DNA of 58,916 bases from Bacillota bacterium. Its GTDB lineage: Bacteria > Bacillota > Clostridia > Peptostreptococcales > Anaerovoracaceae. The first letter of the stretch is position 1; every line of letters begins with the position of its first letter. The position numbers were made by a program, and so were the translations under genes. Shown one piece after another: positions 1-58,916 of the stretch. The notes beneath the pieces are model-generated. The model was not told where the DNA came from and searched no databases. It was given only the letters and a program-made list of their open reading frames with translations. The stretch covers positions 1 through 58,916 of the forward strand of contig JAFRVY010000059.1 in assembly GCA_017438285.1 (NCBI GenBank). The letters run 5' to 3'.

Positions 1-312
1 GATAGCGGACACGATCTGGTTTTCCGGATTCTGGAATACCATGGCGACTTTCTGACGCACCTTCCAGATGTTTTCGGCATCAGAAATATCCATGCCGTCA
101 ACCAGCATGGATCCTTCTGTAGGCGTCAGAATCGCATTCATATTCTTTGCAAGCGTGGACTTGCCGGAACCGTTCTGTCCGATGATCGCCGTGAACTTAC
201 CTTTTTCGATGGTGAAGTCAACGCCGTCCAGCGCCCGTTTCTTTATGAAGTTTCCGTTTTCATCGGTTTTGATGTAGTCGTAGACCAGGCCTTTTGCTTC
301 GATAAAAAACAT
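1..312 (-). CDS. Energy-coupling factor (ECF) transporter ATPase, partial (C-terminus outside window)
   Basis: Only the N-terminal 104 residues are present; the gene runs off the left edge. The ATG at 312 follows the aroD stop by nine bases. Visible are a Walker A GQNGSGKST near residue 40 and the Q-loop FQNPENQIV, which is the form typical of the EcfA/CbiO ATPases that energise vitamin and cofactor uptake. The S component encoded two genes upstream on the same strand and this ATPase suggest one ECF transport operon, with aroD caught between them. Family assignment is firm; the substrate cannot be told. Confidence 0.85.
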   Translation of the reverse strand, partial: MFFIEAKGLVYDYIKTDENGNFIKKRALDGVDFTIEKGKFTAIIGQNGSGKSTLAKNMNAILTPTEGSMLVDGMDISDAENIWKVRQKVAMVFQNPENQIVSAI

Positions 313-321
313 TTCTAAAAA

Positions 322-1128
322 TTACTTCTCTGTATAGTAGTCGTCAAGGAGTCTGTTTACTGTCTGCACGTTCATCTGCCCGTTGGCAGTTCCCTCTCCC
401 AGAGATGCGAAGGTGATAACGGAGCCGTACTGTCCGCCGAAGATCCTGGTTACCAAACCATACTTGCCCATGGCGATGAAGATGACCGGATCGCTCTCGT
501 CCTGAGTCAGCATGTGGCAGCACTTGATCATTTCGATGGATTCCTTCTTATTGTGGGCAAAGGCCGCGATCTTGGCGATGTCCGCATCCAGATCACGCAT
601 GACGGAAACGATATTCACGATCTCCTCGCGTCTCGGCATGGCTTTGAAATCATGATAGGACATGATGACTCTGCCGCCGAAGCTGTGGATGTCATTGACG
701 TGCTCCAGGAGGTCTTCGCGGACCAGCATGTTGTTGTCGTCAAAGAGTTCAACATCGACGAAGGTGGCCAGTTTCGCCTGCACGGCCAGGCAGTTCAGAT
801 CGTAGACCTGTTCCTTGCTGAGGGTGCCTCTGCCGCCCTGGCTTTTGCTCCTGATGGTAAAGATGACGGGCATGCCGTCCGTCTCGTATTCGATGTCGTC
901 GAGTATCCTGATGACCTCGACCTGGATGTCGTCGCTTCTCAGTTTCGCGTCGACATCGTCCTTGTTTTCGAGATAATAATCAGCGCGCCATTCGAGGATA
1001 TCGCATGGCGCTTCTTTTGCAGCTTTGCACTGCTCTATGATTTCTTCGTGTGTCGTCCCGGTGATGGAAACGGCGACCTTCGGTCTGCCGATATCCAGTT
1101 CCACCTTGCCGGCGATCATTCTATTCAT
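322..1128 (-). CDS. aroD: Type I 3-dehydroquinate dehydratase
   Basis: Class I enzyme that removes water from 3-dehydroquinate to give 3-dehydroshikimate through a Schiff base, in the cytoplasm. The 268 residues are close to the usual ~252. Recognisable motifs are EWRAD near residue 46, the catalytic histidine in SYHDF, the Schiff-base lysine in DIAKIA, and the C-terminal substrate loop AMGKYG plus TFASLGEGTANGQ. The ATG at 1128 overlaps the stop of the upstream ECF S component by eight bases and has GGAGAGAG upstream. It lies between an S component and an ECF ATPase with no other shikimate genes, so a catabolic or salvage role (quinate/dehydroquinate) is as possible as aromatic biosynthesis. 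Confidence 0.9.
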   Translation of the reverse strand: MNRMIAGKVELDIGRPKVAVSITGTTHEEIIEQCKAAKEAPCDILEWRADYYLENKDDVDAKLRSDDIQVEVIRILDDIEYETDGMPVIFTIRSKSQGGRGTLSKEQVYDLNCLAVQAKLATFVDVELFDDNNMLVREDLLEHVNDIHSFGGRVIMSYHDFKAMPRREEIVNIVSVMRDLDADIAKIAAFAHNKKESIEMIKCCHMLTQDESDPVIFIAMGKYGLVTRIFGGQYGSVITFASLGEGTANGQMNVQTVNRLLDDYYTEK

Positions 1129-1693
1129 GTCTTAAACTCTCTCTCCTGTAAATGAAATACTTTCTGAATGAAGTCTTCTTGAGGCTCTCGGTGAGAACCA
1201 GCGCCAGCGCAATTCCGACGCAGAACTGTCCGATGTTCCACGGTACACCCAGGCCTGCAACGACCCAGTTTCCGTACATGACGCCTTCGGCAATAAAGTA
1301 GCCGAAGACCATAAACATCCCTGCGGCAATCATAGCACATGTCTCAAGGACCGTAAACTTCTTTTCCGAAAGATCGTTTCTCTTGCAAAGGCTGCAGATG
1401 AGGAGTCCTGCGATGATGGCCATTCCGCCTTTGATGCAGAATGTCCACGGCGCCCACATGGCGAAGCCGCCGACGATGTCGCCCAGCATGCTTCCCAGAG
1501 CCGCCGCGATGGCTCCATACCTTACGCCCAGCACGAGGATTCCTATGAAAATAATGGCGTCGCTCAGATTCAGATACCCCTGGGTGAATGGGATCGGAAT
1601 TCGCAACAGAAAAATCGCTACCATTATCATACACATTGTCATGGCAGTCATAACCAGCTTGGATGTTCTCGAGGTCTCAAAATTTGTCTGCAT
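1121..1693 (-). CDS. ECF transporter S component, substrate unknown
   Basis: A 190-residue, strongly hydrophobic protein with about five or six membrane segments. The N-terminal motif around LNLSDAIIFIG and the GDIVGG..WAPWTFCIKGG loop are typical of ECF substrate-capture (S) subunits of the DUF3816-like group. ATG with an AAAGGAG site. It is the first gene of an operon with aroD and an ECF ATPase, and is divergent from the MocR-type regulator. The substrate is not readable from sequence; the linkage to aroD hints at a cyclic carboxylate or an aromatic compound, which is inference only. Confidence 0.8.
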   Translation of the reverse strand: MQTNFETSRTSKLVMTAMTMCMIMVAIFLLRIPIPFTQGYLNLSDAIIFIGILVLGVRYGAIAAALGSMLGDIVGGFAMWAPWTFCIKGGMAIIAGLLICSLCKRNDLSEKKFTVLETCAMIAAGMFMVFGYFIAEGVMYGNWVVAGLGVPWNIGQFCVGIALALVLTESLKKTSFRKYFIYRRESLRHE

Positions 1694-1809
1694 ATTTAAG
1701 TCTCCTTTTCAAGTGATTCTGTTTGCTGTATACTATGATAAACGATTATTGTATATAGTTAAATAGACAAAAAAATATATTTTTATAAGTACAGTAAGGA
1801 GAATGCCCT
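1694..1809. promoter_or_regulatory. Divergent control region with TGTATA direct repeat
   Basis: AT-rich 116-bp region between the ECF S component (minus) and the MocR-type regulator (plus). The motif TGTATA occurs at 1727-1732 and again at 1750-1755, 23 bases apart and in the same orientation. MocR-family proteins often bind such direct repeats, so this is the likely operator for the adjacent regulator. No experiment supports this. Confidence 0.35.
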
Positions 1810-3216
1810 ATGAAAGCACTCGTCCCGGTCTTTGACGACAGCCGTCAGAGCCCATACTACATACAGTTGTACGATTATATCAAGCAGGCGATCCTCGCCG
1901 GCGAAATAGCCGAGGGAGAGAAACTCCCATCCCTCAGAAACCTTGCAAAATCAACGGGGTTGAGCATCACGACCATCGAGCAGTCCTACAACCAGCTTCT
2001 TGTGGAGGGCTATATCTACAGCCGGGCCCAATCGGGCTACTATGTGAGCCGCGTCTACCTGGCCAGCAGCAAAGCTGTACCCGAAACTCCGGAAGTTTTG
2101 ACGCAAAAAGTGTCCACGCTGGAGGAAGCTGTCGATACGGAGTCCCTCCATATGCAGTTCGACAGGGAATGCTTTGACTTCAACAAATGGAAAAAATGCA
2201 TGAACAAGGTGCTGACAGAATTTTCGCCCGCACTTTTCTTCGAGGGTGACCCGCAGGGCGAGCGCGGTCTGCGCGTCGAGATCTCCAAATACCTCTACCT
2301 CTCCCGCGGCGTCTCCTGCGATCCGGACCAGATCTTTATCGGTGCCGGCACCCAGCAGATCACGAACCTGCTGGCGACTTTTCTCCGGAAGCTGTCCATC
2401 AATCACGTAGCCGTGGAGAATCCGGGCTATCTGCCTGTCCGCAACACCTTCCGCGACAGAGGCTTCGCGCTTACGCCGGTGCGCGCTGCCGCCGACGGGC
2501 TCGTCATCGAAAAACTCCCCGCCAACATCCGTACCGCAGCCTACGTCAGTCCATCCAACAACGCCTTCACCGGTTCGGTCATGCCGATCGGACGTAGGTA
2601 TGAACTGCTCAACTGGGCCGAGGAAAACGACAGTTTCATCATCGAAGACGATTACGACAGTGAGCTGCGGTATTTCGGCAGACCGATTCCGGCTCTGAAA
2701 AGTCTGGACAAAGGCGGCCGCGTCATTTACCTCGGTTCCTTTTCCAGTACGCTCTTCGCTGCGGTCAGGATCAGTTACATGGTACTCCCGGAAGCCTTTG
2801 CGAAGGCCTTTCGCTCCATCGTCAAAGACTACTCCCAGACGTGTTCCAAGACGGAGCAGTTGACGCTGGCTATGTTCATGGAGACCGGTTTCTATCAGAC
2901 ACATATCAAGAAACTTCGAAAGCTCTATGCCCAAAAGCTGGGCAAGACGACAGAGGTCTTCGAAAAAAGCGCGTCCGATTTCGTTACGGTCAGGAACGCG
3001 TCATCGGGAATCAATATCCCGCTTCACGTCACGTCCGCCAAGACTGGCGCGCAATTAGAAAAGGAAGCCCTGTCATTAGGACTTCCCTGTATGATCTTAA
3101 GCAGTTCGTCAAGCAAGAAAGGTCATGAGACCAATTTGATACTCTATTATAATCAGATTCCGCTCGGCGATATCGATTCCGTGTTATCAGGACTCATCGC
3201 TCTTTGGAGGAGCTGA
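1810..3216 (+). CDS. MocR-type GntR/aminotransferase-like regulator lacking the PLP lysine
   Basis: 468 residues: a winged-helix GntR DNA-binding domain (about 10-80) joined to a fold-type I aminotransferase-like domain (about 110-465). The layout is that of PdxR/TauR/GabR. The PLP-site acidic motif EDDYDSELRY (279-288) is present. The segment that should read SFSKT, with the lysine that forms the internal aldimine, reads GSFSSTLF, so residue 313 is serine (codon agt). The usual SPSHQ..PTG loop is also changed to SPSNNAFTG. The protein may bind PLP non-covalently, bind a PLP adduct, or sense another ligand. It is divergent from the ECF operon and probably regulates it. ATG with AAGGAG. Confidence 0.88.
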   Translation: MKALVPVFDDSRQSPYYIQLYDYIKQAILAGEIAEGEKLPSLRNLAKSTGLSITTIEQSYNQLLVEGYIYSRAQSGYYVSRVYLASSKAVPETPEVLTQKVSTLEEAVDTESLHMQFDRECFDFNKWKKCMNKVLTEFSPALFFEGDPQGERGLRVEISKYLYLSRGVSCDPDQIFIGAGTQQITNLLATFLRKLSINHVAVENPGYLPVRNTFRDRGFALTPVRAAADGLVIEKLPANIRTAAYVSPSNNAFTGSVMPIGRRYELLNWAEENDSFIIEDDYDSELRYFGRPIPALKSLDKGGRVIYLGSFSSTLFAAVRISYMVLPEAFAKAFRSIVKDYSQTCSKTEQLTLAMFMETGFYQTHIKKLRKLYAQKLGKTTEVFEKSASDFVTVRNASSGINIPLHVTSAKTGAQLEKEALSLGLPCMILSSSSSKKGHETNLILYYNQIPLGDIDSVLSGLIALWRS

Positions 3217-5919
3217 GTCAGACTCCGCATCAGCAATTTCCGTATCGGATGGGATCGCCGTAGACTCTGCAGTGGATTCGGCCTGCTCTTTTTTGCGGCC
3301 GCAGACTCTCACAAGAGTCTCTCTGATTCTGTCACCGAAAAGGATGAGCGCCGCCAACAGGAGAATCGCAAGAATCGTCAAGCCCACTCCGGCGAGGAAT
3401 CCCTGCGGCATGAACTTCATCTCGATTTCGTGAACGCCTTCTCCGAGAGATATGGAAATCATAGCATTGTCGATCAGATTGAAAGTGCGCTTCTCGTGTC
3501 CATCCACATAAACTTTCCAGCCCTCATCATAAGCAATCGATGTGGCAAGCGTACCGCCGTTTCCCGCATCGACCGTTCCCTTGAGATAGGTGTCGCCGAA
3601 TTCCGTCACGTCCAAAGTGCTTGCCGACAGGATGGAATACGCCTTATCCCATTCGTTCTGATCAAGATAGTAGAAGTATGCTGTAATGTCTCCGCTCTTT
3701 CCCTTTTCCAGGGTGATTTCTATATTGAGATCCTCACCTTCTTTGAGGACACCGACATTGACGATACCGCTGTAATTCTCATCGATCTCATCTCTGTCCA
3801 CTGAGTCACCCTTTTGATACACGATGGTTTCCGCAGATGGACAATCAACGAAGACATAGTATTTCTGTGTCGCTTCCGCTGTGACGGAAAGCTTCGCTTC
3901 ACATTCTCCGGCGGCATCCACGATTTCCGCATGATAATCGCAGAAAGAATCATTTGTAAAGACTCCGTTTGTTCCCGAAATGTCATACTCTCCCGCAGGA
4001 ATCAGCACGTCACTGCATCGGTTATCCGTCGCCAAACGCACATACTCGTTCAGATTGTCAAACGGATTGAAGCTTGCGGCACTGAACGTGTTGATCGAAT
4101 CGCTCGCCATATAACCGACCGCGAGCGGATACTTACTTTCATAGAGACCGCTATCCTCGTTTTCCCTGACTTTCTTGAAATCAGGATCCCTGAAATTGTC
4201 ATACTTGGAGAGCATATATTTGATATTGAACAGTGCGTTTGTAACCGGATTCGTCGGCACATAAACACTTCTATTTCCGTTTTCCTCTGCTTCCAGTCCC
4301 ATAGACTGCATAAATCCGCTGGTCGTCGTCCGCATAGATGAAGCAAACTGCGACAGACCTTTGTAATGGAGTCTTGCCGGCTCGTTGATCGTCAGCGCGT
4401 CGTCTATTTCCACGCGGGCGAATTCGCCGCGCGTATCCTCGAGGAGTTCCTCCATACTTGCCATATTCTCATCATATGTTTCCTTCGTCGTGTGTCCGAC
4501 CGTTTCGGTGTCGTAGATCGCCGCAAAGGACATCTCGGCTACGACCAAAAAGAGCAGTATATACTTCATTGCCCTGAAACTGAAGAAGCCTCTCCTGTAG
4601 GCAAGGAAAAGGGCTGAGAAGAGAGCAAGCCAAAGAACACCTATATAGAAATACATGTTGTGATCATCAACGATGTCCTTCATGAGCTTTTGCGCCATGA
4701 GGTAGTAGATCAGACCGGCACCAAAAACAATGCCGAAGAATCTGCCGTTGATGTCATCGATCCGTCGGAACGTCTTATACGCCACAAAGATGAGCAGGAA
4801 GCAGACCATGAAGGAATATCTGAACGGCAGCATGTTCGGATAGTGGAATCCATGCCAGATGTAATCCAGGACATTGACGTTCAGACTCAGGAACAGGAAT
4901 ACCAGCAGAAGTGTATTCGCTACTTTCTCTCTGATGTTGATCTGTCGGCAGCCGAAGTAGAAGACGAACATGATCAGTACGGCCATGCCGCAGTAAATGT
5001 TCGGCAGTCCTTCAAGGTATGACAGCTTCGCATTCGGGAGCAGCTGGTTGACTACCTCGATTGCATCCTTGTAGAAGTACGTGTCTTCCGGGAATGTCGA
5101 ATCCATGACGCTGGCGTGCTTCATACTGTAGTAAGTCGGAAGCAGCATGAATGCGCTCATGGCCAGACCGATGGCTGAGTAAACAGCCACGCGTCCCGTC
5201 GTTATAACAAATCCTTTCACGCGTCCGATGCGTGATCGTTCGAAGTAATATGTCAGGTAGTAGAGCAGCAGGAAGATGCAGACCGTAATGGCAATGTAAT
5301 AATTGACGACTACTATGAGCGCCAGAGTAACCGCATAGAGCACTCCCTTGCCGCCATCTGTCAGACGCCTGAGTCCCAGTATGCAGAGCGGCAGCAGAGC
5401 CACCGCATCCATCCACATGACGTTCCAGTAATAGGCCATCACATATGCGTTGAGCGCATAGAGAGTGGAAAAAGCAAGCGTTGCAATGTCGGCCGGAACT
5501 CTGATCGCAGGTCTGCATGATACGTCGTTTGCCGGGCACTCACTCTTCAGGAAAATGTACATAAATGCACCCGCAAGACCAATCTTGATCAGCAGGACGA
5601 AAGTGATTCCTTCCATGATGTATTTCCCCGGGAAGAGGAAAAGAATCAGATTGAGCGGTGTGCCGGCCTGATAGGCGATAATGTTCCAGAAGTTGCATCC
5701 GCCCAGTCCGTTCCACGTAAAGAAGAGACTTCCGCCGTGATGCAGTTTGTACTGCAGCTCACTGATGAGCGGAAGGTATTGATGATACAGATCTATGACT
5801 GCAATCTGTTCTCCGCCGAACGGAAATATACCATGAACAGCAAAAGCTGCCGTCATGATCAATATCGGCAGAAAGAACGCCGCCAGTATGAACTTATACT
5901 TCAATATCTTTGTTTTCAA
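3187..5919 (-). CDS. YfhO family multi-pass membrane protein (GT-C type glycosyltransferase)
   Basis: A large membrane protein with many hydrophobic segments in its first ~500 residues, an extracytoplasmic region of ~350 residues, a last membrane segment near the end and a charged tail. This matches the YfhO family, which in Bacillus is paired with CsbB to glycosylate lipoteichoic acid from a lipid-linked sugar. The open frame extends back to a GTG at 5994, but that would overlap the upstream glycosyltransferase by 101 bases. A TTG at 5919, 13 bases after GGAGAG, gives a proper signal-anchor start and a 26-base overlap, so I chose it. The 3' end overlaps the convergent MocR-type gene by 30 bases. 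Confidence 0.8.
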   Translation of the reverse strand: MKTKILKYKFILAAFFLPILIMTAAFAVHGIFPFGGEQIAVIDLYHQYLPLISELQYKLHHGGSLFFTWNGLGGCNFWNIIAYQAGTPLNLILFLFPGKYIMEGITFVLLIKIGLAGAFMYIFLKSECPANDVSCRPAIRVPADIATLAFSTLYALNAYVMAYYWNVMWMDAVALLPLCILGLRRLTDGGKGVLYAVTLALIVVVNYYIAITVCIFLLLYYLTYYFERSRIGRVKGFVITTGRVAVYSAIGLAMSAFMLLPTYYSMKHASVMDSTFPEDTYFYKDAIEVVNQLLPNAKLSYLEGLPNIYCGMAVLIMFVFYFGCRQINIREKVANTLLLVFLFLSLNVNVLDYIWHGFHYPNMLPFRYSFMVCFLLIFVAYKTFRRIDDINGRFFGIVFGAGLIYYLMAQKLMKDIVDDHNMYFYIGVLWLALFSALFLAYRRGFFSFRAMKYILLFLVVAEMSFAAIYDTETVGHTTKETYDENMASMEELLEDTRGEFARVEIDDALTINEPARLHYKGLSQFASSMRTTTSGFMQSMGLEAEENGNRSVYVPTNPVTNALFNIKYMLSKYDNFRDPDFKKVRENEDSGLYESKYPLAVGYMASDSINTFSAASFNPFDNLNEYVRLATDNRCSDVLIPAGEYDISGTNGVFTNDSFCDYHAEIVDAAGECEAKLSVTAEATQKYYVFVDCPSAETIVYQKGDSVDRDEIDENYSGIVNVGVLKEGEDLNIEITLEKGKSGDITAYFYYLDQNEWDKAYSILSASTLDVTEFGDTYLKGTVDAGNGGTLATSIAYDEGWKVYVDGHEKRTFNLIDNAMISISLGEGVHEIEMKFMPQGFLAGVGLTILAILLLAALILFGDRIRETLVRVCGRKKEQAESTAESTAIPSDTEIADAESDSAPPKSDES

Positions 5920-6871
5920 GGTTTTCGGTTCTCTCCGCAATAATGAATCTAGGTCTTCCTTTAACCTCCATATATATCTTGCCGATGTACTCACCTAAGA
6001 CGCCAATGCCCAGAAGCTGGATCCCGGCCATGAAGCAGACGACGCACATCAGCGATGCGTATCCTGATACTGTGTTGCCGCAGAAGTAGTCAACGATCGT
6101 CCAGATGATTCCGATGATACTGATGATCGAGACGACGAAGCCCAGAATGGTGAAGGCTCGGACCGGTTTGATCGAAAAACTGGTGATTCCGTCCAGGGCG
6201 AAACTCATCATCTTGCCCGTTGAGTACTTGGTCTTACCTGCCACTCTCTTGGTCACATCGTATTCGACTTTCGAACTTTTGAATCCGACCAGCGGGAACA
6301 GGCCCCGCAGGAAGATGTTGACTTCTTCGAAATCTCTGAATTCATCGAGAACTCTCCTGCTGACCAATCTGTAATCCGCGTGGTTGTATATGATCTCGGC
6401 TCCCATGAGCCTGACGAATTTATAGAACAGAGACGAACTGTGCCGCTTGAAGAAAGAATCGGACTTGCGGTCTCGGCGGACGCCGTAGACGATTTCGCTG
6501 CCAGCCATATACTCATCGATCATCCTCTCCATGGCTGCCAGTTCGTTTTGCCCATCGCAATCCGTAGTGATCACGATATCGCTCATCTCTCTTGCTTCCA
6601 AAAGACCGGCAAGCAGCGCACTTTGCTGGCCGCGGTTACGGCTCTGCATGATACCTTTAATCGCATTATTCGATCTGGAAAGGTCGCATATGATCTGCCA
6701 CGTATCGTCCTGTGAACCATCATCCACGAACAGGATGAAACTGCCCTCAGCAACCTTGCCGATGGCGATGAGTCTGTCCAGTTCATCAGCAAACACAGGG
6801 GCTGTGACCGGAAGCACTTCCCCTTCGTTGTAACACGGTATTACGATGCCGAGTACGGGTCGTTTGTTCAT
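5894..6871 (-). CDS. CsbB/GtrB-like family 2 polyprenyl-phosphate glycosyltransferase
   Basis: 325 residues. The GT2 catalytic domain shows IPCYNEGEVLP, VDDGSQDDTW, the metal-binding TTDCDGQNE and the ADYRLVSRRVL motif. Two C-terminal membrane segments follow (about 235-258 and 270-295). This is the DPM1/CsbB/GtrB architecture that loads a sugar onto undecaprenyl phosphate at the inner face of the membrane. ATG with AAGGGAA upstream. The next gene on the strand encodes a YfhO-like protein, so the two probably make and then transfer the lipid-linked sugar to a cell-surface polymer. The flippase (GtcA type) expected in such systems is not here. Confidence 0.87.
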   Translation of the reverse strand: MNKRPVLGIVIPCYNEGEVLPVTAPVFADELDRLIAIGKVAEGSFILFVDDGSQDDTWQIICDLSRSNNAIKGIMQSRNRGQQSALLAGLLEAREMSDIVITTDCDGQNELAAMERMIDEYMAGSEIVYGVRRDRKSDSFFKRHSSSLFYKFVRLMGAEIIYNHADYRLVSRRVLDEFRDFEEVNIFLRGLFPLVGFKSSKVEYDVTKRVAGKTKYSTGKMMSFALDGITSFSIKPVRAFTILGFVVSIISIIGIIWTIVDYFCGNTVSGYASLMCVVCFMAGIQLLGIGVLGEYIGKIYMEVKGRPRFIIAERTENLENKDIEV

Positions 6872-6939
6872 ATGTTTTCCCTTTCTTTATGCTAGGTTTT
6901 TAGTTTATCACATATTATGTAAGATTTCTACAATCAAAA

Positions 6940-6965
6940 GGGCCGCTGCCTTGTGGCAGCGGCCC
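6940..6965 (-). terminator. Rho-independent terminator after saccharopine dehydrogenase family gene
   Basis: Perfect 11-bp stem GGGCCGCTGCC / GGCAGCGGCCC with a four-base loop, followed on the minus strand by TTTTGATT. It lies just after the stop of the gene at 6989. Confidence 0.9.
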
Positions 6966-6988
6966 GGATGCTCGCGTCAAGCCTTTGC

Positions 6989-8275
6989 TTATTTGCTTAC
7001 TGCAGCGAGGAATGCCTTTTCTGAAAGTTCATCAGCATACTCGGAATCCATTTCCTTGATTCCAGCCGGGAATTCATACTTAGCAAGTCTCTCTACGAAT
7101 GGATCTGGATCGAAGTGCTCTGGACCCCAAGCGCCCGGCTCGTTCCAGATGCCCTTTGCGATAAGTTCCATCATGATGACAGGACCTACTGCAGTCTGAG
7201 CAACTACTGAGTTAGTAGTGTACTTCTTGATGCATTCCTGGTTGTCTGCTACCTGATACAGGTAAACTGATCTGTACTTACCGTCCTTCCAGCCGGTTAC
7301 CCAGGTACCTGCGCAGCCTTTGCCTGTCATTTCGTCAGTTGCGCCAACCGGTGAAGGGATGACCTTGCAGACGAAGTCTCTAGGAGTGATCTCGCTGTCT
7401 CCAACCTTGATCTTGTCTCTCTTGTTGTCAAGACCCCATCCATGGAGTGTCAGCAGCTTAGCTCTGAATTCTCTAGGTACGCCATACTTGAATGTAACTC
7501 TGTTGCAGTCGATTTCTCTAGGTACGAGGAGTACTTCTTCGTGCTCTACGTTAACTACTTCCACGTCGCCGATTCCACCAGGGAAGTTGAAGATCTCAGG
7601 CTCTGAGAATGGTTCTGTGCAGAACCAGTGTCCTTCAGGATGTTCTTCGTTCTTTTCCCAGATTACAGGTGGCTGCAGACATTCTTCGATGGTAGTCCAT
7701 ACTGAGAATCCGAAGTCTGAATCAGTGTTGCCGTAGTTGTCGCCGTCACGTACATCTACTCTGTCGATCTTGTCGAAGAGATGTACTGCCGCGTACTTGG
7801 CGAATACGTCAGCCATACCTGGCTCTACGCCGGAACCGCATACAGCGATCTTTCCGGAAGCTTCCCATTCCTTCTGCTTAGCAAACTGATAGTCACCCAG
7901 CTTGATGTAAGGAAGTTCATAAGGCTTTTCAGGGTGCTCCGTACCAAGTGTCATTGCACAGTCGAGGTATCCGATTCCCAGTGCCAGACAAGTGTCGAAT
8001 ATTGTCTGGTTCATTCTAGGGTCGCATGCATTCATAGCGAAATCGCATCCGTGCTTTTCGACAGCAGCCTTGATGCTCTCTGGATCCATTGCATTGATCT
8101 GTTCCGGAACGAACTTGCCGCCGCCGCAGATCTCGTTAGCAACCTTCTCAGCTCTTGCCAGGTCATAGTCTGCTACGACTACTTTTTCTGCCCAGTCGCC
8201 TTCTGCTCCGGCTCTCTCGATGATCTTTGCAGCTGAAGTTCCTACTCCGCCAGCTCCAATAATAAGTAATTTCAT
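6989..8275 (-). CDS. Saccharopine dehydrogenase family protein (carboxynorspermidine synthase-like)
   Basis: NAD(P)-dependent reductase/dehydrogenase of the saccharopine dehydrogenase group. The N-terminal Rossmann motif reads IIGAGGVGTSAAK, and GSGVEPGMADVFAKY and RDGDNYG are typical of the carboxynorspermidine synthase-like branch. I place the start at the ATG at 8275 (428 residues), which has GGAGG six bases upstream; a longer frame to 8293 lacks a site. It is preceded by a good promoter and a 14-bp palindrome and followed by a strong terminator, so it is a single-gene unit. The role could be polyamine synthesis or lysine-related. The family is clear, the exact reaction is not. Confidence 0.8.
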   Translation of the reverse strand: MKLLIIGAGGVGTSAAKIIERAGAEGDWAEKVVVADYDLARAEKVANEICGGGKFVPEQINAMDPESIKAAVEKHGCDFAMNACDPRMNQTIFDTCLALGIGYLDCAMTLGTEHPEKPYELPYIKLGDYQFAKQKEWEASGKIAVCGSGVEPGMADVFAKYAAVHLFDKIDRVDVRDGDNYGNTDSDFGFSVWTTIEECLQPPVIWEKNEEHPEGHWFCTEPFSEPEIFNFPGGIGDVEVVNVEHEEVLLVPREIDCNRVTFKYGVPREFRAKLLTLHGWGLDNKRDKIKVGDSEITPRDFVCKVIPSPVGATDEMTGKGCAGTWVTGWKDGKYRSVYLYQVADNQECIKKYTTNSVVAQTAVGPVIMMELIAKGIWNEPGAWGPEHFDPDPFVERLAKYEFPAGIKEMDSEYADELSEKAFLAAVSK

Positions 8276-8294
8276 ACTGTACCTCCAAATCAAA

Positions 8295-8308
8295 ATTAGT
8301 TAACTAAT
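8295..8308. promoter_or_regulatory. Perfect 14-bp palindrome, candidate operator
   Basis: ATTAGTTAACTAAT sits between the -10 element and the ribosome binding site of the saccharopine dehydrogenase family gene. A repressor bound here would block transcription. The neighbouring AraC-type gene is one candidate binder, but a perfect palindrome fits a dimeric repressor better. Confidence 0.45.
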
Positions 8309-8331
8309 GATTTTTCGCTTTTTCTGTCTAA

Positions 8332-8360
8332 ATTGTATGACTTTTTCGACTATATTGCAA
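8332..8360 (-). promoter_or_regulatory. Sigma-70-type promoter of the saccharopine dehydrogenase family gene
   Basis: On the minus strand: TTGCAA (-35, 8355-8360), 17-base spacer, TACAAT (-10, 8332-8337). Confidence 0.65.
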
Positions 8361-8385
8361 TGAGCGGTTTGCTCAAAAACCGTAC

Positions 8386-9921
8386 TTATTTGCTGTCTAT
8401 CAGAATGAGTTCTGCGCCAATTCCCTTGAAGATGCTTCGGATGCTCAGGGCGTCTGAACTGGTGTAAGATGCTGCGCTTACGACGGGTTCCGTCAGGATC
8501 TTGCTCGTCAGAGAATCCCTCGCCTGTTCGCCTGCGCCATCTCTTCCTTTGCCGTCGATCTGCATGAGGATGTTGTCGCTCTCGAGTCTGTAGCGGAGGA
8601 TCCTAAACTCTCCGGACATGCCGGTACATCTGATGAGGAATTCCGCTTCTCCATCATAGTTGCTGACGATCTTTCTCAGGTCACTGTCAGTTTCGATCTT
8701 CCCCAAAGCCTTGAAGGTGTTCTCATCGAAATTGTAGACGAGTATGCTCAGGCTTTTCAGCGCCCCCGGGAAGTCATCTCTGGTCGTGACCACGTAATTG
8801 TTTCCTGAGGCAATGAGATTTTCACCCAGTTCCATGATCATGTTGTACGGCTGGGCGAGCACACCGTTGACTGGTCTTGTCATGATCTCCTCAAGCTCCG
8901 GCTCGCCTTTTTGGATCTCCGCGAAGTCGTCATATACGTCAATGTCGACAATGACCGGCTTCATTCGAATCCTGTCGGCGTAATCGGAGTACACGCCTTT
9001 GACCTGACGCTTGATAGCTTCCTCGATCTTAGCCGGACTGCAGAGAGTGTACTTGGCCGCGATCTCCCTGCTGATGATCTTGCCGATGTATTTCTCCCTG
9101 TATTTCTGCGGGTGCATTCCGAACCAGTGTTCAAAGTGCTTGATGTAGTATCGGACTGCCGAGAATCCGGTCTCATCTGCGATGGCGCCGATCTTCTTAT
9201 TGGTGCCGAGCAAAAGCCTTTCGGATTCTTCGACTCTGATATAGCTGAGCAGATCCTGGAAGCTCAATCCTGTCGCTTCTTTGATGATGTGGGACAGATA
9301 GTAAATGCTTAGATGCTCCCTGTCTGCAATTTCGTTCAACGTCAGCTTCCTGTTGTAATTGTCATACATGTAGTCGGTGATGCGGTTGAGACGGCCAGCC
9401 AGAATCTTATTGCCTTTATTTCTGGACTCGTTTTTGAACCTGCCGTCCTCCATGACGAAATACTGGAAGTCTGACATAAGACATGCAATCAGGTTGTGGG
9501 TACTCTCAATGACTTTGTCCTCATAGCCATAACCCTTCTGGATGACCTCCATCATGATGCGGGCCAAGATGGTCTTGAGTACGTAAAGACTCTCATCGTT
9601 GTCATCCTCCATGTCCGTAACGAAGAAGTTATTACGAAGGTTATCGTAATATCTTGAGAAATACGTCAGATCCATATGCAGCATCATGACCATATTGTCC
9701 TCGCCAGTATTTTCGAAGCTATGCATCTCGCGGTCATTCAGGATAAAGATATCACCCTTCTTCAACACATAGGTGTAGTAACCGTTCCTCAGTCTAATAC
9801 TTCCGTCGAGAATATAGATCACTTCCATGTCATCATGAAAGTGGATCGGGTACTCATCTATGTTGGCTGTGATCACGTTGATCGGCAGCTCATCCTTGTA
9901 AACGATTTTTTCTTTTAACAT
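8386..9921 (-). CDS. AraC family transcriptional regulator with cupin sensor and long C-terminal domain
   Basis: 511 residues, longer than the usual ~290. The N-terminal cupin shows the metal/ligand motif IHFHDDMEVIYIL and GDIFILNDREMH (about 25-70). A two-helix-turn-helix AraC domain spans about 178-280, ending HFEHWFGMHPQKYREKY. The last ~230 residues form a separate domain that resembles the beta-sandwich tails of some Firmicutes AraC proteins, but I cannot name it. The ATG at 9921 is preceded only by a weak site. It faces a long non-coding stretch with DnaA boxes. Target and inducer unknown; the adjacent dehydrogenase gene downstream is a candidate. Confidence 0.85.
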   Translation of the reverse strand: MLKEKIVYKDELPINVITANIDEYPIHFHDDMEVIYILDGSIRLRNGYYTYVLKKGDIFILNDREMHSFENTGEDNMVMMLHMDLTYFSRYYDNLRNNFFVTDMEDDNDESLYVLKTILARIMMEVIQKGYGYEDKVIESTHNLIACLMSDFQYFVMEDGRFKNESRNKGNKILAGRLNRITDYMYDNYNRKLTLNEIADREHLSIYYLSHIIKEATGLSFQDLLSYIRVEESERLLLGTNKKIGAIADETGFSAVRYYIKHFEHWFGMHPQKYREKYIGKIISREIAAKYTLCSPAKIEEAIKRQVKGVYSDYADRIRMKPVIVDIDVYDDFAEIQKGEPELEEIMTRPVNGVLAQPYNMIMELGENLIASGNNYVVTTRDDFPGALKSLSILVYNFDENTFKALGKIETDSDLRKIVSNYDGEAEFLIRCTGMSGEFRILRYRLESDNILMQIDGKGRDGAGEQARDSLTSKILTEPVVSAASYTSSDALSIRSIFKGIGAELILIDSK

Positions 9922-10026
9922 TTTTTGTTACGCCCTATCCATAAGGTTTTATGTTAACCGATGTTCGTTTTTGTAAAAAAATGGTTCAACAATCCGAAAT
10001 CCTTTATTTTTTGGGCATTTCGGGGT

Positions 10027-10035
10027 TTATCCACA
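10027..10035 (+). promoter_or_regulatory. DnaA box (perfect)
   Basis: TTATCCACA, an exact match to the consensus TTATNCACA. Confidence 0.75.
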
Positions 10036-10074
10036 GGTTTTTTGAAATCGTATACAATTTTATCCAATGGTCCC

Positions 10075-10083
10075 TGTGGATAA
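10075..10083 (-). promoter_or_regulatory. DnaA box (perfect, inverted)
   Basis: TGTGGATAA on the plus strand, i.e. TTATCCACA on the minus strand, 48 bases from the first box start to start. Confidence 0.75.
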
Positions 10084-10148
10084 CCATTTTTTTACTGTTG
10101 TTGAAATTTCAACGTTTGTACATGTCAAGTGCTTTTTTCAATACTTGT

Positions 10149-10157
10149 TTGTCCACA
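10149..10157 (+). promoter_or_regulatory. DnaA box (one mismatch)
   Basis: TTGTCCACA; differs from TTATCCACA at one position. Confidence 0.55.
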
Positions 10158-10228
10158 GCTTTGACGAACATTATTATCTTCTGAGGCCAAAACCCTTGAA
10201 AACTCTCATTTTCCGCCATTTTCGGCGG

Positions 10229-10237
10229 TTTTCCACA
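10229..10237 (+). promoter_or_regulatory. DnaA box (one mismatch)
   Basis: TTTTCCACA; differs from TTATCCACA at one position. A still weaker TTTTACACA lies at 10386-10394. Confidence 0.5.
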
Positions 10238-10426
10238 AATGTTCGCCGATTGATCCGCGGTCCCTTTGTTTTTTTATGTTTTTTAGCAATATCAACCGCA
10301 AACTTGTAACTGCACCGATATTATACTCCCATAAAGCAGCATTCTACAACGGTTAATTTGACTTTTTTGCTCATCAGAATTAAACTTTTACACATAGACT
10401 TGCTATATTTTGATGGGAGAGAAAAA

Positions 10427-11695
10427 ATGTCAACAACAAAATTATACCAACAGGACGTTTACATCCGAGACTGGCAAACACGGATAGAAAAAATAGATGG
10501 AGATAAGATTTATCTGTAGCAAAGTGCTTTCTTCCCGGATGGAGGCGGCCAGAGCTGCGACATCGGAACCATCGCACTTGTCGACGATTCCTCCGTCTCA
10601 TACAGTATTGTCGACGTGCAGGAGGACGGAGATGATGTTGCGCATACCGTAGAGACGGGAAGCGGGGACGACAAGCCTTTGCTTAAGGTCGGTGATGAAG
10701 TCACCTGCTCTCTCGATTGGGACAGGCGTTTCGATAACATGCAGCGCCATTGCGGTGAGCACATTCTGTCAGGAATCTTCTACCAGGAGTGCGGCGGCGT
10801 AAACCGCGGCTTCCACATGGGCGATGATTACATGACCATCGACATCAGCCTGGAGGATGAACCGACCAATCCGGAGGCGGAGAAGATCTCAGAGATCACC
10901 ATGGACTTTGCGAAGCACTGCGAGCTTCTGGCCAATAAGGTCGTCTGGTCAAACGCACCGGTCACGGTCATGCGTTTTGATTCCCGTGAGGAGGCGGAGA
11001 AACTGCCGCTTCGGAAAAAGCTGGCTTTTGATGAGGACATCTCTATCGTCTGCGTCGGCTCCATCGAAAACGCAGCGGACTGCGTGGCCTGCTGTGGGAC
11101 CCATCCGGGGACTGCCGGTCAGGTGGGTCTGATCAAAATCTTCAAGGTCGAGAAATACAAAGAAATGTTCCGCATCTATTTCGAGGCAGGCCAGCGCGCC
11201 ATGGATGACTACGATTTCAAACATGACATCCTGACGGATCTCTCAAATAAATACTCCTGCTCGGTGCCGGATTTCCCGAAAAAGATCCATGCGCAGGAGG
11301 ATTCTATCGCATCGCTTAAGAATGAACTGTTTCAGTTGAAAAAGGCGTTTATGGATATTGAGGAGGCAGCTCTTGATAAGAAGCTGGCCTCGGCGGATGA
11401 CAGGGTCATCCTCCACAGGGTCGAGCACTTCTCCATGGACGACGCCTTCAATATGGCAAAGGCTTATATGGGAAGCGACCGGACTTGCGGTAAGCTGATC
11501 CTGCTTTACGTACCGGCGCAGACATCCTTCATTCTGGTTTCAGACGGAGCCATCCACTGCGGCCAGTTGGTTCGCGAATATGCGAACTTCTATCAGGGCA
11601 AGGGCGGCGGCAATGACGTGAGTGCCAGAGCCATGTTCACATCGGAAGAGGATGCAATGCTGTTTGCGGATCTGCTCGGCAAGCATCTACAGTAA
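10427..11695 (+). pseudogene. AlaX-type alanyl-tRNA editing protein interrupted by an in-frame amber codon
   Basis: Read from the ATG at 10427 (GGGAGAG upstream), the frame would encode 422 residues of a long AlaX protein that hydrolyses mischarged Ser/Gly-tRNA(Ala). A single TAG at 10517-10519 (codon 31) breaks it, right before SAFFPDGGGQ, the conserved AlaX/AlaRS motif. The rest of the frame is intact: first zinc motif HCGEH, second zinc motif CCGTH, and a C-terminal DHHA1 domain with GKGGGNDVSARA. A truncated product could start at GTG 10616 or ATG 10739 but would lose the N-terminal barrel. Either a recent nonsense mutation (CAG or GAG to TAG), a sequence error, or suppressed/recoded UAG. 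Confidence 0.8.
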
Positions 11696-11710
11696 GCGGT
11701 ATCGAAAGAA

Positions 11711-11736
11711 AAACCGGATCTCACGATCCGGTTTTT
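11711..11736. terminator. Bidirectional terminator
   Basis: Stem AAACCGGATC / GATCCGGTTT with loop TCAC. T-runs follow on both strands, so it can end the AlaX gene (plus) and the secreted repeat protein gene (minus). Confidence 0.85.
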
Positions 11737-11756
11737 ATTGTATTATTTTGACTTAA

Positions 11757-14516
11757 CTACTTCACTTTGACTGTCTTCTTCGCAGACCACTTGGAGTAGA
11801 AGGTTGTTCCGTCCTTCTTCGTGTATGTTCTGACCTGAACGTAATACTTTTTACCCTTCTTCAGCTTCTTGATGGTCTTGGAGGCGGATGATTTCTTGGC
11901 AGTCGCCGTCTTCGCTCCCTTCATGCTCGATTTCAATGAATACCTGATCTGGTAGCCATTGAACTTCTTCTGGTTCGCTGCGCTCTGCTTTTTCCATTTT
12001 GCGGTGAAGGATTTCTTTCCGCCGGTCACCTTGAAGGATTTCACATAACTGTTCGCCCAGCCGGTATTCGGGGAGACGACTTTGTTCTGTGTCGCTCCGC
12101 ATTTGGTGCACTTGTCGTATGTATAAGCATTTTGCAGGAGTGCGGCTTCCACTTTGACCGTCTCCCAATCGTGACCGAGCGCCGCCAGTTTCTCGTCCTC
12201 TGTAAAACCGCACGTTTCACATACATGCTGCCGCAACCCTTCACCATCACATGTGTTTGGCGTGACCAAGATCCACTTGCCAAATTTGTGTCCGGCCGCA
12301 GGGATCGCCTTTTTATCCTTCGTTGCGCCGCAAATACTGCAGTGCATCGACTCGGTACCGCTCTCTGTGCAGGTCGCCGCTTTATCCACTGTATACTCCT
12401 CGTTCCATGTATGGTCATTGATAATGAATGGGAGCGTGACTTCGTCAGTATAGTCCCCTAGCCCCTTTATCGTTACAGTTGACTCCCCAACCGTGACGTT
12501 AGATGTCAGCACAGAGTAATGAACGCCTTCCGTTAAAATCGTATCTTCGTCACTAACCTTGATTGCCGGCTTGATTGGTTCGCCCGTGGTGTGGTACTCC
12601 TTTTGTTCGATGGCAATATCGCAGTCCTTTAATGAGGTCCACAGGCTGTAACTGATATTGTTGTCGACAGCATAGGAGTGTGCATAACTGTATTTCTTGC
12701 AGAAGATGGATACCGAATTACTGTTTTTAAAGACGTCGTTTCCAATACTGGTCACACTCTCGGGTACCTTGATTTGCGATAGGTTGCTGCAAAAGCTGAA
12801 CGCGCGGTCCCCAATGCTTGTCACTCCGTCTGGAATCGTAACATGATCCAAAGCATAGCAATTGAGAAACGCCGTTTCCTCAATGCTGGTCACGCTATCC
12901 GGGATGATAACGTTCTTCAAACTGTGACAACTAAAGAATGTGCCTTCCGGAATACTGGTTATGCAACTTGGCAGGGTAATGCTTTCCAAATTGAAGCAGT
13001 TGGTAAAAATACGGTCCCCCATACTCGTCACCCCTGCCGGAATTGTGATATTTGTCAGGCTCTTGCATTCGATGAACGCGCTGTTGCCAATACTCATCAA
13101 ACTGTCCGGAAGCGTGACGCTCGTTAGGGCACTGCAACCGCTAAACATACTGTTTCCGATACTCGTTGCGCCCTCCATTACTGTAACAGATTCTAAATTA
13201 TCGTCGCCGCAAAATGCCGAATTATAGATCGTCTCAACACTCCCCGGAATGGTAATGTCTGTCAGGCTTTTGCATTTGTCAAAGGCTCTAAACCCAATAC
13301 TGGTCACACCGTTCGGTATCGTAATACCTGTCAGGCTCTCACAGTTAAAGAAAGTGTCGTCATTTATTTTCGTCACCCCTGCCGGAATGTTGACACTCGT
13401 CAGGCTGCTGCATCCCTCAAAAGCATCGCTGCCGATGCTCGTTACCTCTGCCGGTATTGCAACTGCGGTCAGATTACTGCACCCTTCGAACGCGCTGCTT
13501 CCAATGCTCATCACGCTGTCCGGTATCGCAATACTCGTCAGGTTGCTGCACTCCTTAAAGGCGTTTTTGCTGATTGCAACGACAGGCAGCCCAAATAGCG
13601 ATGGTGCTATATTGATCTCTTCAGTGTTCTTGTCGATTGGATTGTCTACATACATTTCCCACAAAGATGTGTCCATCCATTTCGAGGCGTCTTCCGGTGC
13701 CTGCATGGAACATTTTAAGTTTACATCTTCCCCTGTAACTATATGCAGTCTTTCGTAGTACTCATGATTCCTGAGGGAAGCGATAGCATTTACAGTCAAA
13801 TCAAAATAGTTCATCGTATGGCCACCATATTGCTTTTCGCCATTCTGGTATTTGTTCTTCGATCCCCAGGTTGTATCAAAGAAGATCCATCTCTGTTCTT
13901 GGCTGTCATAGGCAACATTATAGGCATGTCTGTCACCCCTCGCATACATACAAGGAATGCCAACTGCGTTCAGGAAAATAGTGCAGAGCTGAGAATACCC
14001 TCCGCAAATCGTTGTCTGATTGACCCATGCATCGTAACCGTAATCTGTATATTGCCGCACCCCATTGATAACGTCGTAGTCGTAATAAATGTTTTCAGCA
14101 ACGAGCTCGTAAATCGCTTTTATTATTTCATAGTCTGAGGTACATTCTGCGGTTGCCTCTTCGGCGACAGCTGCCAATATGTTATATTCATCTTCTGAAG
14201 GCCGGGCTGGAACCTGTATGTAATATACGGAGTTCCTATAATACTCAGTATCAGCATAACTGTTCATGAGTTCTCGCAATCTGGTGTGCGCCGCTCTGCG
14301 CTCTTCGGTGAGGCCTTTTGTGTCTCTCTTTTCGATGATCTGTCTCGCATCGGGATCGATGTCACCCTCACAGAAAAGTAGTTCGAGATCTTCTTGAATT
14401 TGCACGTCCGGCGCGCCGCCCGCACTCTCATCTGTTTCCACAGCAAAAGAGATCGTTGGAATAAACACAACGATCATAAGGGTCGTCATTAAGAACACCA
14501 GTATTTTTCGTCTCAT
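11757..14516 (-). CDS. Secreted transglutaminase-like / BspA-type leucine-rich-repeat surface protein
   Basis: 919 residues from the ATG at 14516, which opens a signal peptide MRRKILVF...SFA; a longer TTG-started frame has no support. Order of parts: a transglutaminase-like (Cys-His-Asp protease fold) domain with Cys171 in TICGGYSQLC, His197 in GDRHAYNV and Asp214 in FFDTTWG; about a dozen LRR_5 repeats of the form LTSITIPDSVTSIG; two short modules with CSICGA and GH motifs; and a C-terminal fibronectin III-like domain with KKYYVQVRTYTKKDGT. No LPXTG or membrane anchor is seen, so it is probably secreted or held by its C-terminal domain. It is a tandem paralogue of the next gene upstream. Confidence 0.85.
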   Translation of the reverse strand: MRRKILVFLMTTLMIVVFIPTISFAVETDESAGGAPDVQIQEDLELLFCEGDIDPDARQIIEKRDTKGLTEERRAAHTRLRELMNSYADTEYYRNSVYYIQVPARPSEDEYNILAAVAEEATAECTSDYEIIKAIYELVAENIYYDYDVINGVRQYTDYGYDAWVNQTTICGGYSQLCTIFLNAVGIPCMYARGDRHAYNVAYDSQEQRWIFFDTTWGSKNKYQNGEKQYGGHTMNYFDLTVNAIASLRNHEYYERLHIVTGEDVNLKCSMQAPEDASKWMDTSLWEMYVDNPIDKNTEEINIAPSLFGLPVVAISKNAFKECSNLTSIAIPDSVMSIGSSAFEGCSNLTAVAIPAEVTSIGSDAFEGCSSLTSVNIPAGVTKINDDTFFNCESLTGITIPNGVTSIGFRAFDKCKSLTDITIPGSVETIYNSAFCGDDNLESVTVMEGATSIGNSMFSGCSALTSVTLPDSLMSIGNSAFIECKSLTNITIPAGVTSMGDRIFTNCFNLESITLPSCITSIPEGTFFSCHSLKNVIIPDSVTSIEETAFLNCYALDHVTIPDGVTSIGDRAFSFCSNLSQIKVPESVTSIGNDVFKNSNSVSIFCKKYSYAHSYAVDNNISYSLWTSLKDCDIAIEQKEYHTTGEPIKPAIKVSDEDTILTEGVHYSVLTSNVTVGESTVTIKGLGDYTDEVTLPFIINDHTWNEEYTVDKAATCTESGTESMHCSICGATKDKKAIPAAGHKFGKWILVTPNTCDGEGLRQHVCETCGFTEDEKLAALGHDWETVKVEAALLQNAYTYDKCTKCGATQNKVVSPNTGWANSYVKSFKVTGGKKSFTAKWKKQSAANQKKFNGYQIRYSLKSSMKGAKTATAKKSSASKTIKKLKKGKKYYVQVRTYTKKDGTTFYSKWSAKKTVKVK

Positions 14517-14540
14517 CTTAAACCCCGTCCGCTGCCTATA

Positions 14541-14589
14541 AAAAGCCCACAATCAAACAACGCTTATGCGCATCGGTTGACTGTGGGCT
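14541..14589 (-). terminator. Terminator between the two surface protein genes
   Basis: Stem AGCCCACA / TGTGGGCT, extended by TCAA/TTGA after one mismatch, with a 20-base loop, followed on the minus strand by TTTTTAT. It ends the upstream gene, so the two paralogues are likely separate transcripts. Confidence 0.75.
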
Positions 14590-14602
14590 GTCGTTGATAT
14601 AT

Positions 14603-17185
14603 TTATTTCGTCGTTACAGTTTTCTTCTTGGACCACTTCTTGGCGTAGAAAGTTTCTCCATTCTTCTTTGTATACGTTCTGACTTGAACGTAGTATCTGG
14701 TCTTACTTTTCAGATTCTTTATCTTCTTTCCCTTCGATGATTTGCTGGCATATATCTTTTTAGCCCCGCTCATGCTGGCCTTGGTTGAATACCTGATCTG
14801 ATATCCGTCAAACTTTTTTTGAACCGTTTTACCTCGCCTCTTCCACTTGGCAGTAATTGTTTTCTTTCCTCTTTCGAGTTTGAACGACTTCACACAATAG
14901 GCCGCGAACCCCGGAATATCTGTACTGATCGTCGCCACCCCGCAGGTTTCACACTTATCATACTCACAGCCATCTTTTAAAAGCCCCGGAGGCTCGATAA
15001 CATGCGACCACTTATGCTCAGCCAGCGGTAGATTCATGTATGAAGTATAATCACAAGTACTGCAAGTATAATAAGGGGCATATCCTTCGGTCAAACAGGT
15101 CGAAGGTTCTCCTTCGTGGAATACCAGATCATGACCCGTTGCCGGTATTACTGTACTGCTTTTCCGCGCATCACATTTTGAGCAGTGAATCGATTCGGAT
15201 CCATCCGTATTGCATGTCGGCGGTACGTCAACTGTAGGAGATTCCTCCCAGTCATGACATTCCTCCCAGTCATGACTTTCTTCAGTCAAGGATTTTACTT
15301 CCGTGAAGCCGCATATTTCGCAACTTCTCTCTTGTATATTGGCGGAGTTTAAGCACGTTCCTACCTTGACAGATTTCCATTCACCAAAGGAATGTCCTGT
15401 CGCAGGTATGATTTCTGCATCTCTCGAGGCTCCGCACGTCGCACAATGCATGGACTTTGATCCTTCGGTCGTGCAGGTTGCCTCTCTGTCCACTATATAT
15501 GTATCTCCCCATTGATGATCAACGATCGAGTAGGAGAGTACAACTTCTCCCACACAATTATCCAGGCCTGTGACCGTTACAAGGACCTCTCCTATTTCAT
15601 GCTCTGTCTCGGTCACTTCATAGTGCACACCCTCTATTAGAACTCTATCTCCAAACGTGACCGTGACGGGTGATCTTGTTGGTTCCAGCGCAACATGGTA
15701 CTCTGATTGTCCGATGCTGACATCACATTGATCCAACTCTATCCAGGTCTCGTAATTCAGTCCTCTTGCTTCTGCATACTCCTGCGCGTAACTGCCGGCA
15801 AAACAATATATGGTTACCTGATTGCATCCATCAAATGCATTGTTTTCAATACTCTCCACACTGTTTGGAATGGAAACACTTTCCAGATCTGTGCAGTTGC
15901 TAAAGGCTTTGCTTCCAATGCTGGTCACTCCTTTAGGAATCGTTATATGTTTCAGTGACTCGCAGTTCGAAAATGCACAGCTTCCTATGCTCGTCACATG
16001 ATTTGAAATATCAACAGTTTCCAAATTATAACAGTCAGCAAATAAATAATTCCCAATCTTTGTTACTTTGTCCGGTATCGTAATCTCCCTTAAATTGGTG
16101 CATTTGCGAAATGCGTAGCTTCCAATACTTTTCACATTACTCGGCAGCTCAACGCATTCCAGTTTCGTCCGCCCATAAAAAGCAGAGTCTTCAATGGTTG
16201 TAATGGACCCTTGAAGGGTGACCGTCTGCAAATTGACGGATTCGCGAAACAGCCTGCTTCCAATTACCGATACCGGTATGCCACATAATTCCGTGCACTG
16301 TAGCTGTACATTTTCAACAGCCGGGTCTACAAGTGATTCAACTGATAGGTTCCACGCGTCAAGTTTCGTCCAGCTACTGGAATCGTCCGGTGTTATCAAA
16401 CAAAGACGGCTGTTGTCTTTACTTTCCGGAAGCAGAAATATATTCTTGAAAAAACACTCATGATTATTGAACTCGGCGATTTCACTTATGGTCAAGTCAA
16501 AGTAATCAAGTGTGTACCCATTTTTGTCCTTTTTCCCATATCTAAATTTATTCTCCGATCCCCATGTTGCGTCGAAGAAAACCCATCGCTCATTTTCAAT
16601 GTCATAAGCGGCATTATATGCATGATTTTTCCCGTTCAGATACGCAGATGGGATTTCGATCGCGTTTAGAAAAATACAGCACAATTCGGTATATCCTGCA
16701 CAAATCGTGACCTTGTTTTTCCATGCATCGTAACCATAATACGTTGTTGACTTGTCACCGTAATAATAGTCGTAATCAAAATATACTTCACCCGCAACAA
16801 GTTCATATATCTTTTTTATTTTTTCGTAGCTTGTTTTACAATCCTTGGTTGCTGCCGTTGCCACCTGTCTCAATTCGCCGTACTGCGTTTCTGTAAGATT
16901 AGTGATCCGATCCACAGTATGACAATAGTACTCCACATCTGCGTAATGATTCATGAGCGTACGCAGTTTTTTGTGTGCTAAAACTCGCAGCTGCAGTTCT
17001 CCGGTTCTCCCATTGATATCGGTGGCGTGTCTCGATCCGGGATTAATATCGCCTTCACATATGGCCTGTTTCTGCTCTATCCCTTCAATCTTACCGCTGT
17101 CTGATTCATCACTAAACGAGGTGATTGGCATGAATGCAGCAATCATCAGAATAGTCAAGATCCACAAAAAAACTTTCTTTCTCAT
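14603..17185 (-). CDS. Secreted transglutaminase-like / BspA-type leucine-rich-repeat surface protein (paralogue)
   Basis: 860 residues with signal peptide MRKKVFLWIL...SFS. Same architecture as its neighbour: transglutaminase-like domain with Cys162 (TICAGYTELC), His188 (GKNHAYN) and Asp205 (FFDATWG); LRR_5 repeats, fewer (about six or seven) than in the neighbour; several Cys-rich modules of the type ATCTTEGSKSMHCATCGA; C-terminal fibronectin III-like domain with TRYYVQVRTYTKKNGE. The Cys-rich part contains a short in-tandem doublet (SHDWEECHDWEES). The differing repeat numbers between paralogues indicate duplication followed by repeat gain and loss. A role in adhesion or cross-linking is inferred from the family. 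Confidence 0.85.
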   Translation of the reverse strand: MRKKVFLWILTILMIAAFMPITSFSDESDSGKIEGIEQKQAICEGDINPGSRHATDINGRTGELQLRVLAHKKLRTLMNHYADVEYYCHTVDRITNLTETQYGELRQVATAATKDCKTSYEKIKKIYELVAGEVYFDYDYYYGDKSTTYYGYDAWKNKVTICAGYTELCCIFLNAIEIPSAYLNGKNHAYNAAYDIENERWVFFDATWGSENKFRYGKKDKNGYTLDYFDLTISEIAEFNNHECFFKNIFLLPESKDNSRLCLITPDDSSSWTKLDAWNLSVESLVDPAVENVQLQCTELCGIPVSVIGSRLFRESVNLQTVTLQGSITTIEDSAFYGRTKLECVELPSNVKSIGSYAFRKCTNLREITIPDKVTKIGNYLFADCYNLETVDISNHVTSIGSCAFSNCESLKHITIPKGVTSIGSKAFSNCTDLESVSIPNSVESIENNAFDGCNQVTIYCFAGSYAQEYAEARGLNYETWIELDQCDVSIGQSEYHVALEPTRSPVTVTFGDRVLIEGVHYEVTETEHEIGEVLVTVTGLDNCVGEVVLSYSIVDHQWGDTYIVDREATCTTEGSKSMHCATCGASRDAEIIPATGHSFGEWKSVKVGTCLNSANIQERSCEICGFTEVKSLTEESHDWEECHDWEESPTVDVPPTCNTDGSESIHCSKCDARKSSTVIPATGHDLVFHEGEPSTCLTEGYAPYYTCSTCDYTSYMNLPLAEHKWSHVIEPPGLLKDGCEYDKCETCGVATISTDIPGFAAYCVKSFKLERGKKTITAKWKRRGKTVQKKFDGYQIRYSTKASMSGAKKIYASKSSKGKKIKNLKSKTRYYVQVRTYTKKNGETFYAKKWSKKKTVTTK

Positions 17186-17290
17186 TTGTGTGCCTCTTGT
17201 TTCCCTTTGCCCCTATTAAAACACATGTCATTATATTATACTTTATTCCTTTAGCATGGTCAATTTTTTAACCACTTTGAACACAAAAAA

Positions 17291-17310
17291 ACACCCGCTT
17301 TCACGGGAGT
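17291..17310 (-). terminator. Terminator after the 3D-domain gene
   Basis: Stem ACTCCCG / CGGGTGT with one mismatch, followed on the minus strand by seven T. The 134 bases from 17186 to 17319 hold this and nothing else I recognise. Confidence 0.65.
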
Positions 17311-17319
17311 TTTCATTAC

Positions 17320-18123
17320 TTATTTAATATATAAACTAACTGTTCTCCTGCCCCAGGATACTGCCTGCCCTCTGGTCTCAAAGAACAGGTCGATACGGTT
17401 GCCCCTGATGGCACCGCCCGTATCCTCGGCATGCACTGCGCCGTATCCCGGAACGTATCCGTAAGAGCCCATTGCCACAACGCCCCGGTCAACCGCCATG
17501 GTTCCGCGATGCGGCCAGGTTCCCGTCGCGGTTCTGTTGCCTGTGTGAGTATAACCCGTTGCCACGACTGTGATGACTCTGCTGTACTTTTCGCCATTAT
17601 ACGAAACGGCAGTTCCCAATGCGGTTTCCTGGGTAACCGGCTTCTTGATCGTCTTTCGGTCGATCTCCGTACGGCCGGTTTCCTCGCCTCCAAGATAGGT
17701 GACCTTATACGTTACTTTGTCGAGGCCTTTTACCCCCTTGGTTGTCACCTTCTCCTCACCGTCCAAAAGATCCGAAGTATAGTATGTCTTCTTATCAAAA
17801 TCCGTCTTTTCTTCGACCGTCTCCTCTTCGACCTCGTAAAGCTTGATATCCACGTTGGTCCCGTCTTCGAGTCTCGCCGTTTTGCCGGGGGCAACGACAT
17901 CCTTCTTGTCCAGTTTCACGTTCCAGCCTTTGAGCATTTCGTCCACTGAAGACTTCGTCGTCTTATACTCCAAAGACTTGCCGTTGACAGAAACCGTAAT
18001 ATCCTTGAAGCCCACTTCAAAAGCAACCAACAGACCGATCAAAACGAGATTGACCGCGATGGCGCCGGCAAGTACCTTTATGAACGTCTTGTTATTTTTG
18101 AACTTCGTCTTTAGATAATTCAT
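17320..18123 (-). CDS. YabE-like G5/3D-domain cell wall protein
   Basis: 267 residues. One N-terminal membrane anchor (about 15-37), a DUF348 segment starting ITVSVNGKSLEYKT, a G5 domain (about 110-165, EEKVTTKGVKG...GKxTIKKPV pattern) and a C-terminal 3D domain (about 185-267) with MAVDRGVVAMGS and EDTGGAIRGNRIDLFF, whose three conserved aspartates give the name. The family resembles resuscitation-promoting factor-like wall hydrolases, with the 3D domain as the MltA-like catalytic barrel. Its start overlaps the end of the PepV gene by 32 bases, so the two are cotranscribed. Confidence 0.85.
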   Translation of the reverse strand: MNYLKTKFKNNKTFIKVLAGAIAVNLVLIGLLVAFEVGFKDITVSVNGKSLEYKTTKSSVDEMLKGWNVKLDKKDVVAPGKTARLEDGTNVDIKLYEVEEETVEEKTDFDKKTYYTSDLLDGEEKVTTKGVKGLDKVTYKVTYLGGEETGRTEIDRKTIKKPVTQETALGTAVSYNGEKYSRVITVVATGYTHTGNRTATGTWPHRGTMAVDRGVVAMGSYGYVPGYGAVHAEDTGGAIRGNRIDLFFETRGQAVSWGRRTVSLYIK

Positions 18124-19528
18124 AGGCAGCTTCCGCGTATATTCTCGTAAGCTTCATCAGATTCTCTATTGAAATACGTTCGTTCCTCTGGTGGCCAAGT
18201 TCCGCTTCACCCGGGAAACGTGCGCCAAAAGCAACGATGTTGTCCATCGCTCTGGCATATGTACCGCCGCCGATTACCAGCGGTTTGCTCTCCGTATCGC
18301 CAGTGTGCTTGGCATAAACACCCATGAGCGTCTTGACCAGCGGACTGTCGTCACTCACATGCAAAGGCCACTGATGCTTGCCTTTGACAACGCCCATATC
18401 GTAACGCGCCATGACAGTCTCGAGTCCCGCATAGACATCCTCCGCCTCGCAACTTACCGGATACCTCACGTTGATCGTCACCTTGGCGGTCTTTTTATCA
18501 ACATCGATCATGCCGACATTGAACACCAGATCACCTGAGATTTCATCGCTCATAGCGCAGCCGATCGTCTCGCCCTTCAGGTCAAATCCGATAGCGCTGT
18601 TGTAGAAGCTGATGAAATCGGCAACGCCGTCGTTCAGGAAATTGATTCCACCCAGGAAATCCATAAGAATACTGATAGCGTTCTCTCCCTTTTCCGGATG
18701 CGCTCCATGAGCCGAGACTCCGGCAACTGCAATCTCAAAGCTTTTGCCCACGCCTTTGCAGGTGATCTTCCAGCCTTTGTCCTTGCGGGCATTCGCGACC
18801 ATTTCCTTGATGAACTCGTAGCCGCCGCCTGTCGTATCATTGATCACAGCGCGCGCATAGTCCGGCACGGAATTCGGAGCCGTACCGCCTTTGATCGAGG
18901 TCAGCTCGACGCCTTTGCCCTTCGCCTCCGGCAGTTTCTTGATCAGGTCGAAAACCAGGATCCCCATCTCTGCCGAAATAACCGGGAAGTCCGCATCCGG
19001 CGTGAATCCGCAATCCGGCAGATTCGGCACCTGCGACACGTAGTAACGCATGCCCTGCCAGTTCGTCTCCTCATCGAGACCGAGAATCAGACGGATCGTC
19101 TTGTCCGGCTTGTAGCCGCACTGCTGCAAAGCCTTCATTGCATAATAAGAAGCGATGACCGGACCTTTGTCATCCATGGTTCCGCGACCGCAGACGAATC
19201 CGTCGATCACCTCACCGCCATACGGGTCAAAGTCCCAGTTGTCACCTTCCGGAACCACGTCCAGATGTCCGATGATGCCGACGATTCCTGGGCCTTTGCC
19301 CGGAAAGTCGATGTGCCCGCCGAAGTTGTCCGCATTGTATGTTGCAAACCCATCGTTTTCAGCTGTTTCCAGCATCCACTTGAAAGCTTCCTGCACGCCC
19401 GCGCCAAAAGGCTGTGCTCCCGTTTCATCGGCAGCAACGCTGGGCATCGATATAAGTTTAGACAGAGATGAAATCATCTCTGTCTTGTTTTCTTCGATCT
19501 TGTTGTTTACCTGATCCAAAAAATCCAT
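18092..19528 (-). CDS. pepV: Dipeptidase PepV-like, M20 family
   Basis: 478 residues, standard for PepV. Zinc-site motifs are GHLDVVPEGDNW, GRGTMDDKGP (bridging aspartate) and GLDEETNW (catalytic glutamate and metal ligand). The enzyme cleaves dipeptides, including beta-Ala or D-amino acid types, in the cytoplasm, supplying amino acids to a fermenting cell. ATG with GGAG six bases upstream. Followed directly by the overlapping 3D-domain gene. Confidence 0.88.
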   Translation of the reverse strand: MDFLDQVNNKIEENKTEMISSLSKLISMPSVAADETGAQPFGAGVQEAFKWMLETAENDGFATYNADNFGGHIDFPGKGPGIVGIIGHLDVVPEGDNWDFDPYGGEVIDGFVCGRGTMDDKGPVIASYYAMKALQQCGYKPDKTIRLILGLDEETNWQGMRYYVSQVPNLPDCGFTPDADFPVISAEMGILVFDLIKKLPEAKGKGVELTSIKGGTAPNSVPDYARAVINDTTGGGYEFIKEMVANARKDKGWKITCKGVGKSFEIAVAGVSAHGAHPEKGENAISILMDFLGGINFLNDGVADFISFYNSAIGFDLKGETIGCAMSDEISGDLVFNVGMIDVDKKTAKVTINVRYPVSCEAEDVYAGLETVMARYDMGVVKGKHQWPLHVSDDSPLVKTLMGVYAKHTGDTESKPLVIGGGTYARAMDNIVAFGARFPGEAELGHQRNERISIENLMKLTRIYAEAAYELSKDEVQK

Positions 19529-19544
19529 GACCGTCTCCGTCAGT

Positions 19545-19766
19545 TTACATTACAGACTCTACGCTCTTGATCTCCGGATAGCTCTCCTTGAGAATTCTCT
19601 CAACAACGCCCTTGATCGTCATTTGTGCGCCCGGGCATCCTGCGCAGTGTCCCTGAAGTCTTACCTTAACGATACCGTCAACATATTCAACGAATTCGAT
19701 ATCTCCACCGTCTCTCTGCAGGAAAGGTCTGATCTGATCCAATGCTTCCTTGATTTTCTGTTCCAT
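19545..19766 (-). CDS. NifU C-terminal-domain (Nfu-type) iron-sulfur scaffold protein
   Basis: 73 residues covering just the NifU C-terminal domain, with IRPFLQRDGGDIEFVEY and the cluster-binding CAGCPGAQMTI. Such small Nfu proteins carry a [4Fe-4S] cluster between two subunits and hand it to target enzymes. AAAGGAG five or six bases before the ATG. It stands 16 bases ahead of pepV and likely shares its transcript. Confidence 0.9.
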   Translation of the reverse strand: MEQKIKEALDQIRPFLQRDGGDIEFVEYVDGIVKVRLQGHCAGCPGAQMTIKGVVERILKESYPEIKSVESVM

Positions 19767-19798
19767 TATCTTTTCTCCTTTTATATATATTATTTCTA

Positions 19799-21019
19799 TT
19801 ACTCAACTGGATCGATTGTGTAAAGTGTGGTGATCGATCCATTTTCCCACGTACTGATATATGCCGTCTTGACCGGGTCTCCAATACTGCTGAAGTTGAT
19901 CAGCCCGGATGCGCCTTCATACTGGTATTGCGGTCCGGTGAGCAACTTGATGATATCTTCGGAGGTAGCATCTTCCGGCGTTTTGCTGATGACGTCCAGC
20001 GCTAAGCAGTAAGCGTCGTATCCCAGAGCCACGGCGTCTTCAGGCTCTGCCCGCTGGTTGCCGTGCTTCTCCTTGTAGGCCTTTAAGAAGGTCTCCTTCT
20101 CCTTGCTGACGGTAGCCGTCGCCGTGTCTCCATCTGTTGCGAAGAACTGTACGAAGGCCATCATGTCTGATGTCACATTTTTACTCAGCAGACTTGTGAA
20201 ATCCTCCGTTCCCCACTTGGAATCACCCAGGAACTGGATGTCCAGGTCCATGTCAGCGGCCTGATTGATGATATTGGCTGCGTCCGCGATTTCTCCCGTG
20301 ATGATGATCTGCTTGACGCCCTTCTTCTTAGCTTTTGTCAGCTGTTTCGTAAAGTCCTGATCGCCCGCATGGAAATACTCATAGAACGTGATGGCGTCGT
20401 CATCGCCCGTTTCCGCTCTCATCCTGTCAGTAAAGGCTGTCGCCTCAGCCTGCGCCGCATCGTCTCCTGCCGGAGCGAGTACGCCGGCCTGCTTTTGTTT
20501 CCTGTTATTCAGGACGTACTGCGCGAGCAGGTCGCCCTGGTTGGAGTCAACGTAGCAGACCCTGCAGTAATAGTCATAGTCCTTCGTGATCAGCGGATTC
20601 GTGTTAGTGATAGCGATGGTCGGAATCTTCGCCTTCTCTATGGCTTCACAGGCTGACAGAGACAATACGTCGCTGTAGCTTCCCAGAATCACCGTAGGTT
20701 CTCTGGATATCAGCGTGTTGATTGCTGTTTCGGCCGCCTCGATATCGGAGCTGTTATCCGCATAGATGAGCTCGACGATCTTGCCCTGTACCGTCGGATA
20801 CATCTCATGAGCAAGCTCGATTCCCTCTACTTCCGCAGCCGCGCCGGCTTTGTCTGATCCGGACATCGGCTCATATACCCCAATCGCGATTGTGACATCA
20901 TTGTCCTGCGGCTTGTCGATAAAGGCCTTCTTGAAATTATCGAAGGTCGTACAGCCCGACAGCGTGAGCAGCGTGAGTGTGATTACCGTAATAATTGTGA
21001 TTGTCTTTTTGAAATTCAA
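19799..21019 (-). CDS. Branched-chain amino acid-type ABC transporter substrate-binding lipoprotein
   Basis: Periplasmic-binding-protein type I fold, LivJ/Leu-Ile-Val group: GVYEPMSGSDKAGAAAEVEGIELA, VILGSYSDVLSLSA, AITNTNPLIT. The signal ends in the lipobox LSGC, so it is a membrane-anchored receptor. The frame is open to 21082 and an ATG exists at 21049, but the TTG at 21019 has GGGGTG upstream and starts exactly at a classical signal sequence (MNFKKTITIITV), so I prefer it. No LivH/M/F/G permease or ATPase genes are adjacent; it is an orphan binding protein here. Ligand unknown. Confidence 0.8.
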   Translation of the reverse strand: MNFKKTITIITVITLTLLTLSGCTTFDNFKKAFIDKPQDNDVTIAIGVYEPMSGSDKAGAAAEVEGIELAHEMYPTVQGKIVELIYADNSSDIEAAETAINTLISREPTVILGSYSDVLSLSACEAIEKAKIPTIAITNTNPLITKDYDYYCRVCYVDSNQGDLLAQYVLNNRKQKQAGVLAPAGDDAAQAEATAFTDRMRAETGDDDAITFYEYFHAGDQDFTKQLTKAKKKGVKQIIITGEIADAANIINQAADMDLDIQFLGDSKWGTEDFTSLLSKNVTSDMMAFVQFFATDGDTATATVSKEKETFLKAYKEKHGNQRAEPEDAVALGYDAYCLALDVISKTPEDATSEDIIKLLTGPQYQYEGASGLINFSSIGDPVKTAYISTWENGSITTLYTIDPVE

Positions 21020-21088
21020 ATTGTTCACCCCATTATGATGTGCATACATAGTTATTGTACCTTTATTGGCATTAAAAAGCAAACAAAA

Positions 21089-21118
21089 CCGCCTGCCCGA
21101 GAGCTTTCGGGCAAGCGG
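21089..21118 (-). terminator. Terminator of the GntR/ABC operon
   Basis: Stem built from TGCCCGA / TCGGGCA with an outer CCGC / GCGG; followed on the minus strand by TTTTGTTTGC. Confidence 0.75.
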
Positions 21119-21151
21119 CTTTCATTGGAGTATTAATGGTACTCACAAAGG

Positions 21152-22948
21152 TTATTTCCAAAGGTCTTCGTGTTCCTTCAGCCATGCTTTTGTATGCTTT
21201 GCGTCTTTTGGAATCGGTATATCCAGCACGTCTGCAAAGGCTTCTTCGGAATCCTCATCATATGTATTATTGTCCTTGCGAATAATACTTATAACTCCTT
21301 TGTATTGGAAAGCTTTATCGTAGCCGAGCTCCTGGAAGTCCTTTTCCATGGCTTCCTTCAGACCCTCTACATCCTTATTGGAGATCGCATAGAATCCGTC
21401 GTTAGGATCTTCTTCGTCGTAGTCCACACAATAGGTTATGCCTCCCTTTTCAAAGTAATCATCCTTTAGATTGTTCAGGCTGTAAATCTGTTTGAATTCC
21501 TTTGACTCATACAGATCCCCTGCCGCTTTGCGAATGGCCGGATCGAGATCAAAACTGGTCTGATCGCTATCGGGCGGCACATAAAGATTATATGATCTTG
21601 TTACATGCTTACCATTGTTGAGTTCATAAATAATCTTTACGCAGTCGAGCTCTGTCATATCATTTCTTTCCTGGTTGATAAGCGCTTGCTGCAGTGCTAT
21701 TACCGCATTGATGCTTTCTTCACTGCTGAATCCCGGGTAATGCATACCGGCAATTTCTTCGGTATCTTTTGCCTCCTTATAGAAGACACTTTCGCCACGG
21801 AATGTAATCAGGCTATAGTCGCCATCATACGAGTTGAACAACTCGGAATGCGCCGTATCGATGCAGACTGACTTGACTTCAGATGCTTCCGGAACGTATT
21901 TGTTGTACCCCAGCACATCTGCGCTCATGCCCAGCGTCACTGCAAAGGCAAGTCCCAGCGCGATCGCAGCCGGCAGTATATTTCTCTTCGTGAAGATTTT
22001 GGCCGATCTGTCGATCAGGACGCTTCCTACAACGAAGACCGCAAGGCCACCAAGTACCAGGCCGACAATCATGTCTTTGTTAAAGCCGATAGTTGGGTCG
22101 GCCGACAAAATCGTTGCGAAGAACAACCCTGAAAGAATAGCCCCACAGGATACGCAGATCAGGAACAGTAACGCTCTCGTCCATGAGAAGATAAGAGAGT
22201 TTCCGCTTCTCTCAATCGGACGTTTCTTATAAATCAGCCACGCAATTATCAGGAATGCTGCGGTAACCGCCAGATAAGCCAGGCAGATCCATGACCTCGA
22301 AGTTTCACCAATGGCTGCCGTCAATGCATTGGATCTGAGTATGAAATCGAGCAGTCCGCCCTGGGTTTCATATCCTACCAGCAGTGAGTCGCATACTGCG
22401 AGGATCACTACTAAGATCATTGTAAGCACGCCGTTGAAGAACCCTGCATTGAACAGATGCATTAGCGTGTTCCCGCTTATCATCGCCGCAAAGACCGTGA
22501 TCGCAAACATCGCTGCGCAGCAAATGAATGTCACGATAGTCCATGTGATGAAAAGCGCGTTCATACCTACAATGCTCATTATGATACCGTTGATTACTAT
22601 TGGCGCTGCTATCATCAATAGGCCGCTGAGCACATTTGCCACGAACAGCTTACTGCGGCTGATCGGCAGGCTATGTACATAGTTTGCCGCGCTCGGACTT
22701 TGCAGGTACGAGAACACCGTCATTCCGCTGCCAATCGCAAGGATCAGCATACAAGGAACATATCCAACATTTTCATTGAATGAAATCATGCTGAAATCCA
22801 CAAGTCCGTCTCCTGTGCCAAGCAGGACAACCGGAACAAATCCGCTGACCAGGAACAGGAACAAACAGAACGCAGGGACAGTCCAGAATCTTTTGAAATT
22901 GTCTCTTACAATCGTCATTATTTCATTAGATGATGTTGTCGATCTCAT
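21152..22948 (-). CDS. ABC transporter permease with DUF6449-like extracellular domain
   Basis: About 598 residues. Roughly ten to twelve membrane segments in the first ~350 residues, then a soluble C-terminal region of ~230 residues with many charged residues, as in permeases that pair with YtrA-regulated ATPases in Clostridia. I set the start at the ATG at 22948, eight bases after AGGAGG; it overlaps the ATPase gene by 23 bases. Together with the next two genes it forms a GntR-ATPase-permease operon of the type induced by wall-active antibiotics in Bacillus. Substrate unknown. Confidence 0.8.
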   Translation of the reverse strand: MRSTTSSNEIMTIVRDNFKRFWTVPAFCLFLFLVSGFVPVVLLGTGDGLVDFSMISFNENVGYVPCMLILAIGSGMTVFSYLQSPSAANYVHSLPISRSKLFVANVLSGLLMIAAPIVINGIIMSIVGMNALFITWTIVTFICCAAMFAITVFAAMISGNTLMHLFNAGFFNGVLTMILVVILAVCDSLLVGYETQGGLLDFILRSNALTAAIGETSRSWICLAYLAVTAAFLIIAWLIYKKRPIERSGNSLIFSWTRALLFLICVSCGAILSGLFFATILSADPTIGFNKDMIVGLVLGGLAVFVVGSVLIDRSAKIFTKRNILPAAIALGLAFAVTLGMSADVLGYNKYVPEASEVKSVCIDTAHSELFNSYDGDYSLITFRGESVFYKEAKDTEEIAGMHYPGFSSEESINAVIALQQALINQERNDMTELDCVKIIYELNNGKHVTRSYNLYVPPDSDQTSFDLDPAIRKAAGDLYESKEFKQIYSLNNLKDDYFEKGGITYCVDYDEEDPNDGFYAISNKDVEGLKEAMEKDFQELGYDKAFQYKGVISIIRKDNNTYDEDSEEAFADVLDIPIPKDAKHTKAWLKEHEDLWK

Positions 22949-23834
22949 GACTGTCACCTCCTAACTCGTAAATGAATATTTCTTCAAGTGTAAGCGGCAG
23001 CAGATCCAATACAGGTGTATTGTAATCCTGCAGCGTTTCCTGAATCTTTTCGGCGGATTCACATACAATAGCCACGTGTACGGAACCGCGCTTTTCGTGA
23101 TGTATTACCTTCATACCTTCCATGGCTTTTGCGAAGGTATCTTCCTCTTCGTCGAGGAAAGCAACCTGGACTTTGTGCACATCGGTCTTGAGATCCTCAA
23201 GGTCTCTCTCGATGACCATACGGCCTTCGGAGATGATTCCGATGTGGTCACAGTAACCTTCCATCTCACGCAGATTGTGTGATGAAACGAGAACTGTCAT
23301 TTCCCTCTCCGCTACATCGTCTATGATGTACTTCCAGGTCTTTCTTCTGACCAGCGGATCGAGGCCGTCGATAGGTTCGTCCAAAACGAGGTGCTCCGGC
23401 ATTACTGACATCGCCAGGATGAAAGCTGCCTGCTTTCTCATGCCTTTGGAAAGCGATGAGAGTTTGGCTTTGCCGTCCAGATTGTAATCTGCCAGCATGG
23501 TGCGGAATCTGTCCTCATTCCAGTTTTCATAAAGTCCTGCTGTATACGCGCCCATCTCGTTCAGAGTATAGCCGCGATAAGCAAATGGATCATCGGATAC
23601 GTATCCGATTCTTTGTTTTACCTGTTCGTTGTCGTAAACCGTTTCGTCATCGACAGTGATCTCACCGGCATCAAGCATGAGAATGCCCATGATGCTTCTG
23701 ATGATCGTTGTCTTGCCGGCGCCGTTAGTTCCGACCAGGCCATATATTGAACCCCTTTCAACATTTATGCAAAGGCCGTCCAAGGCCTTTGTTCCCTTTT
23801 CGTAACTCTTATCCGCGTTCTGCACACGAATCAT
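22926..23834 (-). CDS. ABC transporter ATP-binding protein (YtrB-like)
   Basis: 302 residues. Walker A GTNGAGKTT, signature LSSLSKGMRKQ, Walker B HLVLDEPIDGLDP and the switch histidine in VSSHNLREM. The signature KGMRKQ form is typical of YtrB-type ATPases. The ATG at 23834 overlaps the stop of the GntR gene in an ATGA; a TTG two codons earlier is less likely. A C-terminal domain of ~80 residues follows the ATPase core. Confidence 0.88.
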   Translation of the reverse strand: MIRVQNADKSYEKGTKALDGLCINVERGSIYGLVGTNGAGKTTIIRSIMGILMLDAGEITVDDETVYDNEQVKQRIGYVSDDPFAYRGYTLNEMGAYTAGLYENWNEDRFRTMLADYNLDGKAKLSSLSKGMRKQAAFILAMSVMPEHLVLDEPIDGLDPLVRRKTWKYIIDDVAEREMTVLVSSHNLREMEGYCDHIGIISEGRMVIERDLEDLKTDVHKVQVAFLDEEEDTFAKAMEGMKVIHHEKRGSVHVAIVCESAEKIQETLQDYNTPVLDLLPLTLEEIFIYELGGDSHEIDNII

Positions 23835-24214
23835 TTCCAATCACCCCTCTCTTCAAAGACTTTGTCGATAATCTCTTTTGCCCTTTCCTTGTCGATTCCC
23901 AGATAGTAGAGTTTGCTGATGCTGTCTCTGACGTAGTTCTCTGCTTCTTTGAGTTCTCTGCTATCGACTGGCATTGACTGGGTGTCCGCCACAAAGGTTC
24001 CCCTGCCTTTGACGGTGAAGATGTATCCCTGCGCTTCTAATGACCGATAGGCCTTGGCCACGGTGTTCGGGTTGACGAGCAGCTGCGACGCCATTTCGCG
24101 CACCGATGGGATTTTGTCGTCCGGCTTGAGCACGCCGGAGACGATCAGTTCTTTCATGTTCTCGATGATCTGATCGCTGATGGCCTTTCGGCTCTTCATA
24201 TCCAGTTCAAACAT
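23831..24214 (-). CDS. GntR family regulator, YtrA subfamily
   Basis: 127 residues: winged helix (about 10-78, with DKIPSVREMASQLLVNPNTVAKAYRSLEAQG) and a short helical tail for dimerisation, which is the YtrA architecture. First gene of the operon with an ABC ATPase and permease. GGAGGGG before the ATG. A palindrome covering its own promoter indicates autorepression. Confidence 0.9.
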   Translation of the reverse strand: MFELDMKSRKAISDQIIENMKELIVSGVLKPDDKIPSVREMASQLLVNPNTVAKAYRSLEAQGYIFTVKGRGTFVADTQSMPVDSRELKEAENYVRDSISKLYYLGIDKERAKEIIDKVFEERGDWK

Positions 24215-24235
24215 AGTGCCCCTCCTTTCGTGTGT

Positions 24236-24265
24236 AGTGTACTACTACACATAGTACACTGTCAA
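24236..24265 (-). promoter_or_regulatory. Promoter and overlapping operator of the YtrA-type operon
   Basis: The inverted repeat AGTGTACTA-N7-TAGTACACT (24236-24260) overlies a promoter on the minus strand: -35 TTGACA (24260-24265), 18-base spacer, -10 TACACT (24236-24241). Binding of a GntR dimer would occlude RNA polymerase. Confidence 0.7.
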
Positions 24266-24305
24266 GCACTTTTTGATTGTCCTTTATTAAGGTTGAGCTG
24301 AGGAA

Positions 24306-24479
24306 CGGTGACCGGCGGCTGGGTCCTCGTCGCAGGCGATCACAATGCTCACTCGCAGAGAATAAAACTCCAGGATAACTCGCACCTATCGGTGCTCAGA
24401 CAATCCTGGAGTTTGTTATTCTCTTTGCTCGTTTCGCATGTTCTCGCGGCTGCTCCTGCGGAAATGCCGTCGGTCACCG
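24306..24479. ncRNA. Long imperfect inverted repeat, candidate rod-like structured RNA
   Basis: The 174-base stretch folds back on itself. The outer arms are CGGTGACCGGCGGC (24306-24319) and GCCGTCGGTCACCG (24466-24479). Short helices follow (CGCAGG/CCTGCG, GCGA/TCGC, ATGC/GCAT), then an inner stem from 24357-24376 with 24403-24424 (around ACTCCAGGAT / ATCCTGGAGT), capped by GCACC-TATC-GGTGC. There is no ORF. On the minus strand an AT-rich -10-like TATATT lies just upstream (about 24505), so transcription from that strand is plausible. Could be a structured small RNA (6S-like rod or another family) or a MITE-like repeat. Confidence 0.5.
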
Positions 24480-24541
24480 CCCCTCGCCCGCCTTAAAAGA
24501 ATATATAATAGTGCTTGGCCGTGAATATGTAACATAAAAAG

Positions 24542-24567
24542 GGAGACCACCTTGATAGGTGGTCTCC
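24542..24567 (-). terminator. Terminator of the rubrerythrin gene
   Basis: Perfect 10-bp stem GGAGACCACC / GGTGGTCTCC with a six-base loop, followed on the minus strand by CTTTTTAT. A second hairpin (AGAGATG / CATCTCT, about 24575-24601) lies between it and the stop codon. Confidence 0.85.
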
Positions 24568-24628
24568 TTGAAAGAGAGATGCAATTGCTTACATCTCTCA
24601 AAAGTCTTGATATTAAAGGCTCTGCGGT

Positions 24629-25171
24629 TTAGCCAAAGTATCTCTTCAGAAGTCCTTCGAATGCCTTGCCGTGTCTGGCTTCGTCTCTAGCCATTTCGTG
24701 TACTGTGTCGTGGATTGCATCCAGACCCAGTTCCTTAGCCTTCTTAGCCAGAGCTGTCTTGCCGGCAGTTGCGCCGCACTCAGCGTCAACTCTCATTTCG
24801 AGGTTCTTCTTAGTTGAGTCAGTTACTACTTCGCCGAGCAGTTCTGCAAACTTAGCAGCGTGTTCTGCTTCTTCGTAAGCAGCCTTTTCCCAGTACAGGC
24901 CGATTTCAGGATATCCTTCTCTGTGAGCAACTCTTGCCATAGCCAGGTACATACCTACCTCTGAGCACTCGCCGTTGAAGTTGTCTCTCAGACCCTGAAT
25001 GATCTCTTCATCAACGCCCTGAGCAACGCCTACTACGTGTTCTGCAGCCCATTCTCTTTCGCCTTCTTCAACCTTGCTGAACTTCTCTGCCGGAACGCCG
25101 CACTGTGGGCACTTTTCCGGAGCAGTGTCGCCTTCATGAGTGTATCCGCATACTGAACATGTCCATTTCAT
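24629..25171 (-). CDS. Reverse-type rubrerythrin (NADH peroxidase)
   Basis: 180 residues. The rubredoxin-like iron site comes first (CSVCGY at 5-10 and CPQCGV at ~21-26), followed by the four-helix di-iron domain with ExxH motifs (EEAEHAAKF and [13 protein letters not shown]). This domain order is that of reverse rubrerythrins, which reduce hydrogen peroxide and help clostridia survive oxygen. ATG with GGAGGAAT. Single-gene unit ending in a strong terminator. Confidence 0.9.
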
Positions 25172-25268
25172 AATCTGATTCCTCCTTAATTATCTCAATT
25201 GTTAATTCTTATTCGATCTGGTTATATTATACTATTTTAGTCAAGATTAGTCAATACGAATTATCCGC

Positions 25269-26480
25269 CTATACGAAAGCGTATTCTTTCAGTCTTTGGA
25301 AGGCCTCGCGCACCCTCGCATTCGGCAGCGCCAGGTTCATGCGAATCGCATCCGGTCGGTTGAACTGCCGGCCGTCCTGCCACAGAACGCCGACTTCCAC
25401 GCCCCTGCGCAAAAGCTCATCGATGGTCCGGTCATGTGCCTTGAGCCAGTCTCCGCAGTCGAGCAAAAGCATATAGGTCCCCTCCGGCATGGATACATCC
25501 ACGCCTTCGAAGTTGGCTTTGATGAAGTCGACGGCGAAATGCAGGTTCTCCGAAAGCACCAGCCGCAGTTCCTCCAGCCACTCCTCGCTCTCCTCTTTGT
25601 AGCCGCCGATGAGGGCGTACATAGAGAGCACGTTTGGTGCGTTGTACACGGTCAGACTCGACTCGCGTTCGATCCTCGCCCGCAGATAATCGTTGTAGAT
25701 GATGTGGTAGCTTCCCACGAGCCCCGCCAGATTGAAGGTTTTGGACGGCGCATAGAGCGCGACCGTTCGGTTCCTCGCATCGTCCGAAACGCTCTGGCTC
25801 GGGATGTGGGTGTGTCCGTCGAGAATCAGGTCCGACCAGATCTCGTCTGCAACGACATACACATCATTTGCCTCGAACACTGCAAAAGCTGTCTCCAGTT
25901 CCTCTCTCTCCCAGACGCGTCCCGTCGGGTTGTGCGGTGAGCAGAAGATGGCTGTGTGGATGTGATACTTCTTGATCTTGGCGTCCATGTCCTCGTAGTC
26001 CATGCGCCAGATGCCGTCGGCATCTTTTTTGAGCTCGCTTGGAATCAGGTGGTAGCCGACGCGGCCGACTTCCTCAAGGAAGCCAACGTAGGTCGGTGCG
26101 TGCACGAGCACGTTCTCGCCGTCGGAACAGAGAACTCTGAGAGCGCTGAGGACCCCGCCGAGCACGCCGTTCTGATAACCGATATGTTTCTTCTCCAGGC
26201 CTTTGACGCCGTTCCTTTTCTCATGCCAGCGAATAATGCTGTCGTAGTATTCGGGACGCAGGTCGAAGTACCCGAATGCCGGATGTTTCGCACGCTCGAT
26301 GACCGCTTCACAGATTGCCGGCGCCGTCGGGAAGTTCATGTCCGCAACCCACATTGGGATGAGATCGAACCCTTCCTTTATATTGCCTTTCGGCGCGATG
26401 CCGTACGGATCTTCTTCCGGGGCGACTGCGATGGCATCTTTGCCCTTCCTGTTCAGGATACTTGTAAAATCGTATTTCAT
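25269..26480 (-). CDS. MalY/PatB family PLP-dependent aminotransferase / C-S lyase
   Basis: 403 residues from the ATG at 26480 (AGGAAT upstream); the open frame to 26564 lies over the preceding terminator and is not used. Fold-type I aminotransferase of the MalY/PatB group: MWVADMNFPTAPAI, CSPHNPTGRVW, the aspartate in VVADEIWSDLI and the PLP lysine in APSKTFNLAGL. Family members are cystathionine beta-lyases or L-cysteine desulfhydrases. A strong terminator separates it from the lysine cluster, so it is probably not part of that pathway. Confidence 0.87.
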   Translation of the reverse strand: MKYDFTSILNRKGKDAIAVAPEEDPYGIAPKGNIKEGFDLIPMWVADMNFPTAPAICEAVIERAKHPAFGYFDLRPEYYDSIIRWHEKRNGVKGLEKKHIGYQNGVLGGVLSALRVLCSDGENVLVHAPTYVGFLEEVGRVGYHLIPSELKKDADGIWRMDYEDMDAKIKKYHIHTAIFCSPHNPTGRVWEREELETAFAVFEANDVYVVADEIWSDLILDGHTHIPSQSVSDDARNRTVALYAPSKTFNLAGLVGSYHIIYNDYLRARIERESSLTVYNAPNVLSMYALIGGYKEESEEWLEELRLVLSENLHFAVDFIKANFEGVDVSMPEGTYMLLLDCGDWLKAHDRTIDELLRRGVEVGVLWQDGRQFNRPDAIRMNLALPNARVREAFQRLKEYAFV

Positions 26481-26504
26481 AGTCGAACATTCCTTTTTTA
26501 CATC

Positions 26505-26533
26505 AAAAGCCGCGGAATGATCCCGCGGCTTTT
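26505..26533 (-). terminator. Terminator of the kdd-kam-ato operon
   Basis: Perfect 11-bp stem AAAAGCCGCGG / CCGCGGCTTTT with a seven-base loop, 18 bases after the atoA stop. Confidence 0.9.
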
Positions 26534-26550
26534 GTGATTGATAGATCTCG

Positions 26551-27207
26551 TTAGGTCTCATCATACGGCTTCAGGTCCGGTGACCAGATGAGAGGTACGC
26601 CAGTTGCTTCCTGAACTTCTTCCTTCGTATAGTCAGGGTGAAGTTCTGTTACAACGATACCTTCATCTGTAACCTTCATAACTGCCATTTCTGTGATGAT
26701 GTCGGTAACGCACTTTTCTGCTGTCAGCGGAAGAGTACATTCCTTCTTGATCTTGTGATTGCCCTTCTGTGTGTGAAGCATCGTGATGATTACTTCAGGA
26801 CAACCTACGCAAAGGTCCATGGCGCCGCCCATGCCGGCAACTTTCTTGCCAGGCACGATCCAGTTCGCCAGGTCGCCGTTCTCAGCAACTTCCATAGCTC
26901 CGAGAACTGTAGCCTTTACGTGCCCGCCTCTGACCAGACCGAAAGATTCAGCCGTATCAAAGAACTTTGCTCTAGGAAGAACAGTTACATACTGTCCACC
27001 TGAGTTGATGATGTTTACATCGAGAGTGTCTGCGTCTGCAAGCACATCGATTCCTGCGAATCCGTTTTCGGAGTGGCAAGTGATGATGACATCTTCAGGA
27101 AGATAGTCAGCAACCATTGTAGGAAGACCGATTCCGAGGTTGATGAAGTCACCGTCTTCGAAGTGCTTCGCGCATCTTTTTGCGATTCTTTCTTTTAAAT
27201 CTGCCAT
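26551..27207 (-). CDS. atoA: Acetoacetate:butyrate/acetate CoA-transferase subunit beta
   Basis: 218 residues, the normal size. Beta-subunit motifs: NLGIGLPTMVADYLP, the catalytic glutamate in CHSENGFAG, and PGKKVAGMGGAMDL. With the alpha subunit it moves CoA from butyryl-CoA (or acetyl-CoA) onto acetoacetate; in lysine fermentation this activates the acetoacetate released by Kce and yields butyrate. Last gene of the operon; its start overlaps atoD by 13 bases and has GGAAGGAG. Confidence 0.92.
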   Translation of the reverse strand: MADLKERIAKRCAKHFEDGDFINLGIGLPTMVADYLPEDVIITCHSENGFAGIDVLADADTLDVNIINSGGQYVTVLPRAKFFDTAESFGLVRGGHVKATVLGAMEVAENGDLANWIVPGKKVAGMGGAMDLCVGCPEVIITMLHTQKGNHKIKKECTLPLTAEKCVTDIITEMAVMKVTDEGIVVTELHPDYTKEEVQEATGVPLIWSPDLKPYDET

Positions 27208-27920
27208 GCCGGTTCTCCTTCCACGATTGATTCAACCAGTACGCCGGCTACCTGCCAGATGTCAGGGTTCTCTGTGCCGACTGGAACCAGTTTCTCTGCT
27301 GCAATAACGGTGTGGTCGGAAGCTCCGGCCATTACGATGTTGAAGTTTCTCGTTGCCTTTGAGCACATGTAGTTGCCAAACTCGTCAGCCATGGATGCTC
27401 TGATGAATGAGTAGTCTGCGTGAAGCGGTCTTTCGAAGAGGTATTTCTTACCGTCGATTTCCATAACTTCCTTCTTTCTGCCCAGTTCATCAAGGTCAGT
27501 TTCCATAGGTGTTCCGAGTCCTACCGGAGTAAGAACTCCGCCAAGACCATAAGCTGCTGCTCTGATCTTTTCTGCCAGTGTTCCCTGCGGTACCAGAGTG
27601 TACTTCAGGCTTCCGTCAGCAAACTGCTCGTTCAGACGAGGGTTTACGCCGACGTGTGACATAATTACGTGGTCTACCATGTGGTGCTCGAGGAGCTTGC
27701 CGATTCCTCTAGGAGTCTTACCGGCAAATTCACCAGCCGGCTGGCCTTCTGCCAGTCCGCCATCGTTACCGATAACTGTCAGATGCTTTACGCCTTTTCT
27801 TACGAGTGCATCCATGAGGACTTCAGGGGATCCTGTTCCCAGGAATCCGCCGACCATGATGGTCATGCCGTCCTGTACACCAGCTACCGCTTCATCAGCT
27901 GTTACGATTTTGTTGAACAT
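27195..27920 (-). CDS. atoD: Acetoacetate:butyrate/acetate CoA-transferase subunit alpha
   Basis: 241 residues of the type I CoA-transferase alpha subunit: IVTADEAVAGVQDGMTIMVGGF at the start, NDGG and the GGVLTPVGLGT loop. Forms an alpha2beta2 enzyme with AtoA. AAAGG before the ATG. Placed after kamE, 42 bases away, in the lysine operon. Confidence 0.92.
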   Translation of the reverse strand: MFNKIVTADEAVAGVQDGMTIMVGGFLGTGSPEVLMDALVRKGVKHLTVIGNDGGLAEGQPAGEFAGKTPRGIGKLLEHHMVDHVIMSHVGVNPRLNEQFADGSLKYTLVPQGTLAEKIRAAAYGLGGVLTPVGLGTPMETDLDELGRKKEVMEIDGKKYLFERPLHADYSFIRASMADEFGNYMCSKATRNFNIVMAGASDHTVIAAEKLVPVGTENPDIWQVAGVLVESIVEGEPAWQI

Positions 27921-27962
27921 ATTCTTACCTTTCTTGTTTGAAAATAGTTGTTCTGTTGACTG

Positions 27963-28733
27963 TTATATCATGTTCCTCTTTACGATTTCTGTCAAGACGA
28001 ATGATGCAACATCTTCAGCATACTTGTGCTGTCCGAAACCTGCATCATAACCAAGTTCCTGAGCCAGTTCGTGTGAGATTCTCGGTCCGCCGCAAACCAG
28101 GATGACCTTGTCTCTCATTCCTTCTGCTTCCAGAAGTTCGACCATGTTCGTCAGGTTCTGGATGTGGATATCCTTCTGCGTTACAGTCTGTGAAACGAGA
28201 ATTGCATCCGCGTTCAGTTCCTTGGCGTGAGCAATGAGGTCTTCGTTAGGAACCTGTGATCCGTAGTTATAAGCTTCGATGCCTTCAAATCTCTCAAGAC
28301 CGAAGTGGCCGTGGAAGCCCTTCATGTTCATGATAGCATCGATACCTACAGTGTGGGCATCTGTACCCGTTGAAGCTCCGACGATAACAACAGGTCTCTT
28401 GATGTTTTCCTTGATGTACTCTGCGCACTCAAGTCTGTCCATGACATCAACTTCGACCTTCGCGACCTTGATGGTCGTGTAGTCGACTGTGTGCTGGCAC
28501 TTGCCGTATACTACGAAGAATGTATACTCCGGAGTCATTGCCTTTGAATAAACTACGTTCGGCTCGTCAAGGCCCATCTTCTTTGCCAGGATCTTTGCTG
28601 CTTCATTAGCTTCGTCACCGTAAGGAACAGGAAGAGTGAAAGCAACTTCTGTCATACCATCGTTAAGCGTGTCGCCATATGGCTTTACTTTTGTCAGATC
28701 GATCTGAGCTACTGCTGTATTGCATTCTGCCAT
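27963..28733 (-). CDS. kamE: Lysine 5,6-aminomutase beta subunit (B12-binding)
   Basis: 256 residues. The Rossmann-type cobalamin domain has the base-off motif DAHTVG, with His127 as the predicted cobalt ligand. Lys138 lies 11 residues further on, matching the spacing of His133 and the PLP-bound Lys144 in the Clostridium sticklandii enzyme. With KamD it moves the amino group of beta-lysine (or D-lysine) from C6 to C5 using adenosylcobalamin and PLP. Its ATG overlaps the kamD stop by one base (TAATG). Confidence 0.95.
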   Translation of the reverse strand: MAECNTAVAQIDLTKVKPYGDTLNDGMTEVAFTLPVPYGDEANEAAKILAKKMGLDEPNVVYSKAMTPEYTFFVVYGKCQHTVDYTTIKVAKVEVDVMDRLECAEYIKENIKRPVVIVGASTGTDAHTVGIDAIMNMKGFHGHFGLERFEGIEAYNYGSQVPNEDLIAHAKELNADAILVSQTVTQKDIHIQNLTNMVELLEAEGMRDKVILVCGGPRISHELAQELGYDAGFGQHKYAEDVASFVLTEIVKRNMI

Positions 28734-30289
28734 TATTCTGCACCTCCTAACATAAGTGGAATGAACGGATTGAAGTATTCATCATCCTTGACGCAAACGC
28801 CTGCCAGGCCCTTTCCGCCGTCTCTAGGTCTCTTAACGCCGCCGAACCTGCCCTGCTCGATCGTGGAGAAGAGTCCTTCTTCTACGATCTCTTCGAGGAG
28901 CTTGTCAGCCTTGTCGAGTACCAGCTGAGCTCTTGACTGGATGATTCCGCCTTCCTTGTATTCCATTTCGGAACCGATGTCTCTCATGTTGTTGAAGATG
29001 TACTGTGCATTTTCAATGGAGAGATATCTGTCGTGCATGTGCGGTGTGTGGATAGCTTCTGTCAGCATACCGAGCAGCTGCAGTGACTGTCCTGACCAGA
29101 TTGCGATCATGTTGAACAGCGCATCCTGTACGTTGCCCTTGAAGATGTTTCCGGTCATGTACTTTGTAGGCGGCATGTACTTCAGAGGAGCGTTCGGGAA
29201 GATCTCTCTTGCCATGATAGCCTGTGCCAGCTCATAGAGGAATCCGTTCTCAATGTCAGGATCCATCTCGAATGCGTGGCCGAGACCCATCTGCTCTTCT
29301 TTTACATTTGCCAGTACTGCGAACTGTTCGTTGATCAGCTGTGAAGCCAGAACCGTGTGCGCATTTTCAAATGCATCATCTGTGGTCAGATAGTTATCTT
29401 CACCTGAGTTAAAGATGATGTCGCAGTAACCGATGATTACTCTTGAGAAATACTGGTCAACCAGAGTTCTCTGCATGTTGATATCTCTGAACAGGATACC
29501 GTAAAGTGCGTCGTTGAGCATTACGTCCAGTCTTTCGATAGCGCCCATTGCAGCGATCTCAGGCATGCACATTCCTGATGAGTAGTTACAGAGTCTGATG
29601 TATCTGCCAACTTCTTCGCCAACTTCGTCGAGAGCCTTTCTCATGATTCTGAAGTTTTCCTGCGTTGCGTATGTTCCGCCGAAACCTTCTGTTGTTGGTC
29701 CGTAAGGTACGTAGTCGAGCAGTGACTGAGCAGTCGTTCTGATTACGGCGATGATGTCAGCACCCTGTCTAGCAGCAGCCTGTGCCTGAACAACGTCTTC
29801 GTAAATGTTACCTGTGGCAACGATGACATACAGATAAGGTCTTCTGCCCTCACCGATCGTAGCGAGATACTCGTTTCTCTTTTCGGTCTGCTTTCTGATT
29901 GTCTTTAATGCCTCGTGAACTCTAGGCATGATCTTAGCTTCAGCCTCTTCCTTGGAAGCCAGCGGCAACTTAGTCACGTCAAGATTTCCGGCAGCCATTT
30001 CCTCAGCGATCTCCTGCGGCTCTTTGCCTGTCTGGATCATTGCGTTTCCAATCCAGTAAGCAACGCCTCTTGGAAGTCCGCCTGCATCAAGGATCTGGTC
30101 TACCACTACGTTAGGCAGTGGAGTGTCAACCTCATCGACACCGTCTACGCCCAGCAGTCTGAGAATGGTTCTCTCGGTACTGACTGTAGTGTGTCTGTCG
30201 ATGAATTCCTGCATGCTGTGAGCGATCTTTGCAGCGCTCTGACGAGCATGATCAACCTTGTTAGGGTCCAGGTTCAGTTTACTTTTCAT
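28733..30289 (-). CDS. kamD: Lysine 5,6-aminomutase alpha subunit
   Basis: 518 residues, the family length. It is the TIM-barrel subunit that holds substrate and PLP and interacts with the adenosylcobalamin of KamE. Recognised by the N-terminal segment LNLDPNKVDHARQSAAKIA, VVATGNIYEDVVQAQAAARQG and the near-universal family sequence around TEGFGGTYATQENFR. ATG with AAGGAG, 12 bases after kamC. Translationally coupled to kamE. Confidence 0.95.
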   Translation of the reverse strand: MKSKLNLDPNKVDHARQSAAKIAHSMQEFIDRHTTVSTERTILRLLGVDGVDEVDTPLPNVVVDQILDAGGLPRGVAYWIGNAMIQTGKEPQEIAEEMAAGNLDVTKLPLASKEEAEAKIMPRVHEALKTIRKQTEKRNEYLATIGEGRRPYLYVIVATGNIYEDVVQAQAAARQGADIIAVIRTTAQSLLDYVPYGPTTEGFGGTYATQENFRIMRKALDEVGEEVGRYIRLCNYSSGMCMPEIAAMGAIERLDVMLNDALYGILFRDINMQRTLVDQYFSRVIIGYCDIIFNSGEDNYLTTDDAFENAHTVLASQLINEQFAVLANVKEEQMGLGHAFEMDPDIENGFLYELAQAIMAREIFPNAPLKYMPPTKYMTGNIFKGNVQDALFNMIAIWSGQSLQLLGMLTEAIHTPHMHDRYLSIENAQYIFNNMRDIGSEMEYKEGGIIQSRAQLVLDKADKLLEEIVEEGLFSTIEQGRFGGVKRPRDGGKGLAGVCVKDDEYFNPFIPLMLGGAE

Positions 30290-30301
30290 CCTTTTTCTCC
30301 T

Positions 30302-31939
30302 TTATACAATATACTGTTTAGCCTTTTCTATAATGCTATTGTCGATGCCGAGCATCTTAGCAATGTTCAAGGCATCTTTAGGGATCTGGGTCGCATTGTC
30401 GACGCGCTGGAGTCTGTAATCCATGTACTTCTGGATGATGTTGATCCTTTCGCGCCTGTTGGCGTACCTGATCTCCCTGTTAAGTTTTTCGAAGTCCACA
30501 TTCGCAAGCCCCGTTACCTGCATGTTGACGACATCCTTATCCTCTGTGACCGTCTCGAAGTGAGTGGTGATGAGCGATATGATCGTCTGATGTTTCAGGT
30601 AATCTACGATGCTCTTCGTGAGCGCCAGTCCCTCTACCGGGTTCGTCCCGCTGGCGATCTCATCAATGAGCAAAAGGGATCTGTCCTTGCTGTTGTCGAT
30701 GATTTCCTTCAGCTCCTCCATCTCGCTTCCGAAGCTCGACAGTCCCCTTTCGATGGACTGACTGTCTCCGATGAGAATCTGCATGAAGTTGCTGAGACCG
30801 ACTTTCGCTCTGCTGCAAGGAACGAAGTAACCATACTGGGCGAGAATCGCGACCATGCCTACGAGCTTCAGGGAAACCGTCTTGCCTCCCATGTTGGCTC
30901 CCGTGATGCAAGTCACGCCGTCAGCAAGTGAAATGCTGACCGGACAGTACTCTCCACCCTTTTTCTTGATGATCTCTTCGACCTGCAAATGCCTTCCGTC
31001 CTCGAATTCCACGATGTGTTCCTTGACGATCTCCGGCTTGACGCAGCTGTGTGCTGCCGCATACAGAGCCTTTGCGAGAATGATGTCAAGTCTTCCAATA
31101 CGGTCGCAGTTTTCGAGAAGCAATGCAGAGTGTTTGTGGATCTCCTTCGACAGTCGCTCTCTCACGACCAGTTCCTCTTCTTCGATGTCCGCCGTCAGAT
31201 CATCCAGTTTGAGCATGAGCTGACGGACCTCATCATCGGGAACCAGCGTGTAGGTGACCGACATATAGTCTTCGTCCGATTTCGATAAATCGGCAATCTC
31301 TTCTATCATTTTTATACCGGCGCTGTCGCTCTTCGAAACCGTAATGTCGAATTTCGGCGTAAGTGACAGTCCGTGCTTTTCCTTGATCTCGTTTCTCAAA
31401 GCCTTTTGACGACTTCTGATTTCCCTTTCCATGTTCCTTTTTTCTCGTCTCAGCTCTGCGAGCTTTTCGGAGAATGAATCATAGATGTAAAACGTGTTGA
31501 GTCTGTCACCGCTTGGGTCGAGTATGTCCAGAAGTTCGTTGACTGTGTCCGGCACGTACTCGGCAGGAAGGTCGATCTTCGTGCTTAAGGTCCTGACCTT
31601 CTCCATGAGCAGCATTAGGTTCTTGAGTTCAAAGATCTCGACGACAGACAATACAGAGTGTTCCGTTCTCTCGATCGTGAACGTATTGTCTTTCATCATC
31701 ATGAAGGTTTCCTGCAAAACGCCGATGTCGCTTTTGTTTGCGGCTGCCGTTTCCACCATCCGCTCTATGCGGTCCAGTTCCTCCTCCAGGGCCTCCTCCT
31801 GGCCCGGGAAGAAAGGCTTTTGTTCCTTGATCTGCTTCGTGCCGAACGGCGTCTGCAGATTCATGGCTCCGATCACATAGTCCAGCCCCGTTTCGCGTCT
31901 CGTTTTGGGATTTGCCAGTCTGAGTATTCTCGTTGACAT
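30302..31939 (-). CDS. kamC: MutS-like ATPase, lysine 5,6-aminomutase reactivase subunit
   Basis: 545 residues with a C-terminal MutS-type ABC ATPase: Walker A GANMGGKTVSLKL, Walker B SLLLIDEIASGTNP and the following TTHFETV switch. It lacks the MutS mismatch-binding domain, so it is not a repair protein. In lysine-fermenting clostridia the MutS-like KamC acts with KamB to restore 5,6-aminomutase that has lost or damaged its coenzyme. Gene order kamA-B-C-D-E is the usual one. GGAGGAG precedes the ATG. Confidence 0.88.
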   Translation of the reverse strand: MSTRILRLANPKTRRETGLDYVIGAMNLQTPFGTKQIKEQKPFFPGQEEALEEELDRIERMVETAAANKSDIGVLQETFMMMKDNTFTIERTEHSVLSVVEIFELKNLMLLMEKVRTLSTKIDLPAEYVPDTVNELLDILDPSGDRLNTFYIYDSFSEKLAELRREKRNMEREIRSRQKALRNEIKEKHGLSLTPKFDITVSKSDSAGIKMIEEIADLSKSDEDYMSVTYTLVPDDEVRQLMLKLDDLTADIEEEELVVRERLSKEIHKHSALLLENCDRIGRLDIILAKALYAAAHSCVKPEIVKEHIVEFEDGRHLQVEEIIKKKGGEYCPVSISLADGVTCITGANMGGKTVSLKLVGMVAILAQYGYFVPCSRAKVGLSNFMQILIGDSQSIERGLSSFGSEMEELKEIIDNSKDRSLLLIDEIASGTNPVEGLALTKSIVDYLKHQTIISLITTHFETVTEDKDVVNMQVTGLANVDFEKLNREIRYANRRERINIIQKYMDYRLQRVDNATQIPKDALNIAKMLGIDNSIIEKAKQYIV

Positions 31940-31948
31940 TGTCTCCTC

Positions 31949-32962
31949 CTACATTCTAACGTCAATAACAGGGATGTCGGGTATAGCCTTTTGCATGGCG
32001 TTCACAAGTTCTTCGTGGTCGAACATATATCCGCTCGGTGATGTCGGGTTGACAGTCACTGCTGCAACCGGGATGTTCTCCAGAACCTTTACGGTGAGTC
32101 CCTTTTTCCTAAGCTGATTCCACATGGTCGCGCCGATAAAGATCTTCGTCGGATCCTTGAGGACGAATGTGATATGTTTCAGCTTCTTCGGGTTAATGTC
32201 AGCGATGACGCTGTGTGTAAAAGCTCCCGGAACAAATACATGTGTGACGGTCTCATCGATCTCGGCATCCAGGTATTTGCCTGCGCCGAGGCCCGTACTC
32301 CTGTCGAGTACAACGAGCTCGTCCTCTTTGATGAGCATGATCTGTTCGCCATTTGTTTCGGTCAACAAATTCCTCTCCCGTCCATCTTCGAGACACGGAA
32401 GGCGGTAGAGGCCGACGGTGTGCGCCGTCTCCTCTACGACCTTACTCATTTTTCTCGATAAAACCGCTCCTGTGGACAGGATGATCGCATCCGATGTTTC
32501 TGGTGCTGCGATAGATTTCCGGTCTATCGCACCATCTATAAGCACCAGGTCCGCACCTAACCGAAGCATTTCTTCGCACATCTCTATGTGCTGGGCATTG
32601 ATTACCGGCCCGGCGATCTGAACGTATCCGCTGTCGACGACTCTGCAAAGGAGGATAGGTCCAAGCGAAGAGCCGTACTGGGTCATTCTGATGATTTCGA
32701 GTCCGGCGTCAGCCAGTTCGTAGAGCTGCGTAGGCACCGATACGATAGTGCCGGTATCCAAGAATACGCGAGGCTTGTCAGTACCCGTGACAACGTCTGT
32801 TCCCTCTCCATCTCTGCCCGTCGAAGTGATGCCGAGGAGCAAATCCTCATCCATCGCTTCTTCGATCAGATAATTCAGCGCTGTAGTCTTGCCGGCGTTC
32901 TTCGCCATGCCGACTATGGATATTCTCTTGTATTCTCTGGATAATTCTTCTAACAGGTACAT
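31949..32962 (-). CDS. kamB: Lysine 5,6-aminomutase reactivase subunit KamB
   Basis: 337 residues. An N-terminal P-loop GMAKNAGKTTALNY (about 18-31) opens a nucleotide-binding domain with VLIDGAIDRKS. The C-terminal third is not recognised beyond this family. Position between kamA and the MutS-like kamC identifies it as KamB. The ATG lies 12 bases after the kamA stop and has no clear ribosome binding site, so translation is probably coupled to kamA. Confidence 0.85.
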   Translation of the reverse strand: MYLLEELSREYKRISIVGMAKNAGKTTALNYLIEEAMDEDLLLGITSTGRDGEGTDVVTGTDKPRVFLDTGTIVSVPTQLYELADAGLEIIRMTQYGSSLGPILLCRVVDSGYVQIAGPVINAQHIEMCEEMLRLGADLVLIDGAIDRKSIAAPETSDAIILSTGAVLSRKMSKVVEETAHTVGLYRLPCLEDGRERNLLTETNGEQIMLIKEDELVVLDRSTGLGAGKYLDAEIDETVTHVFVPGAFTHSVIADINPKKLKHITFVLKDPTKIFIGATMWNQLRKKGLTVKVLENIPVAAVTVNPTSPSGYMFDHEELVNAMQKAIPDIPVIDVRM

Positions 32963-32974
32963 TGAGCTAATTTC

Positions 32975-34234
32975 TTATTTCTTGTTTCTTTCGTGTCTCA
33001 GCAGATGTGCTGGTTCCATGGACATTCTCTCGCCCTGAGCCAGTCCTGCAACGCCTTCATAACGATAATCTTCAACGTTCTTGCAGTTCTCATAGCTGCA
33101 CTGCAGCTTAGGAAGCATTGTAGGCTCTGTGTAAGTAGTGATAACGCCTTCGTAGTTTCTCAGGATTACCTTATCTGGAGTCTGTGAAATTACATACTGA
33201 GGCATTACAGGAGTCTTGCCGCCGCCGCCAGGAGCGTCAACTACGAATGTAGGTACTGCATAACCTGAAGTGTGTCCTCTGAGTCCTTCGATGATTTCGA
33301 TACCCTTTGATACAGGTGTTCTGAAGTGTTCGATACCCAGTGACAGGTCGCACTGATAAATGTAGTACGGACGAACTCTGTTCTTGCAGCAGAGGTGTAC
33401 CAGGTTTCTCATTACATGAACGTCATCGTTAACTCCTCTGAGGAGTACTGACTGGTTTCCGAGAGGAATACCTGCGTCAGCCAGCTTTCTGCAAGCTTCT
33501 GCTGATTCAGGTGTGAATTCCTTAGGATGGTTGAAGTGAGTGTTCAGCCAGATTGGGTGATACTTCTTCAGCATGTCAACCAGCTCGTCAGTGATTCTCT
33601 GCGGCATAACTACAGGAGTTCTTGATCCGATTCTTACGATCTCAACGTGGTCGATCTTTCTCAGCTCGCTGATGATGTACTCGAGAACGTCAGTCTCTAC
33701 GCAGAGAGCGTCTCCGCCTGAAAGCAGAACGTCTCTTACAACAGGAGTTCTCTTGATGTAGTCGATGCAAGCGTTGATGTCTTCCATGCTTCTAGCGCCG
33801 TCAGTTTCGCCTGCGAGTCTTCTTCTTGTGCAGTGTCTGCAGTACATGGAGCACTGGTCAGTGATCAGGAAGAGAACTCTGTCCGGATATCTGTGAGTAA
33901 GTCCAGGAGCAGGTGAGTCTTCGTCTTCGTGAAGTGGGTCCAGCATGTCAGCTTCGCCTCTGTGAGTCTCAGCCAGTGTTGGAACAGCCTGCATTCTTAC
34001 CGGGCAGTTAGGATCGTCAGGATCCATCAGTGAAGCATAGTAAGGAGTGATGCCGACTCTGAAGCCGTCCATTACCTTAGTAATGTCTTCTTCTTCCTGT
34101 GGAGTCAGGTTAACTACCTGCTTGATCTTCTCTACTGAGTCCAGTCTGTTAGCGACCTGCCAATGCCAGTCGTTCCACTGTTCATCTGTTACATCCTTGA
34201 AAAGAGGGATGTCTTTCCAGTTTCTAATAGCCAT
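32975..34234 (-). CDS. kamA: L-lysine 2,3-aminomutase
   Basis: 419 residues. Radical SAM cluster motif C128-x3-C132-x2-C135 (CSMYCRHC), SAM motif LSGGDAL, and the PLP lysine in GGGGKTPVMPQY. It converts L-lysine to L-beta-lysine, the first step of lysine fermentation, with a [4Fe-4S] cluster, SAM, PLP and zinc. The C-terminal extension typical of clostridial KamA is present. AAAGGAG before the ATG; 48 bases after kdd. Confidence 0.96.
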   Translation of the reverse strand: MAIRNWKDIPLFKDVTDEQWNDWHWQVANRLDSVEKIKQVVNLTPQEEEDITKVMDGFRVGITPYYASLMDPDDPNCPVRMQAVPTLAETHRGEADMLDPLHEDEDSPAPGLTHRYPDRVLFLITDQCSMYCRHCTRRRLAGETDGARSMEDINACIDYIKRTPVVRDVLLSGGDALCVETDVLEYIISELRKIDHVEIVRIGSRTPVVMPQRITDELVDMLKKYHPIWLNTHFNHPKEFTPESAEACRKLADAGIPLGNQSVLLRGVNDDVHVMRNLVHLCCKNRVRPYYIYQCDLSLGIEHFRTPVSKGIEIIEGLRGHTSGYAVPTFVVDAPGGGGKTPVMPQYVISQTPDKVILRNYEGVITTYTEPTMLPKLQCSYENCKNVEDYRYEGVAGLAQGERMSMEPAHLLRHERNKK

Positions 34235-34282
34235 GTTTATCTCCTTTTCATCGTTTGTACAATACTCAATACTGAATATTAC

Positions 34283-35344
34283 TTATGCATACATTTCTTC
34301 GAAGAGCTTTCTGAGACCTTCGTGCTCTCTCAGTTCCTGAAGAGTGATCTCAGCGTGACCCTTAGTGTATCCGTTACCAACGATCATGTTAACGTCCTTG
34401 CCAACGCCTTCTGCACCAAGAGCAGCCTTAGTGAAGCTTGTTGCCATTGAGAAGAAGTATACTGTACCGTCATCCTTACAGCTGAGGATGGAGCCCATCT
34501 CAGTGTTCTCGATGGATACGCAGTTGATAACTACGTCATACAGTTCGCCGTTAGTCAGTTCCATAGCCTTCTCATACATTCCAACTGCATCAGCAGCATC
34601 CATGTGGAAGTATTCGTCTGCCAGATCCAGAGCTCTAGCTCTGTCTTCTGATTTCTGTGAACCAGCTGCGCAAACTACCAGACCGGTAACGCCAGCTCTC
34701 TTCTTTGCTTCATACAGGCAGAGAAGACCTGACTTGCCGCCGCCGCCGATTACGAGAACTTTCTGTCCCTGCTGAACGAGCTTGCCAGTCTGTGCTGGAG
34801 CACCTGCAACGTCCAGTGCTGAAAGTGCGAGACCTTCCGGCATGTCATCAGGAAGCTTAGCATAGATACCGCTCTGGAAGAGGATAGCCTGTCCAGTGAT
34901 GTCAACCTGGTCGATTGCAGGTCTCATCTCGTGGATCTCTTCGATTACCAGCGGAGTCAGTGAAAGTGAAACCAGAGTTGCGATCTTGTCGCCAACCTTC
35001 AGGTCGCCCTTCCATTCAGGTCCGATTTCCTTAACTGTACCGATCAGCATTCCGCCTGAACCAGTCCAAGGGTTTTTGTGCTTTCCAGCCTTAGCAACGA
35101 TGTCCTTCATGCACTGTGCAACCTTGTCCTTTTCTTCCTGAGTTTCGATTTCAGCCGGCTTCTTGTTCAGAACCTGCTTGCAGATTTCTGTGAATGAAGC
35201 TGAGTCGATGTTCAGTGTCTTAACGTCGATCAGGATCTCGTTGTCATAGATTTCCATAGTGTTGTCGACAACGTCTGCTGGCTGCGGCAGAACGCCCTTA
35301 GGTGAGATAACTCTGTGTGTTCCGTACGGATTTCCTTTTTTCAT
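34283..35344 (-). CDS. kdd: L-erythro-3,5-diaminohexanoate dehydrogenase
   Basis: 353 residues. MDR-like dehydrogenase with NAD-binding glycine motif VIGGGGKSGLL (about 198-208). The N-terminus YGTHRVISPKGVLPQPA is family-specific. It oxidises 3,5-diaminohexanoate to 5-amino-3-oxohexanoate with NAD. First gene of the eight-gene operon, with AGGAGG and a sigma-54 promoter upstream. A degenerate copy of this whole enzyme forms the sensor half of the adjacent regulator. Confidence 0.95.
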   Translation of the reverse strand: MKKGNPYGTHRVISPKGVLPQPADVVDNTMEIYDNEILIDVKTLNIDSASFTEICKQVLNKKPAEIETQEEKDKVAQCMKDIVAKAGKHKNPWTGSGGMLIGTVKEIGPEWKGDLKVGDKIATLVSLSLTPLVIEEIHEMRPAIDQVDITGQAILFQSGIYAKLPDDMPEGLALSALDVAGAPAQTGKLVQQGQKVLVIGGGGKSGLLCLYEAKKRAGVTGLVVCAAGSQKSEDRARALDLADEYFHMDAADAVGMYEKAMELTNGELYDVVINCVSIENTEMGSILSCKDDGTVYFFSMATSFTKAALGAEGVGKDVNMIVGNGYTKGHAEITLQELREHEGLRKLFEEMYA

Positions 35345-35435
35345 GTTTTAGTTCCTCCTAAAATTATTTTGATAGCCTTCTAGCAAAGGCTTATGCCTTT
35401 GAACCAAAGGCTGCTTTAACGTGTCTATATAAAGT

Positions 35436-35451
35436 AGCAATATGTGTGCCA
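35436..35451 (-). promoter_or_regulatory. Sigma-54 (-24/-12) promoter of kdd
   Basis: On the minus strand TGGCACACATATTGCT, a full match to TGGCAC-N5-TTGCW with GG and GC 12 bases apart. Transcription should start near 35426, about 80 bases before the kdd ATG. Confidence 0.88.
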
Positions 35452-35587
35452 AAAAATTAACGCATTTCCGGAAGCCTTGCGGTTTCGTGCTCACAGCGAA
35501 TGGTTTTTTTGCAGATACAACAAAAGCCTGCCCGTGCCGTTCTTTTCATGCTTGATTATGCGTATTTCTGTGGGTTTATTCGTTTTT

Positions 35588-35603
35588 GAACCGTCTTCGG
35601 TTC
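35588..35603. promoter_or_regulatory. Candidate upstream activator site 1
   Basis: GAACCG-TCTT-CGGTTC, a perfect inverted repeat about 170 bases upstream of the kdd start of transcription. The same half-sites recur at 35621-35636 and 37758-37773. Confidence 0.78.
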
Positions 35604-35617
35604 TAAGCATAAGAAAA

Positions 35618-35639
35618 CGTGAACCGATAACGGTTCACG
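35618..35639. promoter_or_regulatory. Candidate upstream activator site 2 and terminator of the regulator gene
   Basis: CGTGAACCG-ATAA-CGGTTCACG, perfect inverted repeat with the same core as sites 1 and 3. It is followed by TTTT-C-TT on the minus strand and six T on the plus strand, so the hairpin can also end transcription of the regulator gene. Confidence 0.75.
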
Positions 35640-35668
35640 CCTTTTTTAGCTGTTATTCTTTTAACTTT

Positions 35669-37741
35669 TTACTCGATTCCGTACTTGTTTTTCTTTCGTA
35701 CAAGCTGGGTCTGGGAGATGCCGATGGCCTTCGCCGTCTTCCTTGTAGACCCATATTTCTCACAAGCCTGCTGCAGGATACCCTTTTCGAAGGATTCAAC
35801 CATGCTCGTCAGATCGATATTTTCCTCGGCTGCGCGCTGCATTTGTCTGTCTACTTCTGAGGAATCCAGAATGTCTCCGCCAAGTTCCTTCATGACATCA
35901 AGCAGTGTGATTACATCGTTGGCACTTGCAATCATAAGCCTTTGCGTGACATTCTCAAGTTCTCTGATGTTGCCCGGCCAGTTGCAGTTTGCCATATATT
36001 CCTTGGCATCCTCATCGATGTATTTGGTGATGCCGAACTTCTCGTTGTACTTGCGGATGAAGTTGTCGATGAGCGGCGGAATGTCTTCTTTTCGTTCGTC
36101 CAGGGACGGCACGCTGATTGGGAATACATTGAGCCTGTAGTAGAGGTCGCGGCGAAAGCCTTTGCCCTTGACCTGTTCCTCCAGATCCCGGTTGGTGGCG
36201 GATATGATTCGGACGTTGGTCTTAATCGGTTTGGTGCCTCCAACTCGCATGAATTCGCCGTCCTGAATGACCCTGAGCAGCTTGGCCTGAATGTCCATCG
36301 GCAGTTCGCCGACCTCATCGAGGAATATGATGCCGCCCTCGGCAACCTCAAAATAGCCTCTCTTGCCCTTAGCGTCAGCGCCTGTGAACGCACCTTTTTC
36401 ATAGCCAAAGAACTCAGATTCCATGAGGTTTGGCGGAATCGACGCACAGTTGATCTTGACAAAAGGCTGCATCTTGCGTGAGCTGTTTTTCTGTATGATA
36501 TTGGCAACCTTTTCCTTACCGACACCAGTCTCTCCTGTAATCAGGACATTACAATCGTAACGGGAAACACTCATGATTTCGTCCAGTACGGTCAGCATCT
36601 TTCTGCTGACTGCAACCAGATCCTCGGCCGTAGAAATATCGTAGTGATTGTGATGGTCGAAGATAGCCTTGTCTGTCTCAGACCTGTAGCCCTTGCGGCG
36701 GATCTCCTCGCGGTTTACGAGGGTGTTTTCGATGTATGGAGCAATGCCTCTAACGATATCGAAGTCGTACTCGTCGTACTCCTCCAGATACCCTTCAGCA
36801 CATGTGATCTTAATGTCTCTGGAAATGGCTTCCGTGATATAAAGGGCCATGTTGTAATTACTCATGAAGTTAGCAAACACAACGGTTCCGCCGGATCTGG
36901 TTGCCATGACGCTGACCGTCTCTGCACCGGGGATATCGGAACAGTTGACGACCATATCGATCTCCGGATATCCGCTGAAACTCCTTAGACAGGCCACCGG
37001 TTTCATCAGGTTGTGATAGGACACCTGAGAGAAGACCTGATTCATAATTACGTCTATGGATTCACCCTGCATCATGACCTCCGTATTGCGGTCAAAAACG
37101 CAGAGGATCTCAGCGTTCGGTCCGGCCGCCTCTTTGATGGCGTAGCCGTAGATCAGATTCATGAGCATGTTGTTGCCGATGACAGCAAACCGCTCTTTAC
37201 CGGCCGCTTCTCTACCTACTTTATATATGGTTCCTGATTCGTTGAGTACGAACATGAGGAGCTCGATCGGCATGTCTTTTGGCCTTTTGATGACCGGAAC
37301 ACCCGGCAGACAGATGGCATAACCCTCCGCGTCGAACTGCGGGAAGGTTTTGTCAATGGATGTGATGCTGTCGATGTACAAAGGTACGCCGGCAAGCGAC
37401 GAGTTGATGATGACCTCATCGCCGACCTTCAGGCCTTTGTCGTTCCTGAATTTACCGTCGATCTCTTCGATGACGCCGTAGAAGAGTCCGCCCGTGTCCG
37501 TGATCGGGTTGTGGAGCTTGCCTCTCCTGATGACGATGTCCTTGATTTTTTCTTTGATTAGGTCCTCATCGTTGGCGGCTTCCTGCAAAATCTGCCGGAA
37601 GCTGGTGTTTTCAACGTGCACCTTCCGGAGGCTGATTCTCATTTCACCCTCTTTGAGCGCGCTGCTGTTGTCCAGTTCCCACGCCGATGCCGGGAAGACC
37701 TGCTTCGGTGTGATGACTCTGTCGATTCCATAGGTGTTCAT
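35669..37741 (-). CDS. Sigma-54-dependent activator with Kdd-like (diaminohexanoate dehydrogenase) sensor domain
   Basis: 690 residues in three parts. Residues 1-340 align along their full length with Kdd (YGIDRVITPKQVFPAS vs YGTHRVISPKGVLPQP; GKLHNPITDTGG vs GKHKNPWTGSGG; LKVGDEV vs LKVGDKI), but the NAD glycine motif VIGGGGKSG has become VIGNNMLMN. Residues ~372-615 are an AAA+ domain with Walker A GETGVGKE (403-410), the sigma-54 contact loop GAFTGA (450-455) and Walker B IIFLDE. Residues ~650-690 form a Fis-type helix-turn-helix. It should sense a pathway intermediate and switch on kdd-kam-ato and kal. Divergent from kal, convergent with nothing. AGGAAAG before the ATG. Confidence 0.92.
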   Translation of the reverse strand: MNTYGIDRVITPKQVFPASAWELDNSSALKEGEMRISLRKVHVENTSFRQILQEAANDEDLIKEKIKDIVIRRGKLHNPITDTGGLFYGVIEEIDGKFRNDKGLKVGDEVIINSSLAGVPLYIDSITSIDKTFPQFDAEGYAICLPGVPVIKRPKDMPIELLMFVLNESGTIYKVGREAAGKERFAVIGNNMLMNLIYGYAIKEAAGPNAEILCVFDRNTEVMMQGESIDVIMNQVFSQVSYHNLMKPVACLRSFSGYPEIDMVVNCSDIPGAETVSVMATRSGGTVVFANFMSNYNMALYITEAISRDIKITCAEGYLEEYDEYDFDIVRGIAPYIENTLVNREEIRRKGYRSETDKAIFDHHNHYDISTAEDLVAVSRKMLTVLDEIMSVSRYDCNVLITGETGVGKEKVANIIQKNSSRKMQPFVKINCASIPPNLMESEFFGYEKGAFTGADAKGKRGYFEVAEGGIIFLDEVGELPMDIQAKLLRVIQDGEFMRVGGTKPIKTNVRIISATNRDLEEQVKGKGFRRDLYYRLNVFPISVPSLDERKEDIPPLIDNFIRKYNEKFGITKYIDEDAKEYMANCNWPGNIRELENVTQRLMIASANDVITLLDVMKELGGDILDSSEVDRQMQRAAEENIDLTSMVESFEKGILQQACEKYGSTRKTAKAIGISQTQLVRKKNKYGIE

Positions 37742-37756
37742 TCTTCTTTCCTTTCC

Positions 37757-37774
37757 TGAACCGTTTTCGGTTCA
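37757..37774. promoter_or_regulatory. Candidate upstream activator site 3
   Basis: TGAACCG-TTTT-CGGTTCA, perfect inverted repeat with the same core as the two sites before kdd. It lies about 62 bases upstream of the predicted kal transcription start and in the 5' leader of the divergent regulator gene, so binding could both activate kal and limit the regulator's own expression. Confidence 0.78.
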
Positions 37775-37790
37775 TTTCCGGTCATTTTCA

Positions 37791-37819
37791 ATAATAAACT
37801 ATTGGCATTGCTTTTGCAA
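37791..37819 (-). promoter_or_regulatory. Sigma-70-type promoter of the regulator gene
   Basis: On the minus strand TTGCAA (-35, 37814-37819), 17-base spacer, TATTAT (-10, 37791-37796). The self-complementary TTGCAA is at the same time the -12 element of the divergent sigma-54 promoter. Confidence 0.6.
37802..37819 (+). promoter_or_regulatory. Sigma-54 (-24/-12) promoter of kal
   Basis: TTGGCAT-TGCTT-TTGCAA with GG and GC 12 bases apart, a full match. Transcription should start near 37828, about 60 bases before the kal ATG. Confidence 0.85.
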
Positions 37820-37886
37820 TATATTAAAATAACAATAGTTAGTAATCCGCTTCGGCGGAGCGGTTAAATTGAAAAGGAGACAAGAC

Positions 37887-38276
37887 ATGGAAAAAATCAC
37901 TTCAACTTTAAGACTCAGAATGTCCGCAAAAGATGCTCACTATGGTGGAGAGCTGGTTGACGGAGCACACATGGTACACCTCTTTGGTGACGTAGCTACA
38001 GAGCTGCTCATCAAGCTGGACGGAGACGAAGGTCTCTTCTGCGCATATGACAACGTAGAATTCCTGGCTCCAACTTATGCCGGTGACTACATCGAAGCAT
38101 ATGGCGAGATCGATAAGATTGGCAACACTTCAAGACACATGAATTTCGAAGCAAGAAAGGTAATCGTTTCAAGAAAAGACATCAACGATTCAGCTGCTGA
38201 CTTCCTCGAAGAGCCAATCATCGTAGCAAGAGCTTCCGGAACTTGCGTAACTCCAAAGGAAATGAAGAGAAAATAA
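37887..38276 (+). CDS. kal: 3-aminobutyryl-CoA ammonia-lyase
   Basis: 129 residues, hotdog fold, of the clostridial Kal family; removes ammonia from L-3-aminobutyryl-CoA to give crotonyl-CoA. The ATG at 37887 has AAAGGAG; an upstream in-frame start at 37869 is not used. N-terminal [20 protein letters not shown] is family-typical, including the conserved histidine and aspartate region. Monocistronic on the plus strand, driven by its own sigma-54 promoter and ended by a strong terminator. The partner enzyme Kce that makes its substrate is not encoded here. Confidence 0.9.
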
Positions 38277-38290
38277 ATTCGTTTATCGCG

Positions 38291-38322
38291 GTCGCCCCTT
38301 TTACGGGGCGACTGTATTTTTT
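38291..38322 (+). terminator. Terminator of kal
   Basis: Perfect 8-bp stem GTCGCCCC / GGGGCGAC followed by TGTATTTTTT. Confidence 0.88.
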
Positions 38323-38349
38323 GAGATTTGACTTAAGAGAGGCTGCACT

Positions 38350-39141
38350 TTGAAATTCGACTTGCACTGTCACACAAAAGAAGGATCCTTCGACTCAAAG
38401 GTTCCAATCACAGAATATATACGCAAATACCGCGCCCTCGGCTATGACGGATTCCTGATTGCCGACCATAACAGCTACCGCGGCTGCCGCAAATGGCAGT
38501 CCATGAAGGATGATCCGGCTTTTGCCGGCATGACCGTACTGTGCGGTATTGAATACGATACGAAGGACGCGGGACACGTTCTCATCATCCTTCCCGATGG
38601 GCTCTTCCCGAAACTTCTTAAGATTCGCGGCATGCGCTGCATGAAACTGATTCGCGTCGTACACGGCCTGGGCGGCATCGTTGGACTCGCTCATCCTTTT
38701 GGCGTGCGTTCCTCTTCCGCTTTCGGGTTCAGGCTCATGAGGTGGGATTTTGTGAAGGATATGGATTTCATTGAAGTCTTCAACACCTGCGAGAGCAGTG
38801 ATTCCAATTATCTCGCATCAGAACTTGCGATCAAATTCAATCTTCCGGGCGTCGCCGGGACCGATGCCCACAGCGCCAGATACATCGGCATGGCCTGCAC
38901 CGAGATCGATGCGGATATCCGCTGCAACAATGACTTTATCGAGGCAATAAAAAACGGCGCCGCCATAACAGCCAGCGGCACCGAACGTAAAGACACTCGC
39001 AAAAGCCGAGCTAAGGATCATTGGGTCGGTGTCCTCGGCTACAAGATCTATAATCGCGGTCTGGCCAAAGTCAAGATGCCGCGCCGCAAGATCACCCACC
39101 GAAAGAACTTCGGCAAATACAAGCCGACTCGCCCTTTATAA
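38350..39141 (+). CDS. PHP domain metal-dependent phosphoesterase
   Basis: 263 residues. Metal-ligand motifs of the PHP superfamily: DLHCHT at the N-terminus, ADHNSYRG, the central GIEYDTKDAGHVL, AHPFG and the C-terminal GTDAHS. Family members hydrolyse phosphate esters such as 3',5'-nucleotide bisphosphates. The start is TTG at 38350 with GAGAGG upstream; there is no better ATG before the conserved DLHCHT. A basic tail of ~50 residues follows the domain. Substrate unknown. Confidence 0.82.
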   Translation: MKFDLHCHTKEGSFDSKVPITEYIRKYRALGYDGFLIADHNSYRGCRKWQSMKDDPAFAGMTVLCGIEYDTKDAGHVLIILPDGLFPKLLKIRGMRCMKLIRVVHGLGGIVGLAHPFGVRSSSAFGFRLMRWDFVKDMDFIEVFNTCESSDSNYLASELAIKFNLPGVAGTDAHSARYIGMACTEIDADIRCNNDFIEAIKNGAAITASGTERKDTRKSRAKDHWVGVLGYKIYNRGLAKVKMPRRKITHRKNFGKYKPTRPL

Positions 39142-39150
39142 TACCAATCT

Positions 39151-39861
39151 TTATAATCCCTTTAAGTATTCAATTTCCTGACGGGTCAGTTTTCGATAGT
39201 GACCTTCTTTTAGTCTGCCCAATTTGAGCTCTCCGATGGCGACGCGCTCCAGACTTTGCACCTGATTGCCCCCTGCCGCGAACATCTTGCGCACCTGACG
39301 GTTCTTGCCCTCGTGGATGGTGATCTCCACCACCGCAGAGCGGGGGTTTTGCCTGAGCACGCGTACGCGGGCCGGCGATGTCACGAAGCCGCCGATATCG
39401 ACGCCTTTGCGAAGCTGCGCCAGTCTCTTGCCTGACAAGACGCCTGAGACCGTCGCAATATAAGTCTTGTCGACCTCGTGCTTCGGGTGGGTCAGAGAGT
39501 AGGTCAGTTCGCCGTCATTGGTCATGATGAGCAGCCCCGTCGTGTTATAGTCCAGCCGCCCTACAGGGAACAGCCGCTCCGGAATGTCCGAAACGAGATC
39601 GGCCACCGTAGCCCTATTCTTGTCGTCATCCATGGAAGTGATGTAACCGAGAGGCTTGTTCAGGACAACGTAAACCTTAGGCTTCTCGCCCTCGATCAGC
39701 CTGCCGTTCACCGTGACCCTGTCGCCGTCTTCAACGACAAAGCCCATCTCATTGACGACCGCGCCGTTGACCTTGACGTTGCCGTTTGATATCAGTTCGT
39801 CCGCCTTCCGCCTGCTGCAAAGGCCGGCCGAGGCGATGTATTTGTTCAGTCTAGTGCTCAT
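39151..39861 (-). CDS. RluB/RsuA family 23S/16S rRNA pseudouridine synthase
   Basis: 236 residues from the ATG at 39861. An S4 RNA-binding domain (RLNKYIASAGLCSRRKADELI) is followed by the catalytic domain with the active aspartate in GRLDYNTTGLLIMTNDG and the KTYIATVSG and HEGKNRQVRKM motifs. The pattern fits RluB (23S U2605) best. No strong ribosome binding site is visible; the longer frame to 39963 has no support and runs through a terminator. Convergent with the PHP gene (nine bases apart). Confidence 0.88.
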   Translation of the reverse strand: MSTRLNKYIASAGLCSRRKADELISNGNVKVNGAVVNEMGFVVEDGDRVTVNGRLIEGEKPKVYVVLNKPLGYITSMDDDKNRATVADLVSDIPERLFPVGRLDYNTTGLLIMTNDGELTYSLTHPKHEVDKTYIATVSGVLSGKRLAQLRKGVDIGGFVTSPARVRVLRQNPRSAVVEITIHEGKNRQVRKMFAAGGNQVQSLERVAIGELKLGRLKEGHYRKLTRQEIEYLKGL

Positions 39862-39901
39862 GGCTCTATTGTAACGATTCTGACCTCTTCTGACAATATA
39901 A

Positions 39902-39923
39902 AAAGAGGCCGCCTGGCCTCTTT
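39902..39923. terminator. Terminator of the 47-residue ORF
   Basis: Stem AAAGAGGCC / GGCCTCTTT with loop GCCT, downstream of the small gene on the minus strand. Confidence 0.7.
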
Positions 39924-39959
39924 GTCCTATTTGATTCAAATAGCATCGATAATATTCTA

Positions 39960-40103
39960 TCAATGGATTGAAGCAATCATCTGTTCAATGGAGCACTGGA
40001 TCTGACCTCTTGAATCTACCACGATGTCTACCTTGCATTCCTTTGCATCCATTTCCTGTTCGACTACAACATTACCGTCATCATCTTTAATAATAATGGT
40101 CAT
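39960..40103 (-). CDS. Small 47-residue protein, unknown function
   Basis: ATG at 40103 with AAAGGAG nine bases upstream, ending TGA at 39960. The product starts MTIIIKDDDGNVVVEQEMDA, contains two cysteines (CKVDIVV and QCSIEQ) and is acidic. It has its own terminator, so it looks like a real gene. I do not recognise a family; the alternating hydrophobic pattern suggests a small beta-rich fold. Confidence 0.7.
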   Translation of the reverse strand: MTIIIKDDDGNVVVEQEMDAKECKVDIVVDSRGQIQCSIEQMIASIH

Positions 40104-40183
40104 CTTCAGATTCTCCTTTCTCTTCGATTGCTTTATTGCGTTAAATCAATATCGCACTAATATGATAATGTGTAAGCGTACTC

Positions 40184-40213
40184 TTGTCAACCCTTACGCA
40201 TAAAATGTATAAT
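40184..40213 (+). promoter_or_regulatory. Sigma-70-type promoter of the DUF815 pair
   Basis: TTGTCA (40184-40189), 18-base spacer, perfect TATAAT (40208-40213). Confidence 0.75.
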
Positions 40214-40240
40214 ACACTCATCCAAACAAAGGAGTTTATT

Positions 40241-40564
40241 ATGCGACAGATTATTCTAAAACCGACCCTTGAATTCGGAAGCCGATGCGACTTCGCCATC
40301 ATCGATGTGACAGAATGCGCAAAGGCCAGTGCCGCGAACCCTTCAGGCGGCAAACAGCGCGGCACCATCACCATCGACTACTCCCCTGCAGATATCAGAC
40401 AGCTGCTTGCGGAGAGCAAAGACCTGACCGGCGCCCTGGACTACTACAGGACCCGCATCTACGACCTGGTCAAGTACTATATTTCCGGCGACTGGGAATG
40501 TGTTCAGGGATTTGACGAGGCTATTGATATCATCACGAAACACATCGGTTCAAGTTTCGAATAA
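40241..40564 (+). CDS. Hypothetical protein, 107 residues, upstream of a DUF815 ATPase
   Basis: ATG at 40241 after AAAGGAGTTTATT and a good promoter. It is soluble, with no signal or membrane segment. The C-terminal half is helical and rich in aromatic residues (LDYYRTRIYDLVKYYISGDWECVQGFDEAI). No family recognised. It lies 28 bases ahead of an AAA+ ATPase gene on the same strand, so the two are cotranscribed and may work together. Confidence 0.75.
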   Translation: MRQIILKPTLEFGSRCDFAIIDVTECAKASAANPSGGKQRGTITIDYSPADIRQLLAESKDLTGALDYYRTRIYDLVKYYISGDWECVQGFDEAIDIITKHIGSSFE

Positions 40565-40592
40565 TCTCCCTTATATATTTGAGGTATATCCA

Positions 40593-41801
40593 ATGTTAAA
40601 CAGCACCCAACTGAAAATGAAGATAGATTCGCTGACCGTGTTCAGCGATCTCAAGAGCGACCCGGTTCTGAAACTGTTCAGGACTTTGCTCGACACCTTC
40701 AGCGTATCCGATTACAGCAATTTCGTAGCGGAGCTCTACAAGAACACCGACGATCTGTCAAAGTACATTACCGACATCACACTGCGCGATGACAACTTCT
40801 ACGTGAAGGCTGTGGCTTCGGGTGCGGAACCAGCCTCTGTAATCAATGACGCCGTCAAAAGCGAGCTCTCAACCCTCGAGGAGATCGCTTCCGTTACATC
40901 ACAGGAAGTGCAAAACCTTGTCCGCGCGAACTGCTCTGATGCAGACGATCTGTATCTCCCGTCCTGGAACACAGGACCGGTGCAGCTTCCGATGGAATTC
41001 ACCAGGAAGCTGGGCAGCATCGCCCAGACAGGATACGGCATCTTCGCCAGATACACCTTCTTCCGTATCATCGGAAGCGAAATCGTCCCGGTTGCCCATC
41101 CGGACTACCAGCGCCTCGACCAGCTCTTTGGCTATGAGCGCGAGCGCAATCTGATCATCCGCAACACCGAGGCACTCCTCAACGGCAGCGGTGCTAGCAA
41201 CATGCTGCTCTACGGCGACATGGGAACGGGCAAAAGCTCAACCATCAAAGCCGTCGCGGCGGAATACGCAGACCGCGGTCTTAGAATCATCGAGGTAAAG
41301 AAAAACCAGCTCTTCCAGATTCCTGATATCATGGATGAACTGGCTTCCAACCCTCTTAAATTTATATTGTTTATAGACGATTTGAGCTTCGCCGGAAACG
41401 ATGACAACTTCTCCGCCCTCAAGGCAACTCTCGAAGGGAGCATCTCCGGCCGCAGCAGCAACACGGTCATATACGCCACCAGCAACCGGCGCCACCTCGT
41501 CAGAGAAAAGGCAAGCGACCGCATGGCCGGCGCAGGTTTCGACGACGATCTGCACCTGAACGACACGCTGCAGGAGACCATGAGTCTGGCGGCGCGTTTC
41601 GGCCTGACCATCACCTTCCAGAAACCGGATAAAGACGAGTACCTCGGCATCGTCAGATCCCTCGCCGAAGAATACGGCGTTGCCGATATGTGTCCGGAAG
41701 AGGAACTCTTCCGCAGAGCTGAGGCTCACGCTATCCGCAGAAATGGAAGAAGCCCGCGAACTGCGCGTCAGTTCATCGAGCTTCTGAAAATAGGAATATA
41801 A
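40593..41801 (+). CDS. DUF815 family AAA+ ATPase
   Basis: 402 residues from the ATG at 40593 (GAGG upstream; earlier in-frame starts lie inside the preceding gene). Residues 1-150 are a helical N-terminal domain. The ATPase core has Walker A LLYGDMGTGKSSTIKA, Walker B FILFIDDLSF, sensor 1 VIYATSNRRH and a C-terminal RSPRTARQFIELL lid. These are the DUF815 hallmarks; the family is widespread but its client is not known. A DnaA/DnaC-like or disassembly function is only speculation. Confidence 0.87.
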   Translation: MLNSTQLKMKIDSLTVFSDLKSDPVLKLFRTLLDTFSVSDYSNFVAELYKNTDDLSKYITDITLRDDNFYVKAVASGAEPASVINDAVKSELSTLEEIASVTSQEVQNLVRANCSDADDLYLPSWNTGPVQLPMEFTRKLGSIAQTGYGIFARYTFFRIIGSEIVPVAHPDYQRLDQLFGYERERNLIIRNTEALLNGSGASNMLLYGDMGTGKSSTIKAVAAEYADRGLRIIEVKKNQLFQIPDIMDELASNPLKFILFIDDLSFAGNDDNFSALKATLEGSISGRSSNTVIYATSNRRHLVREKASDRMAGAGFDDDLHLNDTLQETMSLAARFGLTITFQKPDKDEYLGIVRSLAEEYGVADMCPEEELFRRAEAHAIRRNGRSPRTARQFIELLKIGI

Positions 41802-41809
41802 CCCCTTTA

Positions 41810-42742
41810 TTACTTTCTCTTTGAACTGAACCGGTACAGTACGATGTTGATCACAAGAAAGACTGCGACGGCAGCGGCCGAGTACATCATCATGAATCTC
41901 ATGCCGGCGCTGAAGTCGAAAATATTGAGATTGACCGCGAACAGTTCCTTTGCGTTATCCACAAACTGACCTCCGTCCACTCCCCCGAGGGCGGAGTTTA
42001 TCTTTTCAAGGGCGGGATTCATAAGCACGTTCCTCATGGCTCCGGCGATCTGCGAACCGGGCACGAGATTCACTGCCGTCTGAACGTTTTTGCTGAATTC
42101 AGACACGGGAATGTATGCCCCTATGACGAAGCCGATGGCGGCGGACACCATGATGCCGAAGGAGCTGAGTGTGGAACTCTTTCTGAAAAAGGAGACGAAA
42201 GCCATCAGCACGAGGGTCGAAGACAGAGAACCGAGCAGCACCAGCCCGTAGATCTTCGCCACTTCGCCCGCCTCGAAGGATATCCCGCCGTCAAGGTGCA
42301 GAAAAACCAGTCCCGCCGTCAGAAGAATCGAACTCATTATGAACGTGGTTGCCACCGCGCCGGAAAGATATGAGAACACGACTGTCCTTCCCTTTACCGA
42401 AGTCGCGTTGTAGTCGTAGTCGATCTTCTCCTGTTTGTCGCCCACCATGACGGACAGTGTGTTCAGGGCGACGGTCACAACCGAAGTACCGACAACTCCC
42501 GCGACCAGCCACGAATTGACCAGCGTGTCGATGTCAGCTCTCGTAATAATATCCTGCAGGGCGCCCAGGCTGTCGTAAACGGAGCCGGTATACGTGTCTT
42601 TCAGAAACAGAATGTACAGGCCAAGTATGATGATCTGCGTCAGCATTGACAGCAGAACCGCGAGCCTGTCTTTGGCGTATACCTTGATGTTTCTCACCGT
42701 CATTCCCCGGTAAGTGTTCAGTTCCTTTATTATTCCCGGCAT
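41810..42742 (-). CDS. ABC-2 type transporter permease
   Basis: 310 residues with six predicted membrane segments and a large loop between the first two, as in DrrB-like ABC-2 permeases. GGGGGAT in the end of the ATPase gene serves as the binding site, and the two genes are one base apart. Last gene of the LytTR-DUF3021-ATPase-permease cluster. Such transporters export peptides or drugs; the substrate is unknown. Confidence 0.83.
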   Translation of the reverse strand: MPGIIKELNTYRGMTVRNIKVYAKDRLAVLLSMLTQIIILGLYILFLKDTYTGSVYDSLGALQDIITRADIDTLVNSWLVAGVVGTSVVTVALNTLSVMVGDKQEKIDYDYNATSVKGRTVVFSYLSGAVATTFIMSSILLTAGLVFLHLDGGISFEAGEVAKIYGLVLLGSLSSTLVLMAFVSFFRKSSTLSSFGIMVSAAIGFVIGAYIPVSEFSKNVQTAVNLVPGSQIAGAMRNVLMNPALEKINSALGGVDGGQFVDNAKELFAVNLNIFDFSAGMRFMMMYSAAAVAVFLVINIVLYRFSSKRK

Positions 42743-42743
42743 T

Positions 42744-43655
42744 TTAATCCCCCAGTCTCTTTCCTGTCACGTTCAGAAACACGTCGTCCATGTTTCCCTT
42801 TATGAACTCGTAGTCGCTGATCTCTCTGTGAAGCGCGAGCAGACGCGTCGCATTTTCGCAGCTGTCAATATCCACGCTGTAGCTGCCCGCCTGATAGTCG
42901 AAGTCCAGCCCGTTCTCGTTCAGCATACTCTCCGCCTCCCCGCTTCGGTCCGCGTACCAGACCAGACGGTTCGAGGCGTATTTCTGCTTGAGAGAATGGG
43001 GCGTCCCCTCTGCGGCAATCCTTCCTCTGTCAATGATCACTACCTTGTCGCAGTCGACGGTTTCCTCCATGTAATGTGTCGTCAGAAAAACCGTCAGCCC
43101 CGTTTCCCTGCGGAGTCTATGTATTGTTTCCCACACTTTCACCCGCGTCATCGGGTCGAGTCCTGTCGTGGGCTCGTCGAGAAACAGTATCCCCGGCCTG
43201 TTGAGAAGCGCTCTCGCTATATCCACTCTGCGCTTCTGCCCGCCGCTCAGTTTCTCGTACCGTCTGTTCATGATCTCATCAAGGGCGAAGGTGTCCGATA
43301 CTTCCTTAATTCTCTCTCTGATCTCCCCGCGGGACATTCCGTAATAGGAGGCGCGGGAGGCCAGGTTTTCCCTGACCGTCAGCTGCCTGTCCAGAACGCT
43401 CCCCTGAAAAACGATTCCTATCTGCTCCCTGATTCTGTTCTTCTGTCCGTCCAGATCGTATCCGCCGACTTTCACCATCCCCGAATCCTTCTCAAGCACG
43501 GTGCAGAGAATGTTTATGGTTGTGGATTTGCCGGCTCCGTTCACGCCCAGGAACGCGAAGAAGGACCCTTCCTCAACGGTAAAGCTGATGTCGCTGACCG
43601 CCTTCACGTCCTTGTAGCTTTTGACAAGATTGTTCACCTCAATTACGTTCTTCAT
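42744..43655 (-). CDS. ABC transporter ATP-binding protein (DrrA-like)
   Basis: 303 residues. Walker A GVNGAGKSTTINIL, signature LSGGQKRRVDIARALL, Walker B ILFLDEPTTGLDP and switch TTHYMEE; a C-terminal DrrA-type domain follows. GGGAGG before the ATG. Partner of the permease in the next gene. Confidence 0.9.
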   Translation of the reverse strand: MKNVIEVNNLVKSYKDVKAVSDISFTVEEGSFFAFLGVNGAGKSTTINILCTVLEKDSGMVKVGGYDLDGQKNRIREQIGIVFQGSVLDRQLTVRENLASRASYYGMSRGEIRERIKEVSDTFALDEIMNRRYEKLSGGQKRRVDIARALLNRPGILFLDEPTTGLDPMTRVKVWETIHRLRRETGLTVFLTTHYMEETVDCDKVVIIDRGRIAAEGTPHSLKQKYASNRLVWYADRSGEAESMLNENGLDFDYQAGSYSVDIDSCENATRLLALHREISDYEFIKGNMDDVFLNVTGKRLGD

Positions 43656-43701
43656 CTTTTTCCTCCCTGCACCGCGATGGTATCAGAAACAAAAAATAAA
43701 A

Positions 43702-43748
43702 AAAGACACCCTGCGCCATCCTGCTTTTGAGGATGGGTAAGGTGCGTT
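43702..43748 (-). terminator. Terminator or attenuator inside the LytTR/ABC cluster
   Basis: On the minus strand an inner stem CCATCCT / AGGATGG and an outer CACC / GGGTG are followed by CTTTTTTTATTTTTTG. It lies between the DUF3021 gene and the ATPase gene. Confidence 0.65.
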
Positions 43749-43767
43749 TTTAAGCGGTCAAGATGCG

Positions 43768-44208
43768 CTATTCTTCGTCGATGTTGAATTTCCTCAGGGC
43801 CTTGTTGATGTTGTCGGCCGCGCTTCTGTTCAGAAGCATTGTGAACAGCCATACCAGCGCATACACCACAAGAACGGCCGCGAATATGAGCAGCGCTCCG
43901 GAAAAACCCGAGTACCATTCCAGCACCGCGCCCTCGATCAGGATCAGGGCTTCAATCAGTACAAAGTGCACAGCGACCCTGCGGTAAAACTGGAACTTCG
44001 TCGGCTCGTCGCGGAAGTAGAACAGCACCGACGGCAGAGCGCCGGCGATGCCCGTAAGCATGACGATCCATGGATACGCCGTTTCATTCCCGCCCAGGTT
44101 CACGCTGCCGGTGATCAGATTCAGAACAGAGGTGACCAGCATCACGCACACCGTGATAATGAAAAAGTGGGAAACCACCAGTTTGATTATGAACTTATAT
44201 CCTTCCAT
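43768..44208 (-). CDS. DUF3021 family membrane protein
   Basis: 146 residues with four membrane segments, as in DUF3021 proteins, which are regularly encoded next to a LytTR regulator. The ATG at 44208, seven bases after GAGGTG, is preferred to the GTG at 44223 that overlaps the regulator gene. By analogy with other LytTR/membrane-protein pairs it probably holds the regulator inactive at the membrane; this is inference. Confidence 0.82.
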   Translation of the reverse strand: MEGYKFIIKLVVSHFFIITVCVMLVTSVLNLITGSVNLGGNETAYPWIVMLTGIAGALPSVLFYFRDEPTKFQFYRRVAVHFVLIEALILIEGAVLEWYSGFSGALLIFAAVLVVYALVWLFTMLLNRSAADNINKALRKFNIDEE

Positions 44209-44219
44209 GTCTGCGCACC

Positions 44220-44660
44220 TCACATCCCCAGTTTCTTCTTCAGCACCGGAACATACTGCCGTGAAATAATCACGCTTTCCCCGTTTGTCAGCTTCGCTTC
44301 AAACCGTCCGTTGACCGACGGCGCGACGGAGCGGATCTTGGAGATGTTCAGGATCATGGACTTTGAGCAGCGGAACAGCTTGCTGCCGCCGATGAGGGAT
44401 TCGATCTCATACAGCTTCAGCTTGCAGTCGAAGACGTTCTTCTGCAGATAGATGTACGTCTTGTTGTCCACGGATTCAATGTAGTAAATGTCCTTTACAG
44501 GAATGCGGAAAACCTCGTTGTCACGGCTGCCGAGGAGTATGTTCTCCGTCTGCTTCAGCCGCTCAACAAGGCCCGTAACATCATCGCCGATCTCGTGGCA
44601 TCTGATGATGATTTCCTCCTCTTCATTTGGATCAATCTGCTGGATCGAAATCTTAAACAT
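44220..44660 (-). CDS. LytTR-type DNA-binding response regulator without receiver domain
   Basis: 146 residues. A short N-terminal helical part (1-45) is followed by a LytTR domain with PVKDIYYIESVDNKTYIYL, SLIGGSKLFRCSKSMILNI and VIISRQYVPVLKKKLGM. No phosphoacceptor domain exists, so activity is likely set by the DUF3021 partner. AGAGGA before the ATG. First gene of the cluster. Confidence 0.9.
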   Translation of the reverse strand: MFKISIQQIDPNEEEEIIIRCHEIGDDVTGLVERLKQTENILLGSRDNEVFRIPVKDIYYIESVDNKTYIYLQKNVFDCKLKLYEIESLIGGSKLFRCSKSMILNISKIRSVAPSVNGRFEAKLTNGESVIISRQYVPVLKKKLGM

Positions 44661-44695
44661 TGTCCTCTTCCTGAACGTTTTTTCCTGCGGTTATA

Positions 44696-44767
44696 TCTAT
44701 AGCACAATACATGTAAGCATGAAAGAGCTCACGCGGTCAGTTGCATCTGGGCGGCGGTGAAATGCAA
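44696..44767 (-). promoter_or_regulatory. Promoter and candidate LytTR operator
   Basis: An extended -10 element TGCTATAGA (44696-44704 on the minus strand) lies upstream of the LytTR gene. The inverted repeat TTGCAT-N15-ATGCAA (44741-44767) sits further upstream, where an activator of this promoter would bind. Confidence 0.4.
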
Positions 44768-44771
44768 TATT

Positions 44772-46136
44772 TTATCTGCCCCGGGTCAGCTCCTCCGCCC
44801 GCGCCATAATGGCTTCCCTTTCATTCGGAAGGCTGCCGTCGATAACCTCGTTTAGAAGTGACTGCAGAATCTCTCCGATCGCGGGACCTTCCGGAGCTCC
44901 GTCTGTTTCCATTATGTCGCGGCCATCTACGGCCAGATCCTTCAGGCTGAAGCACTCTTCCGCTTCAACGATACGGCCGATCATCTCTTCCACATGCCGG
45001 AACATGTCATCGAGCTGACGGCTCATGTTCCCTGTCGCGATGTTGTCCGCCCATTTGATATGCAAAATCTCCAGCAGGACTTCTTCTCCGAATTTGTTCA
45101 GCCACTTCTTGATCAGTTTCTCATCTTCCCTGAACAGCAGGTCGTGATATCTTACCAGCTGCGTCACCCGGTCCGAAGTGAACCGATCCGCCTTCAGGCG
45201 TCCCATGATCTCGCGAACCATCTCCTCGCCTTTGAGCGGATGTCCGTACATGTGCCCGATACCGTCGTTTCCGATAAAGAACATGTCCGGCTTGCCGATA
45301 TCATGGAAGAGAGCCGCCATTTTCATGTACACTTCGTTGTTCGGCGTTGTCTTGATTGCCTCCATGGCTCTGACGCAGTGTTCCAGCACATCGTAGTTGT
45401 GATATGGATTTCGCTGCTCGAAGCCTTTCATCGGAAGCATCTCCGGGATGACGACACCGAGAATATCGACATACTGTCTCACGGCATCCCCTGCATGAAC
45501 TCCTGTCACCAGTTTCTTGAACTCGGTGAAAATCCTCTCTGCTGATACGTTCAGGAGCAGTTCTTTGTTCCGGAACATGGACGCTTCTGTCGCAGGATCT
45601 ATGGCAAAAGCCTTTGCATGATCTCCCAGGACCGCCGCAAACCGCATGGCCCTCATGATACGAAGAGCGTCCTCGCCGAAGCGCTCGTCGGCTTCGCCCA
45701 CAGTCCTGATGATACCCGCTTCAATATCCGCCGCTCCGTCAAACGGATCGTGGATTCCTCCGCGGATGTCCATGGCAATGGCGTTGATGGTGAAGTCGCG
45801 GCGCTGCAGATCCTCTCTCAGGTCCCTCACGAAGCTGACGCTGTCAGGATGCCGGTTGTCCGAATAGGTGCCCTCAGTCCGGAAGGTCGTGATCTCAAAG
45901 GGCACACCCGCCTCATCGAGAACCGTCACGGTCCCGTGTTTGATTCCCGTCTCGAAGTATCTGAGATCAGCGAAGACCTCCTTCATCTCCTCCGGCGTAG
46001 CGCCCGTGGTCACGTCGATATCCGCGGGCTCAAGGCCGCGCAGCAGATCGCGCACGCAGCCGCCCACGTAGTAAGCTTCATAGCCTGCAGACTCAAGCGC
46101 CGCTATTAAGTTTTTGCCTGCTGTGATCTCTTTCAT
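44772..46136 (-). CDS. cca: CCA tRNA nucleotidyltransferase with HD domain
   Basis: 454 residues. Class II nucleotidyltransferase motif YYVGGCVRDLLRG...DIDVTTGA, then RDFTINAIAMD and ERIFTEFKKL; a C-terminal HD phosphohydrolase domain with ALFHDIGKPDM. It adds or repairs the 3' CCA of tRNAs, and the HD domain removes 2',3'-cyclic phosphates. The tRNA genes in this window already encode CCA, so repair is the likely main task for these. Start at 46136 shows no strong binding site. Confidence 0.92.
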   Translation of the reverse strand: MKEITAGKNLIAALESAGYEAYYVGGCVRDLLRGLEPADIDVTTGATPEEMKEVFADLRYFETGIKHGTVTVLDEAGVPFEITTFRTEGTYSDNRHPDSVSFVRDLREDLQRRDFTINAIAMDIRGGIHDPFDGAADIEAGIIRTVGEADERFGEDALRIMRAMRFAAVLGDHAKAFAIDPATEASMFRNKELLLNVSAERIFTEFKKLVTGVHAGDAVRQYVDILGVVIPEMLPMKGFEQRNPYHNYDVLEHCVRAMEAIKTTPNNEVYMKMAALFHDIGKPDMFFIGNDGIGHMYGHPLKGEEMVREIMGRLKADRFTSDRVTQLVRYHDLLFREDEKLIKKWLNKFGEEVLLEILHIKWADNIATGNMSRQLDDMFRHVEEMIGRIVEAEECFSLKDLAVDGRDIMETDGAPEGPAIGEILQSLLNEVIDGSLPNEREAIMARAEELTRGR

Positions 46137-46171
46137 ATGAAAATTATACTATATTCCAAGTATTAAAAGAA

Positions 46172-46209
46172 ACAAAAAGAGGCTGCCGCCTGATATGCAA
46201 CAGCCTCTA
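46172..46209 (-). terminator. Terminator of groESL
   Basis: Stem AGAGGCTG / CAGCCTCT with a 15-base loop, followed on the minus strand by TTTTTGTTTC. Confidence 0.82.
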
Positions 46210-46247
46210 TATCGTTTATCGCTTATTTGTTATGGAATGCGACGGGC

Positions 46248-47897
<1,650 letters not shown>

Positions 47898-47900
47898 TTA

Positions 47901-48179
47901 TTATTCAACCATGGCCAGGATGTCTCTCTGGTCCATAATCATGATTTCTTCGCCTTTGTACTTAACTTCTGTTCCTGCATATTTGCTGAAGATAACCTTG
48001 TCGCCTACCTTCAGTTCCATCTTAACGTCCTCGGTTCCAGGTCCTACTGCCAGGACTTCTGCCATCTGCGGCTTTTCCTGTGCTGTTCCCGGAAGAACGA
48101 TTCCGCTTGCTGTCTTTTCTTCTGCTACCATTTCTTTGATAACTACTTTTGTGCCTAACGGCTTAATTCCATAACTCAT
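47901..48179 (-). CDS. groES: Co-chaperonin GroES
   Basis: 92 residues with the N-terminal [12 protein letters not shown], the mobile loop [16 protein letters not shown] and the [20 protein letters not shown] tail. AAGGAG before the ATG. Confidence 0.97.
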
Positions 48180-48201
48180 TTTGTCATCTCCTTAACTTTT
48201 G

Positions 48202-48228
48202 TTAGCACTCTTACTCTTCGAGTGCCAA
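48202..48228. promoter_or_regulatory. CIRCE operator (HrcA binding site)
   Basis: TTAGCACTC-N9-GAGTGCCAA; one base differs from the consensus TTAGCACTC-N9-GAGTGCTAA. It sits between the promoter and the groES start, as usual. Confidence 0.93.
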
Positions 48229-48232
48229 CTAT

Positions 48233-48261
48233 AATTTAACCCTATTGGGCGGGTTTGTCAA
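48233..48261 (-). promoter_or_regulatory. Sigma-70-type promoter of groESL
   Basis: On the minus strand TTGACA (48256-48261), 17-base spacer, TAAATT (48233-48238), just upstream of CIRCE. Confidence 0.75.
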
Positions 48262-48276
48262 CAGTTTTCATACCAT

Positions 48277-49092
48277 TTATACGACATCTCTTATTTCCAG
48301 GTCCACATGCATCACATTGAATGCGGTCATGTGCTCGATCTGCTCATAAACTTCCTTTTGAAAAGCCTTTGCATTGGCCGGAACATCGCTGTCATAATTC
48401 AGGTCCGCGAGGACATAGATGCCGATGCCTTCCTCGGTTCCCTCCCTGTCGGTGGTGACCAAAACCTTGTCCACGTTATAGACGGTGCCGGCCTTGTCCT
48501 TGATGCACTCGACGATGTCTCCCATGACCTTCTCGGAAATGTTGTACTTGCCCAGATAGCTGTAGGCCGGTCTGACTACCGACTTCTCGTCGACCACCTT
48601 ACGGGAGCCGAACTCTTTGAGCATCTTCAACGGCGACATAAAGTAGCCCGAGAACTGCTTCTTGAGCTGGAAGGTCGGGGCCGGGATAACGTGCTTTCCC
48701 AGATCATGCCTTTGCTTGTAGGCGATCTCCCGCTCCTCTTCCGTCGTGATGTCTTCTATATATATCGTCTGGACAGGCGGATCCAGCTGCAGGCGCAGGC
48801 GGATCTTCTCGACCATCCTGTCGGAGGTTCCCAGAACGAGTATGTTTTCGGGGTTCTCTCTCTTGATGGCGTCGATGACCTCCTGGGCGTGCCAGTCCTG
48901 ATCAAACAGCGCAGTCTTGACGGCGACGTACTGCGTTTTCTGGCGCTTGGCCGAGATGCCGGCCACTACCTTGTTGTGGCAGATAAAGAGACCGTCGTCA
49001 ATGATGCTCACAATATTCATTTGTCGGCAGAGGTTGATGGCCTGGTAACTTTTACCCGTGCCGCTCTTGCCTACCAGACAATAAACTTTCAT
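48277..49092 (-). CDS. P-loop ATPase with C-terminal Asp23/Gls24-like domain
   Basis: 271 residues. Walker A LVGKSGTGKSYQA at the N-terminus and VLGTSDRMVEKIRLRL mark a small nucleotide-binding domain (1-150). From about residue 170 the sequence resembles the Asp23 (alkaline shock) fold: PAYSYLGKYNISEKVMGDIVECIKDK split around the usual GxxxIS start. The combination is found as an uncharacterised protein in Clostridia. It has no visible operon partner. Role unknown. Confidence 0.65.
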   Translation of the reverse strand: MKVYCLVGKSGTGKSYQAINLCRQMNIVSIIDDGLFICHNKVVAGISAKRQKTQYVAVKTALFDQDWHAQEVIDAIKRENPENILVLGTSDRMVEKIRLRLQLDPPVQTIYIEDITTEEEREIAYKQRHDLGKHVIPAPTFQLKKQFSGYFMSPLKMLKEFGSRKVVDEKSVVRPAYSYLGKYNISEKVMGDIVECIKDKAGTVYNVDKVLVTTDREGTEEGIGIYVLADLNYDSDVPANAKAFQKEVYEQIEHMTAFNVMHVDLEIRDVV

Positions 49093-49093
49093 G

Positions 49094-49122
49094 TTGAATT
49101 ACCTAAGTATATTTGTTATAAT
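49094..49122 (+). promoter_or_regulatory. Sigma-70-type promoter of the ferredoxin gene
   Basis: TTGAAT (49094-49099), 17-base spacer, perfect TATAAT (49117-49122). Confidence 0.7.
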
Positions 49123-49161
49123 CTGTTTAACGTTTTATGAATCTATAAAGGAGGTACCACG

Positions 49162-49332
49162 ATGGCTTACGTAATCGACGATTCTTGCATCAACTGTGGA
49201 GCTTGTTTAGAGGAATGCCCTGTAGAGGCTATCACTGCTGGTGACGAAAAGCATACGATCGACGCTGACACTTGCATCGATTGTGGAGCTTGCGCAGAGG
49301 CTTGCCCTGTTGAAGCACCAAAGGAAGGCTAA
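49162..49332 (+). CDS. 2[4Fe-4S] clostridial-type ferredoxin
   Basis: 56 residues, ATG at 49162 after AAAGGAGGT. Two CxxCxxCxxxCP motifs: [12 protein letters not shown] and [12 protein letters not shown], in the internally duplicated layout typical of clostridial ferredoxins. Low-potential electron carrier that links oxidative steps to hydrogenase or butyryl-CoA dehydrogenase. Monocistronic, with its own promoter and terminator. Confidence 0.96.
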
Positions 49333-49356
49333 GGGTATAAATTAGAAAGAATAATC

Positions 49357-49386
49357 AATAACCGTTTCAATACTGAAACGGTTATT
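49357..49386. terminator. Bidirectional terminator between ferredoxin and rex
   Basis: Perfect 13-bp stem AATAACCGTTTCA / TGAAACGGTTATT with a four-base loop between the two convergent genes. Confidence 0.88.
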
Positions 49387-49397
49387 TACTTTTTTGA

Positions 49398-50045
49398 CTA
49401 TTTTCTTTTTTCCTCAGCATTCTTGCTCATGTGGTAAGCCAGCGAATGCAAGCTGTCGCTGATATGCACGTTTTCGATGGCCACGTGGGACGGCGTCTCG
49501 ATATCGATCGGCGCGAAGTTCCAAAGGCCCCGCACACCTGCGAAGCAGAGTTTGTCCGCAACCTCCTGAGCCACTTCTTTCGTCGTGCATATGATGCCGA
49601 TGTCTATGTCGTTTTCTTCAACGAACTCTACGATGTTCTCGTAGTCCATGACCTCAACGTCGTTGAACTTCTCTCCGATGAGAGCCGGGTTGACTTCGAA
49701 GATTCCTTCCACGATGAATCCCGTCTTATAGTAATAGGTATAGTTCGCAATGGCACGGCCAAGGTTGCCGGCGCCAACGACTACCATCTTGTAGCTTTTG
49801 TCCAGTCCAAGGATCGCACTGATCTCGTTGTAAAGACCCTCGACGCTGTATCCGTATCCCTGCTGACCGAACCCGCCAAAGTTGTTCAGGTCCTGTCTGA
49901 TCTGGGACGCGGTGTAACCGATCAGGCTGCTGAATTCATTGGATGAAATCTTATCTACACCCTTTTTGCGTAATTCGTTCAGATATCTTCTGTATCTCGG
50001 CAGTCTCTTGATGACCGCATTTGATATCTTTGTCTGCTTTTTCAT
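49398..50045 (-). CDS. rex: Redox-sensing transcriptional repressor Rex
   Basis: 215 residues. Winged helix with RLPRYRRYLNEL and SQIRQDLNNFGGFGQQGYGY, then a Rossmann domain with VVGAGNLGRAIANY that binds NAD(H). Rex represses fermentation genes when NADH/NAD is low. The ATG follows the acpP stop closely, so the two are cotranscribed. Confidence 0.96.
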   Translation of the reverse strand: MKKQTKISNAVIKRLPRYRRYLNELRKKGVDKISSNEFSSLIGYTASQIRQDLNNFGGFGQQGYGYSVEGLYNEISAILGLDKSYKMVVVGAGNLGRAIANYTYYYKTGFIVEGIFEVNPALIGEKFNDVEVMDYENIVEFVEENDIDIGIICTTKEVAQEVADKLCFAGVRGLWNFAPIDIETPSHVAIENVHISDSLHSLAYHMSKNAEEKRK

Positions 50046-50047
50046 TA

Positions 50048-50275
50048 TTATACCCTCAGTTCCAAATACTTGACTATATCGCCCACAGTTCGCATCTTCT
50101 CCGCCTCCTCATCAGGAATCGTAATCTCATATTCGTCCTCGATCGCCATGATGATTTCCACTGCGTTCAGCGAATCTGCATCAAGGTCGTTTATCAGGTC
50201 AGTTTCCAAAGTGATGTCGTCGCCGGAGACCTTGAGCTGGTCAATAATAATACTTTTTACCGTTTCTAAAACCAT
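50048..50275 (-). CDS. acpP: Acyl carrier protein
   Basis: 75 residues from the ATG at 50275 (AGGAGG upstream). The phosphopantetheine serine lies in DLDADSLNAVEI. A typical fatty-acid-synthesis ACP, but without fab genes at hand; it sits between an ABC-F gene and rex. Confidence 0.92.
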   Translation of the reverse strand: MVLETVKSIIIDQLKVSGDDITLETDLINDLDADSLNAVEIIMAIEDEYEITIPDEEAEKMRTVGDIVKYLELRV

Positions 50276-50311
50276 CTTTTTCCTCCTGTGACTGCCATAA
50301 TTATACAAAAC

Positions 50312-52273
50312 CTACCCTTGTAATTCAAGCCATTCTTCGTAGTTTCTATCCAGCTCAGAACGCCTTGCTGCAAGGGTTTCGCTAAGCTCGGCAAGCTTGC
50401 CCGGATCGGTCATGACGTCCTCTCGGCACAGCTGTTCCTCTATCTCTTTAATCTCCGCTTCAATGTCGGAAATACTCGTTTCCAGCGATTCTTTACGCCT
50501 CTGGACACGCCTTTGTGCCGCCTCTTCTTCTTTCTTTTTTCTGCGCTGCTCCGCAGATGAAAGCGGCTCTGTCTCCGCCTCTTCCCTGGCCTTTCTCATC
50601 TCTTCCAGGTACTGCTTTCCGGACGCGATCCGCTGCTGTTTTTTCTCAACATAATAGTCGTACTTGCCCAGATAATTTACGAGTCCCTCCGGCGTCAGTT
50701 CCATAATCCTCGTCGGGATGCGGTTGAGAAAATATCTGTCATGAGAGACGATGATGCATGTGCCCGGAAACTCCAGCAGCGCCTCCTCAAAGATCTCCTT
50801 CGACTCGATATCCAGATGATTTGTCGGTTCGTCCAGAATCAGTGTATTAGCCCCCGACATCATGAGCTTCAGCAGTGACAGTCTCGCCTTCTCTCCGCCG
50901 CTCAGCGCTCCCACCGGGAGGAACACATCCTCTCCTCGGAACAAAAACCTGCCGAGAATATTCCTCAGTTCGCCCTCTGAATAGAGGTGGTAGGCCTCCT
51001 GCAGTTCTCCAATCACGTCATTGGATTCATTGAGCAAAAGCTGGCCCTGATCGTAGTAACCGAACTGGACATTGTGTCCGATCCTGATTCTGCCGCTGCC
51101 AGGAGAAAGATCCCCCATGAGGACCCGCAGCAGCGTCGTCTTGCCGACGCCGTTGTCTCCAACGATGCAGACTCGTTCGCCCCTCTTGATATCCAAGTCG
51201 ACGCCTTCAAAGAGCTGGATCTTGTTCATTCCGTATCCAAAGGCTTTACTCAAGTCCTCTGCCTGCAGCACATCCTTGCCGCTCTGGAAATTCTGATGGA
51301 AGGTCAGCTTCATTTTGGCGTGGTCCGAATCCGGTCTTTCGATCGTCTCGATCGCCGCCAGACGTTTTTCTCTGGATGCCGCGCGCTTGGCAAGTTTCTC
51401 TGTGCCCCGCTGCTTGAACCTGCGGATCATCTCTTCCTGGCGCTGTATTTCACGGTGCTGCTTTTCGTAGCGACGCATCTCCGCTTCACGCCGTTCCCTG
51501 CGCTCTGCTGCGTAGAAAGTGTATCCGCCTTCATATATATTCAGTTTCTTATTGTCGATCTCAAAGATCCTGTTGACCGTCTCGTCGAGAAAATATCTGT
51601 CGTGAGAGACGATGACCATGGTTCCCTGGTAGCCTTTGAGGTACTGCTCCAGCCACTTGAGGGTGCCGATATCCAAATGGTTGGTCGGCTCGTCAAGGAA
51701 GAGGATGTCCGGTTTCCTGAGTAAAAGCACTGCGAGGGCAAGCCTCGTCCTCTCGCCGCCGCTCAGGGTGGAGATCTTTTTATCATACATGTCCTCGCCA
51801 AAGGCCATGCTGCTCAGTACGCCCTTGATCTCGCTCTGATAGGAATAGCCGCCCATATAGTTGTAGCGTTCATGGATGGCATCATATTCCTCGAGGAGTT
51901 TCCTGCTTGCCTCGAGGGAATCCGGATCGGAAGCCTTTGCGAGGGCCTCGTTCTCTTCGAGAAGTTCCGCCATGCGCGCTTCCATCTCCGGGAAGTGTTC
52001 AAAGACGGCGTTGACCTCTTCGATGACGGTCTTCTCGGAATCAAAGCCTGCGTCCTGTTTCAGGTAGCCGATCTGCAGGTCACGGGAGATGAATGCCTCG
52101 CCCTCTTCGTATGGAAGCTCTCCTGTGAGCATCCTAAGAAGAGTAGTTTTCCCGGCGCCGTTGATGCCGATGATTCCTACTCTGTCTCCCTTGTTTATAT
52201 GGAACGACACCTTGTCCAAAATGACATCGGTGCCGTACGCTTTGGTCAGATCTTTTGCTGAAACTACTATCAT
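50312..52273 (-). CDS. ABC-F family ATPase
   Basis: 653 residues with two ABC domains and no membrane segment. Walker A motifs GINGAGKTTLL and GDNGVGKTTLL, signatures LSGGERTRLALAVLL and LSGGEKARLSLLKLM, an arginine-rich linker (P-site tRNA interaction motif region) and a C-terminal coiled coil (about 555-650). ABC-F proteins act on stalled ribosomes; some give antibiotic resistance. The layout is closest to the housekeeping YfmR/Uup group. Confidence 0.9.
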   Translation of the reverse strand: MIVVSAKDLTKAYGTDVILDKVSFHINKGDRVGIIGINGAGKTTLLRMLTGELPYEEGEAFISRDLQIGYLKQDAGFDSEKTVIEEVNAVFEHFPEMEARMAELLEENEALAKASDPDSLEASRKLLEEYDAIHERYNYMGGYSYQSEIKGVLSSMAFGEDMYDKKISTLSGGERTRLALAVLLLRKPDILFLDEPTNHLDIGTLKWLEQYLKGYQGTMVIVSHDRYFLDETVNRIFEIDNKKLNIYEGGYTFYAAERRERREAEMRRYEKQHREIQRQEEMIRRFKQRGTEKLAKRAASREKRLAAIETIERPDSDHAKMKLTFHQNFQSGKDVLQAEDLSKAFGYGMNKIQLFEGVDLDIKRGERVCIVGDNGVGKTTLLRVLMGDLSPGSGRIRIGHNVQFGYYDQGQLLLNESNDVIGELQEAYHLYSEGELRNILGRFLFRGEDVFLPVGALSGGEKARLSLLKLMMSGANTLILDEPTNHLDIESKEIFEEALLEFPGTCIIVSHDRYFLNRIPTRIMELTPEGLVNYLGKYDYYVEKKQQRIASGKQYLEEMRKAREEAETEPLSSAEQRRKKKEEEAAQRRVQRRKESLETSISDIEAEIKEIEEQLCREDVMTDPGKLAELSETLAARRSELDRNYEEWLELQG

Positions 52274-52297
52274 TGATTTATCCTCGGTTGCCGGCGT

Positions 52298-52408
52298 TTA
52301 CTGCACTGAGATCGCCAGCATCGCTCCTGAGATTCCAAACAGAATGCACACGAGAATCAGCACGATGATAAAGACCGCTCTTTTCGGATTGCTGAAAAAG
52401 CCTTTCAT
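52298..52408 (-). CDS. Small 36-residue single-pass membrane protein
   Basis: ATG at 52408 with AGGAGG nine bases upstream, stop TAA at 52298. The product begins MKGFFSNPKRAVF and continues as one hydrophobic helix (about 13-34). It lies between tsaD and the ABC-F gene on the same strand. The basic N-terminus would stay in the cytoplasm. No family recognised; the clean binding site supports translation. Confidence 0.65.
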   Translation of the reverse strand: MKGFFSNPKRAVFIIVLILVCILFGISGAMLAISVQ

Positions 52409-52428
52409 ATCTGGTTCCTCCTGTGTGA

Positions 52429-53484
52429 CTAAAGGGGCAGGCTTGGGATCGCGTCCAGTGTCAGGTCGTCGACTTCGCCCGCCTTGTATTTATAGTATGC
52501 CGCGCAGCCGATCATGGCCGCGTTGTCCGTGCAGAGAATCGGTGACGGATGGTAGAGTTTGATGCCGCGCTTCGCACACTCCGCCGCCATCATCTCGCGC
52601 AGCTTGCTGTTTGCTGATACGCCGCCTGCCATGACGATCTTGTCCTTTTTCATCTTGACGGCCGCCTGTACGGTCTTGGCTACAATGACGTCCAGCACCG
52701 CCTGTTGAAAGCTCGCGGCAATGTCCGGCACGCTGATCTCGCGTCCCGCCTGCTGCTCGGAGTTGACGTAATTGAGAACACCTGTCTTGATACCGCTGAA
52801 GCTGAAGTCCATGCTGTCCTTCTCTAGGAATACGCGCTTGAATTCCACCGCTTCAGGATTGCCTTTTCTGGCGATCTTGTCGATGAGCGGTCCGCCCGGA
52901 TAACCGAGTCCCAGAACACGGGCCACCTTGTCATAGGCCTCGCCTGCAGCGTCGTCCCTGGTTCCGCCCAGAACGTGACACTCGTTGTAATCTGTAACCT
53001 CGACGATATTAGTGTGTCCGCCCGAAACGACCAACGCCATAAATGGCGGCTCCAGCTCCTTATGCTCGATGAAGTTGGCGCAGATGTGTCCCTGAATGTG
53101 ATGTACGCCGATAAGCGGTTTGCCGCATGCCAGCGCGTAGGCTTTGGCCGTCGCAAGGCCAATCAGAAGCGCCCCCACCAGTCCCGGTCCGTATGTGACC
53201 GCGATGGCGTCGATGTCCTCCATCGTGACCCGGGCATCGGGCACGCCGGTTTCCGCCGCGCGCTTTTCGCCCGCCTCATCGAAGGCGCGCTGCACCACGT
53301 GGTTGATGTTGTCCAGATGATGCCGCGATGCGATCTCCGGAACCACCCCGCCGTACTGTTTATGTATGTCTATCTGTGACGAAATGATATTGCTGAGCAC
53401 CTGCCGTCCGTCCAGGACAACAGCTGCCGCCGTCTCGTCACAACTCGACTCTATCGCTAATATTGCAAATTTACCGTCAATCAT
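52429..53484 (-). CDS. tsaD: tRNA N6-adenosine threonylcarbamoyltransferase TsaD
   Basis: 351 residues. [14 protein letters not shown], the metal-binding HHIQGH and [10 protein letters not shown] are diagnostic. Completes t6A37 on ANN-decoding tRNAs together with TsaB and TsaE. The start overlaps the rimI gene by eight bases. Confidence 0.96.
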
Positions 53485-54058
53485 TTTCCTTTATTTCTTC
53501 CGTTTCTTCTGTCCAAACTGTTTCTCTGTCGTTCGCTCCGTCGCAAACGGCTGTTGCAGCCTCTTCCGCTCTGGCCGCGGCGATCGCCTCAGCCTCGGCG
53601 ATCTCCTCATCTGTTGCGTGGCGCCACATAATCAGCGCATCCTGACCCTCGAACTTGTAGTAGTCCTTGCGGACGCCCTCGACCTCGAATCCGAATTTCT
53701 CATACAGCCCGATGGCCGGATCGTTATCTCTGCGCACCTCGAGGGTATGATGCCGGATGCCCTCTTTCAGAGTGTGATCCAAAAGCACGCCGATGATTCC
53801 CTCGGCGATTTTCCTGTTTCGAAATCCCGGTCTTACGGCAACATTGGTGATATGCCCCTCGTCCACGATCCACCAGAGCCCCGCATAGCCGACCACCTGT
53901 CCGCTGTGTTCCGCGACCACATAAAAGGCCCTCGGATTTTCCTCCAGCTCCGTGCTGATGGACTCTCTGCTCCAGGGATCCGGAAAGCAAAGCATCTCTA
54001 TTTCATATATGTCGTCGGCGTCCTCGGGAAGCGCCTGTCTTATGATCACGTCAGCCAT
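53477..54058 (-). CDS. rimI: GNAT ribosomal-protein-alanine N-acetyltransferase RimI
   Basis: 193 residues. GNAT fold with [20 protein letters not shown] (acetyl-CoA site) and [23 protein letters not shown]. The last ~45 residues form an acidic, low-complexity tail ([19 protein letters not shown]...) that ordinary RimI lacks. Between tsaB and tsaD, a common arrangement. Confidence 0.9.
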
Positions 54059-54063
54059 TTCCC

Positions 54064-54864
54064 TCAGCCCTTCTGTTTCTCTTTCAGCTTTCGCTCAGCC
54101 TCAGCCATGCGCATGTACTCCGGCTTCAGCTCTTCAAATCCGCAGACTTTCCCTGCCGCCGCGAGCTCCGCGCCGATCATCGCTACCGTGTCGGCGTCCT
54201 GATATCTGCATTCTTCCTCGGCATACGCAAAGGTCATGTCTTCAAGTCCGCAGGAGGCCTTCAGCTCTTCGATCTGCTCGCGGTACTTGTCAATGCCGTC
54301 GCCCATGAACAAAGCCCTGTCAAAGGCGGCGCCGTTATCTGCAGCCTCCGCTACTGCACTGCGAATCTTCTCAATGAATTCATCGACCATGTACGGACCG
54401 GCTTTGATCGTTTCTTCTATGCGCTCCTCTTCTCCCGCGCGGAAACCTCCGCCATAGATCTGGTTTCTTCTGGCGTCAATGATCGGGCAGATGAGGGTCC
54501 CATGATCGGATACGGTGCGCAGCACAATCTGCCGCAGCGCCATTGCCTCCAGACTCGGGACAGCCGCGCACGGAACACCCAGCGCCTGTGAAAGGGCTCT
54601 GGTCGTGGAAACGCCGATTCTGATTCCCGTAAATGATCCGGGTCCTACAGACGTTGCAATCATTGATACATCGCCTATTGACAATGCATTTTCAGAGAGA
54701 ACCTGCTGGATCTGAGGCGTAAGATTTTGCAAATGCGAAAACCTGTCGTGACCGTCGATGTGTCCGATGATCTCGAAGCTTTTTACCTCGCCGTTTTCGA
54801 TTTCAGTTTTTGCGAGAGCCACCGATGCGAAGGCTCCCGTCGTTTCTATCGCTAATAAATACAT
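54064..54864 (-). CDS. tsaB: tRNA threonylcarbamoyladenosine biosynthesis protein TsaB
   Basis: 266 residues from the ATG at 54864, which overlaps the tsaE stop (TAATG). N-terminal LLAIETTGAFASVAL and the SVGPGSFTGIRIGVSTTRAL motif are typical. Scaffold partner of TsaD. Longer frames to 54963 lie inside tsaE. Confidence 0.93.
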   Translation of the reverse strand: MYLLAIETTGAFASVALAKTEIENGEVKSFEIIGHIDGHDRFSHLQNLTPQIQQVLSENALSIGDVSMIATSVGPGSFTGIRIGVSTTRALSQALGVPCAAVPSLEAMALRQIVLRTVSDHGTLICPIIDARRNQIYGGGFRAGEEERIEETIKAGPYMVDEFIEKIRSAVAEAADNGAAFDRALFMGDGIDKYREQIEELKASCGLEDMTFAYAEEECRYQDADTVAMIGAELAAAGKVCGFEELKPEYMRMAEAERKLKEKQKG

Positions 54865-55286
54865 TATGTTACCTCGTAGATACGCTCTTCTTCGCCCTCT
54901 CCCCTGGTGATCCGGATGGTCAACGCATCTTCCGGAATCAATTCTTCGATCAGGTCGGCCCATTCAACGATGCAGACACCGTCTCCAAAGAAGTACTCTT
55001 CATAGCCAAGTTCGTACATCTCGTCAATGTCGCCGATCCTGTAGACATCAAAATGAAAGAGCGGACACCTTCCGGTCCTGTACTCTTTGATAATCGTAAA
55101 AGTCGGACTGGTAATCTGTTCCGTCACGCCAAGACCCGCCGCGATGTATTTCGTCAGCGTTGTCTTGCCTGTGCCCAGATCTCCGATCAAGGCGATGACG
55201 GTTCCGGCCTTTACAGAGGCCCCAAGCTTTCGCCCGAACGCTTCCGTTTCGTGTTCATTTTTTATCTTTATGATGCTCGTTCCCAT
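54864..55286 (-). CDS. tsaE: tRNA threonylcarbamoyladenosine biosynthesis ATPase TsaE
   Basis: 140 residues with Walker A GDLGTGKTTLTKYIA, TSPTFTIIKEY, FHFDVYRI and WADLIEELIP. ATPase that turns over the TsaB-TsaD complex. First gene of the tsaE-tsaB-rimI-tsaD operon. Confidence 0.95.
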   Translation of the reverse strand: MGTSIIKIKNEHETEAFGRKLGASVKAGTVIALIGDLGTGKTTLTKYIAAGLGVTEQITSPTFTIIKEYRTGRCPLFHFDVYRIGDIDEMYELGYEEYFFGDGVCIVEWADLIEELIPEDALTIRITRGEGEEERIYEVT

Positions 55287-55324
55287 AACTTATTAAGTAT
55301 AACATAAAACAGCCTTAAATACAC

Positions 55325-55357
55325 AAAAGACACAGGAAGAGGCGTCCTGTGTCTTTT
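55325..55357 (-). terminator. Terminator of ribU
   Basis: Perfect 13-bp stem AAAAGACACAGGA / TCCTGTGTCTTTT with a seven-base loop. Confidence 0.88.
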
Positions 55358-55382
55358 GGAATGGTATGTTTTGTGTAAGTAT

Positions 55383-55952
55383 TTATTGTTTGTGCAGGAA
55401 TCCCGAGATTCTCTTGTAAACGAGGAACGTAACGAGCCCGTTGATGCCTGCCTTGATGGCATTGAATCCTGCAATGAACGGCATGAGCTGCCATACGACT
55501 GCGCGAGGTACGCCCATGAAGATCGGGGTGACGATCATGTTCGCGCCGATCATAACGATCGTCATTGCGAGAACGCCGCAGATGAGAGCGATGACTGCGC
55601 CTTTGCGGGTCTTGTTGTACTTGTAGATCAGTCCCGCCGTGATGACGAGGGCGCTGGTTGCGATGATGTGCATGATGATGCCGTAAACGCCGCTCGCTGC
55701 ACTGACTGTTGTTCCCTGAATGACCGCCGTTACGATCGTGAGCAAAACGCCTGCAAACGGTCCGAAGGCAAAGGTCCCGATGAGGATCGGAATGTCCGCC
55801 GGATCATACTCAAGGAATGCAACTGCCGGGAAAATCGGGAAATGGATCAAGGCGACCAAAACGATGGAGATGGCTACGAGCATCGCCATTTTGGCCAGCC
55901 TTACAGTGGTGATTTTTGGTTTCTTTTCTGTCTGTGTTGTTTGTTCTGTCAT
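55383..55952 (-). CDS. ribU: Riboflavin ECF transporter S component RibU
   Basis: 189 residues with six membrane segments. The FLEYDPADIPILIGTFAFGP motif is diagnostic of RibU. Captures riboflavin from outside and works with a shared EcfA/A'/T module. An FMN riboswitch in its leader confirms the substrate. Confidence 0.95.
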   Translation of the reverse strand: MTEQTTQTEKKPKITTVRLAKMAMLVAISIVLVALIHFPIFPAVAFLEYDPADIPILIGTFAFGPFAGVLLTIVTAVIQGTTVSAASGVYGIIMHIIATSALVITAGLIYKYNKTRKGAVIALICGVLAMTIVMIGANMIVTPIFMGVPRAVVWQLMPFIAGFNAIKAGINGLVTFLVYKRISGFLHKQ

Positions 55953-56016
55953 GTTTTAGACCTTCCTTTTCTTAAAAACTTAATAGCTTCAAGAATCTGT
56001 CTCTGTATAAACAAAA

Positions 56017-56038
56017 CCCCGAGAAAAACCTCGGGGTA
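56017..56038 (-). terminator. Riboswitch expression-platform terminator
   Basis: Stem ACCCCGAG / CTCGGGGT with loop of six, followed on the minus strand by TTTTGTTT. It lies between the FMN aptamer and ribU, so FMN binding should end transcription here. Confidence 0.88.
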
Positions 56039-56079
56039 AATACTCACTTGAACGCAAAAACCGCGCTTGTCGTTTTCTT

Positions 56080-56203
56080 GTTTCTTCCATCCGGACTGTA
56101 ACCGTCGGTAAGGGATTCACACCCTTTCAGCCGAAGCTCGCGGACTTATAGCATTTTGCTCATCACCGCCGATGAGGACTTTCACCTCGCCCCGAAACAG
56201 ATT
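56080..56203 (-). ncRNA. FMN riboswitch (RFN element)
   Basis: On the minus strand it begins with TCGGGGCGAGGTGAAAGTCC and ends with AGTCCGGATGGAAGAA; both ends match the conserved RFN aptamer, as does GGGTGTGAATCCC...CGACGGTTA between them. Located upstream of ribU with a terminator between. Confidence 0.95.
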
Positions 56204-56276
56204 CAATTGTTATTACAAAAATGATTATATACTTGTGCCCATTTACTGTCAACACGCCGTCTTGTTCTTTCGCCGT

Positions 56277-56651
56277 TTATTCCTCTTCCGGGACGACACT
56301 GATTCCGGACTTTGCAAGAAAGTCTTCGAAATTCTCGCACTCCTCGATGACCACCGGCGCCATCAGTCCGTAGATGCTGTCAAAGTCCTCATTGCTGATT
56401 TCAATGGTGTGGGTCTCAACGTTCCCCTCTTCGTCCATACCAATGCTTAGGAAATTGACGAAGGTCAGCTCCGGGTCGGCGCAGACGAAATAGAGTTCGT
56501 TCTCCTCCAGATTCTCACCGATAAAGAGGATCCTGATGCCGCTCTGCAAAAGTGCCGAGAATGCATCCGTGAAATCCATCATCGCTTTCATGCGCGTCTC
56601 TGGGGACAGTTCCAGCGTTGTCGTTGTCTCGTAGGATTCGTATTCTTCCAT
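56277..56651 (-). CDS. Hypothetical acidic protein, 124 residues
   Basis: Soluble and strongly acidic (starts MEEYESYETTTTLELSP, ends VVPEEE). No signal peptide, membrane segment or motif that I recognise. AAGGAG before the ATG supports translation. It stands alone between the FMN riboswitch and tRNA-Leu. Confidence 0.7.
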   Translation of the reverse strand: MEEYESYETTTTLELSPETRMKAMMDFTDAFSALLQSGIRILFIGENLEENELYFVCADPELTFVNFLSIGMDEEGNVETHTIEISNEDFDSIYGLMAPVVIEECENFEDFLAKSGISVVPEEE

Positions 56652-56704
56652 AGTTTTCTCCTTATTTTATCGTGACCTTAAAGTCCTTTCTGCCAGTGCA
56701 ATGA

Positions 56705-56730
56705 AAGGGATGAGCGCCTGCCCATCCCTT
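56705..56730 (-). terminator. Hairpin after tRNA-Leu
   Basis: AAGGGATG / CATCCCTT with a ten-base loop; only a short T-run (TTTC) on the minus strand. Confidence 0.55.
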
Positions 56731-56737
56731 CCTCTAT

Positions 56738-56820
56738 TGGTGCGCCTGGAGGGACTTGAACCCCCACGCTCTCGCACTAGAACCTAAATCTAGCGTGTCT
56801 GCCAATTCCACCACAGGCGC
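56738..56820 (-). tRNA. tRNA-Leu (anticodon UAG)
   Basis: Acceptor GCGCCTG pairs with CAGGCGC, encoded CCA end, anticodon loop TT-TAG-GT within CTAGA / TCTAG, long variable arm TGCGAGAGCGT and T-loop GTTCAAGTC. Reads CUN codons. Confidence 0.95.
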
Positions 56821-56928
56821 ATGTTGGTGCCGAGGCACCATGCAGTATTATACAGTATGATGATTGTCTCGGCAAGAAATAATCCGTTCCGGGTTCAACG
56901 CATCATCCGTTTCTGAAGGACTGCTATC

Positions 56929-58284
56929 CTAATTCTTGAACGAGTGCAGCGGCGCCGGAATGCGACCGCCTCTCTGCACGAAGCCGCTGCTGTTGAACGC
57001 GTTGACTTCCATGACGGGAGCCGCGCCAAAAAGCCCGCCCCAGTCGACCTTGTCGCCGGCTTTCATGCCGTACACAGGAACGACTCTTACCGCCGTCGTC
57101 TTGTTGTTGATGACGCCGATCGCCGCCTCGTCTGCGATCATCGCGGAGATCGTGTCCTCCGGCGTATCGCCAGGAATCGCAATCATATCCAGTCCGACCG
57201 AGCAGACGCTGGTCATCGCCTCAAGTTTATCGAATGTCAGGCAGCCGTCTTCAACAGCTGCAATCATTCGGTTGTCTTCGCTGACCGGAATGAACGCTCC
57301 CGAAAGTCCGCCGACGCTGCTGGACGCCATGATGCCGCCTTTCTTGACCGCATCTGTCAGCATGGCGAGGGCCGCCGTGCTGCCGTGGGCACCACAACGC
57401 TCGAGACCCATGACTTCCAGAATCTCGGCAACGCTGTCCCCAATGGCCGGTGTTGGTGCCAGAGAAAGATCCAGGATTCCAAATGGAATGCCAAGCCTCT
57501 TGCTGACCTCTCCGCCGATGAGCTGTCCTGCTCTGGTGATCTTGAAAGCTGTGAGCTTGATTTTTTCCGCAAGCTCATCCGCCGCCGCACCTTCCATTCC
57601 CTCAAGGGCTGTCTTCACAACGCCTGGTCCGCTTACACCGACGTTGATCACATTCTCCGCCTCGCCGACTCCGTGGAATGCGCCGGCCATAAACGGATTG
57701 TCCTCGACGGCATTTGCAAAAGCCACGAACTTGGCGCAGCCAAAGGAGTTATTGTCTCGCGTCAGATAGGCTGTCTTCTTGATGAGCGGGCCCATCATTT
57801 TGACCGCATCGAAGTTGATGCCTGACTTTGTGGAGCCGAGATTGATGCTCGAACACATCCTCTCCGTCTCCGACAGTGCGTAAGGCACCGATTCGATGAA
57901 GCTTTCGTCTGCCTTCGTCATGCCTTTGTGCACGAGAGCCGAAAACCCGCCGATGATGTCCACACCGACCTCTCTCGCGGCGCTGTCTAAAGCCTTTGCG
58001 TATTTGATCCAGTCTTCAGCCTGTGTCGCTGCGGCCAGCGCGATCGGTGTGACGGATATTCGCTTATTCACGATCTCGATGCCGTACTCGCTGCTGACGG
58101 TCTCGGCCGTCGGAACGAGGTCCGCCGCAAGCCGCGTGATTTTGTCATATATTCTCTGCGCAGTTCTGTCTGCGTTATCACCGAAACAATCCAGCAGGGA
58201 GATTCCCATGGTCGTGGTACGGATGTCCAGGTTCTCCTTGCTGAGCATTTCGATGGTCTCGATTACATCTTTATATATCGCCAT
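56929..58284 (-). CDS. PFL family protein, DUF711 (UPF0210)
   Basis: 451 residues, the family length, with family motifs [25 protein letters not shown] and ICSVGLDM. Related in fold to glycyl-radical enzymes but without the glycyl radical motif. Its ATG lies 12 bases after the ACT-domain gene, a pairing that is conserved in Firmicutes. Function unknown. Confidence 0.92.
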
Positions 58285-58296
58285 TTCCCTGCTCCA

Positions 58297-58566
58297 TTAA
58301 ATCTTGTGCATCGCGTCGAAAATCTCTTCCTTCTGAACGGTCAGCGTCAGGCCTTCCCTCTCCGCCATCGCCTGCAGTTCTTTCTGCAGCTCGCTGAATG
58401 ACGTCTTCTCTTCGTCCAGACGCACAACCATGAGCATGGTGAAATACTCTTTCAAAATCGTCTGCGTTACGTCTTCAATGCTGACGCTGCAGTCCTTGAG
58501 GACTTTGGACACGTTGTACATGATACCGACATTGTCTTTGCCGATTACAGATATTATCGCTTTCAT
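58297..58566 (-). CDS. ACT domain protein, UPF0237
   Basis: 89 residues from the ATG at 58566 (AAAGGAG upstream); the open frame to 58668 has no site. A single ACT domain (KAIISVIGKDNVGIMYNVSKVL). Likely binds an amino acid and modulates the DUF711 partner encoded next; inference from the conserved pairing. Confidence 0.92.
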   Translation of the reverse strand: MKAIISVIGKDNVGIMYNVSKVLKDCSVSIEDVTQTILKEYFTMLMVVRLDEEKTSFSELQKELQAMAEREGLTLTVQKEEIFDAMHKI

Positions 58567-58700
58567 ATCGATCTCCTTTTCGTCTCTGTTATAAATGATT
58601 GTATTTGAAATGGAGTGAAGTTTCAAGCAAAGGCTCAAAAACGGCTCTCTCAATCTGCCGCAAAACAAAATGCGGGCCGACTATCGACCCGCATTGATGT

Positions 58701-58775
58701 TGGTGATCATACCGGGAATCGAACCCGGGTTACCGCCGTGAAAGGGCGGTGTCTTAACCGCTTGACCATAGGACC
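58701..58775 (-). tRNA. tRNA-Glu (anticodon UUC)
   Basis: 75 bases including the encoded CCA. Anticodon loop CT-TTC-AC in CCGCC / GGCGG, T-arm CCGGG-TTCGATT-CCCGG. The acceptor stem GGTCCTA / TATGATC contains one C-U mismatch at the fifth pair. Lies six bases after the 5S rRNA gene, so it belongs to the rRNA operon. Confidence 0.92.
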
Positions 58776-58780
58776 AAAAT

Positions 58781-58897
58781 AAGCGGCAACGTCTTGCTTT
58801 CCCAGGCAGTCTCCCACCAAGTATCATCAGCGCAAAGGAGCTTAACTTCTGTGTTCGGTATGGGAACAGGTGTGACCTCCTCGCTATAGTCACCGCA
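58781..58897 (-). rRNA. 5S ribosomal RNA
   Basis: On the minus strand GCGGTGACTATAGCGAGGAG..., CCCATACCGAACACAGAAG and the 3' CTTGCCGC complement-type end mark a full 5S rRNA; the ends pair (GCGG with CCGC). End positions may be off by a few bases. The 23S gene should lie just beyond the right edge on the same strand. Confidence 0.93.
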
Positions 58898-58916
58898 TAT
58901 TTTCATGAGCGTATGC

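Follow-up and report, generated by a model that had tools for sequence, protein, structure and literature searches.

The stretch of DNA considered here (the window) comprises 58,916 nt from a Bacillota bacterium of the Anaerovoracaceae (GCA_017438285.1, contig JAFRVY010000059.1, positions 1-58,916), whose genome is a draft of 1.65 Mb in 126 contigs and 80% complete. It holds a lysine-fermentation cluster of kal, kdd, kamA-E and atoDA, and within the cluster a regulator gene (35669..37741, minus strand) that separates kal from kdd. On the plus strand, kal (37869..38276, its ATG probably at 37887; NF052388, 187.3 bits) encodes 3-aminobutyryl-CoA ammonia lyase. On the minus strand, kdd (34283..35344; NF052381, 245.7 bits) encodes 3,5-diaminohexanoate dehydrogenase and is followed by kamA (lysine 2,3-aminomutase, 32975..34234; TIGR03820, 603 bits), kamB and kamC (lysine 5,6-aminomutase reactivase subunit, 31949..32962, NF052386, 378 bits; and reactivase ATPase, 30302..31939, NF052383, 586 bits), kamD and kamE (lysine 5,6-aminomutase alpha, 28733..30289, NF052384, 919 bits; and beta, 27963..28733, NF052385, 407 bits) and atoD with atoA (CoA-transferase subunits, 26551..27920; TIGR02429 and TIGR02428), all on the same strand. 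In this pathway lysine is converted via KamA and KamDE to beta-lysine and 3,5-diaminohexanoate.

The regulator is an open frame of 690 residues, consisting of a Kdd-like N-terminal domain (residues 1-340, 36722..37741), an AAA+ core and lid (residues 372-620, 35882..36628) and a C-terminal helix-turn-helix (HTH; residues 642-689, 35675..35818), all on the minus strand. Pfam places Sigma54_activat (PF00158) at residues 376-542 with 229.6 bits, AAA_lid_14 (PF25601) at 549-620 and HTH_50 (PF18024) at 642-689; Walker A and B (GETGVGKE and GGIIFLDEVGEL) are both there, as is the GAFTGA loop that contacts sigma-54 (residues 450-455, 36377..36394, minus strand). The first-pass annotation had described AAA+ (GAFTGA) and Fis domains, and the first of these stands; the HTH is Fis-like by way of HTH_50 (48.7 bits, cut-off 27), but the Fis model itself, HTH_8, remains below its cut-off (15.5 bits against 22). 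The Pfam scan found no receiver domain, which speaks against a two-component regulator and supports the one-component character proposed from the start, with the N-terminal domain as the predicted sensor.

That domain resembles the dehydrogenase encoded next door. BLASTP aligns residues 2-331 with the neighbouring Kdd at 27% identity and 47% positives (E = 2e-38), while a comparison of profiles with hhalign spans 326 columns with a probability of 100% (E 3.2e-43), and Kdd is the sole PDB match of the N-domain profile (7dl3, E 1.4e-27); the profile search, named at the outset as a possible refutation, thus came out Kdd-like. The NCBIfam model for Kdd, NF052381, matches residues 5-171 with 122.8 bits (E 1.5e-35), well above noise but short of the equivalog cut-off of 200 bits that the neighbouring Kdd exceeds. 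Of the earlier statement that some 340 residues align end to end, the homology holds over about 332 residues but the end-to-end extent does not, the BLASTP alignment ending 14 residues before the Kdd C-terminus. The motifs then named are all found: GKLHNPITDTGG at residues 74-85 (37487..37522, minus strand), a retained Kdd signature; LKVGDEV at residues 104-110; and VIGNNMLMN where Kdd has VIGGGGKSG. When conservation was scored in thinned sets of 68 main-clade fusions and 80 Kdd enzymes, R8, G74, K75, P79, T81, G85, P120, G170, D262, E274, G285 and E304 were present in every member of both, and N78 in all 68 fusions and 78 of the 80 enzymes. Averaged over the fusions, identity to Kdd is 0.36 over residues 1-160 and 0.23 over residues 161-289, which we take, from the fold boundaries of MDR proteins, to be the catalytic and Rossmann parts respectively, and 0.17 over residues 290-335, the least Kdd-like segment. 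These comparisons indicate that the N-domain shares ancestry with Kdd over nearly the whole chain.

The cofactor site has been altered selectively. In place of the Kdd NAD(P) loop GGGGKSG the regulator has GNNMLMN (residues 189-195, 37157..37177, minus strand), and the lysine and glycine of Kdd at positions 193 and 195 occur in 80/80 enzymes and 0/68 main-clade fusions. The motif had been described as degraded, which is accurate in that the Kdd motif is gone, but this is not simple decay, for a GNN-type loop is conserved among the main-clade fusions. Residues A182, P183, A184, Q185 and K306 of Kdd, present in 27 of 27 enzymes, are changed in the window protein and in most fusions. Catalysis has probably been lost in the window N-domain. 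Five deep-branching fusions have a glycine motif of GxxGxxG type, full in L162 and L175 and partial in L176, L032 and L033. E304 (36830..36832, minus strand) and G317, equivalent to E310 and G323 of Kdd, are kept and are invariant in the main clade; in the enzyme both sit beside the nicotinamide amide, and E310 makes a hydrogen bond to the amide of NADPH (PMC9902596). As these two residues fall within the least Kdd-like segment, the pocket may have changed.

Both gaps flanking the regulator gene carry a perfect -24/-12 promoter and enhancer-like palindromes of the form GAACCG-N4-CGGTTC. Ahead of kdd the promoter is TTGGCACACATATTGCT (35436..35452, minus strand, no mismatch) and pattern matching places two palindromes 33 bp apart, GAACCGTCTTCGGTTC (35588..35603) and GAACCGATAACGGTTC (35621..35636); ahead of kal the promoter is TTGGCATTGCTTTTGCA (37802..37818, plus strand, no mismatch), with a palindrome, GAACCGTTTTCGGTTC (37758..37773), whose centre lies 51 bp from the -12 element. 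Chance can be rejected as the source of the palindromes, since only five sites match GAACCN6GGTTC without mismatch in 1.65 Mb and three of them cluster in this 2.2-kb locus, the only three of the five to have the GAACCG-N4-CGGTTC form. With one mismatch allowed the pattern occurs in 60 places, against 34 for a reversed control, a background too high to allow a wider regulon to be defined. The BKACE (kce-type) gene, present in single copy on another contig, has neither palindrome nor sigma-54 promoter in the surrounding 3.8 kb. The possibility of a regulatory RNA structure upstream of kdd was considered and rejected (z -1.0). With rpoN found in the source genome, the sequence features expected of a sigma-54 activator are present: an AAA+ domain with both Walker motifs, GAFTGA, a Fis-like HTH, and adjacent -24/-12 promoters with upstream sites.

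The arrangement recurs in relatives. We counted 87 distinct fused regulators, leaving out truncated genes (L060, L107 and L131), near-identical N-domains, and L042 and L099, where the gene filter had displaced the regulator by a longer overlapping frame. The next gene is kdd in 62 of the 87 loci, and in 52 the regulator lies exactly between kal and kdd; among these 52, both sigma-54 promoters accompany 36 of the 41 loci with GAFTGA and the kdd promoter only the other 5, while the 11 loci without GAFTGA have neither. Where the regulator neighbours kal or kdd (76 cases), a palindrome is found in 70 (59/64 with GAFTGA, 11/12 without). On the kdd side, 62 distances from palindrome to -12 element, ranging from 73 to 234 bp, show a period of 10.9 (R 0.65, a value reached by 0 of 5000 random sets); when each regulator contributes a single value, the phasing persists after thinning at 80% identity (n=28, R 0.61, 0/3000), is weaker at 70% (n=16, reached by 147/3000) and lacks significance at 60% (n=6, 365/3000). 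The kdd-side palindromes of relatives are, then, helically phased to the promoter at about 10.9 bp. Of the 22 loci with two palindromes on this side, 21 have them in tandem at a spacing of 31-33 bp, and the kal-side palindrome lies 51-52 bp from the promoter in all 31 loci, among 66 flanked by kal, where both elements were found. Because promoters and palindromes stand on both sides of the gene and are conserved in relatives, kal and kdd are predicted to be the regulated genes. No good sigma-54 promoter was found in the stretches examined for 6 of the 74 fusions with G[AS]FTGA (the first copies at L034 and L035, and L041, L047, L094 and L110). Some paralogous regulators sit away from kdd (L036, L046, L047 and L177).

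The GAFTGA loop, kept in the window protein, is lost or rewritten in 12 of the 87 regulators; none of the 12 has a sigma-54 promoter beside it, and 11 keep the palindrome. Aminicella lysinilytica and Hornefia butyriciproducens are among the relatives without GAFTGA. Unthinned, 68 of the 87 have motif and promoter, 13 lack both, 6 have G[AS]FTGA but no promoter and none has a promoter only; one of the 13, L036, has NSFTGA, a single letter off the pattern, so that only 12 are true losses. Thinning to 66 loci leaves 54 with both and 12 with neither (Fisher p 2e-13, with related species non-independent). On the tree each trait changes three times, giving only two to three independent pairs, concordant where tested; a sign test is not significant. 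By eye, TTTAC[AT]-N17-TAT[AA/AC]T recurs in several kal gaps of GAFTGA-less loci. We do not claim that sigma-A promoters have replaced the lost sigma-54 promoters, as promoter scores in the GAFTGA-less gaps do not differ significantly (kal p 0.13, kdd p 0.08) and sigma-A-like sites also occur at some GAFTGA-bearing loci (L095, L098, L116, L090 and L110).

We consider it probable that the regulator, here termed Kdd-EBP, is a one-component sigma-54 activator dedicated to this pathway, which senses through a paralogue of Kdd, one of the pathway's own enzymes. The substrate or product of Kdd would bind the retained pocket of the N-domain, and binding would release or stimulate the AAA+ ring; 3,5-diaminohexanoate, 5-amino-3-oxohexanoate and beta-lysine are plausible ligands, and we infer that the response switches the pathway genes on. 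Positioned on the GAACCG-N4-CGGTTC sites, the regulator would loop to sigma-54 RNA polymerase and open the promoters of kal and of a putative kdd-kamABCDE-atoDA operon. The true Kdd enzyme would then consume the inducer, and the sensor would in this way read the load on the pathway. The kal-side palindrome, which closely precedes the start codon of the regulator gene itself, lies at a shorter distance from the kal promoter than the 100-250 bp customary for upstream sites in Clostridiales (PMC6615313), and may serve autoregulation instead.

Other explanations must be weighed against this. The N-domain could be an altered Rossmann domain that senses NAD(P)(H) or redox state, so that cofactor balance and not a diamine would drive the pathway genes. 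The retention of E304 and G317, which in Kdd belong to the cofactor site, could mean just this, as could the glycine motifs of the five deep-branching fusions; against it, the dinucleotide loop is gone in the main clade, the window included, and residues 1-160 are the better conserved part, and we regard cofactor sensing as unlikely. It is somewhat less probable still that the N-domain senses the Kdd enzyme through mixed oligomers, with substrate-free Kdd holding the activator down. Paralogous domains can hetero-oligomerise and kdd is commonly the adjacent gene, but at four loci (L044, L048, L049 and L051) Kdd is 99-100% identical to that of the window while the regulator N-domains are only 68-84% identical, and so there is no sign of a co-evolving interface, even though L053 (Kdd 84%, N-domain 80%) is a counter-case. 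A bifunctional trigger enzyme, still dehydrogenating 3,5-diaminohexanoate and signalling through turnover, would accord with the conserved active-domain residues and with the glycine motif retained in some deep-branching fusions, but the window protein lacks both the loop and the five invariant Kdd residues named above, a separate kdd so often lies alongside, and we hold this to be very improbable. That the frame is spurious, whether through a mistake in assembling or sequencing a draft genome that fused two adjacent genes or through chance similarity, is ruled out for practical purposes by the hhalign match and by the N-domain profile matching 141 of 296 genomes of the family, with the fused frame in many of them, single-contig genomes included, and also in Emergencia timonensis, Clostridium aminobutyricum and other named isolates.

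A sensor descended from Kdd by duplication and fusion had been suggested at first, to be checked by phylogeny, and on two trees a single fusion event suffices. The genome matches indicate that the fusion is not universal even within the genus, 7 of whose 37 genomes, several of them incomplete, have no match to the Kdd model; across the order, at least 227 of 393 sampled genomes match it, fused and unfused together. Plasmid records contain no place covering 80% of the regulator protein. Tentatively, as a reading slightly less likely than not, we suggest that a whole series may still be alive in the family: free-standing Kdd; fusions whose NAD(P) loop is intact, possibly both enzyme and regulator (L162 and L175); a pure sensor with a re-made loop, as in the window and the Anaerovoracaceae; and lastly forms in which sensor, DNA reader and palindromes persist although sigma-54 has been given up, probably on more than one occasion, by the protein (GAFTGA) as well as by the promoter.

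For many sigma-54 activators of Clostridia the signal has at best been guessed from neighbouring genes. For Kdd-EBP, the origin of the sensor narrows the ligand to the substrate, product or cofactor of an enzyme with solved structures, and the prediction is directly testable. The protein might provide a biosensor for intermediates of lysine fermentation, a butyrate-forming route. Two transitions, from enzyme to regulator and from sigma-54 to another sigma factor, also become accessible to experiment at a single orthologous locus, as the NAD(P) loop has been lost in steps and some relatives have lost GAFTGA together with the sigma-54 promoters.

In the literature searched we found no description of a Kdd domain joined to a sigma-54 activator. 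Ordinary activators stand beside kdd-kamA in seven loci of other families (L143, L145, L147, L150, L156, L159 and L161), and by eye these are RocR-like. Against Kdd itself (NF052381; PDB 7dl3, 7dl0, 7dl1 and 7dl7) the likeness extends over residues 4-332 and includes the N-terminal signature, GKxxNPxTxxGG and the equivalents of E310 and G323, while the replaced glycine loop, the score below the equivalog cut-off and the fused activator set the regulator apart. The transcription regulator BzdR is, to our knowledge, neither an AAA+ sigma-54 activator nor derived from an enzyme of the pathway it regulates. Its effector domain is nevertheless likewise enzyme-derived, from a different enzyme, shikimate kinase, with catalysis lost, as its published account describes (PMC3602430). 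MocR/GabR regulators, as reported, also fuse an enzyme-fold sensor, of aminotransferase type, to a DNA-binding domain, but this is a GntR-type winged HTH, and they are PLP-dependent and have no AAA+ domain or sigma-54 (PMC5320631, PMC6917764). TyrR, compared with PhhR (PMC1173090), and NtrC lacking the motif (PMC10274813) are reported to have given up GAFTGA and turned to sigma-70 promoters, which resembles the loop loss in 12 of our 87 regulators; the window protein, having GAFTGA, falls outside the TyrR-like sigma-70 class, and only its loop-less relatives invite the comparison. The 39 activator groups described for Clostridiales, OrdR and PrdR among them, are likewise mostly one-component, several serving amino-acid fermentation, with -24/-12 promoters and nearby upstream sites; neither Kdd nor any other dehydrogenase figures among the regulatory domains listed for them, Table 1 has no lysine or kdd regulon and the main text does not mention lysine, kdd or kamA, though an iron-hydrogenase domain is listed, so that an enzyme-like sensor on an activator is not in itself a novelty (PMC6615313). 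Similar in setting is KamR of Bacillus thuringiensis, described as a sigma-54 activator of kamA that stands beside lysine 2,3-aminomutase genes with the same AAA+ and HTH layout; its sensor is a PAS domain, whereas that proposed for the window regulator is a paralogue of a pathway enzyme (PMC4428206).

The regulator is encoded by a 690-aa ORF on the minus strand (35669-37741), of which Pfam matches the C-terminal half alone, as Sigma54_activat (residues 376-542), AAA_lid_14 (549-620) and HTH_50 (642-689). The first-pass annotation had described the N-domain as Kdd-like, that is, related to L-erythro-3,5-diaminohexanoate dehydrogenase, and this was borne out by three comparisons: BLASTP against the adjacent Kdd (27% identity, 346 columns, E 2e-38), profile-profile alignment of 23 fused N-domains with 23 Kdds (100%, E 3.2e-43, 326 columns), and a PDB search with the fused profile, which up to E 1 returned 3,5-diaminohexanoate dehydrogenase only (three distinct sequences). 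The NCBIfam Kdd model NF052381 matches residues 5-171 with 122.8 bits (E 1.5e-35), short of its cut-off of 200. One fused regulator in another genome (G055:C26:31439-31966, in locus L032) reaches 201 bits, above this equivalog cut-off, and so automatic annotation could label it a Kdd enzyme.

What the N-domain has kept and lost was assessed by comparing 68 fusions from the main clade, to which the window copy belongs, with 80 Kdds, both sets being thinned. Thirteen residues are invariant in both sets (R8, G74, K75, P79, T81, G85, P120, G170, D262, E274, G285, E304 and G317), and N78 is almost so (78 of 80 Kdds). By alignment, E304 and G317 are equivalent to Kdd E310, which bonds the NADPH amide, and G323, which adjoins it (PMC9902596); in a thinned set of ten fusions that fall outside that clade, the E304 position holds E in nine and D in one, and the G317 position holds G in eight. 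The glycine motif had been called degraded: the GGGGKSG of Kdd is indeed gone from main-clade fusions, but simple decay does not describe the change, since its replacement, GNN-[LM]-[LM]-x-N, is itself conserved (N190 in 63, N191 in 59 and N195 in 58 of 68) and the loop was thus re-made. Mean identity of fusions to Kdd is 0.36 over residues 1-160, 0.23 over 161-289 and 0.17 over 290-335.

Some deep-branching fusions retain the glycine motif, either fully (VGAGGKIG in L162, the same gene as L137; MGANGKVG in L175) or in part (MGASSKIG in L176; LGAWTKLG in L032/L033); it is gone from the remaining outliers, L034-L036, L046, L047 and L177. A phylogeny of Kdd domains, suggested at first pass, was run on 68 selected rows as a careful tree and on 158 as a quick one (211 rows before thinning at 93%, leaving 78 fusions and 80 Kdds), and a single fusion origin suffices on both, each requiring one change of label (support 99 on the quick tree). 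The careful tree unites 44 Kdd enzymes in one branch (support 100/99) and places the motif-bearing fusions between this and the other fusions. The program flagged several long branches. Neither root is fixed by an outgroup, so function is the basis for the order from enzyme to fusion to loop loss. Divergent fused paralogues also occur away from kdd (L164:4948-7011, L177:5923-8022, L166:7359-9428, L167:5901-7985), with TRAP transporters and an amino acid permease near that of L164, a Na+/H+ antiporter-family gene near that of L166 and, by eye, apparent aromatic-pathway genes near that of L167; the signals of such paralogues may be other amino acids or beta-amino acids. In two genera from a different family of the same order, a tandem pair of fused regulators immediately precedes kamA (L034:2258-6423, L163:8071-12312).

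The regulator gene lies inside a lysine-fermentation cluster, with kal divergent upstream and kdd, kamA, kamB, kamC, kamD, kamE, atoD and atoA following downstream; the genome's single BKACE (kce-type) gene is on a different contig. Exact flanking by kal and kdd is seen for 52 of 87 distinct fused regulators. Two tandem kdd genes follow the regulator in L083, L085-L088, L092, L095, L098, L100, L104, L106, L116, L119 and L128. The Kdds of L049 and L051 are 99% identical to that of the window and their regulator N-domains merely 68%, the corresponding values for L053 being 84% and 80%; judging by these identities, kdd may have a history separate from that of its regulator, through replacement or transfer.

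Only two sites in the window match TTGGCAY-N5-TTGCW perfectly, one towards kal (37802-37818) and one towards kdd (35436-35452); weaker matches are meaningless, because 20 were found with up to two mismatches against 16 expected. GAACCG-N4-CGGTTC palindromes start at 37758, 35588 and 35621, and a pattern search found no other zero-mismatch copy in the genome's available contigs. Both elements were found on the kal side in 31 of the 66 loci flanked by kal, always with the palindrome 51-52 bp from the promoter; this short fixed spacing, with the site immediately ahead of the regulator's start, may indicate a role in autoregulation too. The 62 kdd-side distances span 73-234 bp with a step of about 10.9 bp (R 0.65, matched by 0 of 5000 random sets), and 22 loci have two palindromes there, spaced 31-33 bp in 21 of them. 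A looping activator requires helical phasing. When the set is thinned at 80% identity the phasing holds, with 0 of 3000 random sets as high (n=28); at 70% it is weaker (147 of 3000, n=16), and at 60% significance is lost (365 of 3000, n=6). In the probable mechanism the order of the pathway steps follows the literature (PMC3149608), and we infer that the N-domain binds a ligand and that the regulator activates these promoters. The kdd leader (35345-35430, minus strand) contains GCCTTTG/CAAAGGC repeats that close relatives share; folding of this RNA gave a non-significant z of -1.0. An FMN riboswitch (Rfam RF00050, 105 bits) lies at 56075-56203 on the minus strand.

Besides rpoN, the genome encodes three further clear sigma-54 activators, whose sensors are PAS or GAF plus PAS; one of them adjoins a partial gene that matches 2,4-diaminopentanoate dehydrogenase (350 bits, cut-off 400). 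Among the 87 regulators, 68 combine G[AS]FTGA with a promoter, six have G[AS]FTGA alone, none has a promoter alone and 13 have neither. One of these 13, L036, reads NSFTGA and has neither kal nor kdd nearby; in the remaining 12, all of them beside kal or kdd, the loop is lost or rewritten, and the palindrome is kept in 11. A search of 39 genomes found rpoN in 37, among them those of 11 of the 12 (the L081 genome was outside the search). The varied lost-loop forms and three changes on the tree suggest, short of proof, that GAFTGA was lost more than once.

Within the family, the fused-domain profile has matches (E 1e-95 or better) in 141 of 296 genomes, which represent 40 of 92 genera, the frames listed being at least 678 aa with seven shorter exceptions; for the genus, the Kdd model matches nothing in 7 of 37 genomes. 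Among 391 genomes sampled from the class, a Kdd-like match occurs in 31 and a fused frame in seven (five inside the family, plus G861 and G927); for 398 from the phylum the figures are 82 and two (G000, G171). An ordinary activator adjoins kdd or kamA in at least 7 of 29 stand-alone-Kdd loci of the phylum sample, a lower bound because flanks are short. Named carriers, among the best 80 of 590 matches, include Emergencia timonensis, Aminicella lysinilytica, Sinanaerobacter chloroacetimidivorans, Hornefia butyriciproducens, Bacilliculturomica massiliensis, [Eubacterium] infirmum and Clostridium aminobutyricum.

Among the open-licence papers listed on Kdd/kam regulation and enzyme-like sensors, we found no description of a Kdd-sigma-54 activator architecture. 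The sensor domains named in section 3 of a Clostridiales survey of 39 activator groups include no dehydrogenase (PMC6615313), and a 2025 survey places lysine 2,3-aminomutase among the sigma-54 genes of Bacilli (PMC12316311). The loop-loss relatives resemble TyrR (PMC1173090) and some NtrC proteins (PMC10274813) in lacking GAFTGA, the accompanying shift to sigma-70 being a feature of TyrR and those NtrC proteins. Enzyme-derived sensors as such are already known from BzdR (PMC3602430) and MocR/GabR. KamR of Bacillus thuringiensis, which exerts sigma-54 control of kamA, has a PAS sensor (PMC4428206), whereas the window regulator carries a Kdd-like domain in that position.
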